A model generated the notes under the pieces. The model was not told the DNA's origin and did not search any database. It worked only from the letters and a program-made list of their open reading frames with translations. The translations under genes were made by a program, and so were the position numbers. Of a stretch of DNA of 48,732 nt, positions 1-48,732 are shown piece after piece. Source of the stretch: an uncultured Alphaproteobacteria bacterium (GTDB taxonomy: Bacteria; Pseudomonadota; Alphaproteobacteria; CAAHEQ01; UBA3637); assembly GCA_949286465.1 (NCBI GenBank), contig CASECI010000010.1, forward strand, positions 1 through 48,732, read 5' to 3'. Each line of letters begins with the position of its first letter. The stretch's first letter is position 1.

Positions 1-564
1 GACATGTGGGTCACAAGTCGCTTTCCCGTATCCAGGAATATGTTTAATAACTGGCATTAGTCCCTTATGAAGCATCGTCTCAACTGCTTTGTTTGCTAAA
101 CTAGAAACAATATTAGGGTCTTCACTAAAAAGCCTTTTTCCTAAAACAGAATGGGTTTGAGAAGATGCTACATCTAAACAAGGCCAACAATCAACATTGA
201 TGCCGACATCCAACAACATATGAGCTAGTTTCTCCGCATGAGTAATAACTGCTTTCATTGCTTCATCAGGATTTTTTTCTACATACCACTCTCCATAAGT
301 AGATGCAAATGGAAGTCCTTCCCAATAAGGAGGCCACAATCGCTGTACACGCCCGCCTTCTTGATCTACCAAGATAGGAGCATTCGGTCGATGAATAGCT
401 CTTCTTAAATCTTCTGTTAGTGCTTTCAACTGAATAGGATCTTTAACATTTCTATCAAACAAAATAAATCCTAATGGGTTAACATCCTCAAAGAATGTTC
501 GTTCTTTCTCAGTTAAATGTAGGCCAGATAAACCAAAAATGACAGAAGAAATAGGTTTTTCCAT
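1..564 (-). CDS. nagZ: Beta-N-acetylhexosaminidase NagZ (3' end cut by window edge)
   Basis: The visible 188 residues are the N-terminal half of a glycoside hydrolase family 3 enzyme. NagZ removes GlcNAc from anhydro-muropeptides in cytoplasmic peptidoglycan recycling. The family signature VDQEGGRVQRL is present near residue 60, and near the cut end KHIPGYG is followed by the Asp-x-His pair (CDPH) expected of the NagZ general acid/base loop. Most NagZ proteins read PGHG here, so the Tyr is a small oddity. It starts 4 bases after the SPOR gene and is probably co-transcribed with it and argS, an order common in Alphaproteobacteria. The remainder of the gene lies outside the window. Confidence 0.93.
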   Translation of the reverse strand, partial: MEKPISSVIFGLSGLHLTEKERTFFEDVNPLGFILFDRNVKDPIQLKALTEDLRRAIHRPNAPILVDQEGGRVQRLWPPYWEGLPFASTYGEWYVEKNPDEAMKAVITHAEKLAHMLLDVGINVDCWPCLDVASSQTHSVLGKRLFSEDPNIVSSLANKAVETMLHKGLMPVIKHIPGYGKATCDPHV

Positions 565-568
565 TTTT

Positions 569-1513
569 CTATTTTGTTAAGGTACAATCCTGTTTTCTTG
601 CTTTTAACTTATCACATAAAGACTTAGCTTCATCCCTTGTTTTAAAAGAACCGACACGAAGTCTATAGAAAGTTCCTTTACCCTTTATCTCTGCGGCAAC
701 AATATCATGAGGCAATCCAGACAATAAAGAAGAATTAGCCTTTAAGATTTTTGGCCACGCCTTTTCAGCGCCAGCTTTAGAAGGCAAAGAAATTAATTGA
801 ACATGCCAAGTCTGACCAGCAGGCATTGATGGAGCGACCTTTGTTCCTTGAGAAGCCTTTGTAGAAGCTGGTTGAACAGGTTTCGTTTCAACAACAGGTT
901 TCTGCGGGACAGCATCCATTTTCATTGCTTTTTGTCGTGTTGAAATGACCTCCAATTCCATTTGCTCAGCACTCTCTGGAACAAAAGTTGGGGCTCCTAA
1001 GATTTGACCTTCTTGTGTCATTACAGGAACAGGCTCAACCTCTTTCTTAACAATAACAGGCTCAACAGGTGTTTCCGCTTCTGGAAAAAGTCTTTCCACA
1101 TTTGTATCCATATCATCTGAACGTAAGCGTTCATATACCATTTTATCTTGATCTGGAATCTTCATACCACCCGGCTCTGCTGGACGTTCTTTATAGGGCT
1201 CATCATTTCCTGTAATAACTGTGGGTGTTTCTTCTGTATCATCTTCTTGTCCCCAGAAGAGAGCACTCACTAATACCGCAATTAATACACCTATCAGAAC
1301 GCCTATTCCTATTGCATGAAAGCGAATAGAAGAAAAAGTTTTATCTACCTCTTCCGTAGGAGGAACTGTCGTTGTGATTCTTTCTTTATATTCTGCTCGG
1401 AAATCATATGGCGTTTCAAGAGAATCCTCTTCCTCTTCAACGTCTTCTGTCGTCATATCATTTTTTAATGTGACGATATCATCTTTTTTTTCTTCATCTT
1501 CAAATAAAATCAT
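569..1513 (-). CDS. SPOR-domain membrane protein
   Basis: This 314-residue protein has an acidic cytoplasmic N-terminus (about 1-65), one transmembrane segment around residues 67-89, a long Pro/Glu/Val-rich periplasmic linker, and a C-terminal SPOR domain (about 230-314) with the pattern WHVQLISL...FYRLRVGSF. SPOR domains bind denuded peptidoglycan glycans at division septa, so a role in envelope or division biology is likely (inference). The start codon follows the argS stop by one base and its ribosome binding site (AAAGGAG) lies inside the end of argS. The argS-SPOR-nagZ order is typical of Alphaproteobacteria. No catalytic domain is visible. Confidence 0.88.
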   Translation of the reverse strand: MILFEDEEKKDDIVTLKNDMTTEDVEEEEDSLETPYDFRAEYKERITTTVPPTEEVDKTFSSIRFHAIGIGVLIGVLIAVLVSALFWGQEDDTEETPTVITGNDEPYKERPAEPGGMKIPDQDKMVYERLRSDDMDTNVERLFPEAETPVEPVIVKKEVEPVPVMTQEGQILGAPTFVPESAEQMELEVISTRQKAMKMDAVPQKPVVETKPVQPASTKASQGTKVAPSMPAGQTWHVQLISLPSKAGAEKAWPKILKANSSLLSGLPHDIVAAEIKGKGTFYRLRVGSFKTRDEAKSLCDKLKARKQDCTLTK

Positions 1514-1514
1514 G

Positions 1515-3263
1515 TTACATCTCCTTTACTGGGACAACACCAAAAACTTTCAATCCTGAAGCAATAACATTTGTTGTTGCTTGGATTAAGGCAAGACGTG
1601 CTTTTGATAGCTCTTTATTCTTTTCATCTAAGAAACGCATCTGAACATCATCTCTCCCTTTATTCCATAAAGCATGAAATGCGGAGGCTAAATCATATAA
1701 ATAATAGGCGATACGATGCGGTTCATTTGCTTCCGCTGCTTGCTCAACTTGACGTGGGAAAGAAGAGAGTATCCGAATTAAAGACAGCTCTGATTCATCC
1801 TTTAACAAGGTCATATCTGCATTTAACAAATTATCTAATATATCTTTCCCGAACATTTCTTCTGCATGACGGAAAACGGAATAAGCACGTGCATGAGCAT
1901 ATTGAACATAGAAAACAGGATTATCTTTTGATTGTTCTTTAACTTTTACTAAATCAAAATCAAGTTGACTATCATTTTTGCGCGTCAACATAAAGAAACG
2001 AACTACGTCTTTCTCTATTTGTTCAAGTAAATCAGCGAAAGTTACGAAAGTTCCCGCTCTCTTAGACATCTTCAAAGGTTGACCATTATCAGAAAAGCTA
2101 ACCATTTGAACAAGTTTTATATCCAAATCTGCTTCCCCATTTGTAACAGCTTTTACTGCAGATTTCAAACGGGTTACATATCCGGCATGATCGGCTCCAA
2201 GCACCATAATAAGCTTTTTAAAGCCTCTTTTATATTTATCATATTGATAAGCAATATCAGGTGTAAAATAGGTATAAGTTCCATCTGAACGTTTTAATGG
2301 ACGATCAGCTTCATCTCCAAATTCTGTAGATTTGAAAATGGTCATCTCTTGAGGTTCCCAGTCTTCCGGAGCTTTCGCACTTTTTGGTTTTTCCAAAACA
2401 CCTTGATATATAAGCCCTCTATCTTCCAAAACCTTAAGTGCTTTTTCAATGCCTCCACTTTCTCCGATAGCTCTTTCTGAAGTAAAAACGTCAAAATGAA
2501 TGTCTGCTTTATCTAAATCTTTCCGTATCAAGTCCATCATCATTTTAACCGCTATATCACGGAAATATACATGACAATCTTCTTCTTTCACAGACATCCA
2601 TTTATCACCATCTTTTTGAGCTATATATTGCCCGACTGGTTTTAAATATTCTCCTGGATAGTAGCCTTCTGGTATTTCCCCAATGTCCTCACCCATAGCT
2701 TCTCTGTATCGTAAATAAGCTGAACGAGCTAACTTATCAACTTGAGCCCCTCTATCATTCATATAGTATTCTCGGGTTACTTGATAACCGGCTTTTGTAA
2801 GAAGTCCTGCTAATGCATCTCCAAAAACAGCACCTCTCACATGTCCAACATGCATCGGACCTGTCGGATTAACAGAAACAAATTCGACATTAACCTTTTC
2901 GCCATGACCCATATCAGAATCGCCATAATGCTCTTTTTCTTTTAAGATTGTTTTGAGTTGCTCATACCAAAAAGCATTGGATAACTTCAAGTTAATAAAT
3001 CCAGGACCTGCTATTTCCACACTTTCAATCGCTGGCAATTTTTGCAATTCTTTTACTAACAACTCTGCGAATTCCCGAGGCTTCAAAGAAACTTGACCTG
3101 CCAAAACCATCGCTGCGTTTGTCGCCGCATCTCCATGAGAAGCATCTCGAGGAGGCTCAACCGTAACACGATCTGTATTTGGCATTTTATTAATAAGTGC
3201 TTCATTAGCTAATTTTTGAACAGAATTCAAAACTTCCTTTTTCAAAAGTGTAAAAATATTCAT
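1515..3263 (-). CDS. argS: Arginyl-tRNA synthetase
   Basis: This class I aminoacyl-tRNA synthetase charges tRNA-Arg in the cytoplasm. The 582 residues match the usual ArgRS length. An N-terminal Arg-tRNA synthetase domain (about 1-90) is followed by the catalytic domain with the HIGH-type motif HVGH in NPTGPMHVGHVRGA (about residues 130-145) and the KMSKS counterpart KMSKRAGTFV (about 400). A C-terminal DALR anticodon-binding region ends the protein. It is the first gene of the argS-SPOR-nagZ unit, with a promoter expected in the 136-base AT-rich gap to lspA. Confidence 0.97.
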   Translation of the reverse strand: MNIFTLLKKEVLNSVQKLANEALINKMPNTDRVTVEPPRDASHGDAATNAAMVLAGQVSLKPREFAELLVKELQKLPAIESVEIAGPGFINLKLSNAFWYEQLKTILKEKEHYGDSDMGHGEKVNVEFVSVNPTGPMHVGHVRGAVFGDALAGLLTKAGYQVTREYYMNDRGAQVDKLARSAYLRYREAMGEDIGEIPEGYYPGEYLKPVGQYIAQKDGDKWMSVKEEDCHVYFRDIAVKMMMDLIRKDLDKADIHFDVFTSERAIGESGGIEKALKVLEDRGLIYQGVLEKPKSAKAPEDWEPQEMTIFKSTEFGDEADRPLKRSDGTYTYFTPDIAYQYDKYKRGFKKLIMVLGADHAGYVTRLKSAVKAVTNGEADLDIKLVQMVSFSDNGQPLKMSKRAGTFVTFADLLEQIEKDVVRFFMLTRKNDSQLDFDLVKVKEQSKDNPVFYVQYAHARAYSVFRHAEEMFGKDILDNLLNADMTLLKDESELSLIRILSSFPRQVEQAAEANEPHRIAYYLYDLASAFHALWNKGRDDVQMRFLDEKNKELSKARLALIQATTNVIASGLKVFGVVPVKEM

Positions 3264-3349
3264 TATTAGACCTTTCTCTTTTATTTTATAAAAGTAGCTT
3301 TTTTTCTTTGAAAACGCAACAAATTTTTATACTTTTTAAAACACTTTCC

Positions 3350-3378
3350 TTTACTTTTATTTCCCTTGTTGATATAAA
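3350..3378 (+). promoter_or_regulatory. Predicted sigma70-type promoter of lspA
   Basis: A TTTACT box (3350-3355) is followed after 17 bases by TATAAA (3373-3378), preceded by TGA as in an extended -10. The predicted start near 3385 is just before the ribosome binding site AAAGGAG (3388-3394), which sits five bases before the lspA ATG. This is a sequence match only. Confidence 0.5.
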
Positions 3379-3399
3379 GAGAGAAACAAAGGAGCATAT

Positions 3400-3852
3400 A
3401 TGTTTTTTTATTTTATTCCTATTCTAATTATTTTCTTTGATCAAATGACAAAATGGATGGTCATGGATAAATTACCCCTTCCCATACAAGTCACATCTTT
3501 TTTTAATATCATTCTTGCGATGAACAAAGGCGTCAGCTTCTCGATGTTCTCCTCTGAACACGCTTGGATGCCGTGGGTATTAACAGGAGTTGGAAGTTTA
3601 ATAACTCTTTTCATTGCTTTTTGGTTTTTCAAAGAGAAAAAAGATGTTATTAAATTTGCTTTAGCTCTTGTTTTAGGTGGCGCTATTGGAAACATTATTG
3701 ACCGTATTCGCTTTGGAGCCGTTGTTGATTTTCTGGATTTCCATGCTTTTGGATACCATTGGCCTGCTTTTAATATCGCAGATATGATGATTTGTTTTGG
3801 TGTTTTTATTATTGTACTTGAAGCTCTATTTTCAAAGGAGAAAGAAGAATGA
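3400..3852 (+). CDS. lspA: Lipoprotein signal peptidase (signal peptidase II)
   Basis: LspA is the inner-membrane aspartyl protease that cleaves signal peptides of diacylglyceryl-modified prolipoproteins. The 150 residues form four hydrophobic segments, the usual size. The catalytic Asp pair is visible in GNIIDRIRFGAVVDFLDF (about residues 97-114), and FDQMTK near residue 13 is the other family signature. A clear ribosome binding site (AAAGGAG) precedes the ATG. The stop codon overlaps the start of the following small lipoprotein gene in an ATGA, so the enzyme is translationally coupled to one of its own probable substrates. Confidence 0.96.
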   Translation: MFFYFIPILIIFFDQMTKWMVMDKLPLPIQVTSFFNIILAMNKGVSFSMFSSEHAWMPWVLTGVGSLITLFIAFWFFKEKKDVIKFALALVLGGAIGNIIDRIRFGAVVDFLDFHAFGYHWPAFNIADMMICFGVFIIVLEALFSKEKEE

Positions 3853-4025
3853 AAAATGTCATATGTTTAATTTTATCTCTGGTACTTCTAACAGCATGCT
3901 CTGCTAAAAGTACTGTTTTTAAGGCTCCTGACGAGACGCAAGTGTCTAAACAAAAAGAACTAATATTGCCTCCTGATTGGGAATTAAGACCTCCTCAAAC
4001 AACTAAACCTCAACAAGCTCAATAG
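3849..4025 (+). CDS. Small BamF-like (DUF3035-type) lipoprotein
   Basis: A 58-residue protein with a lipoprotein signal peptide: hydrophobic residues 4-14 and a lipobox LTAC with Cys17. After the Cys, the segment APDETQV...LILPPDWELRPP resembles the core of the alphaproteobacterial DUF3035/BamF family (typically 'PDEF.V....L.LPPDF.LRPP'), whose gene often follows lspA. BamF is a beta-barrel assembly machine lipoprotein in Caulobacter. This copy is much shorter than usual, ending soon after the LRPP motif with a Gln/Pro-rich tail. It overlaps lspA by four bases and ends nine bases before pgi. Family assignment rests on this motif and on context. Confidence 0.72.
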   Translation: MKNVICLILSLVLLTACSAKSTVFKAPDETQVSKQKELILPPDWELRPPQTTKPQQAQ

Positions 4026-4034
4026 GACATAAAA

Positions 4035-5648
4035 ATGACTCTCACTTCTCAAAAAGCCTACTTAGCTTTACAAAAGCACTATTCAGAAACATCTTCTTTG
4101 CATATGCGTGATTTGTTTAAAGAAGATCCTGAAAGATTTAATAAATTTTCATTAAAATTAGATGATTTCGTTTTAGATTACTCTAAGAATAGAATTACAG
4201 ATGAAACCTTACCTCTTTTAATTAACTTGGCAAATGAATGTGGTTTGAAAGATAAAATCAATGCCATGTTTTCTGGCAAACAAATTAATTTTACAGAAAA
4301 TCGTTCTGTATTACACATAGCTCTTCGTAATCGGTCTAATACACCTATTTATGTTAACAACAAAGATGTTATGCCGGAAATTAATCGTGTTCTTGAAAAA
4401 ATGCATCTTTTTTCAGACCAAGTTCGCAATGGGTCTTGGAAAGGAGCAACTGGCAAATCCATTACTGACATTGTTAATATTGGTATTGGAGGATCTGATT
4501 TAGGTCCCTATATGGCTACAGAAGCTCTTAAGAAATACAAAACGGAAAAACTAAATTTTCACTTCGTTTCCAATATTGATGGGACAGATATTGTTGAAAA
4601 ATTAAAAAAATGTTCTCCTGAAACGACTTTATTTTTAGTTGCTTCAAAAACTTTTACAACTCAAGAGACAATGGTCAATGCTCAAACAGCTCGTACATGG
4701 TTAGTTGAAGCTCTTGGACAAGCTGCAGTTCCTCATCATTTTGTTGCTTTATCAACGAACAAAGAAGAAGTTGAAAAATTTGGCATAGATTCCAAAAACA
4801 TGTTTGAGTTTTGGAGTTTCATTGGCGGAAGATATTCCATGTGGTCTGCTGTTGGATTATCTATCATGCTCGCTATCGGATATGAGGCTTTTGTCGAAAT
4901 GCTTGAAGGGGCACATGAAATGGATACTCATTTCAAGGAAGCTCCTTTTGATAAAAATATGCCAGTTATCTTAGGATTGCTTGGAATTTGGTATCATGTA
5001 TTTTATGGCTCAGAAACTTATGCTGTTTTACCATATGATGCTTACTTACACAGACTACCGGCTTACTTGCAACAATTAGATATGGAAAGTAATGGAAAAA
5101 GGAATGCACAAGATGGAAGTGTTATTTCTTATCCAACAGGTCCTATTTTATTTGGAGAATCAGGAACAAATGGACAGCACTCCTTTTATCAACTCATTCA
5201 TCAAGGGACACATTTAATTCCATGTGATTTTATTATACCAATCAATTCTTTAAATCCAATTGGAGAACATCATGATATTCTTCTTGCCAACGCGCTAGCC
5301 CAGCCAGAAGCCCTCATGCGGGGGAAAACACCAGAAGAATTAAAAGAAGAAGGCGTGCCAGAAGCTTTAATTCCATTTAAAACATTCCCCGGCAACCGTC
5401 CAACAAATTCTATATTAATGACAAAAATGACACCTCGGAATTTAGGACGTCTCATTGCTTTATACGAACATAAAGTTTTTGTTATGGGAGTCCTTCTCAA
5501 TATAGATAGCTTTGATCAATGGGGTGTAGAACTTGGTAAGATTCTGGCAAAAAAAATTCTTCCAGAATTACATGATATTGCACCAACAACGACACATGAT
5601 TGTTCTACAAATGCTCTCATTAATTACATTAAAGGAATACGTGGATGA
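4035..5648 (+). CDS. pgi: Glucose-6-phosphate isomerase
   Basis: Pgi interconverts glucose 6-phosphate and fructose 6-phosphate in glycolysis and gluconeogenesis. The 537 residues are the family's usual length. The sugar-phosphate-binding motif [12 protein letters not shown] lies near residue 150, SKTFTTQET near 212, and the [12 protein letters not shown] signature near 268. The active-site Glu is expected in MESNGK (about 354) and the catalytic Lys region near the C-terminus (WGVELGK, about 500). It overlaps mutL by four bases (ATGA). Together with glgB and glgX in the window it fits a sugar-fermenting metabolism. Confidence 0.97.
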
Positions 5649-7438
5649 ATTCCATACGTTTATTATCTCCGACTTTAGTTAATCAAATTGCTGCTGGAGA
5701 AGTCATTGAACGCCCTGCCTCTGCCTTAAAGGAACTTGTTGAAAATGCGATAGATGCCGGCGCAACACGTATCGACATTGTCATGATTGATGGCGGAAAA
5801 TCCTATATGTCGGTAACAGACAATGGGAAAGGAATGAATGCAGAAGAATTAGCATTAGCTATTGAACGTCATGCAACTTCAAAATTACCCGAAGATGATT
5901 TATTTAACATTCATTACCTAGGGTTTCGTGGAGAAGCTCTTCCTTCTATAGGATCAGTTGCTCGCTTAACGATTACAAGTAAGCCTAAAAATAGTCTTGA
6001 AGGATGGTCTATTTCTGTAGAAGGAGGAATTAAACAACCTATCCGTCCAGCTGGAATCCCTGAAGGGACAAAAGTTGAAGTAAAAGATTTATTCTTTGCT
6101 ACTCCAGCTCGCTTAAAATTTTTAAAATCTACTCAAACAGAACTTGGATATGCTAAGGATATTTTACATAAATTAGCAATGATGCATCCTGAAATTGCTT
6201 TTTCATTAAGTGATGACAAAAGACAAATCCTTAAATATCTCCCTTCTTCGACACTTCGAGACCGCGTTTCAAAAATCATGGGCAAAGACTTTGAAGAGAA
6301 CTCCATAGAAGTTCACGGAGAACATAATGGTATTATATTGGATGGTTTTATAGGCCTTCCAACCTATACACGTTCAACAAGTACAGAACAATATCTATTT
6401 GTCAATGGTCGTTGTATAAAAGATAAAATACTTTCAGGTTGCGTGAAAGGAGCTTACCAAGGGCTTATGGGCCATGGTAGCGATGGATATCCTGTCTTAG
6501 CTCTTTTTTTAAAAGTACCTTGTCACGAAGTAGACGTCAATGTTCATCCAGCGAAATCAGAGGTTCGTTTTAAGGATGCAGCATCTATTCGGGGTTTAAT
6601 TGTGGGAACATTAAAAAATGCTTTAGCTGAAGCTGGTCATAGAACATCAACTACAATCGGTATTGGTGCGTTGGGACGCAGCTCTTCAGGAATCATTCCT
6701 CATTCGCCACGCCGGTCTTTTACAACGGCTCATTTGGAAATACAAACACCACTAGAATTAAACGATTCTTATTCTGCCAATGTGATATCAACAGACTCAT
6801 CCTTTACACCAGTACAAGCTTCTCAAAGCAAAAAATCTGTTGAAACAGATATGAAGGAAGATTTTCCTCCACTTGGTTTAGCCAGAGCACAGGTACATGA
6901 AACATACATCATCTCTCAAACTCCAGACAGCATTATCATCACAGATCAGCATGCTGCTCATGAACGTCTCACTTATGAAAAAATCCGAGCAGGAATAAAT
7001 AACAAAATTGAACGACAATTGCTTCTTATCCCTGAAATAGTTTCTTTAACCGAAGAAGAAACAAATCGTCTTTTATCTCATAAAGAAGAACTTGAAAAAA
7101 TGGGACTTCTCATTGATTCCTTTGGGTTAGACGCAATTGTCGTTCGAGAAATTCCAGCCGTTTTGGGAGACCCAGATATTCAAAAATTAATAAAAGACAT
7201 TGCCGATACTTTATTAGAATATGGTGCAGCTTCAGCTCTGGAAGATCGGATTCAAGCATTATGCGCTAAAATGGCTTGTCATAGTTCTGTACGTTCGGGT
7301 CGTTCCTTAGACGCAAACGAAATGAATGCTCTTTTACGTGAAATGGAAAAATGTGGAACATCTGGACAATGCATTCATGGCCGCCCAACTTATATTGAAT
7401 TAAAATTAAAAGATATTGAAAAATTATTCGGTAGATAA
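5645..7438 (+). CDS. mutL: DNA mismatch repair protein MutL
   Basis: MutL is the ATP-dependent matchmaker of methyl-directed or nick-directed mismatch repair. The 597 residues contain the GHKL ATPase motifs: [11 protein letters not shown] (about 30-40), DNGKGM (about 60), [10 protein letters not shown] (about 94-103) and the ATP lid. The transducer domain carries [11 protein letters not shown] (about 298-308). The C-terminal dimerisation domain includes [14 protein letters not shown] and ends with [10 protein letters not shown]. The start overlaps the pgi stop. The DQHAxxER motif is conserved; the associated CPHGRP-like motif reads CIHGRP. The gene ends at a strong hairpin shared with the opposite-strand pilin gene. 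Confidence 0.97.
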
Positions 7439-7465
7439 AAAAAGAGCCGCTTAATGCGGCTCTTT
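7437..7465. terminator. Bidirectional rho-independent terminator between mutL and pilin gene
   Basis: A perfect 10-bp inverted repeat (aaagagccgc at 7441-7450 and its complement at 7456-7465) encloses the loop ttaat. On the minus strand the stem is followed by a run of seven T residues, so it is strong for the gene at 7469; on the plus strand the T run is interrupted (TCTTTATTCT). Confidence 0.85.
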
Positions 7466-7468
7466 ATT

Positions 7469-8818
7469 CTACTTATACCATCCCTCAGAAACTTCACACC
7501 AAGAGCTTGTATCATCAGGATCAACACAATTAAGTCCTCCACCTCCATCACTTACGACAAGACAACTTTCAGGACAACATCCAGAGATATAGAAAGAAGC
7601 TGCGACATCATTTTCCCCTTCGCATGCTGCGTAATGACAAACCATATCCGTACCACAAGGTGCTGGGAAAGGTTCAAATGGAATTAAATGATATCCTTTT
7701 GGCAAGCAGCCCCAAGCATCTATACCATTATTTCCTGACTTCTCATATCGTTTATATATCTGTGTTTTACAGCAATATAAAGGGTTCGTACAAGTCGAAT
7801 CTATATACAAAGGACAATATGGTGTTCCTTCTCCTCCCTTACATGGATCAGAAACATCCATACAAGTTTGAATGTTATCAACCCAGAGTTTTCCGGCCTT
7901 TTCACAACAAGCTTTAGAATTCGTATCTGAGCAAATTACACACAAACCTGAAGAACAGATACCTTCTTGCAGATCATCTGTTATACACTCTGTTCCATCT
8001 GGTAAGTTACTTAACGTATCACACTCATTAACTGTCATAATCTCTTGACATTCCGTTGGGGGTTCTAAAGTAGGACAAACGCAAGCATAATCTATACATT
8101 CTTTTGGAGAGGTACATCCTGTATCATCTGTACACTCTGGAGCTATATCACACTTCGTCCCACTGTAGCCACCATTACATTCACAAACACCTTCATGACA
8201 TATCCCATGTGTACCGCAATCAATTCCTTCGCATGGATCTATTACCCCAGAACCACTGCCGGAACCGCTTCCTGAACCAGAACCTCCTTCACCGCCGGAA
8301 CCACTAGACCCACTACCGCCATGGCCCGTTCCATCACATATCGTCCCATCACTTCCAAAACAGAACCTCATTGCTAAACCATCATTGCTTCCACATATAT
8401 CACTGTCACCTTGATAAACTGTGTTGCCTACTAATATCTGGTCTATGTCCGTCGGTTCCATCTTTAAGATCATTTCACACACACGATAACTTACCCCCGT
8501 CACTTCTACATAATATGAACGACCGCTATCCTTCTTCGTTGCCATCGCATAGTATGTCCCGTCCCCTAATCCCGCAAAATGAAACTCATACCCTGAGGGC
8601 TTACTGTAATAGTTCTCATCTATCATCGGAACATTCGTCCCGCGCAGCATCACATCGTATATTGTCGTATTTGCTCGGTTCTTATTCATCGCATAGGTAA
8701 AACCTACTAATGCCGTAATACTTAATACGCCTATGATTGCTAGTACCGCTAACATCTCTAATAGTGTTCGACCATGTTGCCAAGACACGAATACAAATTT
8801 ATTGGTTTTCTTACTCAT
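7469..8818 (-). CDS. Prepilin-like protein with Gly/Ser linker and EGF-like Cys-rich region
   Basis: A 449-residue protein with a type IV prepilin N-terminus. Gly16 is followed by RTLLEMLAVLAIIGVLS, with Glu at position +5 of the predicted mature protein, as expected for cleavage and N-methylation by a prepilin peptidase. A pilin-like globular region (about 50-160) leads to a Gly/Ser linker (about 167-192). An EGF-like stretch (CEGIDCGTHGICHEGVCEC, then CD near 223) is followed by a long region with about 30 further cysteines. The C-terminal portion is probably exposed and disulfide-bonded (inference). The next pilin-like gene lies upstream with 63 bases between. No assembly ATPase or peptidase gene is in the window. 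The target or ligand cannot be told from sequence. Confidence 0.8.
   Translation of the reverse strand: MSKKTNKFVFVSWQHGRTLLEMLAVLAIIGVLSITALVGFTYAMNKNRANTTIYDVMLRGTNVPMIDENYYSKPSGYEFHFAGLGDGTYYAMATKKDSGRSYYVEVTGVSYRVCEMILKMEPTDIDQILVGNTVYQGDSDICGSNDGLAMRFCFGSDGTICDGTGHGGSGSSGSGGEGGSGSGSGSGSGSGVIDPCEGIDCGTHGICHEGVCECNGGYSGTKCDIAPECTDDTGCTSPKECIDYACVCPTLEPPTECQEIMTVNECDTLSNLPDGTECITDDLQEGICSSGLCVICSDTNSKACCEKAGKLWVDNIQTCMDVSDPCKGGEGTPYCPLYIDSTCTNPLYCCKTQIYKRYEKSGNNGIDAWGCLPKGYHLIPFEPFPAPCGTDMVCHYAACEGENDVAASFYISGCCPESCLVVSDGGGGLNCVDPDDTSSWCEVSEGWYK
8248..8325 (-). repeat. Gly/Ser-coding low-complexity linker
   Basis: Tandem codons for alternating Gly and Ser, with a few Glu, form a flexible linker inside the EGF-containing prepilin gene. 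The stretch and the DNA around it are visibly richer in G+C than the surroundings (more than half G+C in the line starting at 8281). Such repeats can change length by slippage. Confidence 0.75.
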
Positions 8819-8881
8819 TTATACACCCCTAAGTACTGGTTAAGTAGTATAATAACCTCTATTATTTTGATGTCAATATAT

Positions 8882-9451
8882 TTATGGTACCCAATAAACT
8901 GTCAAAACTGGTCCACCCCAAAAAGTATCAGATGCTCTATTTTCACACGCTTTGGCCATCGCATCACGCTGATTTTCTGGATTGTCAAATGTATAGCTTC
9001 CAACTTGCATCTTTTCTGCGCCGTTGGGAACTGCAGATTGGACCACTTTTTTACATACAGAATCAGGTAAATTAACTAAAGTTGCCATCATCAACCGGCG
9101 ACCATCTTCATTTGCCATTCCCATACTCCAATGAGCATTATCATAAATCTTATATATTCCCATCTTACCATCTTCTCCCTTACAAAAAGAGCTCGGGATA
9201 TCTGCATTATTACAGAGCAATTTATAATTTTTCGAAAATCCTGTTTGGTAATCTTGGTAAGGGCATGCTCCACTCCCCATACATTTTTCAATCATAGAAA
9301 AACGTATGTCATGATAAAACCCTTCTGTTAGCATTTGTTTACCCATATTTATTGCTAACCGAATACTGCTAACTCCTCCGATTGTTAGAGCTCCCATGAT
9401 TGCTAAAACAGCCAACATTTCTAACATTGTTCGACCTTTTTCTTTATTCAT
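8882..9451 (-). CDS. Prepilin-like protein
   Basis: A 189-residue protein starting with a very short leader ending in Gly6, then RTMLEMLAVLAIMGAL, with Glu at mature position +5: a classic prepilin peptidase site and hydrophobic N-terminal helix. The globular part contains six or more cysteines (for example CMGSGACPYQ and a later SVCKK) that could form disulfides. It is probably a pilin or pseudopilin displayed at or through the envelope. It lies upstream of the EGF-containing prepilin on the same strand and shares its N-terminal segment closely, while the remainder is unrelated by eye. No other pilus genes are visible nearby. Confidence 0.8.
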   Translation of the reverse strand: MNKEKGRTMLEMLAVLAIMGALTIGGVSSIRLAINMGKQMLTEGFYHDIRFSMIEKCMGSGACPYQDYQTGFSKNYKLLCNNADIPSSFCKGEDGKMGIYKIYDNAHWSMGMANEDGRRLMMATLVNLPDSVCKKVVQSAVPNGAEKMQVGSYTFDNPENQRDAMAKACENRASDTFWGGPVLTVYWVP

Positions 9452-9610
9452 TTGTTTCCCTTTACAAAATAAAAATTATCAAAAAATCAAATTCTTAATC
9501 TTCTTTAAATAACTCTATTACTATTGAAGCAATACCTTTTTATAAAAAACACCTTGACTTTTTATTCAAATACAGCAACCCTAAACAAGATTTTATTGAA
9601 AGACAAAATA

Positions 9611-11038
9611 ATGAAAACTTTGCCTCGTATCATAAAAAAAATACACCCTTTAATTCATAGAGTCTACCTTTTCTTAAAACCGGCTTATTGGCGATTGAGA
9701 ACACCAGCACAAAAAAAATTCGATCTCCGTTTACAGTATATTTTTATTGGTTGTTGTATTGGGGTCTTATTAGTTGCATCGATTATCCCTGCAGCTAATA
9801 AATTAATCTCTTATTCTATTGAAAAAAAAGAACTTATCTCTGAAAAGAAAAAAACTGATCAGGTTAAATTAGAAATTCCCAAAACACCTGAAGAACAACT
9901 CTTATTTAATATTGAAACTGGAAAAATAAAAACAACTTCTCTTACTTTAGAAAAAAATGAAACGTTATCTGGTCTTCTTAAACGAGCCGATCTTTCTATG
10001 AAAGAAGCTTTAGAAACAGCTAAAGCTCTGGAATTGGTGATCGATCTTAGAAAATTAAGACCTGGACAAGTTTTCGAACTATTCTTTAGCTCTGACAACA
10101 CCTTTTACGGTCTACAAATGGAAACAAGACAAGGTGATACTGTATCTGTCTTTAAAGATAAAAATGGTCTTTTCATTCCTCAAGCGAAAGAAGGGAAAAT
10201 CGTTTCAGAAATGATTAAAGTTGATGGAACAATTACAAGTAATTTTTCCTCAGATGCAGACAAAGCAGGATTACCTAAAGCGATCGCTGCACAAGTTATT
10301 CAAGCCCTAGATGGGGAAATAGATTTCAGAACTGATCTTAAAGCTGGAGAACCTTTTAGCATCATCTATGAAAAAAAAGTAACTGAAACAGGGCGAGAAG
10401 TTGGAAAAAGTATTTTACAATACGTCTCTTTAACTGCAAACAATAAAGTCTATAATCGATATTATTTCGTTGATGCAGCTGGAACTCCTGGTTTTTATAA
10501 TGAATACGGTGAAAGTGCTCCTAAAACATTAATGAAAAGACCTCTCGGTCGAGGTCGTATATCCTCCCCTTTTGGCATGCGTAGGCATCCGATTTTAAAA
10601 TATCAAATTCACCATTCTGGAACAGACTTTCCGGCTCCTTTAGGAACTCCAATCCCAGCTGGAGGGGATGGTGTTATCGTCGAAATGGGGTGGAAAGGTG
10701 CTTATGGAAAATATATTCGGATTAAGCACACCAATACTTATTCTACAGCCTACGGACACATGAGCCGTTTTAATGATGACTTACATATCGGTTCTTATGT
10801 CAAAAGAGGTGATATTATTGCTTATGTTGGATCAACTGGACGTTCAACAGGTCCTCATCTTCATTATGAAGTATTAAAAAATGGAAAACAAGTTAACCCT
10901 CTTAATACATATACAATCCCTAAAAGAGCTCTCAAAGGAAATGCTTTGCAAAAATTTAAACAAAAAGCAAAAGAAATTAACCCTCTTTATGTAGATCCAC
11001 AAGAAAAAGAATCTCAACCTATCCCTAATAAGAAATAG
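9611..11038 (+). CDS. M23-family peptidoglycan endopeptidase
   Basis: A 475-residue membrane-anchored protein with an N-terminal hydrophobic segment (about 31-50), a charged linker, a middle OapA/LysM-like region (about 110-290), and a C-terminal LytM/M23 metallopeptidase domain. Zn ligands are visible in HHSGTDF and in GPHLHYE, with the GYGHM-like YGHMSRF between, so the enzyme looks active. It probably cleaves peptide cross-links in the periplasm, as MepM-type enzymes do. I chose the ATG at 9611 over a TTG at 9524, because the extra 29 residues are not typical and the membrane segment then lies near the N-terminus. It converges on, and overlaps by 14 bases, the solute-binding gene. Confidence 0.9.
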   Translation: MKTLPRIIKKIHPLIHRVYLFLKPAYWRLRTPAQKKFDLRLQYIFIGCCIGVLLVASIIPAANKLISYSIEKKELISEKKKTDQVKLEIPKTPEEQLLFNIETGKIKTTSLTLEKNETLSGLLKRADLSMKEALETAKALELVIDLRKLRPGQVFELFFSSDNTFYGLQMETRQGDTVSVFKDKNGLFIPQAKEGKIVSEMIKVDGTITSNFSSDADKAGLPKAIAAQVIQALDGEIDFRTDLKAGEPFSIIYEKKVTETGREVGKSILQYVSLTANNKVYNRYYFVDAAGTPGFYNEYGESAPKTLMKRPLGRGRISSPFGMRRHPILKYQIHHSGTDFPAPLGTPIPAGGDGVIVEMGWKGAYGKYIRIKHTNTYSTAYGHMSRFNDDLHIGSYVKRGDIIAYVGSTGRSTGPHLHYEVLKNGKQVNPLNTYTIPKRALKGNALQKFKQKAKEINPLYVDPQEKESQPIPNKK

Positions 11039-12128
11039 GAGCTGTCGTAGATACTTTCATTTTCTCCATTTCTTGTTGAATCAAAATATCCGGGTCTAAT
11101 TCTTCTAAAGACTTTATATTCTCCTTCATTTGTGTCTCTTCTTCTGTTTCTTCTAGCTCCGTTTCATCTTTTAGATTTAATCCCTCTTCCGTTAATAAAG
11201 AAGGTTCATCCTTAAATTTATCTCCCCATTCTATAATATATTTCATAATAAAAGAACGCATGAAATCTTTATCGGCAACTAACTCTTTTATCCTTTGCTC
11301 AAAATAATCTTTATGCATGCCTGCACAAGGCCCTACCTGAGAAAAAGCCATAAACATATTTGGATTTCGATAAACTGTCTGTGATACATCCATCGCATCT
11401 ACAATCTTAAAACGTCGCATTTCTGCTTCTGCTGCATATAAACTCGTAATCATAAAGTCTGCTTCTTTTTTAATTAGCATTTTAAAAGCATTCCTTGCTC
11501 CAGAAACTTCCGTCATTGGGACACTTTTAGGAAATGTTGGCCTTAATAAGGGCCAAATCATTTCTTCTCGCCGAACGACTCCTTTTTTGCCCTTTAAGTC
11601 TGAGAAGTCTTTCACTTCTGGAAGAGAGCCTTTCAAAGAAACAATCACAAAAGGATTACTCAAATAAGCTGGAAAAATAATATCTAAACTCGCATAAGGA
11701 TCATTATCATAATAAGTCGCTAACAGTACATCAGATTGACCCCAGCGAACAGCTTTTTGACCTTCGGTATAACTCTTATAACCCGAATTCCTTATCTTAA
11801 GTCCTCTTTCTTTCGCTATTTTCTCAAACAAAGCGTAACCTATACCTGCATTACGTGCTGAAACCTCTGCACCTAACCTTCCTTTTTGAATCTCAACCCA
11901 TCCAAATGGAGGATAATTCACAAAACCAGCAACACGAATAGGATGAAAACCTGCTCCACAAGCAGAATAATTCTCTTTTTCATTCTTTTTCTTTGACGTA
12001 TCCGCCTCTTCATCAACATAAGATACATTTGATGTCGTGCGTGATACGCGTTTACGGTTAGGCGCTGCATTAATTGCTGTCGTTACTAAAAAAAACATCA
12101 TCAAAAGAATTATCACTGATTTTCTCAT
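11025..12128 (-). CDS. Periplasmic solute-binding-protein-like (SBP_bac_3 type)
   Basis: A 367-residue protein with a Sec signal peptide (MRKSVIILLMMFFLVTTAINA). Residues about 60-290 resemble family 3 amino-acid-binding proteins: GFVNYPPFGW, then GIGYALFEKIAKERGL, and KGKKGVVRRE. A Glu-rich C-terminal tail (about 310-355) is unusual. No ABC permease or ATPase gene is adjacent. Instead it starts two bases after the stop of a sensor kinase gene, so it may serve as a ligand-binding partner of that kinase (inference). Ligand unknown. Confidence 0.78.
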   Translation of the reverse strand: MRKSVIILLMMFFLVTTAINAAPNRKRVSRTTSNVSYVDEEADTSKKKNEKENYSACGAGFHPIRVAGFVNYPPFGWVEIQKGRLGAEVSARNAGIGYALFEKIAKERGLKIRNSGYKSYTEGQKAVRWGQSDVLLATYYDNDPYASLDIIFPAYLSNPFVIVSLKGSLPEVKDFSDLKGKKGVVRREEMIWPLLRPTFPKSVPMTEVSGARNAFKMLIKKEADFMITSLYAAEAEMRRFKIVDAMDVSQTVYRNPNMFMAFSQVGPCAGMHKDYFEQRIKELVADKDFMRSFIMKYIIEWGDKFKDEPSLLTEEGLNLKDETELEETEEETQMKENIKSLEELDPDILIQQEMEKMKVSTTAPISY

Positions 12129-12130
12129 TT

Positions 12131-14227
12131 CTAATGATCCTTTTCTTCTGTTAAATCTTTATTCTCTTTCTCTTCGGTTGTCGCTTCTATCACTCGGTTC
12201 GTAGGTAAATAAACAGTTACAGTTGTTCCCTTCCCTTCTGTGCTAACCATATCAACGTGCCCGCCATGAAGCTCAACCAAACGCTTGACTAAAGATAAAC
12301 CTAATCCACTCCCTGTATGAGCACGTGTCATAATGTTTTCAACTTGTGTAAATGGCGTAAATAAGGTCCCAATCTTATCCGCTGGAATTCCTATCCCGTT
12401 ATCCTTTACAATTAACTCAAGCTCACCTTTATCCGATTTACGAACTGTTATCTCTATCTTTCCTCTATCATGCGTAAATTTAATGGCATTTGATAATAAA
12501 TTCAACATGATTTGTTTTATAATGCGATCATCTGCTCGAACCATAGACACATCTGAAGCAATATCTAGTTTCATCTCTCGCCTATTCGCTTCAGGATAAT
12601 GCTCTACTAAAGACATAATCTCTTCCATTAATTTGTGAATATCTAATTCCTTTTCATTTAACCGTTGATGTCCACTTTCTACACGAGATAAATCTAAAAT
12701 ATCATTAATCAAAGAAAGAAGATGCTGACCACTCGAATGAATGTATTTAACATAATCTATGTATTGTGGATTATCTATCTTTCCAAAAGTTTCCATCTCT
12801 ATCGTTTCTGAAAAACCTAAGATGGCATTCAGTGGTGTTCGAAGTTCATGACTAACATTTGCTAAAAAGTCTGTCTTTGCTCTATTAGCTGCTTCCGCTG
12901 CATCCTTCGCTGTAATTAAATCTCCAATCATGATATTCATATCCGCCGCTTGTTGTTCCATGATTTGTTTATTTCTTTCTAATTCTTGAATCTGTGCTCT
13001 TAATCTTTCCTCATAGTTACGGATAGCCGTCTGCGTTAAACTACGTGCTCTTTGCTCTTCTATATTTTTACACAACTCTATAATTAGGTTTCCTAACCTT
13101 TCTGGCCTCGTTCCATTAAAGTCATGATTTCTGCTGGAAAAAAAACTAATAAACCCCTCAACAACGCCATTAATGATAACGGGAAATGCATATGTTGAGT
13201 GAAAAAGAACAGGACTTAGAGAATACCAATATTTTTTATAATATGATATATTTTCTGTATCTGCATATCCAAAAGGTTTCTTCCTAAGTAAAACCTGAAC
13301 CATAGCGGATTCTTGATCTTCTGGATCATCTACATTCAGAAACTCTATTCGGGAAACGAGCTTTTTTTCCTTTCCCGTCATAACTTCTATATAGATTTTA
13401 TTATTCTGAAAACGACCAAAAAAGGCGACTGAAAAATCATATGCTTTTAAAATTGAATTTAAAACTTGTTTAATTAAAAAGACTTCATCATTCTTCTGAT
13501 CAAAGCTTCTTAAATAAGAAAGTACCGAAAATAAAGCTGTATAATCTTTTGAAAACTCATCCTTTTGTTTAAAATAAGATATATCATCAATTAAAAATAG
13601 ATATTCCTTTTTGGGCTTTGACAATAATGTTACTCTTAGCCGGCAGAAAATAACTTCTCCATTTTTTTTCTTTAAATCCAATCGCTTCTCAAGAGAATCC
13701 TTTGTCTTCATCTTTTTTAAATCTTCAAAAGAAAGATCGCTTTCATATAGTAAAAAAGCATCAAACGGCTTCATTTTCATTTCTTCTGAAGAATAAAGTA
13801 AAAGCTCTGATAACATTGGATTGGAATAAACAATTTTATTTCCTTGTAAAAGGGCTATTCCTATGCGCGCCCAATCTATCAAATGTTCTTTCTCAATCAA
13901 AACTTCTTTTAAACCTTGATTAGCTTCGAATAAATACTGGCTTTTACGACGCAAAAACCGATTGATGTTTTCAGGAAAGAAAAAACCATAAATTCGTGTT
14001 AACCCTATAAATAAAATAAACGCAGACCAAAATATGGAAAAAAAGAAAAAAGAGCGGCCTACGGCATAAACTGTCTGTTTAGCAACTTCCTCATCCAGCT
14101 CTAAAACACGCCAGCTCCACTCATAAGTTAAAATAGTCATACTTACCAGAACAATAGATGCAAGAATAACCGTTAATAAAGCATACTTATATTGCCATAA
14201 TAAAAATTTTATATGCATTTTTTTCAT
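12131..14227 (-). CDS. Membrane sensor histidine kinase (PAS-GAF-HisKA-HATPase)
   Basis: A 698-residue kinase with two transmembrane segments (about 12-34 and 58-82) and only a short loop of about 23 residues between them. A PAS-like domain (about 115-220), a GAF-like region (about 230-385), and a coiled coil (about 400-450) follow. The dimerisation domain has the phospho-accepting His460 in FLANVSHELRTPLNAILGFSE-type sequence, close to the PleC/DivJ style of Alphaproteobacteria. The ATPase has the N box LLSNAIKFT, G1 DNGIGIP and G2 GSGLGLSLV. No receiver domain or regulator gene is present nearby. It is followed immediately by the solute-binding-like gene. A good ribosome binding site (AAGGAG) precedes the ATG. 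Confidence 0.9.
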   Translation of the reverse strand: MKKMHIKFLLWQYKYALLTVILASIVLVSMTILTYEWSWRVLELDEEVAKQTVYAVGRSFFFFSIFWSAFILFIGLTRIYGFFFPENINRFLRRKSQYLFEANQGLKEVLIEKEHLIDWARIGIALLQGNKIVYSNPMLSELLLYSSEEMKMKPFDAFLLYESDLSFEDLKKMKTKDSLEKRLDLKKKNGEVIFCRLRVTLLSKPKKEYLFLIDDISYFKQKDEFSKDYTALFSVLSYLRSFDQKNDEVFLIKQVLNSILKAYDFSVAFFGRFQNNKIYIEVMTGKEKKLVSRIEFLNVDDPEDQESAMVQVLLRKKPFGYADTENISYYKKYWYSLSPVLFHSTYAFPVIINGVVEGFISFFSSRNHDFNGTRPERLGNLIIELCKNIEEQRARSLTQTAIRNYEERLRAQIQELERNKQIMEQQAADMNIMIGDLITAKDAAEAANRAKTDFLANVSHELRTPLNAILGFSETIEMETFGKIDNPQYIDYVKYIHSSGQHLLSLINDILDLSRVESGHQRLNEKELDIHKLMEEIMSLVEHYPEANRREMKLDIASDVSMVRADDRIIKQIMLNLLSNAIKFTHDRGKIEITVRKSDKGELELIVKDNGIGIPADKIGTLFTPFTQVENIMTRAHTGSGLGLSLVKRLVELHGGHVDMVSTEGKGTTVTVYLPTNRVIEATTEEKENKDLTEEKDH

Positions 14228-14298
14228 TAAAATAAGTCTCCTTATTGGGACTTTAAAACGAAAGAACTTAATAAAAAATAAAAAATTTAAAAATTATC

Positions 14299-14327
14299 TT
14301 GATAAAAAAGAACAAATCGTGTACAAA
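14299..14327 (+). promoter_or_regulatory. Predicted recA promoter with LexA-like half-sites
   Basis: TTGATA (14299-14304) and TACAAA (14322-14327) are 17 bases apart. Inside lies GAAC-N7-GTAC (14310-14324), one mismatch from the alphaproteobacterial LexA pattern GAAC-N7-GAAC (complement of GTTC-N7-GTTC). The same segment also contains TTG-N11-CAA (14299-14315), another form described for recA boxes in some Rhizobiales. Placement over the promoter core fits repression by LexA, but the site is degenerate. Confidence 0.4.
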
Positions 14328-14410
14328 TCTTATTTATGAAGAAAAATGTTGATTTTTAAATAAGGTATTTATAAAAATAGAATATCAGTTTAATCAAAAG
14401 GAAAAAGAAA

Positions 14411-15475
14411 ATGATGGATAAAGAAAAAGCTTTAGGTGTTGCCCTTTCACAAATCGAACGCACTTTCGGAAAAGGATCTATTATGCGGTTGGGGCAATGT
14501 GATAACGCTGTCGAAATTCCGGCTATTTCAACGGGCTCTCTCGGCCTAGATATGGCTCTTGGTATCGGCGGCTTACCTAAAGGTAGAATCATCGAAATTT
14601 ATGGACCAGAGAGTTCAGGAAAAACAACATTAGCTCTCCATGTCGTCGCAGAATCTCAAAAACAAGGTGGCTCTTGCGCTTACATCGATGCAGAACATGC
14701 TATGGATCCTTCTTATGCTGCTAAATTAGGCGTTAATATTAATGATTTATTGATCTCTCAGCCAGACACTGGAGAACAAGCCTTAGAAATTGCTGATACA
14801 TTAGTTCGTTCAGGGGCTATTGATGTATTAGTTGTCGATTCGGTTGCTGCTCTTGTCCCTAAAGCGGAAATTGAAGGAGAAATGGGAGATCAACATATGG
14901 GACTTCAAGCTCGTTTAATGAGCCAAGCTCTCAGAAAATTAACCGCTTCTGTTGCGCGTTCAAACACATTAATCATTTTCATTAACCAAATTCGTATGAA
15001 AATTGGAGTTATGTTTGGGAACCCTGAGACAACAACAGGCGGAAACGCTCTTAAATTCTATGCATCAGTTCGCCTTGATATTCGCAGAATTGGCGCAGTT
15101 AAAGATCGTGAGGATACGATTGGAAATCAAACACGTGTTAAAATCGTTAAAAATAAAGTAGCTCCTCCATTTAAAACTGTTGACTTTGATATCATCTATG
15201 GTGAAGGAATTTCTAAAACTGGAGAAATTTTGGACTTAGGCGTCAAAGCGAATGTTGTTGAAAAGTCCGGCTCTTGGTACTCATATAAGGGAAATCGATT
15301 AGGGCAAGGTCGTGAAAGCGCTCGTCAATACTTAAAAGATAATCCAGATTTAATGGCCGAAATTGAAAAAGCTATTCGTGCAGATGCAAATGAATTAGCG
15401 CAAAAAATGATTGTAGATGATCATGCTCCAGCTATGATGGAAGAAGGAAACGCTGCTGCTATTTCAGAAGAATAA
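14411..15475 (+). CDS. recA: Recombinase RecA
   Basis: RecA forms ATP-dependent filaments on single-stranded DNA for recombinational repair and for activating LexA self-cleavage. The 354 residues show Walker [13 protein letters not shown] (about 65-76), the Walker B region [13 protein letters not shown], the [13 protein letters not shown] signature and [17 protein letters not shown]. An acidic C-terminal tail is present. The start could be either of two adjacent ATG codons; the first has AAGGA at a suitable distance. A strong terminator follows immediately. The adjacent alaS is the usual alphaproteobacterial order. Confidence 0.98.
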
Positions 15476-15495
15476 AGACAAGATTGAAAAAAAAG

Positions 15496-15525
15496 AAGCT
15501 CGGTCTTGTCACCGAGCTTTTTTTT
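15496..15525 (+). terminator. Rho-independent terminator of recA
   Basis: Stem aagctcggt (15496-15504), loop cttgtc, complementary arm accgagctt (15511-15519), followed by an uninterrupted T run to 15525. Confidence 0.92.
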
Positions 15526-15567
15526 CGGTATAATTGCGAAACTTTTATTTTTTATAGGACAGATTAA

Positions 15568-18210
15568 ATGACAATTACAAATGATATACGAAAAAAGTTT
15601 GTGGACTATTTTGTAAAACAAGGACACACTCATGTTCCAAGTTCTCCTCTTGTTCCATTGAATGACCCAACTTTGATGTTTACCAATTCTGGAATGGTTC
15701 AATTCAAAAACTATTTTACAGGAGCTGAAAATCCTCCATTTACTCGTGCAACGACATATCAAAAATCTGTCCGAGCAGGCGGAAAACACAACGATTTAGA
15801 TAATGTAGGATATACTGTCCGCCATCATACTTTCTTTGAGATGTTAGGCAACTTCTCTTTCGGAGACTATTTTAAAGATGATGCTATTTTCTTTGCCTGG
15901 GATTTATTAACAAAAGAACTCGGGATTCCTAAAGAAAAACTTTATGTCACAATCTTCCATAATGATGAACAAGCACATGATATCTGGAAGAAAGTAGCTA
16001 ACTTATCAGAAGATCGCATTATTCGTATTGCGACAAAAGATAATTTCTGGCAAATGGGTGACACAGGCCCTTGCGGTCCTTGTTCTGAAATTTTTTACGA
16101 TCATGGAGAAAAATATTGGGGCGGACTACCTGGCACACCTGAAGAAGATGGAGATCGTTATATCGAAATTTGGAATCTTGTTTTTGATCAATTTGAAGAT
16201 TTACCGGATGGTTCTCGTATAAATATTCCAAAACCTTGTATTGATACAGGTTCGGGCCTAGAAAGATTAAGTGCTGTCCTTCATGGAACAAATGATAATT
16301 TTGCAATTGATGTCATGCGCGCTTTAATTGAAAATGCTGCAAATATTGCAGGAACAGACCCTGATGGCCCCAATAAAATTTCTCTGCGTGTAATTGCTGA
16401 TCATCTTCGTTCTTCTGCTTTTTTAATTGCTGATGGCGTTTTACCTTCTAATGAAGGGCGCGGATATGTTTTACGCCGGATTATGCGTCGTGCGATGAGA
16501 CACGCTCACTTAATTGGGTGCAAAGATCCTTTAATGTATAAGCTCGTTGAGGGATTAAAAGAGCACATGGGTGAAGTTTATCCAGAATTAGGACGTGCTC
16601 AATCTCTTATTGAAGAGACACTCAAATTAGAAGAAACGCGTTTCAAACAAACTTTAGATAAAGGCTTAAAATTATTAGATGCAGAAGTTGCTTCTATTGG
16701 AGAAAATAAAATTTTCCCTGGTGATGTTGCCTTTAAGTTATATGACACCTATGGTTTCCCTCTTGATTTAACACAAGATGCTTTACGTTCTAAAGAAATT
16801 TCTGTTGATGTTGACGCTTTTAATAAAGCCATGAACAAGCAGCGCGAAGAAGCAAGAAAAGCATGGGTAGGTTCTGGAGATACCGCAACAGAAAGCATTT
16901 GGTTTGATGTATCTGAAAACGTACAACCGACAGATTTTCTAGGTTATACCTCAACTGAAGCAGAAGCTCAAATCGTTGCTCTTGTTAAAGAAGGAAAAAA
17001 TGTTAATACTTTAACTGAAGGCGACAAGGGTTATATTATCACCAACCAAACGCCTTTCTTTGGAGAAACAGGAGGACAAGTCGGCGATACAGGGTATATC
17101 CGTTCAGAAAAGGGATTATTTCATGTAATCGATACACAAAAGAAACTTGGGAAACTCTTTATTCATGAAGGCGTTTTAGAAAAAGGTCAATTTTCTTTAA
17201 ATGATACTGTCCTCATGCAAGTTGATACCAAGAGACGTCATCGCATACAAGGACATCATTCTGCAACGCATCTTTTACAAGCGGCGTTACAAGAAGTTCT
17301 TGGAAAACATGTCGCACAGAAAGGCTCTTTTGTCTGTGCTGATTATCTGCGATTTGACTTTAGTCATCCACGTCAAATGACACAAGAAGAAATTGATCGT
17401 GTTGAAGAAAAAGTAAATGAAATGATTTTAAATAATTTGTCTGGCACAACACGTTTAATGACACCAGATGAAGCGATTGCACAAGGTGCTATGGCTTTGT
17501 TCGGAGAAAAATACGGAGAGACAGTCCGTGTCGTTTCTTTTGGACCAATAGAAAAACCTGTTTCAATAGAACTATGTGGTGGGACACATGTTTCTCGCAC
17601 AGGAGATATTGGAATGTTTAAAATCATTTCTGAGGGAGCAGTTTCATCTGGTGTTCGTCGGATAGAAGCTGTTACAGGTATGGCTGCTTACGAGTACACA
17701 AAACAAACAAGTGATACCTTAGCTGCTGCTTCAGAACTATTAAAAACAACTGCGGATAAAATTACAGGAAGAATCCAAGCTCTCATAGACGATAAGAAAA
17801 AATTAGAAAAACAAATTTCAGACATGAGACAAAAAGCTGCCTTTGTTGCATCTTCCGAGGGCATTTCAGAAAAACAAAATATAGATGGTTTGCCATTTAC
17901 CTTCATCGAAAAAACACTTCAAGACGTTCCTGCAAAAGAACTCAAAGGAATGGCCGATCAATTTAAGAAAGCAATTAAAACCGGTGTTGTTGCTCTTATC
18001 AGCACAAATGAAGGAAAAGTATCTATTGTTGTTGGCGTAACTGATGATTTGACTAACAAAGTAAATGCTGTTGATCTCGTCAAACTCGCTGCACCTTATG
18101 TAGGTGGGCAAGGAGGTGGCGGAAGACCTGATATGGCTCAAGCAGGAGGCAATCAACCCTCTCATATTAATGAGGCGATTCAAGCGATTAAACAGTCTCT
18201 GAAAAAATAG
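15568..18210 (+). CDS. alaS: Alanyl-tRNA synthetase
   Basis: This class II synthetase charges tRNA-Ala and edits mischarged tRNA. The 880 residues are full length. Class II motifs are seen in the catalytic domain (MFTNSGMVQFKNYF near 35, RHHTFFEMLGNFSFGDYFK near 90, and GSGLERL near 230). The editing domain has HHSATHLLQAAL (about 565) and the zinc-binding CGGTHV (about 670). The C-Ala domain ends with the glycine-rich GGQGGGGRPDMAQAGG. The ribosome binding site is AGGA eight bases before the ATG. It probably continues into the LOG-family gene nine bases downstream. Confidence 0.98.
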   Translation: MTITNDIRKKFVDYFVKQGHTHVPSSPLVPLNDPTLMFTNSGMVQFKNYFTGAENPPFTRATTYQKSVRAGGKHNDLDNVGYTVRHHTFFEMLGNFSFGDYFKDDAIFFAWDLLTKELGIPKEKLYVTIFHNDEQAHDIWKKVANLSEDRIIRIATKDNFWQMGDTGPCGPCSEIFYDHGEKYWGGLPGTPEEDGDRYIEIWNLVFDQFEDLPDGSRINIPKPCIDTGSGLERLSAVLHGTNDNFAIDVMRALIENAANIAGTDPDGPNKISLRVIADHLRSSAFLIADGVLPSNEGRGYVLRRIMRRAMRHAHLIGCKDPLMYKLVEGLKEHMGEVYPELGRAQSLIEETLKLEETRFKQTLDKGLKLLDAEVASIGENKIFPGDVAFKLYDTYGFPLDLTQDALRSKEISVDVDAFNKAMNKQREEARKAWVGSGDTATESIWFDVSENVQPTDFLGYTSTEAEAQIVALVKEGKNVNTLTEGDKGYIITNQTPFFGETGGQVGDTGYIRSEKGLFHVIDTQKKLGKLFIHEGVLEKGQFSLNDTVLMQVDTKRRHRIQGHHSATHLLQAALQEVLGKHVAQKGSFVCADYLRFDFSHPRQMTQEEIDRVEEKVNEMILNNLSGTTRLMTPDEAIAQGAMALFGEKYGETVRVVSFGPIEKPVSIELCGGTHVSRTGDIGMFKIISEGAVSSGVRRIEAVTGMAAYEYTKQTSDTLAAASELLKTTADKITGRIQALIDDKKKLEKQISDMRQKAAFVASSEGISEKQNIDGLPFTFIEKTLQDVPAKELKGMADQFKKAIKTGVVALISTNEGKVSIVVGVTDDLTNKVNAVDLVKLAAPYVGGQGGGGRPDMAQAGGNQPSHINEAIQAIKQSLKK

Positions 18211-18219
18211 GGCCCTATT

Positions 18220-18822
18220 ATGTTTCGAAAAAAAACAAAAACAATTTGTATTTTTTGTGGTTCTCAATTTGGTGACTTTCCTGAGTTACCTCAACAAGTT
18301 GAAGATTTTGCATTTTCTCTTTCAGAAAAAGGCTATCGTGTTATCTTTGGAGGCGGACAGGAAGGGTTAATGGGGCAAGTCTACAAAGGGGCTTCTAAAG
18401 CTAAAAAACATCATATCACAGGGGTTCCTTTTTTCTCAATGCTTCACGAATTAAAAGATCAATCAAAATTTGAAAAACTCTTACTCGCAAAAACATTGGG
18501 AAAAAGAAAAGATATCTTTGTAAAATATGCCGATGCTTTTATTGTATTTCCAGGGGCACTTGGAACAATTGATGAATATTTCCACGTTAGTGTATTAAAT
18601 GCATATAAAATTATTAATGCTCCTCTCATTATTGCTAATTTAAACAGCTATTATGATGTCTTAGAGAAATTGACAATATTGCCTGTGCAACATCAATTTA
18701 TGAATCCTGAAATGCTGAAAAATATATATAGTGTTTCTTCTGTCAAAGAAATCTTATCTTGTTTAGAAAACTTATCTCAAGATAAATCTCTTTATACAAA
18801 ATATAAAAAAGAATTAACTTAA
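18220..18822 (+). CDS. LOG-family (TIGR00730-like) nucleoside 5'-monophosphate phosphoribohydrolase homologue
   Basis: A 200-residue Rossmann-fold protein of the LOG family, members of which split cytokinin or purine nucleotide monophosphates into base and ribose 5-phosphate. The N-terminus has IFCGSQFG and the nucleotide-binding VIFGGGQEGLMGQVYKGA. The catalytic signature, usually PGGxGTxxE, reads PGALGTIDE here (about 109-117): the second Gly is Ala, though the Glu and an upstream Arg-Lys pair (KRKDIF) are kept. A second LOG gene with a canonical motif occurs at 33454. It follows alaS by nine bases and overlaps the convergent coupling-protein gene by nine bases. Substrate unknown. Confidence 0.85.
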   Translation: MFRKKTKTICIFCGSQFGDFPELPQQVEDFAFSLSEKGYRVIFGGGQEGLMGQVYKGASKAKKHHITGVPFFSMLHELKDQSKFEKLLLAKTLGKRKDIFVKYADAFIVFPGALGTIDEYFHVSVLNAYKIINAPLIIANLNSYYDVLEKLTILPVQHQFMNPEMLKNIYSVSSVKEILSCLENLSQDKSLYTKYKKELT

Positions 18823-20952
18823 AACATCTAACTGGATATCAAGAACTTGTTGATTTTCTCGTATTCTTCTTTCCTTAACAAATTCAGGGACAGGAGAAGG
18901 TTGAGGCAGAGATGTTTTTTGCTTCATCTCTTCATCATTAAAATAAAGTGGCGTTGTTGCTTGAATTGGTCTGTGATACCACCCTGTCACAAGAACAAGT
19001 TGCTTATCTATAGACATATTCAGTATTCCTGTTCCCCCTATTGTTGTATCCTCAATGTATTTATACCCACCTTTTTGATAGAACGGATTGACATCTTTTC
19101 CAAACCCAACAGCGCCACCATGAGAACCTTCTACTTTTCTTGTTAATTTCATAATTCCTTCCATTACTTTGTTTCTCGTTTCTGGGTTATTTTGACGTTT
19201 AATAATTTTAGCCCCGATAGAATTCATAATAATATCCGTTGTATTTTCACCATATTTAGCAGTGATTTGATGCCAATCCTGAACAACAACTAAGAAAATA
19301 TTTGCTTTAGACCGACCAAAAGTAATTCCATCAGCTATACTTTGTAAAGAAGGCATTCGAGCAAAGTCGTCTAATATAAATTCAACTGGATAAGGTCCCA
19401 TATCTGCTTGAGAAGGCCCTTTACTCATTAAATATCCCGTAACCATATTTATAAATAAATTACAAACAGCCCCCCCCTCATTATTTATATAAAAGGTTAC
19501 TGGTTCAAATTCGCCTGTTTGAGGATTTTTAATCCCTCTTAAATCTTTATAAGTAAAATCATTAGATGATGTCTTACTCCGAATAGCACTATTTTTAAAT
19601 AACTCTATTCCTGTTTGAGCCATAGAAATAACAGAAGCTCTTTGTTTGTCTGGCAAAGATAAAACTTGATTTAACTCTAATAGTGCACGCCGACTATAAC
19701 CATAATAGAAGGTTTCATCTACAATTGTATCAAAAATAGTTTGCCAAACATCTAAGCTCATTGCCATCATATCCCCTTGATCGCGTTTTTTCCGAAGCTC
19801 TATTGTCTTAGCAAACATCCAGTTATTTAATAAATCTAATAACATTCCAAAAGAAGCTTCTCGACCTACCCAGTTATGAGGTAATGGATACCAACTACCG
19901 ATGGGAACATAATTCTGAGAAGTTAATTTATTTTCTTTAATAGCTAAAATAGCACTCTTAACTTCAGGAGTAGGCTGCATCCCTTGATAATAACTCAGTA
20001 AAACTTCTAAATCCTCTTTATCGATTAGCTTTCTTTGTAGACGCATCAAAAAATAATCATTTGCCTTCGCTTGAGCAACTTTATTTGTAATATAAATCGT
20101 TAAACCAGTTAAGCATGAACGCCCTGCTTTAACCCAATAAGGATCTGTTCCTTCTGGGCCATTTGGGATTAAAAACTCTACTAAAGTATCAATATAAGAA
20201 TCTCTTCCTTTATGTTGAGGGGGCATATTATCTTCATTTAAAGGATTCCAACAAGGATAATAAATCCCCTGTTGAGGATTATCAACTTTACTAAAATCCA
20301 TAATAAATGTTGGACCTTTTGTTGCACGGTATCCACTCGTTTTTATTGCAAGTTCTCCTTTAGGATCATGAATAAATAAACACGAATTATCTGCTGTTAG
20401 AATATTAGGAATAACAACACCATTTGTTTTCCCTGACAAAGGGGCTCCTATACAAAAAACAGACCGTGTTTCCGTTAATCGAAGGGGTTTCTTTTTAAAA
20501 TTTCCGATATAAAGATATTTCCCTTTAAATAATCCCATTTTCCGAATATCATCTGAACGAGCTTCCCGACCACTTCTAAAATATTGTGGCCGATAATCAT
20601 AAGGATTGTAGCCTATCATAAAACCACAGAATAAAACATACGCTAGCAACGGAATTAAAGGGATTTTCCACTTAAAAAAAGAAGCCCAAGTATAGTGCTT
20701 CGGTTCATGAAATATATAATCATAAAACCATGAAAAGTATGTATCTAAAATATATGTTGGAGATTCAATACTATCTGAGATAAATTTCGAAACCTGAGAA
20801 AAAGAATAATCCGAAAAACGACCTCCAACAAGAACAGCTAAGACAATAAATAATGCTGCTAATAACCAAAAAATTAAAAAACCAGCACTAAATGTAATAC
20901 CTAAAAAAGCACAGGCACGACGTCGTTCATTATACGCAGGATTTAATCTCAT
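18814..20952 (-). CDS. Type IV secretion coupling protein (VirD4/TraG family)
   Basis: A 712-residue inner-membrane ATPase of the VirD4/TraG family, which recruits substrates to type IV secretion systems. Two hydrophobic segments (about 17-43 and 95-115) precede the nucleotide-binding domain. Walker A is GAPLSGKT (169-176), followed by VVIPNIL and the family motif HDPKGELAIKTSGYR. Walker B is FILDDFARMPSL with a later VVQDWHQI segment. No other type IV secretion gene is in the window. It begins immediately after the pentapeptide-repeat gene stop, so the two are translationally linked. Confidence 0.92.
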   Translation of the reverse strand: MRLNPAYNERRRACAFLGITFSAGFLIFWLLAALFIVLAVLVGGRFSDYSFSQVSKFISDSIESPTYILDTYFSWFYDYIFHEPKHYTWASFFKWKIPLIPLLAYVLFCGFMIGYNPYDYRPQYFRSGREARSDDIRKMGLFKGKYLYIGNFKKKPLRLTETRSVFCIGAPLSGKTNGVVIPNILTADNSCLFIHDPKGELAIKTSGYRATKGPTFIMDFSKVDNPQQGIYYPCWNPLNEDNMPPQHKGRDSYIDTLVEFLIPNGPEGTDPYWVKAGRSCLTGLTIYITNKVAQAKANDYFLMRLQRKLIDKEDLEVLLSYYQGMQPTPEVKSAILAIKENKLTSQNYVPIGSWYPLPHNWVGREASFGMLLDLLNNWMFAKTIELRKKRDQGDMMAMSLDVWQTIFDTIVDETFYYGYSRRALLELNQVLSLPDKQRASVISMAQTGIELFKNSAIRSKTSSNDFTYKDLRGIKNPQTGEFEPVTFYINNEGGAVCNLFINMVTGYLMSKGPSQADMGPYPVEFILDDFARMPSLQSIADGITFGRSKANIFLVVVQDWHQITAKYGENTTDIIMNSIGAKIIKRQNNPETRNKVMEGIMKLTRKVEGSHGGAVGFGKDVNPFYQKGGYKYIEDTTIGGTGILNMSIDKQLVLVTGWYHRPIQATTPLYFNDEEMKQKTSLPQPSPVPEFVKERRIRENQQVLDIQLDVLS

Positions 20953-21969
20953 TTAAGCCCTCTTTTTCAATTGCGTTCGCTCTGTTCGTACACGGGCTTT
21001 CTGACGACCAATAACCTTGGTCGCTTGAATATTCTCTGACAATACGGGTGGTTCTTTTCTCAGTTGCTTTTCATCTTTTACTTCTTCTGTTTTTCTTACA
21101 TCAACTGAATTTATTTTTTCTTCCTTTTTCGGGGGACGCTTTAATTTCTTTGCGTAAGAATAAATCGTTTGTTTTTTTAAAGTCTCCGCCTTTCCAAACT
21201 CACCTGCTTTCTCGGCTCTCTCCACTGCTATTTTATTCATCATAATTTCGAGTGTTCTTTCCGAAAGCTCTGCTATTCTTTTTTGCTTTTCTTTTAAAGT
21301 AAACAATAAGTCCGAACCTAAAATATGACGCCTATCAATATAGGTTCCTGATAAATTAACTCCATCTAATACAAAAGCTGATAAATCTATATCAGATACA
21401 TCTACTTTTGATAAATCCATCATTCTTAGGTCTAAAAAATGTAATTGATCCTGAGGAAGCTCTGGTAGTTTTATTTTTCCCTTTTCTATTTGTTCTATTA
21501 ACCAGTCTAGTGTTTGTAAATATTTTTTATTTTCTTCATCAATAACTGTACCTTCCATAGAACAGTTTTTATGGACAACTCCTTTAAAAACAGTATTCGT
21601 TACATCTGCTTCATCTAAATTTGTGTTTTCCATATAGGCATAAGATAAATTTGCATTTTTTAAAGAAGATTTAGATAAATTGGTATCTGTTAAATTCGCT
21701 TTTGATAAATTAATTCCATCTAAATTATAGCCAGATAAATCTGCTCCTTTTAAGTTCACTCCTGTAAAATCTAGCCCAGAAACACTTTTTCCCTCTTTGA
21801 GTATTTTTATCAGTTCCAAAGCTTGAATATCTGTTTTATATGTATCTGCCTCACTCGGCAGAATGCTTAAATCATCAGAAACATAAGGAAGAAAATTGTA
21901 TTTATCTTCTTCCATTAAAGGAGTTGCACCTATTTTCTTTTGTGGTCTTTTTAACTCTCTATCCATCAT
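20953..21969 (-). CDS. Pentapeptide-repeat protein coupled to VirD4 homologue
   Basis: A 338-residue soluble protein. Residues about 60-150 are pentapeptide repeats of the A(D/N)LxX type (GADLSGYNLDGINLSKANL and onward), with a second short patch around 180-212. The remainder is a helical, charged region, and the last 20 residues are strongly basic. There is no signal peptide or membrane segment. The stop codon abuts the start of the coupling-protein gene. A basic C-terminal tail is a feature of several type IV secretion substrates, so it could be an effector or an adaptor for the coupling protein (inference). An alternative start is Met19 (21915), preceded by a weak ribosome binding site. 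Confidence 0.8.
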   Translation of the reverse strand: MMDRELKRPQKKIGATPLMEEDKYNFLPYVSDDLSILPSEADTYKTDIQALELIKILKEGKSVSGLDFTGVNLKGADLSGYNLDGINLSKANLTDTNLSKSSLKNANLSYAYMENTNLDEADVTNTVFKGVVHKNCSMEGTVIDEENKKYLQTLDWLIEQIEKGKIKLPELPQDQLHFLDLRMMDLSKVDVSDIDLSAFVLDGVNLSGTYIDRRHILGSDLLFTLKEKQKRIAELSERTLEIMMNKIAVERAEKAGEFGKAETLKKQTIYSYAKKLKRPPKKEEKINSVDVRKTEEVKDEKQLRKEPPVLSENIQATKVIGRQKARVRTERTQLKKRA

Positions 21970-21976
21970 AGGTTAA

Positions 21977-22004
21977 ATTATAGCAAAAAAACCCAAAAGA
22001 ACAA
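21977..22004 (-). promoter_or_regulatory. Extended -10 promoter directly upstream of pentapeptide gene
   Basis: On the minus strand TTGTTC (22004-21999) is followed after 16 bases by TGCTATAAT, a perfect extended -10 (TATAAT at 21982-21977). Only seven bases separate the -10 from the annotated ATG, so transcription would begin at or next to the start codon, implying a leaderless mRNA unless translation starts downstream at Met19. Confidence 0.65.
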
Positions 22005-22029
22005 GTTATTTTAGTTAATCGCACTATTT

Positions 22030-22995
22030 TCAAAACTGAGGACGTGGATCTTGAGACTTTGCCGGCCAAGTTTTTACAAAATTCTCCAGAACTTCATCAG
22101 GCTTTTCAGGAAGAATAATTTCCACTTTAACCAGTAAATCTCCTTTACCAGCAATCCCCTTTCCTTTCAAGCGAAGAATTTTCCCAGAACTCGTATTCTT
22201 TGGGACACTGAGTGCAACCTTCCCCGACAGCGTTGGAATTGTCACCTTTGCCCCAAGAACGGCCTCCTTTAATGTTAGAGGTAAATTCATTAAAACATTA
22301 TCACCCTCTCGTGTAAAAATCGGGTCCGACAATACATGTATCTTAATGAGAGCATCACCACTGGGTCCACCAGCTTGACCTGAACCACCTTGCCCTTTTA
22401 ATCGTAATGTTGCTCCATCTTTTATTCCTGCGGGGATTTTTACCTTTATCTGTTTGCCTGAACTTAATCGAACAGAAGTTTCCCCGCCTAATGCAGCAAC
22501 TTTAAATGAAACTGATAACTCATAAGATATGTCTTGACCGGGAGTTGCATAATTTTGATGACGTCCAGCTCCTGTAAATCCACCAAATGGATTCCCAGAT
22601 CCCATACCTGAACCTCCCATACCTCCTCCAAACATCGAAAATATATCATTTAAATCAAACTCTTGAAATTGTTCATTCCCAGAACCTGTGCTTCGATATG
22701 TATATGTTCTTCCTCCTGGGAAGCCATTCCCAAATGGATTCCCTCCATAAGCACCTCCAGCAAAACCTCTTGGCTTTCCTTGTTCATCAATTTCTCCTGC
22801 ATCATATTGACGGCGTTTCTTTTCATCTGATAAAATTTCATATGCGGCCGTTGCTTCTTTAAATTTGTCCGCAGCTTTCGGGTCGTTCTTTGCTACATCC
22901 GGATGACACGTACGCGCAATTTTATGATATGCCTTCTTTATGTCAGCTGATGTTGCTGTTTTACTTACGCCTAAAATCTGATATAAATCTGTCAT
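22030..22995 (-). CDS. CbpA-type DnaJ-family co-chaperone
   Basis: A 321-residue type II J-domain protein. The J domain (1-70) has the HPD motif in ARTCHPDVAKN, followed by a Gly/Phe-rich region (about 78-155) and a C-terminal substrate-binding domain without the CxxCxGxG zinc finger of true DnaJ. This matches CbpA/DnaJ class B proteins, which stimulate DnaK. The ribosome binding site (GAGGAAA) is good. Divergent from the cation efflux gene; the pentapeptide gene lies 60 bases downstream and has its own promoter. No dnaK is in the window. Confidence 0.92.
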   Translation of the reverse strand: MTDLYQILGVSKTATSADIKKAYHKIARTCHPDVAKNDPKAADKFKEATAAYEILSDEKKRRQYDAGEIDEQGKPRGFAGGAYGGNPFGNGFPGGRTYTYRSTGSGNEQFQEFDLNDIFSMFGGGMGGSGMGSGNPFGGFTGAGRHQNYATPGQDISYELSVSFKVAALGGETSVRLSSGKQIKVKIPAGIKDGATLRLKGQGGSGQAGGPSGDALIKIHVLSDPIFTREGDNVLMNLPLTLKEAVLGAKVTIPTLSGKVALSVPKNTSSGKILRLKGKGIAGKGDLLVKVEIILPEKPDEVLENFVKTWPAKSQDPRPQF

Positions 22996-23089
22996 TTTTT
23001 CCTCTTCTGTCTTATTTTATCTAAATATAGGTTAAATTAATAAAAAAATCTATGGCTTTTCAAGAAAAAATAGAGTAAATATAGTCACC

Positions 23090-23968
23090 ATGTTGATACG
23101 TAAACTAAAAAATGAAAGCCTAATGCGGCTTGCAAGTTATTTTTCCGTCGGTACAGCTCTCCTGCTAATCGGCGTTAAACTTATGTCTTTTTTTTATACG
23201 CATTCTTTAGCAATTTTATCTACCCTTATGGACTCTGGATTAGATTTACTTGCCTCTGTCGTGAACCTTATTGCCATACAACAATCTCTTGTCCCCGCTG
23301 ATAAAAATCATCGTTTCGGACATGGGAAAGCTGAAGCTCTTGGAGGAGTTGCACAAGGAATTATTATTGCTAGCTCCGCGTTCTTCCTCCTCTATGAAAC
23401 TTGGACGAATATTCAAAACCCAAGACCTCTAGAGCGATTTGATATCGGACTAGGTGTAATGCTCTTTTCAATTGTTTTGACTTTTATCCTTATTTCTTTT
23501 CAACGCTTCGTTATTCTTAAAACAAATTCTGTTTCTATTGATGCTGATAGTGCTCACTATACCGGGGATATTTTAATGAACCTAGGCGTTATCACTTCCA
23601 TGATTTTTTCTTATACTTTAGGTTTGTCTTGGGTGGATACAATTTTTGCAATAGGAGTTGCTTTTTATCTTATTATAACAGCTATCAAAGTTATCATTAA
23701 AGCCTGCCAAATCCTCATGGACCAAGAGTTATCAAAAGATGTGCGAAATCAAATAAAAAAAATAGCCCTTCAACATCCAGAAATAACTTGCATCCATGAT
23801 TTAAGAACACGCAATGCAGGTTTACACAAATTCATTCAATTCAATGCGCACATGAAAAAAGGGTTGTCTCTGAACGAAACACACGAAGTCTGTTCTCTTC
23901 TAGAAAAAGAAATTAAAGAGGCTATTCCTAATTCTGAAACATTCATCCATCAGGAACCTTCAGAATAA
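23090..23968 (+). CDS. Cation diffusion facilitator family transporter
   Basis: A 292-residue inner-membrane metal/proton antiporter (FieF/CzcD family) with about six transmembrane segments. The metal site motifs are present: MDSGLD (Asp48, Asp52) in TM2 and ADSAHYTGD in TM5, along with HRFGHGKAEAL between TM2 and TM3. The cytoplasmic C-terminal domain (about 205-290) has a CDF dimerisation fold with HPEITCIHDLRTR. The metal (Fe, Zn, Mn or Cd) cannot be decided; the DxxxD/HxxxD set resembles FieF and zinc exporters. The upstream ribosome binding site is weak. It precedes rex by 65 bases. Confidence 0.92.
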   Translation: MLIRKLKNESLMRLASYFSVGTALLLIGVKLMSFFYTHSLAILSTLMDSGLDLLASVVNLIAIQQSLVPADKNHRFGHGKAEALGGVAQGIIIASSAFFLLYETWTNIQNPRPLERFDIGLGVMLFSIVLTFILISFQRFVILKTNSVSIDADSAHYTGDILMNLGVITSMIFSYTLGLSWVDTIFAIGVAFYLIITAIKVIIKACQILMDQELSKDVRNQIKKIALQHPEITCIHDLRTRNAGLHKFIQFNAHMKKGLSLNETHEVCSLLEKEIKEAIPNSETFIHQEPSE

Positions 23969-23976
23969 GTTTTTTC

Positions 23977-24016
23977 TTGACTTTTTTGTTTATTTATGTA
24001 AATTAAGATAAATAAA
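23977..24016 (+). promoter_or_regulatory. Predicted rex promoter with overlapping inverted repeat
   Basis: TTGACT (23977-23982) is followed after 16 bases by TAAATT (23999-24004). A perfect 9-bp inverted repeat, TTTATTTAT (23989-23997) and ATAAATAAA (24008-24016), overlaps the -10 with a 10-base centre. It could be an autoregulatory operator for Rex, but it is not the canonical TTGTGA-N6-TCACAA type and AT-rich DNA gives such repeats by chance. Confidence 0.4.
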
Positions 24017-24033
24017 TATCCAACGAGAAAATC

Positions 24034-24684
24034 ATGAGTGAAACAATAAAGAAAAGACTTGGAAAAGTTCCTTCTATTCGTCGATTACCTTTATATCTTG
24101 ATCGATTAATCGATTGTAAAAACAAAGGTATAACTATTGTAACCTCTTCAGAGCTTGCTAAAGAAATGGGAATGCTTCCCATTGTTGTCAAAAAAGACTT
24201 ACAACTTGTTGAACCTCCCACAAAAAAAAGAGCTGGATATTTAGTTGACGGAACCATCGATGCTATACAATCTTTTCTTGATTGGCATCAACCTTATTCT
24301 GCAGTTCTTATCGGCGTCGGGAACCTAGGCTCTGCATTACTTGGATATCATGGCTTTAATGGTATTAATTTTATCGGTGCATTTGATATTGATAAGGCAA
24401 AAATTGGTCAAAGTATTCACGGTGTACCTGTTCATGATTTAAATCACTTTTCTTCTTTTGCAACAAAGAAAAAAATTGATATCGTTATCTTGGCAACACC
24501 TGCAAGCGTAGCCCAAGAAACGGTCAATAAAATTTCTATGTCACCGATAAAAGCTATTTGGAATTTTACGCCCGCGAAATTGCATGTTTTACCGCATATT
24601 GCTTTACAAAGAGAAGATTTATCTGCAGGTCTTGCTGAATTGTGTGCTAAAATTAAACATAATAAACAACAATCGTTTTTCTAA
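24034..24684 (+). CDS. rex: Redox-sensing transcriptional repressor Rex
   Basis: Rex senses the NADH/NAD+ ratio and represses fermentative and anaerobic genes when NADH is low. The 216 residues are the usual size. An N-terminal winged helix (about 8-75) has the family pattern PSIRRLPLYLDRL and TSSELAKEMGM. The Rossmann domain starts with VLIGVGNLGSALLGY (about 91-105), then AFDIDKAKIG and ILATPASVAQETV, and the C-terminal swap helix. It lies 14 bases upstream of the [FeFe] hydrogenase gene, a natural Rex target, and so probably co-transcribed with it. Rex is more typical of Firmicutes and Actinobacteria, so acquisition by transfer is possible. Confidence 0.94.
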   Translation: MSETIKKRLGKVPSIRRLPLYLDRLIDCKNKGITIVTSSELAKEMGMLPIVVKKDLQLVEPPTKKRAGYLVDGTIDAIQSFLDWHQPYSAVLIGVGNLGSALLGYHGFNGINFIGAFDIDKAKIGQSIHGVPVHDLNHFSSFATKKKIDIVILATPASVAQETVNKISMSPIKAIWNFTPAKLHVLPHIALQREDLSAGLAELCAKIKHNKQQSFF

Positions 24685-24698
24685 GAAGGAGTTTTTGA

Positions 24699-26162
24699 AT
24701 GAAAGATGAAAATCGTGCCCTTTTGTTTAAAAAAGACGTACTCGTCCGTTTAGCAAAAGCATTTTATAATAATGATTTTGAAAAAGGAGCCAATCGATTG
24801 CCTGTCGAAATGCGCCCAAAAGATGTCGACACAGTTCGTTGCTGCGTTTACAAAGAACGAGCTGTAGCTCGTGACCGAGCAATCGCAGGTATGGGACTTT
24901 CCATTGAAGAAAGTGATGACGCTATTCCATTAAGCGAATATGCACATGAAGCTCTTCAACAAGAAAAACCTCGTGATGCAAATTTAACTGTTATTGACAT
25001 TGCATGTAATGAATGTGTTCCTTCTCGTTATATTGTCACGGAAGTTTGTCAGGGATGTTTAGCTCGTTCTTGTGCAGATAACTGTCCTTTTGGTGCAATT
25101 TATTTTGAGAACGGACGTTCTAAAATAGATCCTACAAAATGCAAAAACTGTGGCAAATGTGCGATGAGTTGTCCATATCATGCCATCACAAAAATTGTTG
25201 TTCCTTGCGAAGATGTGTGCCCTGTTGGAGCAATCAGCAAGAATGAAAAAGGTGTTGCAGAAATTGATCATGATTTATGTATTCAATGTGGACAATGTAT
25301 GAAGGTATGCCCTTTCGGAGCGATCACAGGAAAAAGTCAGATGATTTATGCTTTAAAAGCTATTGCTCAAGGCAAAAAGTCTGTTGCAATGGTAGCGCCA
25401 TCAATTGCAGGTCAGTTTAATGCGACTTTAGGTCAAGTTGCGACTGCCTTACGTTTATTAGGATTTTCAAAAGTTATTGAAGTTGCTCATGGAGCAGATG
25501 TAACAACTTTAAATGAAGCTAAAGAATTGGTTGAACGTATGGAAAAAGGAGAAAAATTTATGACAACGTCATGTTGTCCTGCTTATTACCAAGCTGCTCG
25601 TCGACATATTCCAGATATTTTACCAATGGTTTCAAGCACAGGGACACCTATGCATTACACAGCAGAAATAATCAAAAAAGAAGATCCCGAAGCAACAACA
25701 TTTTTTGTTGGACCTTGTGTTGCTAAACGAAATGAAGCAATGATGGATGATTTAGTCGATTTTGTACTAACTTTTGAAGAAATAGATGCTTTATTCGAAG
25801 CAAAAGGAATTAATCCAAGTGAATTAGATGAAACTGACTTAGGAAGAGACGCCTCTAAGCAAGGACGCGGCTTTCCTCTTTCGGGCGGCGTTGCAGGAGC
25901 TGTCCAATCTATTGTCGGAGATAAAATCGAGATAAAGCCTGTCACTATAAACGGATTAACTCCAGCTAACATGCGGATTTTAAAGGCCTACGCAAAAAAT
26001 GGAGCACCAGGAAATCTTGTTGAAGTTATGGCTTGCCCTGGAGGCTGCTCATGTGGGCCGGCTGGATGCGCTGGACGCGTCAATGAAGCTGTTAAAGGAG
26101 CTAGGAAGTTAATGGAGGAAAGTCCAGATTTAAATGATATCAAAGATAATATAGAAAAATAA
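24699..26162 (+). CDS. [FeFe] hydrogenase, group B-like monomeric type
   Basis: A 487-residue iron-sulfur hydrogenase that would reduce protons to H2 (or oxidise H2) with a low-potential electron donor. The N-terminal half has several cysteine clusters: CNEC, CQGC, CxxCGKCxxxCP (148-159), CEDVCP and CIQCGQCMKVCP (194-205), giving two to three 4Fe-4S sites. H-cluster motifs are L1 TSCCP (290-294), L2 GPCVAK (338-343) and L3 MACPGGCSCG (444-453). L2 begins with Gly rather than Met and L3 continues PAGC, which resembles group B (TIGR04105-like) rather than classic group A enzymes. Maturation genes hydE, hydF and hydG are not in the window. It is followed by a strong terminator. Confidence 0.9.
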   Translation: MKDENRALLFKKDVLVRLAKAFYNNDFEKGANRLPVEMRPKDVDTVRCCVYKERAVARDRAIAGMGLSIEESDDAIPLSEYAHEALQQEKPRDANLTVIDIACNECVPSRYIVTEVCQGCLARSCADNCPFGAIYFENGRSKIDPTKCKNCGKCAMSCPYHAITKIVVPCEDVCPVGAISKNEKGVAEIDHDLCIQCGQCMKVCPFGAITGKSQMIYALKAIAQGKKSVAMVAPSIAGQFNATLGQVATALRLLGFSKVIEVAHGADVTTLNEAKELVERMEKGEKFMTTSCCPAYYQAARRHIPDILPMVSSTGTPMHYTAEIIKKEDPEATTFFVGPCVAKRNEAMMDDLVDFVLTFEEIDALFEAKGINPSELDETDLGRDASKQGRGFPLSGGVAGAVQSIVGDKIEIKPVTINGLTPANMRILKAYAKNGAPGNLVEVMACPGGCSCGPAGCAGRVNEAVKGARKLMEESPDLNDIKDNIEK

Positions 26163-26166
26163 AATC

Positions 26167-26190
26167 AGCCCCTTAATAGGGGCTTTTTTT
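26167..26190 (+). terminator. Rho-independent terminator of rex-hydrogenase unit
   Basis: Stem agcccc (26167-26172), loop ttaata, complementary arm ggggct (26179-26184), then seven T residues, five bases after the hydrogenase stop codon. Confidence 0.88.
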
Positions 26191-26330
26191 AGCTCCTCCC
26201 CTTTTAAAAAGGAACATACTTTATTTTGACTAAAAGAATCATCCTTTTTTCAGTTATTCTTAAGTACTTTTCTCTTTCTTTTCAAACAAAGCAATGTTAT
26301 AAACAAATATAAAGATAGAGGGAGAGTCGA

Positions 26331-28538
26331 ATGAAAAGTATATTATCATCACAATATATGCATCAAATGATGACTTATGGAATTACAAATCCATTTGATA
26401 TCTTGGGTATGCATGAGTCTGATAAAGGCGGACTTTTCATTCGTGTCTGTTACCCTCAAGCACTAGATATTTTCGTCATCTCTGAAGATGAACAAACTGA
26501 GATAGGTAAGATGTCTCGTATTCATGATTATGGTTTATTCCAGCTTGATTTACCTGAAGAAAAAAACTTTTTTAAATATAAATTACGAGTTGTCTTTGGA
26601 AATGGCTCATCTTATACGACATATGATGTTTATCGTTTTCCTCCTGTCTTAAGTGATTTTGATTTACACTTAATAAATGAAGGAACTCATAAAAATTTAT
26701 ATGACAAATTAGGTGCTCACTTAATAACATTAGACGGTGTCAAAGGCGTTTTTTTTGCTGTATGGGCTCCGAACGCCAAACGCGTAAGTGTTATTGGCAA
26801 TTTTAATACATGGGATGGACGGCGACACATGATGCGTAGAAGAGAAGCCTCCGGTGTATGGGAGCTCTTTATTCCAGGTCTCGTCGAAGGAGAATATTAT
26901 AAATATGAAATATTAGATTCTAAAAATCAAGTGCTTCCTTTAAAATCTGATCCTGTCGGCTTCTACGCAGAATTAAGACCAAATACAGCCTCTATTGTAT
27001 ATAATCCACGACGGTATATTTGGAACGATACCGAGTGGATGAATAAACGTAAAAATGAAGCCGATCCATTACATAAGCCTATGTCTATATATGAAGTACA
27101 TCTTGGCTCTTGGCGACGCAACTCTCTGGAAAACAATCGCTTCTTAACTTATCGAGAACTGGCAAAAGAACTTCCTGAATATGTTAAGGAGATGGGCTTT
27201 ACCCATGTCGAGTTCTTACCTATTTCTGAGCATCCTTTCGATGGTTCTTGGGGGTATCAAACTTTAGGATTATATGCTCCAACTTCTAGATATGGTTCTC
27301 CTGATGATTTCAAATTTTTAATTGATTCTCTTCATCAACAAAATATTGGCGTTATTATGGATTGGGTCCCTGCCCATTTCCCTAAAGATGAGTATGGTCT
27401 CGCTTATTTTGATGGAACAGCTCTTTATGAGCATGCAGACACTCGAAAAGGTGAGCAAAAAGAATGGGGAACTAAAATCTATAACTATGGACGAAACGAA
27501 GTCGCTAACTTCCTTTTAGCTAATGCTCTCTTTTGGATAAAAGAATATCATATCGATGGTCTGAGAGTAGATGCTGTCGCTTCTATGCTTTATTTAGACT
27601 ATGGCCGTAAAAATGGGGAATGGCTTCCTAATCAATATGGAGGTCATGAAAATATCGAAGCTATTTATTTCTTAAGAAGACTAAATGAATGGGTATATGC
27701 AGAACAATCAGGAGCAACAACTTTTGCAGAAGAATCTACATCTTGGCCCATGGTTTCAAGACCTACTTACTTGGGAGGACTCGGGTTTTCCTTCAAATGG
27801 GATATGGGATGGATGAATGATTCTTTACAATATATGCGAAGAGATCCTATTTATCGTAAATATCATCAAAGTGAACTGACTTTTAGTCTTATGTATGCAT
27901 TCACTGAAAACTTTGTCCTACCTCTTTCTCACGACGAAGTTGTCCATGGAAAAGGACCAATGATAGACAAAATGCCTGGAGACAGATGGCAAAAATTCGC
28001 TAATTTACGAGCTTATTATACATTTATGTATACTCATCCGGGTAAGAAACTCCTCTTTATGGGAAATGAATTTGCTCAAGATTGGGAATGGAAATATGAC
28101 CAAAGCCTTGGCTGGCATTTATTACAATATCCAGAACATAAAGGATTACAATCTCTTGTAAAAGATTTAAATTTACTACATGTATCTGAGCCGGCTCTCT
28201 ATCAAGTAGATTTTGATGAAAATGGCTTTGAATGGATTGATGGTTCTGATGTTGAACATAGTGTCATCAGTTATATCCGAAAAGCTCAAAATCCTGATGA
28301 TTTTATCATCGTTGTTTGTAATTTTACACCTACGGTTTTGCATCACTATCTTGTCGGAACTGATATTGAAGGCGTTTATGAAGAAATATTTAACTCCGAT
28401 AACCTGAAATATGGAGGAAGTGATGTCCTTAATAAAGGGGAAATACAAACAAAAGAACCTGGCTGGAATTTCAAAAAATATGCCTTAGATTTGACTTTAC
28501 CTCCTCTTGGAACAATTCTTCTAAAAAAGAAAAAATAG
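26331..28538 (+). CDS. glgB: 1,4-alpha-glucan branching enzyme
   Basis: GlgB makes alpha-1,6 branches in glycogen. The 735 residues have the usual layout: an N-terminal carbohydrate-binding/early-set region (about 1-220, with [20 protein letters not shown]), the GH13 catalytic barrel, and a C-terminal beta domain. The catalytic triad lies in [11 protein letters not shown] (nucleophile Asp), AEESTSWP (acid Glu) and [12 protein letters not shown] (transition-state Asp). The ribosome binding site is GAGGGAGAG. It lies nine bases upstream of glgX, forming a glycogen pair. No glgA, glgC or glgP is visible. Confidence 0.97.
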
Positions 28539-28547
28539 GCGATTCTT

Positions 28548-30620
28548 ATGTTTTTAAAAAAATTAAAAGTTGATATTGGTTTCCCTGCCCCTTTAGGAGC
28601 TACACCTCAAAAAAACGGTGTCAATTTCTCTATTTTTTCTCATTCCGCTGAAAAAATTGTTTTATGTTTATTTAACTCATGGGGATATGAAACTTATCAT
28701 ATTCCAATGAATCGGTCAGAAGATATTTGGCATGTATTTGTCCAAGGGATATCTCCTGGACAATTATATGGATATCGTGTCTATGGACCTTATGATCCTA
28801 AAAATGGACTATGGTTTAATGGGCATAAGCTTCTTTTAGATCCTGCAGCTAAGCAAATAACTGAACCTATTTTCTTTCACGAATCTCAACTGCCTTATAT
28901 TGCAGGACATTCAAAACGTGAATTTTCTTTTAGTACTTTAGATAGTGCTCCTTTCGTTCCAAAATGTGTTGTCGTTGATGATACGCTCTTACGTGTACCT
29001 CGTACAACTAGGCCTTACATAAACGATAAAGATACTATTATTTATGAAACTCATGTAAAAGGAACAACCATTAAGAATGAGGCCATTCCTAAGCGTATAA
29101 GAGGAACTTTTGAAGGCCTAGCTCATCCTAAGACGATTAGTTATCTCAAAAATCTTGGAATTACAACCGTCGAATTATTACCTATCGCCGCTTTTAATAC
29201 TCCCGAACACTTATTAAATCTACGATTAAATAATTACTGGGGATATGACCCTGTTTGTCTAATGGCTCCTCACACTTCCTACCTTTCAGAAGCAAATCTT
29301 CTCGAAATCAAAAATATGATTCAGGCATATCACACAAATGGAATGGAAGTCATTTTAGATGTTGTCTATAACCATACCGGAGAAGGTGGATATATGGGAC
29401 CTCTCTTATCTTATAGAGGTATTGATAACCTTTCTTATTATCGTTTTGTGCCAGAAGAACCTAGATACTATTTAGATGACACTGGATGTGGAAATACATT
29501 AAATTTAGCACATCCTGCTACTTTACAGCTAACTATTCAAGCTTTACGGTATTGGGCTGAAGTTTTTGATATTGATGGTTTCCGTTTTGATTTAGCTGTC
29601 ACTCTCGCTCGAAATGGAGAGAATGTTTATACACCTGATGCAGCCTTCTTTAAAGTTTTACAAAAAGATACTGTCTTATCAAAAATTAAACTCATTGCTG
29701 AACCTTGGGATCTTGGACCTAATGGATATCAATTAGGAAACTTCCCTTCTTTTTTCTCTGAATGGGACGGAGAATTTAGGGATACAACAAGACGTTTTTG
29801 GAAAGGAGACATGGGACAAGCTCAAGCAATGTTTCACCATCTAACAAAATCGATTGTTGGCGAACAAACAGAAAAAAATGCTATCCTTAGAAAAGTTAAT
29901 TTTATAACAGCCCATGACGGATTTACGCTTTATGATTTAGTCAGTTATAATGACAAACATAATCTCCCTAACAAAGAGCAAAATAGAGATGGAAATAATG
30001 CCAATTTCAGTTGGAATAGCGGCATTGAAGGAACGACCAATAATCCAACTATTTTAAATTTTAGAATTCGTCGTATTAGGGCTATGATTGCTACTTTACT
30101 TTTATCAAACGGTATTCCCATGATTCTTGGAGGAGACGAAAAATTGCGTTCTCAAGATGGAAACAATAATGCTTATTGTCAAGACAACAAAATTTCTTGG
30201 TTAAGCTGGGGGAAACCAAATAATTTTGAACAAAATATCTTCAATTTTATACAAAAGGTAATTCATCTAAGAAAAGAAAATAAAGAACTTATCTCTTTGC
30301 TTATTCAAGCTCCTACTCTGTTAAAAGAAAAAAACATGTATGCCCTAAAACCTGATGGGACACAGATGGAAACCTCCGATTGGCATGGCTATGTTCGTTG
30401 TTTTTCTATTTATATCAAAGATAACAAAAACAACTTACGATATAATCTTATTTTAAATGCCTCTGATTTTAATCTTGAATATAAAATACCGAATGAGGAT
30501 ATGTCTGCTAAATGGAAAATGATTTTAGATTCTTCTGAAACAATTAAAAAATTCTCTATTCAAAACGGCTCTTTCAATGCTCCATCTTGGGGATTGCTTC
30601 TTTTAAAGGGAGCTCTCTAA
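28548..30620 (+). CDS. glgX: Glycogen debranching enzyme (isoamylase type)
   Basis: GlgX hydrolyses alpha-1,6 branches of phosphorylase-limited glycogen. The 690 residues contain an N-terminal CBM48 domain (about 10-110, GVNFSIFSHSAEKIVLCLF) and a GH13 barrel with DGFRFDLAVTLAR (nucleophile Asp), IAEPWDLGPNGYQLG (acid Glu) and FITAHDGFTLYDLVSYNDKHN-type third Asp region. The family motif near 530 reads GGDEKLRSQDGNNNAYCQDN, close to the usual GGDE.gRTQ.GNNNAYCQDN. It overlaps the convergent mutY gene by four bases, so no separate terminator is seen. Confidence 0.95.
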   Translation: MFLKKLKVDIGFPAPLGATPQKNGVNFSIFSHSAEKIVLCLFNSWGYETYHIPMNRSEDIWHVFVQGISPGQLYGYRVYGPYDPKNGLWFNGHKLLLDPAAKQITEPIFFHESQLPYIAGHSKREFSFSTLDSAPFVPKCVVVDDTLLRVPRTTRPYINDKDTIIYETHVKGTTIKNEAIPKRIRGTFEGLAHPKTISYLKNLGITTVELLPIAAFNTPEHLLNLRLNNYWGYDPVCLMAPHTSYLSEANLLEIKNMIQAYHTNGMEVILDVVYNHTGEGGYMGPLLSYRGIDNLSYYRFVPEEPRYYLDDTGCGNTLNLAHPATLQLTIQALRYWAEVFDIDGFRFDLAVTLARNGENVYTPDAAFFKVLQKDTVLSKIKLIAEPWDLGPNGYQLGNFPSFFSEWDGEFRDTTRRFWKGDMGQAQAMFHHLTKSIVGEQTEKNAILRKVNFITAHDGFTLYDLVSYNDKHNLPNKEQNRDGNNANFSWNSGIEGTTNNPTILNFRIRRIRAMIATLLLSNGIPMILGGDEKLRSQDGNNNAYCQDNKISWLSWGKPNNFEQNIFNFIQKVIHLRKENKELISLLIQAPTLLKEKNMYALKPDGTQMETSDWHGYVRCFSIYIKDNKNNLRYNLILNASDFNLEYKIPNEDMSAKWKMILDSSETIKKFSIQNGSFNAPSWGLLLLKGAL

Positions 30621-31615
30621 ACTTTTTTTAAAACTTTCTTCATTAATGTAGATAATGCATAAGAATTTATGTCCTCTTTATCGACAAACAATCCTTTTTC
30701 TAAATAAGGATTCATTTGCTCTATTTCTGTTTCATAAAAATTTAAAGTTAAATTAAAATGCGTAAATACATGATGAACATGCTCTTTTCGTTTGTTCCAC
30801 CTAGCATTAAAAGGGACTTTTTCCCCCTCTTCTATCCAAGGAAATTCCCATAATCCAGATAGTAATCCTTTTCCTTCTCGTTTCATAATAAAAAACTTCT
30901 TCTGAGGATTCTTAATAATAAAAACAGAACCTATCTTTTTCTTTTTTGCTAACTTTTTAATGATTGGAATTTGTTCTGTCAGACCCAAAGCTGCTGCTTG
31001 GCATGATTGCACCCAAGGACAAATTGTACATAAAGGAGATTGAGGTTTACAAACAGTTGCTCCTAAATCCATAATAGCTGAGGCATAATCTGCCGCATGA
31101 TCTTTAGATGTTAATTTCTGTGCACGCTGATAAATATCCTCTTTATCAATTTGAGTTTGAATGCCATAAAGTCGAGCAATCACTCGTATAACATTCCCAT
31201 CCACAACAGTTTCAGGCTTATTAAATGCAAAAGCACAAATACTGGATGCTGTATACGGTCCTATCCCTGGTAATTTCAATAACTCCTCACGAGAAGAAGG
31301 AAAATGGCCTTGGTATTTGTCCATAAGAACTTGAGCACACTCATGCATTTTTTTTGCACGCGTATAGTATCCTAATCCTTGCCACATATGAAGAACATCA
31401 TCAAGTGAAGCATTCGCTAAACTTTCTAACGTTGGAAATCGCTTCATCCATCTGTTAAAATAATCATATACTGTTTGAACCGTAGTTTGCTGTAGCATAA
31501 TTTCTGACACCCAAACAGCATAGGCATTTTCATGGGCTCCGCCTTTAACTCTCCATGGCAAATCTCGCCCATGTTGACGATACCAAATCAACAACTCTTC
31601 TGTTAAATTTGTCAT
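30617..31615 (-). CDS. mutY: A/G-specific adenine DNA glycosylase
   Basis: MutY removes adenine mispaired with 8-oxoguanine. The 332 residues show the EIMLQQTTVQTV segment with the catalytic Glu (about 38-49), the helix-hairpin-helix LPGIGPYTASSICAFAF (about 117-133), the catalytic Asp in VVDGNVIRV, and four cysteines of the 4Fe-4S cluster (CKPQSPLCTICPWVQSC). A C-terminal NUDIX-like 8-oxoguanine-recognition domain (about 225-325) is present. The start overlaps the upstream Clp-like gene stop by four bases, so translation is coupled. Confidence 0.96.
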   Translation of the reverse strand: MTNLTEELLIWYRQHGRDLPWRVKGGAHENAYAVWVSEIMLQQTTVQTVYDYFNRWMKRFPTLESLANASLDDVLHMWQGLGYYTRAKKMHECAQVLMDKYQGHFPSSREELLKLPGIGPYTASSICAFAFNKPETVVDGNVIRVIARLYGIQTQIDKEDIYQRAQKLTSKDHAADYASAIMDLGATVCKPQSPLCTICPWVQSCQAAALGLTEQIPIIKKLAKKKKIGSVFIIKNPQKKFFIMKREGKGLLSGLWEFPWIEEGEKVPFNARWNKRKEHVHHVFTHFNLTLNFYETEIEQMNPYLEKGLFVDKEDINSYALSTLMKKVLKKV

Positions 31616-33360
31616 TTCTTCTGTTTTGCAAAAATTTGAACTTTTTTACCCGCTTCATCCATTGTGACTAAAACTTCACTTCCTGGTTTGACTTTCTCTT
31701 GCATAATCAAAAAAGCCAATGGATTTTCAATTTGATGCTGCAATAATCTTTTTAATGCGCGAACACCAAATTTAGAGGTAAAAACTTCATCAACGAACCA
31801 CTGTTTTGCTCTATCGTCTACCGTTAAATAGTACCCCTCTGCTGCAGCTCGTTTTAATAGCTTATTTAAGTGAATGTCTATAATCTTCCTCAAATGCTCT
31901 TCATTCAACTGGTGGAAGGTAACAATATCATCAATACGGTTCAAAAATTCTGGGCGGAAATATTGTGTTAATACACTCATACGCTGATAAGTCGGCATAT
32001 TTGATGCAACATTAGATGTCATAATAATAATTGTATTTCTAAAATCAACAGAAACACCTTTACTATCTGTCAGTCGTCCCTCATCCAAAACCTGCAATAA
32101 CAAAGTTAGAATATCTGGGTTTGCTTTTTCAATTTCATCAAATAAAACAACCTGGAAAGGTTTAAGACGAACACCTTCTGTTAATAGTCCTCCCAATTCA
32201 AAACCCGGTGTACCTGGAGGGGGACCAATTAATCGTGTTACTGAATTTTTCTCCATATATTCAGACATGTCTAGCCGAAGTAAAGCTGTTTCATCATTAA
32301 ACATAAACTCCGCTAGTGATTTTGCCAACTCGGTTTTACCGATACCTGTTTCACCGATAAATAGAAAAGAACCTATCGGTCTATTCGGATCTTGGAGCCC
32401 CGATCGAGACCTTCTCAATGCATCGGCAACAACAACAACTGCGTTATCTTGACCAACGACTCTTTTCTTTAAATACTCTTCTGCAAGAGCCAATCTTTTT
32501 TTGTCCTCTGTATCTACTTTTTCTACGGGAATTCCTGTCCAATCAGAAATAACATGCATCCCCAAGTCAATCGGTACTTCTGTCACTTCCTGTCCAATTT
32601 TGCCTTCTGCTTTATTCATCTGAAGCAAACTAGCAGCATCGTCAAGTAAATCCAAAGCTTTTTCAGGAAAATATCTCTGCTTAATATAACGATGTGTCAA
32701 GTTAACAGCTGCCGTCACAAAATCATCTGATATTGTTACTTTATAGAAATCTTCATAATTTTTCTTTAAATTTTTAACTATCTCTATAGTCTCTGCAGGC
32801 GTTGGCTCCTCTAAAAATACAGTTTGAAGCATTTGCAAAACAGAAATATCCTTTTCTAAATATCCTCTATAAGATAAGGGGTCTGTTTCAATAATACAAT
32901 TTAATGAACCTTCTAATAGTTTTAGTTTTAAAAATTTTGCTGGCTCTATATTTTCTGGACTAACATCTGTTCGAACTAAGAAACTAACATCTTTAATGTA
33001 AAGTATTTTCTCTCCGCCTGAGGAGACTATCAGCTCAAAAATAGCCTTTAATTGTTGAGCATATTCTGTATCATTTTCGCTGTCTAACATAAGCGAAGCA
33101 ATATCAACGCCAACGACATGTTTCTTCTTTAAAACTTCAGGAGCCTTATCTGAAGATAAAAAGTTTATCAGTCCTTCTACTAAAGCGGATTTACCGATAC
33201 CAGATGGACCAACTATGACAGGATTATTTCTAGATTTTCTCAGCAAAATATGGACCAAGCGGCCAATTTCTTTTTCTCTCCCAATCAGCTCAATAAGTTT
33301 TTCTTTAGAATTCTTTTCTGTATAATCAATAATATACTTTGAAATGTCTCTATTTGTCAT
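31612..33360 (-). CDS. Divergent Clp-like double AAA+ ATPase lacking N-domain
   Basis: A 582-residue ClpA/ClpB-related protein with two AAA+ domains and no N-terminal Clp_N or ClpB middle domain. Numbering is from the ATG at 33360, chosen because AAAGGG lies six bases upstream of it and overlaps too closely with an upstream TTG. D1 (about 22-250) keeps Walker A (GPSGIGKS, 51-58), but Walker B reads ILYIKD (119-124) instead of hhhhDE, the Arg-finger segment reads SVLQMLQ instead of ALERRF, and the KYRG pore loop is absent. D2 keeps Walker A GETGIGKT (336-343), Walker B VVLFDE (404-409), sensor TSN and Arg finger FRPEFLNR, but its pore-loop motif is GTPG (383-386) where family members have GYVG. 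No IGF/IGL ClpP-binding loop is seen. It precedes mutY in an overlapping unit. D2 probably hydrolyses ATP; threading ability is doubtful. Confidence 0.82.
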   Translation of the reverse strand: MTNRDISKYIIDYTEKNSKEKLIELIGREKEIGRLVHILLRKSRNNPVIVGPSGIGKSALVEGLINFLSSDKAPEVLKKKHVVGVDIASLMLDSENDTEYAQQLKAIFELIVSSGGEKILYIKDVSFLVRTDVSPENIEPAKFLKLKLLEGSLNCIIETDPLSYRGYLEKDISVLQMLQTVFLEEPTPAETIEIVKNLKKNYEDFYKVTISDDFVTAAVNLTHRYIKQRYFPEKALDLLDDAASLLQMNKAEGKIGQEVTEVPIDLGMHVISDWTGIPVEKVDTEDKKRLALAEEYLKKRVVGQDNAVVVVADALRRSRSGLQDPNRPIGSFLFIGETGIGKTELAKSLAEFMFNDETALLRLDMSEYMEKNSVTRLIGPPPGTPGFELGGLLTEGVRLKPFQVVLFDEIEKANPDILTLLLQVLDEGRLTDSKGVSVDFRNTIIIMTSNVASNMPTYQRMSVLTQYFRPEFLNRIDDIVTFHQLNEEHLRKIIDIHLNKLLKRAAAEGYYLTVDDRAKQWFVDEVFTSKFGVRALKRLLQHQIENPLAFLIMQEKVKPGSEVLVTMDEAGKKVQIFAKQKK

Positions 33361-33453
33361 CAGCAACCCTTTCTTTTAAAATAATTTTAAACTTCTTATC
33401 TTAATAAAAGATTAAGGAATTATATGCAATATAGCAAGGATAAGGAGTTTTAA

Positions 33454-34029
33454 ATGTTGTTTAAAAAAATTACTGTTTTTGGTGGAGCATCGAAAAGTAT
33501 CAATTCTCAATATAATCAGTCGGCTTTCAAATTAGGCCAGATTATTGGGCAAAATCATCTACAACTTATCTTTGGTATCGGGGATAATGGAATGATGGGC
33601 CAAGTCTTTCATGGGGCTCTGTGTGAATGTGCTTCTATTCATGGAATTACTACTCAGAAATTACTTGAATTACAATGTGAAAACCCCGGATTATTTAAAG
33701 ACGGAGAAATTGAAATCGTCCCCAACTTATCCGTCCGAAAATTTCAAATGTTTCAAGAAGGCGATGTTATGCTTGTCTTACCTGGAGGGTGGGGAACATT
33801 AGATGAATTAGCTGAATTTTCTGTTCTTATTCAAACAGGAGAAATTCCTAAAAAACCCCTCATATTCATAAACTTATTTGGTTTCTGGAATGACTTCAAA
33901 AATCAACTCAAACGCATGTATAAAGATGGAACGCTCAACCAAGAAAAAGCTGATTATGTTGGTTTTGTCGATACTGTTGAAGAAGCTCTTCCTGAGGCAG
34001 AGAAAATTTATTATACTCTACACAAATAA
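33454..34029 (+). CDS. LOG-family protein with canonical PGGxGT motif
   Basis: A 191-residue LOG/TIGR00730-like protein. Visible motifs are VFGGASKS near the start, LIFGIGDNGMMGQVFHGAL (about 42-60), an RKFQMF segment and LPGGWGTLDELAEF (about 109-122), the canonical signature with the catalytic Glu. It is likely to be a nucleoside monophosphate phosphoribohydrolase (inference). It is a paralogue of the LOG gene at 18220, which has an altered motif. Ribosome binding site AAGGAG seven bases before the ATG. It converges on the cheR homologue with a four-base gap. Confidence 0.88.
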   Translation: MLFKKITVFGGASKSINSQYNQSAFKLGQIIGQNHLQLIFGIGDNGMMGQVFHGALCECASIHGITTQKLLELQCENPGLFKDGEIEIVPNLSVRKFQMFQEGDVMLVLPGGWGTLDELAEFSVLIQTGEIPKKPLIFINLFGFWNDFKNQLKRMYKDGTLNQEKADYVGFVDTVEEALPEAEKIYYTLHK

Positions 34030-34033
34030 AATC

Positions 34034-34921
34034 TTACTTCTTCTTAGGAATTGCCGGCTTAAAAAGAGGCTTCTTAATCAACGTCCACGCCGATTTTGGG
34101 GATACATCGAGAGGTTTATTTTCCTCATTTTTCAGTTGATAACATCCCATTTTATCCGGCACTTTTTCAAAACCGTCCATATTGTGTAGAATCTCAGATG
34201 CCCCGATTATCAGCAGTCCTTTTGGAGATAAAATTTCATGTATATTTTGAATTGCTTTCTTTTGTGCTTCTTCTGTCATATAGGACAGCATATTGCGACA
34301 TAAGATAATATCAAAATCCCTTTCATAAAATATATTCATGATATTATGAACATGATAGTGTATCATTTTTAATAAACTTGGTTGTACTTGCCAGGCATCA
34401 TCTTTATGTATGAAATACTTTAATAATAACCGAATAGGTAATCCTTTTTGAACTTCATAATGTGTATAAATGCCTTTTTTAGCTCTATCTATAATATGAT
34501 GAGACATGTCAAGAGCATAAATATCTATTCGAATATCTTGTGGTAATTTCATCTCCTTTAATAAAATCGCTATTGAAACAGGTTCTTGCCCACTCGCACA
34601 CCCCGCTGACAGAATCTTAATACTGTCTTTCTTCGGTTCCCTTTTCAGTCTCATATATAAAAACTCTTTAATCGTTTCGAAAACGTATTTATTCCGAAAA
34701 AAACGCGTATTATTAATACTTACTGCCTCTATAACAGCACTTTTTAATTCTTTATTATTAAGCTTTAGCGAATTAATTAAATCTTCTAAGCTAATTAAAT
34801 TGTTTTGACGAATAATAGGACTCAACCTACTTTCTAACAAATAAATCTGGTCAGCCGTTAATGAAAAGCCTGACTCCTCTTTCAACATTTGCGCAATAAA
34901 ATAAAAATCACTCGGTATCAT
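34034..34921 (-). CDS. CheR-type protein-glutamate methyltransferase homologue
   Basis: A 295-residue protein with the CheR N-terminal helical domain (about 1-75) and a SAM-dependent methyltransferase domain. Motif I is LSAGCASGQEPVSIAI (about 102-117), and the N-terminal signature VSINNTRFFR corresponds to the usual MTTNETYFFR. ILCRNMLSYM and GLLIIGASE match later CheR motifs. The ATG at 34921 has GAGG at a suitable distance; a GTG six bases upstream does not. No MCP receptor, CheA, CheW or CheB gene is in the window. It is the last gene in the six-gene unit starting at 38897. A non-chemotactic methyltransferase role is possible. Confidence 0.85.
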   Translation of the reverse strand: MIPSDFYFIAQMLKEESGFSLTADQIYLLESRLSPIIRQNNLISLEDLINSLKLNNKELKSAVIEAVSINNTRFFRNKYVFETIKEFLYMRLKREPKKDSIKILSAGCASGQEPVSIAILLKEMKLPQDIRIDIYALDMSHHIIDRAKKGIYTHYEVQKGLPIRLLLKYFIHKDDAWQVQPSLLKMIHYHVHNIMNIFYERDFDIILCRNMLSYMTEEAQKKAIQNIHEILSPKGLLIIGASEILHNMDGFEKVPDKMGCYQLKNEENKPLDVSPKSAWTLIKKPLFKPAIPKKK

Positions 34922-34930
34922 TTTCACGCC

Positions 34931-35287
34931 TCACAACAGCCCAACCATAGCAATCTTACTTTGTAAAATATCATGGTCAAAAGGCTTCATGATGTATTCA
35001 TCTACTCCGGCATCTAAAGCCTCTTGTATTTTCTCCGGCTCTGTGTTCGAAGAACAGAAAATTATCTTGGGATGGCATATTTTTTTCATCTTTGGAATAA
35101 ATATCGCACTATCATCTTGGCACACAGAATAACACATAACAACTAATTCGGGTTTTTCTTCTTTACAAACACGTAGAACATCTGCTTCATTATCCACAAC
35201 TATTCCATCAAACCCTAAATCTATAAGCATCTTCTTGGTAATCGCTGCAATATGGGCTGCTTTCTCTATAATCAGCGCTTTTTTCAT
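34931..35287 (-). CDS. CheY-like pseudo-receiver (phospho-Asp replaced by Cys)
   Basis: A stand-alone receiver-fold protein of 118 residues from the ATG at 35287, which has AAAGGG six bases upstream; a longer reading from 35317 adds ten residues and lacks a clear ribosome binding site. The fold is seen from KKALIIEKA through AGVDEYIMKPF, with the conserved Lys of the KPF motif. The phospho-accepting Asp, expected in 'PxLhhhD', is Cys in PELVVMC (Cys52), and the acidic Asp pair near the N-terminus is reduced to one Glu. It therefore probably cannot be phosphorylated in the normal way. It lies between chpT and cheR homologues. Confidence 0.85.
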   Translation of the reverse strand: MKKALIIEKAAHIAAITKKMLIDLGFDGIVVDNEADVLRVCKEEKPELVVMCYSVCQDDSAIFIPKMKKICHPKIIFCSSNTEPEKIQEALDAGVDEYIMKPFDHDILQSKIAMVGLL

Positions 35288-35320
35288 CTTCATCCCTTTT
35301 TTAGTAAAATGACACATTTT

Positions 35321-35875
35321 TTAAGAATTGACAACTCTTTTTAAGGAAATAAGATGCTTTTCTTCATTACAAGACAATAACAATTTGATATGTTTTTCTC
35401 TGGCTAAAGTATATGCATACATTGCAGGTGCGTTATTAGGTGTTTCAGCGACTTTACCGTTTTCTATTATTGCCTGAAGCTCCTCAGGAACTCTTAAAGC
35501 CTCGCCCATGGCAACAATTTCATCTTCTTTAACTGTAATTACACCACCTTTTACCAAACAATCTGCTAATGTCATAACACAAGCCTTTGATAATGAATCT
35601 AAGCAATATCCAACTAATTTTATAGGCATCGATAAGGTGCTTAAATAATCAGCCGTTACATCTTCACTTTGTACATTAGGAAGTCCAAAAGTCTGTCTAA
35701 AAAACTTTATCCGATCCATCAAAATATGCGCTCCATTTTGCAAAAGAAGAAGCGTTTCTTGTACTGACTGAGGGTCCTCAGCTAACAATTCAGTCCCATT
35801 ATAAACAGCTCCAGCAGCATTCGATAAATCATGGCTTATACGTGTATATATCAAATTTGTCAGATATGTATTCAT
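35321..35875 (-). CDS. chpT: ChpT-type histidine phosphotransferase
   Basis: A 184-residue member of the alphaproteobacterial ChpT family, which carries phosphate from the hybrid kinase CckA to CtrA and CpdR in cell-cycle control. The N-terminal helix has the phosphorylatable His15 in RISHDLSNAAGAVYNGTELL, matching the family pattern 'R(L/I)CHDL..P.GAI.NG.ELL'. A C-terminal degenerate ATPase-like domain follows. It overlaps the sucD stop by four bases (ATGA), so it is translated together with the succinyl-CoA synthetase homologues. CckA and CtrA are not in the window. ChpT-like proteins also occur in chemotaxis operons, which would fit the cheR neighbour. Confidence 0.83.
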   Translation of the reverse strand: MNTYLTNLIYTRISHDLSNAAGAVYNGTELLAEDPQSVQETLLLLQNGAHILMDRIKFFRQTFGLPNVQSEDVTADYLSTLSMPIKLVGYCLDSLSKACVMTLADCLVKGGVITVKEDEIVAMGEALRVPEELQAIIENGKVAETPNNAPAMYAYTLAREKHIKLLLSCNEEKHLISLKRVVNS

Positions 35876-36768
35876 TTTTTTCCCTTTACTGTTTCTTGCA
35901 TAAGCGCCTTAAAAACGGCATCCCCTATTCGAACAGGTGAATCAACAATAATAGAGCCCGCTTTTTTTAATGCTTCTTTTTTATACGAAGCCGTTTCTGT
36001 CTCTTGATAGATAATAGCGCCTATATTCCCCATATAGGTTTTTGGAGGAACGAAACTCCCAACAATATAACTAATTAATGGTTTTTTATGACGTTTCTTT
36101 GCATAATACTTTGCTAAATTTTGTTCGAAATTTCCCCCTATTTCGCCTATCAGCAAAATAGCTTGCGTATCTTTGTCTTTCAAAAATAAGTCTAATATTT
36201 CATTGTATGATGTGCCTAATATGGGATACGCACCTAATGCAACACATGTTGTAACACCTAGCCCCTTCTTACGTAATTGTTGTAATGCTTCATACATTAC
36301 AGAGCTCGATCGAGATACTATTCCAACGTTTCCTTTGGGAAATAAATGAGCCGGCATCGTTCCTACCTTGCAGTCTCCTGCGGTAATAATGCCTTGAGAG
36401 GCAGGTCCTATTAATCGACATTTTGATTTCTTTAAAGAACTTTTAATCTTTAATATATCTTGAACGGGGACTCTTTCTGTCGTACACACAATTAAAGGAA
36501 CCCCTGCATCAATGGCTTCCATAATTTCTTCTGCCGCTTGTAAAGGAGCTTCATAAACAACGCTAACATCTGGGTGTTGCGCTTTTACTGCCTCCTTGAC
36601 TGTATTATAAAGTGGTATACCAAATACTTGGTCTCCTTGTTTTCCTTTAGCAACTCCTCCGACAATTTTCGTCCCATATGCTAGCGCTTGTTCGGTGTGT
36701 TTTAACCCTTCTGGAGTGAGAATACCTTGGCATATAATGCGTGTGTCTTTATTGACTAAAATACTCAT
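35872..36768 (-). CDS. sucD: Succinyl-CoA synthetase alpha-subunit homologue lacking catalytic His
   Basis: A 298-residue SucD homologue (start at the ATG overlapping the sucC stop, with GGAG eight bases upstream). SucD normally binds CoA and carries the phosphohistidine. Here the active-site segment, usually MGHAGAI, reads MGNIGAI, so the catalytic His is Asn248. The partner Glu in LIGEIGGNFEQ (Glu209) is kept. Other family motifs have changed: the CoA-binding TGKQG segment reads LTPEG, NCPGII reads ASQGII, and GGDP reads GAYP. Length and overall fold are intact. It is coupled to sucC upstream and chpT downstream. It is either a pseudoenzyme or a ligase with another mechanism; a canonical SucD could exist elsewhere. 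Confidence 0.85.
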   Translation of the reverse strand: MSILVNKDTRIICQGILTPEGLKHTEQALAYGTKIVGGVAKGKQGDQVFGIPLYNTVKEAVKAQHPDVSVVYEAPLQAAEEIMEAIDAGVPLIVCTTERVPVQDILKIKSSLKKSKCRLIGPASQGIITAGDCKVGTMPAHLFPKGNVGIVSRSSSVMYEALQQLRKKGLGVTTCVALGAYPILGTSYNEILDLFLKDKDTQAILLIGEIGGNFEQNLAKYYAKKRHKKPLISYIVGSFVPPKTYMGNIGAIIYQETETASYKKEALKKAGSIIVDSPVRIGDAVFKALMQETVKGKK

Positions 36769-37946
36769 CAAACAATCTCCTGAACAGATTGTATAATAAC
36801 GCGGACAGCTTCATCCATACTTTGCTTCACGATAAAAGGCAAACCTGATTCAAATAACAATCTGCATCCTATTTGAGCGTTCGTTCCATCCATACGTACA
36901 ACTAATGGCATTCCAATACTTATTTCTCTAGAAGCTGCTATTAATCCTTCCGCTATAATATCACATCTAGAAGAACCTCCAAAAATATTAATTAAAACAC
37001 CTTCTACATTAGGCTCTGATAGAATCGTCTTAAAAGCATTCGTTACCGTTTCTTTGGTCGGTTCTGCTCCTAAATCTAATATACAGGCCGCCTTTCCACC
37101 ATATAAATGAATCAAATCTAGAGTTGCCATTCCTAACCCTGAACCATTAATAATGCAGCCTATATTTCCATCTAGCTTGACATACCTGAAATTATTTAAT
37201 CGAGCCTTTATTTGACTTGGGGTTTCTTCCTCGACATCTCTCATACATGTAATTTCTTTATACTTCGCTACAGAATCAGGATCAAATACAATCTTCCCAT
37301 CCAAGACCACAAATCGATTATCCTGGGTAATGACTAAAGGATTAATATCAACTCTAAAAGCTGAATATGTCTTAAAAATCTCATACATTTTTTGAATAAT
37401 CTTTGCAGCCTTTGTCCTATATTTTGTTGGGAGGCCTATCCTTGTTACCCAAGATACTGCTTTCACAATTGTAATCTTCTTATTAATATCGAGCTCTGTC
37501 ATATAATATTTAGGACGTTGCTTATTTCCCGTAACATCCTGTATAGATACAAAAACTTTTTCAACACTGAAATCAATATAAATGCTTATACTGTATGCAA
37601 ACGTGATATCTACATATTCTTCAATATAAACCTTTTTTACTTCTTGACCTTCCGAACCTGTTAATGGAGTAACTAATGTCTTTAACAACATATTTTTTGC
37701 TTCTTGCTCAACACCATCAGGCGTTGAAGCAAAGCGAATTCCTCCTTTTATCCCAGCGTCCGTTTCTATGAAAGAACCTTGCCCTCGAACATTTGAATGT
37801 ATCTGTGCCTTTATAGCCCACTTATTCCCGCCTATTTTTTCTGCACATCTTCGAGCTTCTTGGGGCGTATAGGCTACATATCCTTTAAGAATAGGAATAT
37901 CATATTGACTAAATATTTTCTTTGCCTGATATTCGTGGATATTCAT
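36768..37946 (-). CDS. sucC: Succinyl-CoA synthetase beta-subunit homologue, divergent
   Basis: A 392-residue SucC homologue: ATP-grasp domain (about 1-235, MNIHEYQAKKIFSQYDIPI) and a C-terminal ligase domain (about 255-390, INIFGG.SRCDIIAEG). The metal-binding DINPLV and LDGKI motifs remain. The nucleotide loop after KAQIH, usually AGGRGKGGG, reads SNVRGQGS, and the phosphate-binding LDVGGGA loop reads LDLGAEP (290-296). These changes parallel those in SucD and suggest that the ordinary succinyl-CoA reaction is lost or altered. The gene starts three bases after the DHH gene and overlaps sucD by one to four bases. Confidence 0.85.
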   Translation of the reverse strand: MNIHEYQAKKIFSQYDIPILKGYVAYTPQEARRCAEKIGGNKWAIKAQIHSNVRGQGSFIETDAGIKGGIRFASTPDGVEQEAKNMLLKTLVTPLTGSEGQEVKKVYIEEYVDITFAYSISIYIDFSVEKVFVSIQDVTGNKQRPKYYMTELDINKKITIVKAVSWVTRIGLPTKYRTKAAKIIQKMYEIFKTYSAFRVDINPLVITQDNRFVVLDGKIVFDPDSVAKYKEITCMRDVEEETPSQIKARLNNFRYVKLDGNIGCIINGSGLGMATLDLIHLYGGKAACILDLGAEPTKETVTNAFKTILSEPNVEGVLINIFGGSSRCDIIAEGLIAASREISIGMPLVVRMDGTNAQIGCRLLFESGLPFIVKQSMDEAVRVIIQSVQEIV

Positions 37947-37949
37947 CCT

Positions 37950-38897
37950 TTATTTCCCTATATCTTCTTGCTTCGATGCCAACAATATTGCGGCAATTAA
38001 GTCCATCTTGACTTTTTCCACATCTACCCCAGAACTCTGACAGGTACCAGCTCCTTTATGCCCTCCGCCATTATAAACTGCCATAACCGCACCGGCATCA
38101 ACATGAGACGTCTTATTTAATATCGAACGACCTAAAGAAAAAGTTATCCGTTCTGACTTGGTATCCTTTTCAACAATCAATGATAAATTACATTGAGGAT
38201 AAAGTGCGTAAACCAAAAATCTATTCCCTGGATAAATAATCTCTTCCTCAAGCAAATCTACTACAACTAAATTTTGATAAATAACCGCGCACCTTTCTAT
38301 TTGATCCTTAAAATGATCTTGATATGTTTTATATAACATAACTCTTTCCTGTATATCGGGAAGAGCTAATATATCTTCTATCTTCATTCCTTCTATGGTA
38401 TCTATCAATAAACGTATCAAATCTTCGTGCTTTGTTTGAAAATCGTGAAATCTCGTAAAACCCGTCTTCGGATCTAAAATAAAGTTAAATAAAACCCAGC
38501 CCTCTGGATTCAAAATATCCTGAGATGTAAAGTCTGCTGTATCTGCTTTGTTTAAGGCCTTCAGTATTTCCTCAAAAACACCTGGAAACTTTTCTCCCAT
38601 GTTAAAATAATTATAAATAACTTGGGCCGCTGAAGGTGCTTTCGAATCACAAATAAAATTTGCTCGATGCCCTACACGACGACTCTCTGATGCATGATGG
38701 TCAAATGCCATATACACGCCAGGTACATAAGGCAAATTAGCTGATATATCCATAGAGGTAACAGGAACTCGATTATGTTGCATATCTCGAGGATGAACAA
38801 ATAAGATGTCTTCAACTAAATCTAATTTTTTTAATAAAATAGCACAAACCATTCCATCGAAATCATCTCGTGTAATCAACCGATATTTTTTTTCCAT
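37950..38897 (-). CDS. DHH-family phosphoesterase
   Basis: A 315-residue protein with DHH-family motifs: TRDDFDGMVCAILL (about 9-22), MDISANLP, MAFDHHASE (the DHH motif, about 63-71) and the C-terminal DHHA1-type GGGHKGAGTC (about 275-284). Members hydrolyse phosphodiesters or phosphoanhydrides (exopolyphosphatase, oligoribonuclease or cyclic dinucleotide phosphodiesterase); the substrate cannot be decided. It is the first gene of the six-gene minus-strand unit and lies three bases upstream of sucC. Ribosome binding site GGAAGAG. Confidence 0.83.
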   Translation of the reverse strand: MEKKYRLITRDDFDGMVCAILLKKLDLVEDILFVHPRDMQHNRVPVTSMDISANLPYVPGVYMAFDHHASESRRVGHRANFICDSKAPSAAQVIYNYFNMGEKFPGVFEEILKALNKADTADFTSQDILNPEGWVLFNFILDPKTGFTRFHDFQTKHEDLIRLLIDTIEGMKIEDILALPDIQERVMLYKTYQDHFKDQIERCAVIYQNLVVVDLLEEEIIYPGNRFLVYALYPQCNLSLIVEKDTKSERITFSLGRSILNKTSHVDAGAVMAVYNGGGHKGAGTCQSSGVDVEKVKMDLIAAILLASKQEDIGK

Positions 38898-38989
38898 TTA
38901 TTCTCTTCCCAAAATCCTTTATATAGCTTATAAATAAAATATCTTATCTACCATATCATGGCATAAAAAAATAGGAGTTGTCTAGTATT

Positions 38990-39286
38990 ATGAAGTGTTT
39001 TTTTTCATTTATTTTTATCTGTCTTTATCTATCTGCTTGTTCTGCTTATGTTGATTCCAGACGTGAGGCCGGATTAGCATATCCTGTTGGACAATCACAC
39101 CCTCCTTTAGTCGCCATTTGTTATAATGGCCTCATGACAACCGATTTTGAATTACAACAAATGGCTAACTCAGCTTGTCTTGCTAAAAACAAACCGGCTA
39201 AACGCGTAGAAACACGTTATTTTAACTGTGCTTTGTTTACGCCTAACACCGCAGTATTCGAATGTCAAGAGCCTGTTAAGCCTTAA
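38990..39286 (+). CDS. Small cysteine-containing lipoprotein
   Basis: A 98-residue protein with a lipoprotein signal peptide ending in the lipobox LSAC (Cys17). The mature part has four Cys (ICYNG, ANSACLAK, YFNCALF, VFEC) that could form two disulfides in the periplasm. The spacing resembles a small conserved protein I recall from Rhodospirillales with ICY...AC...C...TP..A.F.C, but I cannot name a family with confidence. I chose the ATG at 38990 over a TTG at 38978, because AGGAG directly abuts the TTG. It converges with the MscS gene and overlaps its end by 11 bases. Confidence 0.75.
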   Translation: MKCFFSFIFICLYLSACSAYVDSRREAGLAYPVGQSHPPLVAICYNGLMTTDFELQQMANSACLAKNKPAKRVETRYFNCALFTPNTAVFECQEPVKP

Positions 39287-40415
39287 TCTTTGCCTTAACT
39301 AAAGCATCATAAATTTCTTCTCGTAATGTATTAGCTATTGAAAATCTTTGAACTTTGTTCGGAATAAAACATCTTAATTCAACGTCTGCATAATCCTTGT
39401 GTATAGACAAAACAATAACTGATGGAGCTGGATCTTCTAAAACACTCGGGTGGTTATTAGCTATTTTTAGCATAATATCACGAACCTTTTCCATTTTAAC
39501 TCCATACGGAACAGTTATTTTGACTTCTGTCCGACCAATAGTATCTTCATGTGTCCAATTTTCTATTTTCTTAGTCGTTATATCTATATTCGGAAATATG
39601 ATAGAAGCTTTATCAAGGGTCTCTATCTCTGTCGAACACAGTGTAATCCGTTTCACGAAACCTTCTGCTCCATCTATCATAACCCAATCACCTATTTTAA
39701 TAGATCGAGTCCACAAAATTTGCATTCCGGAAACAAAATTCTGAATAATATCCTTTAACCCAAAACATAATCCGATAAATAAGGCCGCCAATAGTAAAAT
39801 AAAAGGCAATACATTTGCTCCTAAGGCAGCAAACAAACCACAATAAGCTAAAATTGCCCCTAAATATCCAATCGTCCGGATAAGAGAATTTTTAAAAGCA
39901 ACCCCCATTTCTACATACTCTTGTAATTTTCCTAAAACAATCTTTTGAATAAATCTTGTTAGAGCTATAATAAGCAAGAAAACAAAACCAGAAAGTATCA
40001 ACGTCCTTGTAGAGATAATAAGACCTGCAAATGAAAAGCCAATCGATAAATGATTAATAAATTGTATGTTAATTTTAAATAATTCTAATAAAATTAAAAA
40101 AGCACAAAAAATAAATAATAAGTTTATTAAATAACTTAAAAATAAAGATTGCTTTCTGACTTGAATCCGTCCTTCAAAATCAAAATAAGGTTCATTAATT
40201 AATCTCGCAAAGCGACGTATCATCCTATATAAAACATAAAAAATAGATATCGTACCGCAAAATAATAATATATCTTTTAGATTTTCATCATATTCTATAT
40301 CTTGATTAAAAGAAACGAACGTTATAACAATTCCAACGAGCAAAACATCCCAAAAAGCTGATAACTTTGATATAAAACTTTCTTCATCAGCTATCCAATT
40401 TGATAATTTAAACAT
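39276..40415 (-). CDS. Small-conductance mechanosensitive channel (MscS family)
   Basis: A 379-residue inner-membrane protein with about five hydrophobic segments in residues 20-215, more than the three of E. coli MscS. The pore helix and beta domain region include LLLAALFIGLCFGLKDIIQNFVSG-type sequence (about 200-225), then WTRSIKIGDWVMIDGAEGFVKRI and NIDITTKKIENWT, followed by a C-terminal alpha/beta domain. It probably releases solutes on osmotic down-shock. A strong ribosome binding site (AGGAGGAG) precedes the ATG, and pyrG lies 43 bases upstream on the same strand. Confidence 0.92.
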   Translation of the reverse strand: MFKLSNWIADEESFISKLSAFWDVLLVGIVITFVSFNQDIEYDENLKDILLFCGTISIFYVLYRMIRRFARLINEPYFDFEGRIQVRKQSLFLSYLINLLFIFCAFLILLELFKINIQFINHLSIGFSFAGLIISTRTLILSGFVFLLIIALTRFIQKIVLGKLQEYVEMGVAFKNSLIRTIGYLGAILAYCGLFAALGANVLPFILLLAALFIGLCFGLKDIIQNFVSGMQILWTRSIKIGDWVMIDGAEGFVKRITLCSTEIETLDKASIIFPNIDITTKKIENWTHEDTIGRTEVKITVPYGVKMEKVRDIMLKIANNHPSVLEDPAPSVIVLSIHKDYADVELRCFIPNKVQRFSIANTLREEIYDALVKAKIKA

Positions 40416-40458
40416 TTTCTCTCTCCTCCTTATTCTCTCTTACCTCAGACAAAAGCTG

Positions 40459-42099
40459 TTAAAGTAATTCTGTTTGCTTTTTCGCTGCTTCAATAAACGA
40501 TTTAAATAAAGGAGCCGGGGCAAAGGGTTTCGATTTAAATTCTGGATGAAATTGACCCGCAATAAAAAATGGATGCGATTCAACTTCCACAATCTCCGGC
40601 AACAAGCCGTCTGGAGACTTGCCTGAAATAATAAATCCTTTTTCTGCTAAAGCAGCTTCATAAGAAATATCCATCTCATACCGATGACGATGCCGTTCAT
40701 AGATTGTCGAAGAACCATAAACCTTCTGTGCTAAAGACCCTTCTTTTAAAACTGCTGGATAGGCACCTAAACGCATCGTCCCTCCCATATCTCCTTCTTC
40801 CGGACGGATCATCTTTTGCCCATCTTTTTCCCAAACTTTCATTCGATTTATAACAGCTGTACAATCGGTAGTAAATTCTGCTGAATTTGCATCTTTTATA
40901 CCCAACAAATTCCGACAAGCCTCTATAACAGCCATCTGCATACCTAAACAAATTCCCAAAAAAGGAACTTTCTTTTCTCGTGCATAAGTTATCGCTTTAA
41001 TCTTTCCTTCAACACCTCGAACGCCAAAACCGCCCGGAACTAAAATAGCATGATAAGATTTTAAACGATTTTCGACTTCTGGGGCCGACATCTCCTCTAA
41101 TGTTTCACTATCTACCCAATCTATTTTGACCTTAGTCTTATTGGCGATCCCTGCATGCACTAAGGCCTCCCTTAAAGACTTGTAAGCATCCGGAAGACCA
41201 CAGTATTTCCCTACAACAGCCACATGCACATGATGTTCAAAATGTGCCATCGTATCTATAATATCTTGCCACTTCTTTAAATCTGGCTCTGGAGCTGTTT
41301 CATACAAACCAAAATGTTTTAAAACCTGCGTATCTAACCCTTGTTCATGATAGGACAAAGGTATTTTATAAATATTATCTACATCTAGTGCTGCAACAAC
41401 ATCATCTTTCGATACATTACAAAATAAACCTAATTTTCGGCGCTCCTCTGCTGGAATTTCCATCTTACTACGGCATAACAGAACATCTGCTTGAATACCA
41501 GACTCTAAGAGCTTCTTTACAGCTTGTTGTGTCGGTTTTGTCTTTAATTCTCCAGCCGTTTCAATATAAGGCAAAAGTGTGAGATAAACAAAACAGCAAT
41601 TTTCTCGACCAACCTCATTTGAAAATTGACGAATAGCTTCTAAAAATAAAGTGCCCTCTATGTCGCCAACGGTTCCACCAACCTCATACAAAACAAAATC
41701 TTCATCTGTTAAATCCGATTTGATAAAACGTTTTAACTCATCTGTTACATGGGGTATCATCTGAACAGTGGCCCCTAGATATTCTCCTTTCCTTTCCTTT
41801 GTTAAAACATTATAATAAATTCTACCCCCCGAAACGCTATCCGTTTTATGACAAGATACACCAACAAAACGTTCATAATGACCTAAATCTAAATCTGTTT
41901 CAGCGCCATCATCTGTAACGAAAACTTCTCCATGTTGATAAGGACTCATTGTTCCTGGATCTATATTCAAATATGGGTCCATCTTACGCATACGTACTTT
42001 ATAACCTCGAGCTTGGAGTAATGAACCAATAGCTGCAGATGCTATACCTTTTCCTAAACTTGAAACTACGCCTCCTAAAATAAATACGTATCTTGTCAT
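40459..42099 (-). CDS. pyrG: CTP synthase
   Basis: PyrG aminates UTP to CTP with glutamine and ATP. The 546 residues are full length. The N-terminal synthetase domain starts with [19 protein letters not shown] (P-loop, about 4-22) and has [19 protein letters not shown] (about 42-60). The C-terminal class I glutamine amidotransferase domain has the nucleophile Cys in FLGICLGMQ (about 385) and the HPE catalytic motif in QFHPEFKS (about 520). Ribosome binding site AGGAG. It may be co-transcribed with the mscS homologue downstream. Confidence 0.98.
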
Positions 42100-42133
42100 T
42101 CGTATCTCCTGTCTATTTATTTTTTATGCTCAT

Positions 42134-42168
42134 AAAAAAGATGTAAAGGATACCCTTTTCCTTTACAT
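42134..42168 (-). terminator. Rho-independent terminator downstream of rmuC
   Basis: A perfect 9-bp inverted repeat (atgtaaagg at 42141-42149 and its complement at 42160-42168) encloses a 10-base loop. On the minus strand it is followed by C and a run of six T residues (42139-42134). It lies 100 bases after the rmuC stop and just before pyrG. Confidence 0.75.
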
Positions 42169-42268
42169 TCCTTCTTTTACTTAAGCATTCAGATTCGCTC
42201 CTCTTTGTTTTTTTCTTTAATAAGTGATTATCTTAAAAAAAGCAATAAAAAAATATCCTCAATCAAGT

Positions 42269-43363
42269 TTATGATGAACTGGCTATTGTATTTACATCTA
42301 TCTTTTTTTCTATAACATTTTCACTTACATCTCTGAGCTTACGTTCTATCGCTCGTGTTCGCGTTCCGGCCTCATCTAAAGTCTTACCCGCTGCTTCTAT
42401 ATTCTTTTTTACTTTTTCTACCCACTGTCCATATTTCTCAAACTCACTTCGTGCTTCTCCTAATGCTTGCCAAACCTCACTAGACCGCTTTTGTATCGCA
42501 AGAGTCCTAAAACCCATTTGTAAACTTGTCAAAAAAGCTCCTAACGTACTTGGACCTGTAATGGTTATTTTATATTTATGCTGAACTTCCCCAGACAAAC
42601 CTGGTCGACGCATGACTTCTGCATACAAACCTTCCGTTGGTAAAAACATAATAGCAAAGTCCGTCGTTTTTGGGACTTCTATATATTTATCAGATATACG
42701 CTTTGCCTCTAGTTTTATGCGCTTCTCTAGCTCTTGTGCAGAAGCTTCTACTAAAACGCCATCGCCTTTCTCTGAAGCTGCTAATAAACGTTCATAATCT
42801 TCATAGGGAAATTTTGCATCTATTGGTATCAATCCATCGGGCAAACATACACAATATTCTACAACTTCTGTAGTCCCTTCTTTAATCTTAACATTCTTTT
42901 TATATTGATCAGGAGAAAGCATTTGCTCCAATAAGGCTCCTAACTGAACTTCTCCCCATACGCCTCGTGTTTTAACATTTGTTAAAACGCGTTTTAAATC
43001 TCCCACACCTATTGCTAAATTTTGCATTTCTCCTAGCCCTTGATGAACTTTCTCGAGCCTTTCACTTACTTGTGAAAAAGATTCTCCTATACGTTTTTCT
43101 AACGTTGTCTGAAGCTTCTCATCAACAGTTGCTCGCATCTTATCTAACTGTGCCTCTACAGAACGCCGTATCGAATCATTAAAGCCTAATAAACTAGCAT
43201 TAAGCTCTTGCCGTAACATTCCTGTATCTTCTTTATTACTTCTTTCCATCCGTTCTAAATCATAAGACAATCGACTAGATTGATTTAATCGTATCATCAC
43301 ATAAAGCAACAAAATTAAATTGACACACAATACGCCAATAATAACTATAAGTGTTATTTGCAT
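42269..43363 (-). CDS. rmuC: RmuC-family DNA recombination protein
   Basis: A 364-residue protein with an N-terminal transmembrane segment (about 3-24), a long coiled coil (about 28-115), and the RmuC nuclease-like domain (about 120-330). Family segments are TRGVWGEVQLGALLEQMLSP, LIPIDAKFPYEDYERLL and FLPTEGLYAEV. RmuC limits DNA inversions at short inverted repeats in E. coli; its precise biochemical role is unsettled. Divergent from the DUF3108-like gene, with 64 bases between the start codons. It is followed after 100 bases by a terminator. Confidence 0.93.
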   Translation of the reverse strand: MQITLIVIIGVLCVNLILLLYVMIRLNQSSRLSYDLERMERSNKEDTGMLRQELNASLLGFNDSIRRSVEAQLDKMRATVDEKLQTTLEKRIGESFSQVSERLEKVHQGLGEMQNLAIGVGDLKRVLTNVKTRGVWGEVQLGALLEQMLSPDQYKKNVKIKEGTTEVVEYCVCLPDGLIPIDAKFPYEDYERLLAASEKGDGVLVEASAQELEKRIKLEAKRISDKYIEVPKTTDFAIMFLPTEGLYAEVMRRPGLSGEVQHKYKITITGPSTLGAFLTSLQMGFRTLAIQKRSSEVWQALGEARSEFEKYGQWVEKVKKNIEAAGKTLDEAGTRTRAIERKLRDVSENVIEKKIDVNTIASSS

Positions 43364-43427
43364 CTTTTATCCTTTTCAAAATTATTTTTTCTGTTATGGT
43401 ATAAGAAATTTAAAAAAAGAACAACCC

Positions 43428-44123
43428 ATGCGTATATATATTTTCTTTTTTAGTTTCTTATTTTTATCTCATTTTTCTTTTGCTCAATCCATGACTGCAA
43501 CTTATCAAGCTTATGCTATGGGATTAAATTTATTAGAAGCTCAAATGTCTCTTGATTACACAAATCAATCCTATACCATGAAAACAATTACTCAAACAAA
43601 AGGCATCTTAAGTTTACTATTAGATAAAAAACAAAGATTTATTACAAAAGGTAATAATAATACTCTGCCTCCCTTATATTCAATGATGACAAAAAAAGGA
43701 AAAGAAAAAGTAATCGATTTTTCAAAACACATTGATTTCATTGATTATCAAACGACTATTCTTTCTTTAATGAAAATTAAAAAACCAACTTCTCCTATTA
43801 TTAAGTATCAAGTTTGGGATGGGAAACGTGACCTTTTACTGACCTTCTCTTATTTAGGAGTAGAAGAATTGCCTCTTTCAGATACTCCTTTTCAAGGAAA
43901 AGCCGATAAATACACATTAACGGTTGAGGTATTAAAAGGAAAAAATAAAGGATGGTTCTTTGAACAAATGCAAAAAAAAGATCCTCCTCCCTTACGATTA
44001 TGGTTTAAACAGGTAAATCCCATTTTACCTTCTTTTTTGGTTCGAGCTGAATTTGACACTTCCTTACTTGGAACTATTACGATTTTATTATCCGATATTC
44101 AATCCAATAATAAATCCCCATAA
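43428..44123 (+). CDS. DUF3108-like exported protein
   Basis: A 231-residue protein with a clear signal peptide (MRIYIFFFSFLFLSHFSFAQS). The mature part begins with MTATYQAYAMGLNLLEAQM, resembling the start of DUF3108 proteins, which are periplasmic beta-rich proteins of unknown function common in Proteobacteria. I chose the ATG at 43428, where the signal peptide begins, rather than an upstream in-frame codon at 43320. The 3' end overlaps the convergent transferase gene by 25 bases. Function unknown. Confidence 0.78.
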   Translation: MRIYIFFFSFLFLSHFSFAQSMTATYQAYAMGLNLLEAQMSLDYTNQSYTMKTITQTKGILSLLLDKKQRFITKGNNNTLPPLYSMMTKKGKEKVIDFSKHIDFIDYQTTILSLMKIKKPTSPIIKYQVWDGKRDLLLTFSYLGVEELPLSDTPFQGKADKYTLTVEVLKGKNKGWFFEQMQKKDPPPLRLWFKQVNPILPSFLVRAEFDTSLLGTITILLSDIQSNNKSP

Positions 44124-45571
44124 AAAATCTGATCATAAACAGCAGAACGTCTCATTATCTCTTCATTAAAATACCTTATATCTTTAATCTCTTCTAATAA
44201 AGTAGGCCTGCCGGAAAATAAAGACGTTCCCAGAGCTAATCGACTTCCTTCTATTTGGATTCCCATTGCTTCTAAAATCGTCGGATAAATATCAAATGGC
44301 GTAAATTGACGATTTGTTGTCTCTTGAGGTTTTTTATATGGATTCATAAAAATATTTATCATTTTTCTATGCATCTTATCATTAAATATATGCTTATTCA
44401 TACATAAGTGATCCCCGACTAAAACAACTGTCGTATCTTTATAAAAGGGTTGTTCTTGAAGCCAATCAATAAATAAACCTATCTTTGAATCTGCACAAGA
44501 AATAACATTTTTATAGGTCTCATTATAAGGTTGATGACATGTTTTTTCATCTAAATATCCGTCTGCAAAATGAGAATCTATCGTCATCATACCAAAGAAA
44601 AAAGGTGCCTTTTGTTGAGATAATAATTGAAGCTCTTCTTTTGCAAACTCATAGAGCTTTGCATCTTCCATACCCCAATAAACTCTATAGTTAGAAGGTA
44701 TTTTTTTTGTCTCTTTAAAATAATGAAAATCCTTTAATCGAATATTCCCATGTGTATTGAAAAAAGCATTTAGTCCAGCAAATTGCCCTTCAGAACCTAT
44801 CAAAAAATCAATCGTATATCCATTTTCTTTAAGTATATCTGGCAAACAAACTGCTCCAGGCAAAAACGAGGAATACATCCTATAATGATTAGAGTTAATT
44901 GGCATTCTTAACGGAATTCCACAGATTTGTGAAACAAGCCCAGCAGATGTCCATCCTGTACCCTCCATCGAAGAAGCCCCTCCTAAAGCATTGCGATCAG
45001 AGAAGGATAAATTTTCTTTAGCTAAATTCTCAATATTGGGAATCAGATTAACATCAAAGGAATCCGCAAAACTTGTTTCTATAGATTCAAGAAAAATCAA
45101 AATCAAATTCTGTTTTTTTGAGGGAAATGTTAATTGAACCTGACGAGGATTCGTATAATATATTTCATAAAAACGAGATAATTTCTCAGGGTACATGTAA
45201 CTTTTTATTACTCCATGTACATTTAATTGAACATAAGCAACAATAAGAGAAATGATGACAACAGCAAAAACAAATGCTGTCAAATGTCTTTGAAATAGCT
45301 TTTTGATAGTTCGGATTCCTTTAAAATAAAATTTATCACAAATTAAAAAACCAACTAAAGCAACCACTCCGATAGCCCAAAAAATTGTATTTCGAATGAA
45401 GCTAATGATCATCTTCTGATCAGCATCAAGAGGCATATAAATATGAAATAAAACTTGCTCAAGCGTGACTTCTCCAAACTTATCAACAATCCAATAAGAA
45501 GTTGATATCAACATCACTGCAATAAAAAGCAAACAAAATAAAAAAATTTTTTTTATCTTACGCGTTAACAT
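44099..45571 (-). CDS. OpgB/LtaS-like membrane phosphoglycerol transferase
   Basis: A 490-residue membrane sulfatase-fold protein, with about four transmembrane segments (first 165 residues) and a periplasmic alkaline-phosphatase-like domain. The metal- and substrate-binding start is LILIFLESIETSFAD, and the nucleophile Thr lies in EGTGWTSAGLVSQICGIPL, the pattern of OpgB (MdoB) phosphoglycerol transferases. Later motifs are MMTIDSHFADGYL and VVLVGDHLCM. It probably adds phosphoglycerol or a related group to periplasmic glucans or envelope glycans (inference). I chose the ATG at 45571, giving a basic start (MLTRKIKK) before the first membrane segment; a TTG at 45607 is possible. No clear ribosome binding site was seen. 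Confidence 0.85.
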   Translation of the reverse strand: MLTRKIKKIFLFCLLFIAVMLISTSYWIVDKFGEVTLEQVLFHIYMPLDADQKMIISFIRNTIFWAIGVVALVGFLICDKFYFKGIRTIKKLFQRHLTAFVFAVVIISLIVAYVQLNVHGVIKSYMYPEKLSRFYEIYYTNPRQVQLTFPSKKQNLILIFLESIETSFADSFDVNLIPNIENLAKENLSFSDRNALGGASSMEGTGWTSAGLVSQICGIPLRMPINSNHYRMYSSFLPGAVCLPDILKENGYTIDFLIGSEGQFAGLNAFFNTHGNIRLKDFHYFKETKKIPSNYRVYWGMEDAKLYEFAKEELQLLSQQKAPFFFGMMTIDSHFADGYLDEKTCHQPYNETYKNVISCADSKIGLFIDWLQEQPFYKDTTVVLVGDHLCMNKHIFNDKMHRKMINIFMNPYKKPQETTNRQFTPFDIYPTILEAMGIQIEGSRLALGTSLFSGRPTLLEEIKDIRYFNEEIMRRSAVYDQIFYGDLLLD

Positions 45572-45670
45572 ACATTTTGATGTATCATGTTTTTCTAAGT
45601 AAGTCAAAATAAAATCTTTTACATTACATTCTTTTTATGTTAAGTTAAAATCTAAATAAGAAGGGTATTT

Positions 45671-47107
45671 ATGAAACAAAGTTTTTTTTCTGTTTCTTTT
45701 TATTTCATAGGGATATTTATATTATCCCTTTTGTTTTTTTTCCCGTTTTGGATATCTTGGCACTACGGAGACGTTACACTTGATCAGCTTTTATTTCATA
45801 TAAATACCCCTTGGAGCGGATTAAACCCCAAGTTATTGTTGTTAATAATAAAAGAATGGTTCTTTCTATCTATTACACTGACAGCACTCTTTTTCTTCAT
45901 TCCCTTTTTAGGCTCGAAAAAACTAAGACTTTGGATAAATCAACATATTAAACTCTTTTTCTTTTTATTTTTCTTATGTGTTATCTGGTCTTTTAACTAC
46001 AACTTTAATTTAGTAAGATGGTATAATCAAATATTTGGAAAGCCTACAAGCTTCTATGAAGAAAATTATGTATATCCGGAAAAGTTGGAAATTGCTTTTC
46101 CTCAACAAAAAAGAAATATTATTTACATTATGGTTGAATCTATGGAAACAACCTTTTCAATAGTAGGAAATAAAAAATCCAATTTAATTCCAGATTTACA
46201 AAACTTAGCTAAAGAAAACATCTCTTTTAAAGGCTATTACCCTTCTGTCGGTACACAATGGACAAGTGCAAGTATGGTTGCAGGCTTATGTGGTTTTCCT
46301 CTTAAATCTTTAAGCACAAAAACTGTTCAATTTTCAACATTCCTTCCTAAAGTAAAATCACTGACAGATATTTTAAAAGAAAATGGCTATCAAAATATCT
46401 TTATGATGGGTTCTGATGCGAACTATGCGAATAAAAAAGTTTTTTTAAAAGATCATGGATTTGATGAGATTATAGATTTTCCGATTGGTAAAAGAAATTC
46501 AACTCCTTCTTCTATGTTTGGTTCTGAATGGGGTTTAAAAGATCAAGTGTTATTTGAGCAGGCCAAACAAAAATTAATTTCTTTATCCAAAACAAACACT
46601 CCTTTTTTTATGGGGATTCTAACACTAGATATGCATCCACCTGAAGGATATTTAGATCCCCATTGTCCAATCATAGATGATGATTATTTTAATAATGTGG
46701 TTTACTGTACTAACTTGCTTGTTACAGATTTTGTAAAATGGGTTCAAAGCCAACCATTTTCAGAAAACACCACAATTGTCATTGTTGGAGATCACTTTGC
46801 ATGGGGAGCAGATAAATACAAAGAAAAAAGAGCGCTATTAGAAAAAAACACACGCGAAGTTATAAATATTATTATCAACCCAATAAAATCCCCTATTCGA
46901 ACAGAACGTAAGTGGGCTATGTATGATATGGCTCCAACAGTGTTAGAAAGCATAGGAGCTGAGATACCTGGACATCGTTTTGGATTAGGAACTTCTTTAT
47001 TTTCAGAAGAACCTACTCTTTTAGAAAAATATCCTCCTCAAGAGGTAGACATACTTATTGAAAGCAAATCGCATCTTTATCAAACCTTATGTGGTATAAA
47101 AGAATAG
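45671..47107 (+). CDS. OpgB/LtaS-like membrane phosphoglycerol transferase, paralogue
   Basis: A 478-residue paralogue of the divergent neighbour. Transmembrane segments (first 125 residues) precede the catalytic domain: IIYIMVESMETTF (metal-binding Glu), GTQWTSASMVAGLCGFPL with the nucleophile Thr, TLDMHPPEGYLDP and VIVGDHFAWG. The final part has the family's RFGLGTSLFSEEPTLLE, nearly the same as the RLALGTSLFSGRPTLLE of the neighbour. The two genes share a 99-base divergent region from ATG to ATG. Ribosome binding site AAGAAGGG. Substrate unknown; envelope or periplasmic glycan decoration is likely. Confidence 0.86.
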   Translation: MKQSFFSVSFYFIGIFILSLLFFFPFWISWHYGDVTLDQLLFHINTPWSGLNPKLLLLIIKEWFFLSITLTALFFFIPFLGSKKLRLWINQHIKLFFFLFFLCVIWSFNYNFNLVRWYNQIFGKPTSFYEENYVYPEKLEIAFPQQKRNIIYIMVESMETTFSIVGNKKSNLIPDLQNLAKENISFKGYYPSVGTQWTSASMVAGLCGFPLKSLSTKTVQFSTFLPKVKSLTDILKENGYQNIFMMGSDANYANKKVFLKDHGFDEIIDFPIGKRNSTPSSMFGSEWGLKDQVLFEQAKQKLISLSKTNTPFFMGILTLDMHPPEGYLDPHCPIIDDDYFNNVVYCTNLLVTDFVKWVQSQPFSENTTIVIVGDHFAWGADKYKEKRALLEKNTREVINIIINPIKSPIRTERKWAMYDMAPTVLESIGAEIPGHRFGLGTSLFSEEPTLLEKYPPQEVDILIESKSHLYQTLCGIKE

Positions 47108-47110
47108 TAC

Positions 47111-47139
47111 TTGCTTATATTCTTCTTTTGATGTATAGA
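47111..47139 (+). promoter_or_regulatory. Possible promoter of T-box/aspS transcript
   Basis: TTGCTT (47111-47116) and TATAGA (47134-47139) are 17 bases apart. The predicted start near 47146 would cut into the 5' arm of the lower stem I helix drawn for the T-box (47141-47145), so either the true start is upstream or that helix is not used. Confidence 0.35.
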
Positions 47140-47140
47140 T

Positions 47141-47305
47141 AGGTCACAAGCTTTGATACTGCAGACACAGTGGAGCTGAAAGAAGAAAGGAGCATTGCTC
47201 TGATTAGACCTTTCCGGGTTTGCCCGTTATAGCGCGTTTTAAGGCGGTTACGATAAAATCAAGACCGTAAAGTAAGGTGGCACCGCGAACGAAATTCGCC
47301 CTTAC
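47141..47305 (+). ncRNA. T-box riboswitch leader of aspS
   Basis: The core AAGGTGGCACCGCG (47274-47287) matches the T-box consensus. Flanking bases form the antiterminator-type helix: GTAAGG (47272-47277) with CCTTAC (47300-47305) and GCG (47285-47287) with CGC (47297-47299), bulging TGGCACC. TGGC can pair with a GCCA acceptor end, as expected for tRNA-Asp or tRNA-Asn with discriminator G. A CGGG-TTTG-CCCG hairpin (47215-47226) followed by GTTATAGC resembles stem III. Stem I may be closed by AGGTC (47141-47145) and GACCT (47207-47211), with GAT (47202-47204) a candidate Asp specifier. No U-run terminator follows, so regulation may be translational: CCTT at 47300-47303 could instead pair with the AAGG of the ribosome binding site (47321-47324). 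Confidence 0.85.
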
Positions 47306-47332
47306 ACTTAAACAAAACAAAAGGATAAAAAA

Positions 47333-48732
47333 ATGCATACATACAGAACACATACCTGCGCAGCGCTTCGCTCAGAAGATGCCGGCAAACAAGTTCGTTT
47401 ATCTGGTTGGGTTCATTCTAAACGTGACCATGGTAATTTATTATTTATAGATTTACGCGATCATTATGGTTTAACACAATGTGTTGTGGATACTTCTTCC
47501 CCGTGTTTTTCCAAGCTAGAGAAAGTTCGTCCCGAAAGCGTTATTCGTATTGATGGAAAAGTACTTTTACGAGAAGGCAACACAATCAATGAGAAACTTC
47601 CTACAGGCCATATAGAAGTTGCAATAGAAGATATTGAAGTCTTAGGAGAAGCAGATGTTCTGCCTATGCAAGTAAATGGCGATGCCTCAGATTTATCAGA
47701 AGAACAAAGACTGACTTATCGTTTTTTAGACTTACGTCGTGAAAAAGCCCATGCTAACATTGTTCTGCGTTCTAATTTCATTCGTTCTTTAAGAGAACGG
47801 ATGTGGGCTCAAGGCTTTACAGAATACCAAACGCCTATTTTAACAGCTTCTTCACCAGAAGGTGCTAGAGACTTTTTAGTTCCTAGTCGTTTACATCCAG
47901 GTCAGTTTTATGCATTACCACAAGCACCTCAACAATTTAAACAGTTGCTGATGGTATCAGGATTTGACAGATACTTTCAAATCGCTCCTTGCTTCCGTGA
48001 CGAAGACAGCCGAGCAGACCGTAGTCCAGGAGAGTTCTATCAATTAGATATAGAAATGTCTTTTGTGACCCAGCAGGATATTTTTGATGCTGTTGGCCCT
48101 GTTATGCAAGGAGCTTTCCAAGAATTCGCAGGAGATCGAAAAGTTTCTCCTTATCCATTCCGAGAAATTCCATTTGATGAAGCTATGTTAACTTATGGAA
48201 CAGATAAGCCAGACTTACGCAATCCATTATTGATAAAAGATGTCACAGAAGTTTTCCGTGGTTCTGACTTTGGTATTTTTGCAAAGATGGTTGAAGAAGG
48301 AGCGTTTATCCGTTCTATAAAAGCGCCACAGGCTTCAGAAAAACCTCGCTCTTGGTTTGACAAACTTGGTAATTGGGCAAAAGAAGAAGGTTTTGGAGGT
48401 CTCGCATATATCGGCTTTACAGCAGAAGGGACAAAAGGACCTGTGGCAAAAAATCTCAGCTCCGAACGCATTGAACAAATCAAACAAATCAATGATGTCA
48501 AAGATGGTGATGTTGTATTCTTTGTCGCAGGGAAAGGGTTGAAAACAGCAAAATTCGCCGGCCGAGTTCGGACAACTTTAGGAGAAGAGTTAGGATTAAT
48601 TGACAGTAATCAATTTATTTTCTGTTGGATTACAGATTTTCCTTTCTATGAAGAAAATGAAGAGACAGGCGCAATTGAATTTTCACACAACCCCTTCTCT
48701 ATGCCTCAAGGTGGATTAGAAGCTTTAAATAC
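47333..48732 (+). CDS. aspS: Aspartyl-tRNA synthetase (3' end cut by window edge)
   Basis: The visible 466 residues are the N-terminal four-fifths of a bacterial-type class II AspRS. An OB-fold anticodon domain (about 1-110, [19 protein letters not shown]) is followed by the catalytic domain with [43 protein letters not shown] and [17 protein letters not shown]. The bacterial GAD insert begins near residue 285. The [10 protein letters not shown] form is typical of Alphaproteobacteria, where AspRS often also charges tRNA-Asn. The ribosome binding site AAGGA (47321-47325) lies seven bases before the ATG and downstream of the T-box. No stop is reached in the window. Confidence 0.97.

Follow-up and report, generated by a model that had tools for sequence, protein, structure and literature searches.

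A probable Class III T-box leader on aspS in an uncultured alphaproteobacterium and a wider set of related leaders

The window, by which we mean the whole stretch of 48,732 nucleotides analysed, closes with aspS, whose product scored 609.8 bits against NF001750 (cut-off 443) and 469.6 bits against TIGR00459 (cut-off 373.85). The open reading frame upstream of the leader ends at 47107, and the leader elements lie between the two genes. With a candidate promoter directly upstream, the T-box described here would be the first element of its transcript. The window's promoter candidate is not above chance, as 183 of 200 shuffles reach 7/12, and a stricter scan of the same region found no promoter; the best promoter-like match in the corresponding region reaches at least 9/12 in 16 of the 19 distinct leaders of the family. 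The features are as follows, with percentages given over alignment cells (one pair in one leader) of these 19 leaders.

47111–47139, + strand: candidate promoter TTGCTT-17-TATAGA, just past the stop of the upstream gene; 7/12 consensus positions
47149–47177, + strand: ultrashort Stem I, made up of a base helix, a kink-turn-like element and the specifier helix
47149–47151/47175–47177, + strand: Stem I base helix, 3 bp; 91.2% of cells paired
Within Stem I, + strand: kink-turn-like UUUGAU/GGA, between the base and specifier helices
47158–47161/47168–47171, + strand: specifier helix, 4 bp; 100% paired, 19/19 leaders
47162–47167, + strand: hexanucleotide apical loop CAGACA, which caps Stem I; no distal Stem I beyond it
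47164–47166, + strand: specifier GAC (Asp), followed by A; GACA invariant in 19/19
47178–47214, + strand: Stem II, GAAAG/CUUUC; 5/5 pairs in 19/19 leaders and seven sequence forms, as counted with our own script with the 3' offset picked per sequence
47183–47187 and 47205–47208, + strand: Stem II S-turn strands AAGAA and UAGA; both in 19/19
47215–47235, + strand: Stem IIA/B pseudoknot; a CGGG/CCCG hairpin whose loop (47220–47222) pairs with 47233–47235
47244–47268, + strand: Stem III, from the predicted fold
47272–47305, + strand: antisequestrator, two helices flanking a bulge
47272–47277/47300–47305, + strand: helix A1; 100% of cells paired
47285–47289/47295–47299, + strand: helix A2; 100% of cells paired
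47278–47284, + strand: T-box bulge UGGCACC; UGGCAC invariant in 19/19, UGGC complementing the tRNA end GCCA
47305–47309, + strand: CACUU tail, candidate alternative partner of AGGUG (47275–47279) that would partly occlude the bulge
47320–47325, + strand: ribosome-binding site AAAGGA, its end 7 nt upstream of the ATG
47333–48732, + strand: aspS, bacterial-type aspartate–tRNA ligase, running past the window end

The first-pass annotation had read this leader as a T-box and proposed the Rfam model RF00230 as a check on it and on related genomes. We found that RF00230 aligned over all 219 of its positions to 47144–47306 of the + strand (56.9 bits, E 9.1e-12 in a search of 601 bases), and that the core, the antiterminator-type helix and the TGGC motif lie where they had been placed. 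In a search of the whole genome (1.24 Mb in 58 contigs, 98.81% complete, 5.79% contamination), the aspS leader was the single T-box match at E ≤ 1 (E 4.5e-12). The leader does not reach the RF00230 gathering score of 93, and a gathering-level Rfam scan of the whole window returned no match; thus, routine or automatic annotation would miss this T-box. The low score is probably explained by the missing distal Stem I, as 73 model positions are represented by 3 bases in the alignment. The folding energy of the leader is unremarkable (z −1.57, with 13 of 200 shuffles equally stable).

Among the 43 genomes of the family, RF00230 matched 20 (E about 1e-6 or better), distributed over 5 of 13 genera, and none of the 43 exceeded the gathering score. 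A T-box with a GAC specifier stands upstream of aspS in all 20 family loci, and, two leaders being identical, these gave 19 distinct rows for alignment. In one locus (L087, G010:C20), a lipoprotein-like ORF of 128 aa follows the T-box, and aspS comes second, 389 nt past the end of the T-box match. A second match in genome G004 (18 bits, E 0.046) was dropped, as it has no UGGCAC core.

Over 25 named pairs in 19 leaders, 98.7% of cells were paired as compared to 91.5% in shuffles (reached by 0 of 500), and changes on both sides of a pair occurred in 33 cells as compared to 10.3 (again 0 of 500). Seven pairs showed a both-sided change, against 4.9 in shuffles (5/500), and there were 17 further pair types against 14.9 (40/500). 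When the pairing partners were slid by 1–3 columns, only 29–54% of cells remained paired. The specifier helix occurs as ACUG/CAGU, GCUG/CAGC, GCCG/CGGC, CCUG/CAGG, and CCGG/CCGG, and the antisequestrator shows compensatory changes of the kind GUAAGG/CCUUAC, GCAAGG/CCUUGC, and GUCAGG/CCUGAC. The apical loop has 6 nt, but 5 nt in two of the 19 leaders. The IIA hairpin is invariant, leaving no covariation available there; the cells of the IIA/B pseudoknot are 98.2% paired over the 19 leaders, while in the window two of its three pairs form, with one IIB mismatch. Stem III differs in sequence between genera with its pairing retained, a comparison made by eye and not formally counted, as the alignment shifts by one base at this point. 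An RNAalifold drawing had neither Stem II nor the IIA hairpin and paired CCUU, from the 3' strand of Stem II, with AAGG past the pseudoknot; it was set aside because Stem II pairs at 5/5 in all 19 leaders with varying sequence.

As described in the literature, Class III T-boxes have a short Stem I without IDTM, a specifier in an apical loop of 5–6 nt and a required Stem II, and are mostly translational, Nocardia ileS being an example (PMC10482949; this and the other papers cited by number are drawn on in excerpt). Together, the full-length RF00230 match, the covariation and the conservation in the family bear out the reading of a T-box on aspS, and the leader is a conserved, Class III-like and probably functional T-box. 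We consider it likely that the aspS leader is a T-box of Class III architecture; its GAC specifier and UGGC bulge are predicted to bind uncharged tRNA-Asp, upon which more AspRS would be made, probably through translation initiation.

The first-pass annotation had further taken T-boxes to be rare in this phylum and had suggested the transfer of a regulatory RNA alone onto a resident gene. Rarity was borne out: under strict filters, with no more than 5 candidates scored in each genome, RF00230 at E ≤ 1e-4 matched a single genome among 398 sampled Pseudomonadota, and this was the window's own. The resident aspS is alphaproteobacterial, as had been supposed, given its position among Alphaproteobacteria in the protein tree; the named loci retrieved by the aspS protein beyond its own family are mostly Acetobacteraceae and Rhodospirillales, alongside a small number of differently titled MAGs. 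In an aspS tree of 60 rows, built without L115 and the fragments L119–L122, the family held together (support 96/97). The T-box carriers formed two clades, of 7 rows (100/99) and of 12 rows (100/100), with T-box-less kin between them and several of the intervening forks supported only at 80–92. This tree is compatible either with a resident aspS having gained the T-box twice or with a single gain followed by about eight losses.

Because 23 of the 43 family genomes have no RF00230 match, the T-box is dispensable. Nineteen of these 23 gave an aspS locus and four gave no aspS match; the family model R1 found nothing at E ≤ 1 in the 19 loci, nor in 75 further loci (L007–L081), a few of which have little upstream sequence. 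A shared upstream block, F0 or F1, was present in 15 of 17 T-box-less aspS loci as compared to 0 of 18 T-box loci (the T-box locus L083 could not be oriented). As the shared block is confined to T-box-less loci, the presence of the T-box coincides with a relocation of aspS. In family f1, the aspS genes of T-box genomes lie in many different places. Genome G011, which is 98% complete, gave no aspS match at E ≤ 1e-50, its AspRS being either divergent or missing.

Among 385 sampled Alphaproteobacteria (7 candidates scored per genome), R1 at E ≤ 0.01 matched at least 7: four members of the family, G131, G229, and G339. The last of these (26 bits) was dropped, being coding sequence by eye. Thus, aspS T-boxes also occur in two other alphaproteobacterial groups, that of G131 and the separate order of G229, which makes an older alphaproteobacterial origin possible. 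Whether these groups inherited the T-box from a common ancestor and repeatedly lost it, instead of acquiring it more recently on a resident aspS, is a separate question from its function; inheritance is a plausible, if not the favoured, account. It fits the occurrence in three groups but requires about eight losses within the family, where T-box-less lineages split the two clades (some forks reaching only 80–92), and it sits poorly with the upstream block common to T-box-less loci and absent from T-box loci. Transfer of the regulatory RNA alone onto the resident aspS, as the first-pass annotation suggested, is one possible account.

As to how the leader might act, a scan of the + strand from 46900 to 47400 turned up no terminator-like site (one weak site lies on the − strand), in keeping with the claim of the first-pass annotation that an intrinsic terminator is missing. 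With no terminator, ribosome access is the likelier target, and control is probably translational. In the mechanism that we propose, uncharged tRNA-Asp would stabilise the antisequestrator at 47272–47305, and Asp-tRNA would not. Without uncharged tRNA, the 3' strand of A1 and the CACUU tail would pair anew, AGGUG/CACUU closing the bulge, and the freed CCUU would mask the ribosome-binding site. An alternative OFF state in the window's clade would have GCGUUUU (47234–47240) masking AAAAUGC at the start codon. Of the whole proposed mechanism, we are least sure of the OFF structure.

The predicted ensemble energies of the window, −46.3 kcal/mol with the antisequestrator formed and −46.0 kcal/mol with A1 penalised or forbidden, are equal within error; translational T-boxes have been described as conformationally bistable (PMC7583486). 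The A1-forbidden fold contains the AGGUG/CACUU helix, which takes up part of the bulge and frees CCUU, and a CACUU-type tail is compatible with this pairing in 19 of 19 leaders by reading of the alignment. The CCTT/AAGG pairing put forward earlier as a sequestrator was found as a match, with 4 bp at the ribosome-binding site in 13 of the 19 leaders and 3 bp in the other 6, but in the window it is not above chance, being equalled in 129 of 500 shuffles of the ribosome-binding region. When A1 is forbidden, this pairing has a probability of 0.17 in the window and of more than 0.5 in 7 of 19 leaders. For the ribosome-binding AGG of the window, the model predicts an exposure of 0.76 with A1 and 0.78 without it; on loss of A1, exposure drops by at least 0.1 in 7 of the 19 leaders, whereas L094 shows a rise.

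The GCGUUUU/AAAAUGC helix has 7 bp in the window (47/500 shuffles as good). In the window's clade, the start-codon helix is matched by 6 to 69 of 500 shuffles in five of seven leaders (6/500 in G016), and in the other clade by 84/500 or more. The start codon of the window is predicted to be paired in both states, so that in the model this helix is uncoupled from A1. We also tried, and set aside, a UUUAAG/CUUAAA helix between the segments before Stem III and after A1: it has 6 bp in the window (41/500) and 9 bp in two g9 leaders (3 and 9/500), three more leaders giving 40–45/500, L082 160/500, and 12 leaders of the other clade 66–295/500.

Full Class III-like T-boxes with an AAC specifier (Asn) also stand before the gene of an archaeal-type AspRS (L135–L140, L142, and L143). 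In six of eight such sister T-boxes, the 3' strand of A1 and the ribosome-binding region form a helix of 7–9 bp. In L140, CCUUGUGUU of the A1 strand pairs over 9 bp with AACACAAGG at the ribosome-binding site, which none of 500 shuffles equalled; five further sisters have 7–8 bp (4–13/500), a helix that extra A residues keep from reaching AGG, and L137 and L138 have only 4 bp to the ribosome-binding region. The principle of sequestration is clearer in these sister T-boxes than in the window. Their pairing, the 14 nt that separate the end of A1 from the ribosome-binding site in the window, the lack of a terminator-like site on the + strand and the mostly translational habit of Class III (PMC10482949) all argue against an action on transcription, through Rho-dependent or other termination in the leader. 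We regard such an action as unlikely, even though the window sequestrator is weak, the predicted exposure of its ribosome-binding site is unchanged and class I and II T-boxes generally act on transcription (PMC10482949). Returning to translational control, no switch in mechanism of the kind that the first-pass annotation had invoked is needed, because Class III is mostly translational already.

Which tRNA is read depends on the codon. A pattern search of the genome showed that tRNA-Asp (anticodon GTC) and tRNA-Asn (GTT) both have G73 and end in GCCA, so the UGGC bulge fits both and the specifier must choose; GAC fits the anticodon GTC of the genome's tRNA-Asp. In addition, asnS exceeded its cut-off in none of the 20 genomes searched, while 7 of 14 controls passed. 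For this reason, AspRS probably also serves tRNA-Asn, with Asn made on the tRNA by the transamidation route. An AspRS that charges both tRNAs would make Asp and Asn codons two sensible inputs.

Among the loci read by script and by eye, many of them close kin and thus not independent, bacterial aspS had GAC upstream in 56 and AAC in 3 (L127 in G131, L132 in G423, and L133 in G442), while the archaeal-type AspRS had AAC in 8 and GAC in 2. These counts take repeats with 120 identical upstream bases once and exclude L144 (AAC, gene cut off) and L087 (other ORF first). Three of the archaeal-type enzymes scored 428.6, 460, and 452.4 bits against NF003483, ‘aspartate--tRNA(Asn) ligase’ (cut-off 353), and 354.2, 364.5, and 379.6 bits against TIGR00458, aspS_nondisc (cut-off 368.4); the remaining ones were recognised by sequence motif alone. 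In four genomes with two enzymes that were checked (G480, G497, G463, and G518), bacterial aspS goes with GAC and the archaeal-type gene with AAC in every case. In L134 (G499) and L131 (G432, 72% complete), the archaeal-type enzyme is the sole AspRS picked up by the asnS profile, and the T-box carries GAC. No archaeal-type AspRS was found among the asnS-profile matches of G131, G423, and G442.

GAC is invariant in all 19 family leaders and pairs fully with tRNA-Asp, and the loop has no AAC, all of which makes it very unlikely that the leader senses tRNA-Asn, or tRNA-Asp and tRNA-Asn both. This alternative draws on the probable charging of both tRNAs by AspRS, the G73 and GCCA end that they share, and the AAC relatives on bacterial aspS; GAC could also meet the anticodon GUU with one G-U pair, and one T-box from Clostridium is known to read both tRNA-Asn and tRNA-Glu (PMC4052509). 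That the leader is a mere remnant, a T-box fold without present regulation, is most improbable, since its score under the Rfam cut-off and the family genomes without a match are outweighed by compensatory changes in Stem I, Stem II, A1, and A2 and by invariant GACA and UGGCAC, all across five genera.

Alongside the tRNA-Asp-sensing leader that we favour for the window, a shorter kind of T-box is present among its relatives. In the order of G229, R1 matched 44 of 114 genomes at E ≤ 0.5. The model R2, made from the short T-boxes, matched 161 of 201 genomes at E ≤ 1e-4, with family f69 throughout among the matches listed; as R2 also scores the window leader at 31.8 bits, a few of its matches could be of the full kind. 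The short T-boxes (L128:1500–1596, L141, L145–L159, and L202–L205) are about 100 nt long, carry GAC and stand upstream of bacterial aspS where this was read. In L128, L202, and L204, a tRNA-like sequence lies upstream of the short T-box, ending in GGGCACCA and with the anticodon loop CTTGGTAAG (Thr by eye).

Alignment of 17 short leaders showed a short Stem I with GAC and a normal antisequestrator, with a linker of 22–26 nt replacing Stem II, IIA/B, and Stem III. The pairs are formed in 95.3% of cells, and 11 pairs changed on both sides as compared to 6.5 in shuffles (0/500), with 25 further pair types against 23.0 (72/500). All 17 short leaders share an invariant GGUGCC downstream, which is exactly complementary to the GGCACC of the bulge; a further leader, L205, has GGUGUC in its place. 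By eye, GGUGCC can also pair inside its own hairpin, the other strand of which fits the ribosome-binding site in matching variants (UCCC/GGGA, ACACC/GGUGU, and GCGCC/GGUGU); in L155 and L157, only 3 bp connect this strand with the ribosome-binding site. We infer that the GGUGCC hairpin would relay the signal from the bulge to the ribosome-binding site.

None of the four published classes, as described in PMC10482949, accommodates the short T-boxes. The wider family, and above all its Stem II-less forms, is more surprising than the T-box of the window. We lean toward the view that translational Asp/Asn T-boxes form an unrecognised radiation in uncultured Alphaproteobacteria with small genomes. 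It would include a fifth class of about 100 nt with a short Stem I and no Stem II, in which the tRNA would be read by codon and acceptor end alone and the signal passed on by the GGUGCC relay. As part of the same view, the specifiers in two-AspRS genomes (GAC for the bacterial, AAC for the archaeal-type enzyme) would show a division of tRNA-Asp and tRNA-Asn charging.

Published surveys place T-boxes mainly in Gram-positive bacteria, a range that is now extended to Alphaproteobacteria. Short-Stem-I translational T-boxes have been sought chiefly in Actinobacteria, the translational ‘class II’ model of TBDB having been applied to reference genomes of Actinobacteria and to already known T-boxes whose Stem I is truncated (PMC7778990); translational ileS T-boxes are on record from Actinobacteria (PMC1262725). 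The conservation on aspS in Alphaproteobacteria widens both the range and the amino acid repertoire of short-Stem-I T-boxes. The Stem II-less relatives contradict the present view of Stem II as functionally indispensable where Stem I is short (PMC10482949). Where Asn is made on the tRNA, the GAC/AAC pattern would make these leaders a read-out of the tRNA that each AspRS serves.

Among the literature matches listed, which mostly leave out subscription papers, no title or abstract reported T-boxes in Alphaproteobacteria, and the one listed match that pairs the two terms has, in the passage concerned, the speF motif as its subject (PMC11477304). In the literature searched, we found no report of a Class III T-box in this phylum or for Asp. 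The 2008 survey gave T-boxes in 2 of 125 proteobacterial genomes, on leuA of Geobacter and Pelobacter (PMC2494555); these are proteobacterial too, but they precede leuA and are called typical T-boxes in that text. The window leader resembles RF00230 T-boxes in its end-to-end alignment (E 9e-12) and differs from them in the missing long distal Stem I and in its 56.9 bits as compared to 93. Unlike transcriptional Class I and II T-boxes, it has neither a long Stem I with distal IDTM nor a terminator-like site on the + strand.

The T-box of the tRNA-dependent transamidation operon of Clostridium acetobutylicum was reportedly the subject of work by Saad in 2012 and 2013. It shares with the leaders described here the Asp/Asn charging route and, with the AAC relatives, an Asn-type specifier; it differs in being a transcriptional T-box of a Firmicute that binds tRNA-Asn and tRNA-Glu (PMC4052509, PMC4206432). 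The closest likeness is to Class III. The window leader departs from Class III ileS T-boxes in its host, an alphaproteobacterium and not an actinobacterium, in its gene and codon, aspS with GAC, and in its weak sequestrator. Like T-boxes of the Nocardia farcinica ileS type, it has a short Stem I, a specifier loop of 5–6 nt and no elbow-binding IDTM, followed by a Stem II with S-turn, a kink-turn, a IIA/B pseudoknot and an antisequestrator with a UGGN bulge. Apart from a demonstrable sequestrator, all of the structural features that we tested are present, and by its anatomy, as read from the sequence, the window leader belongs in Class III.
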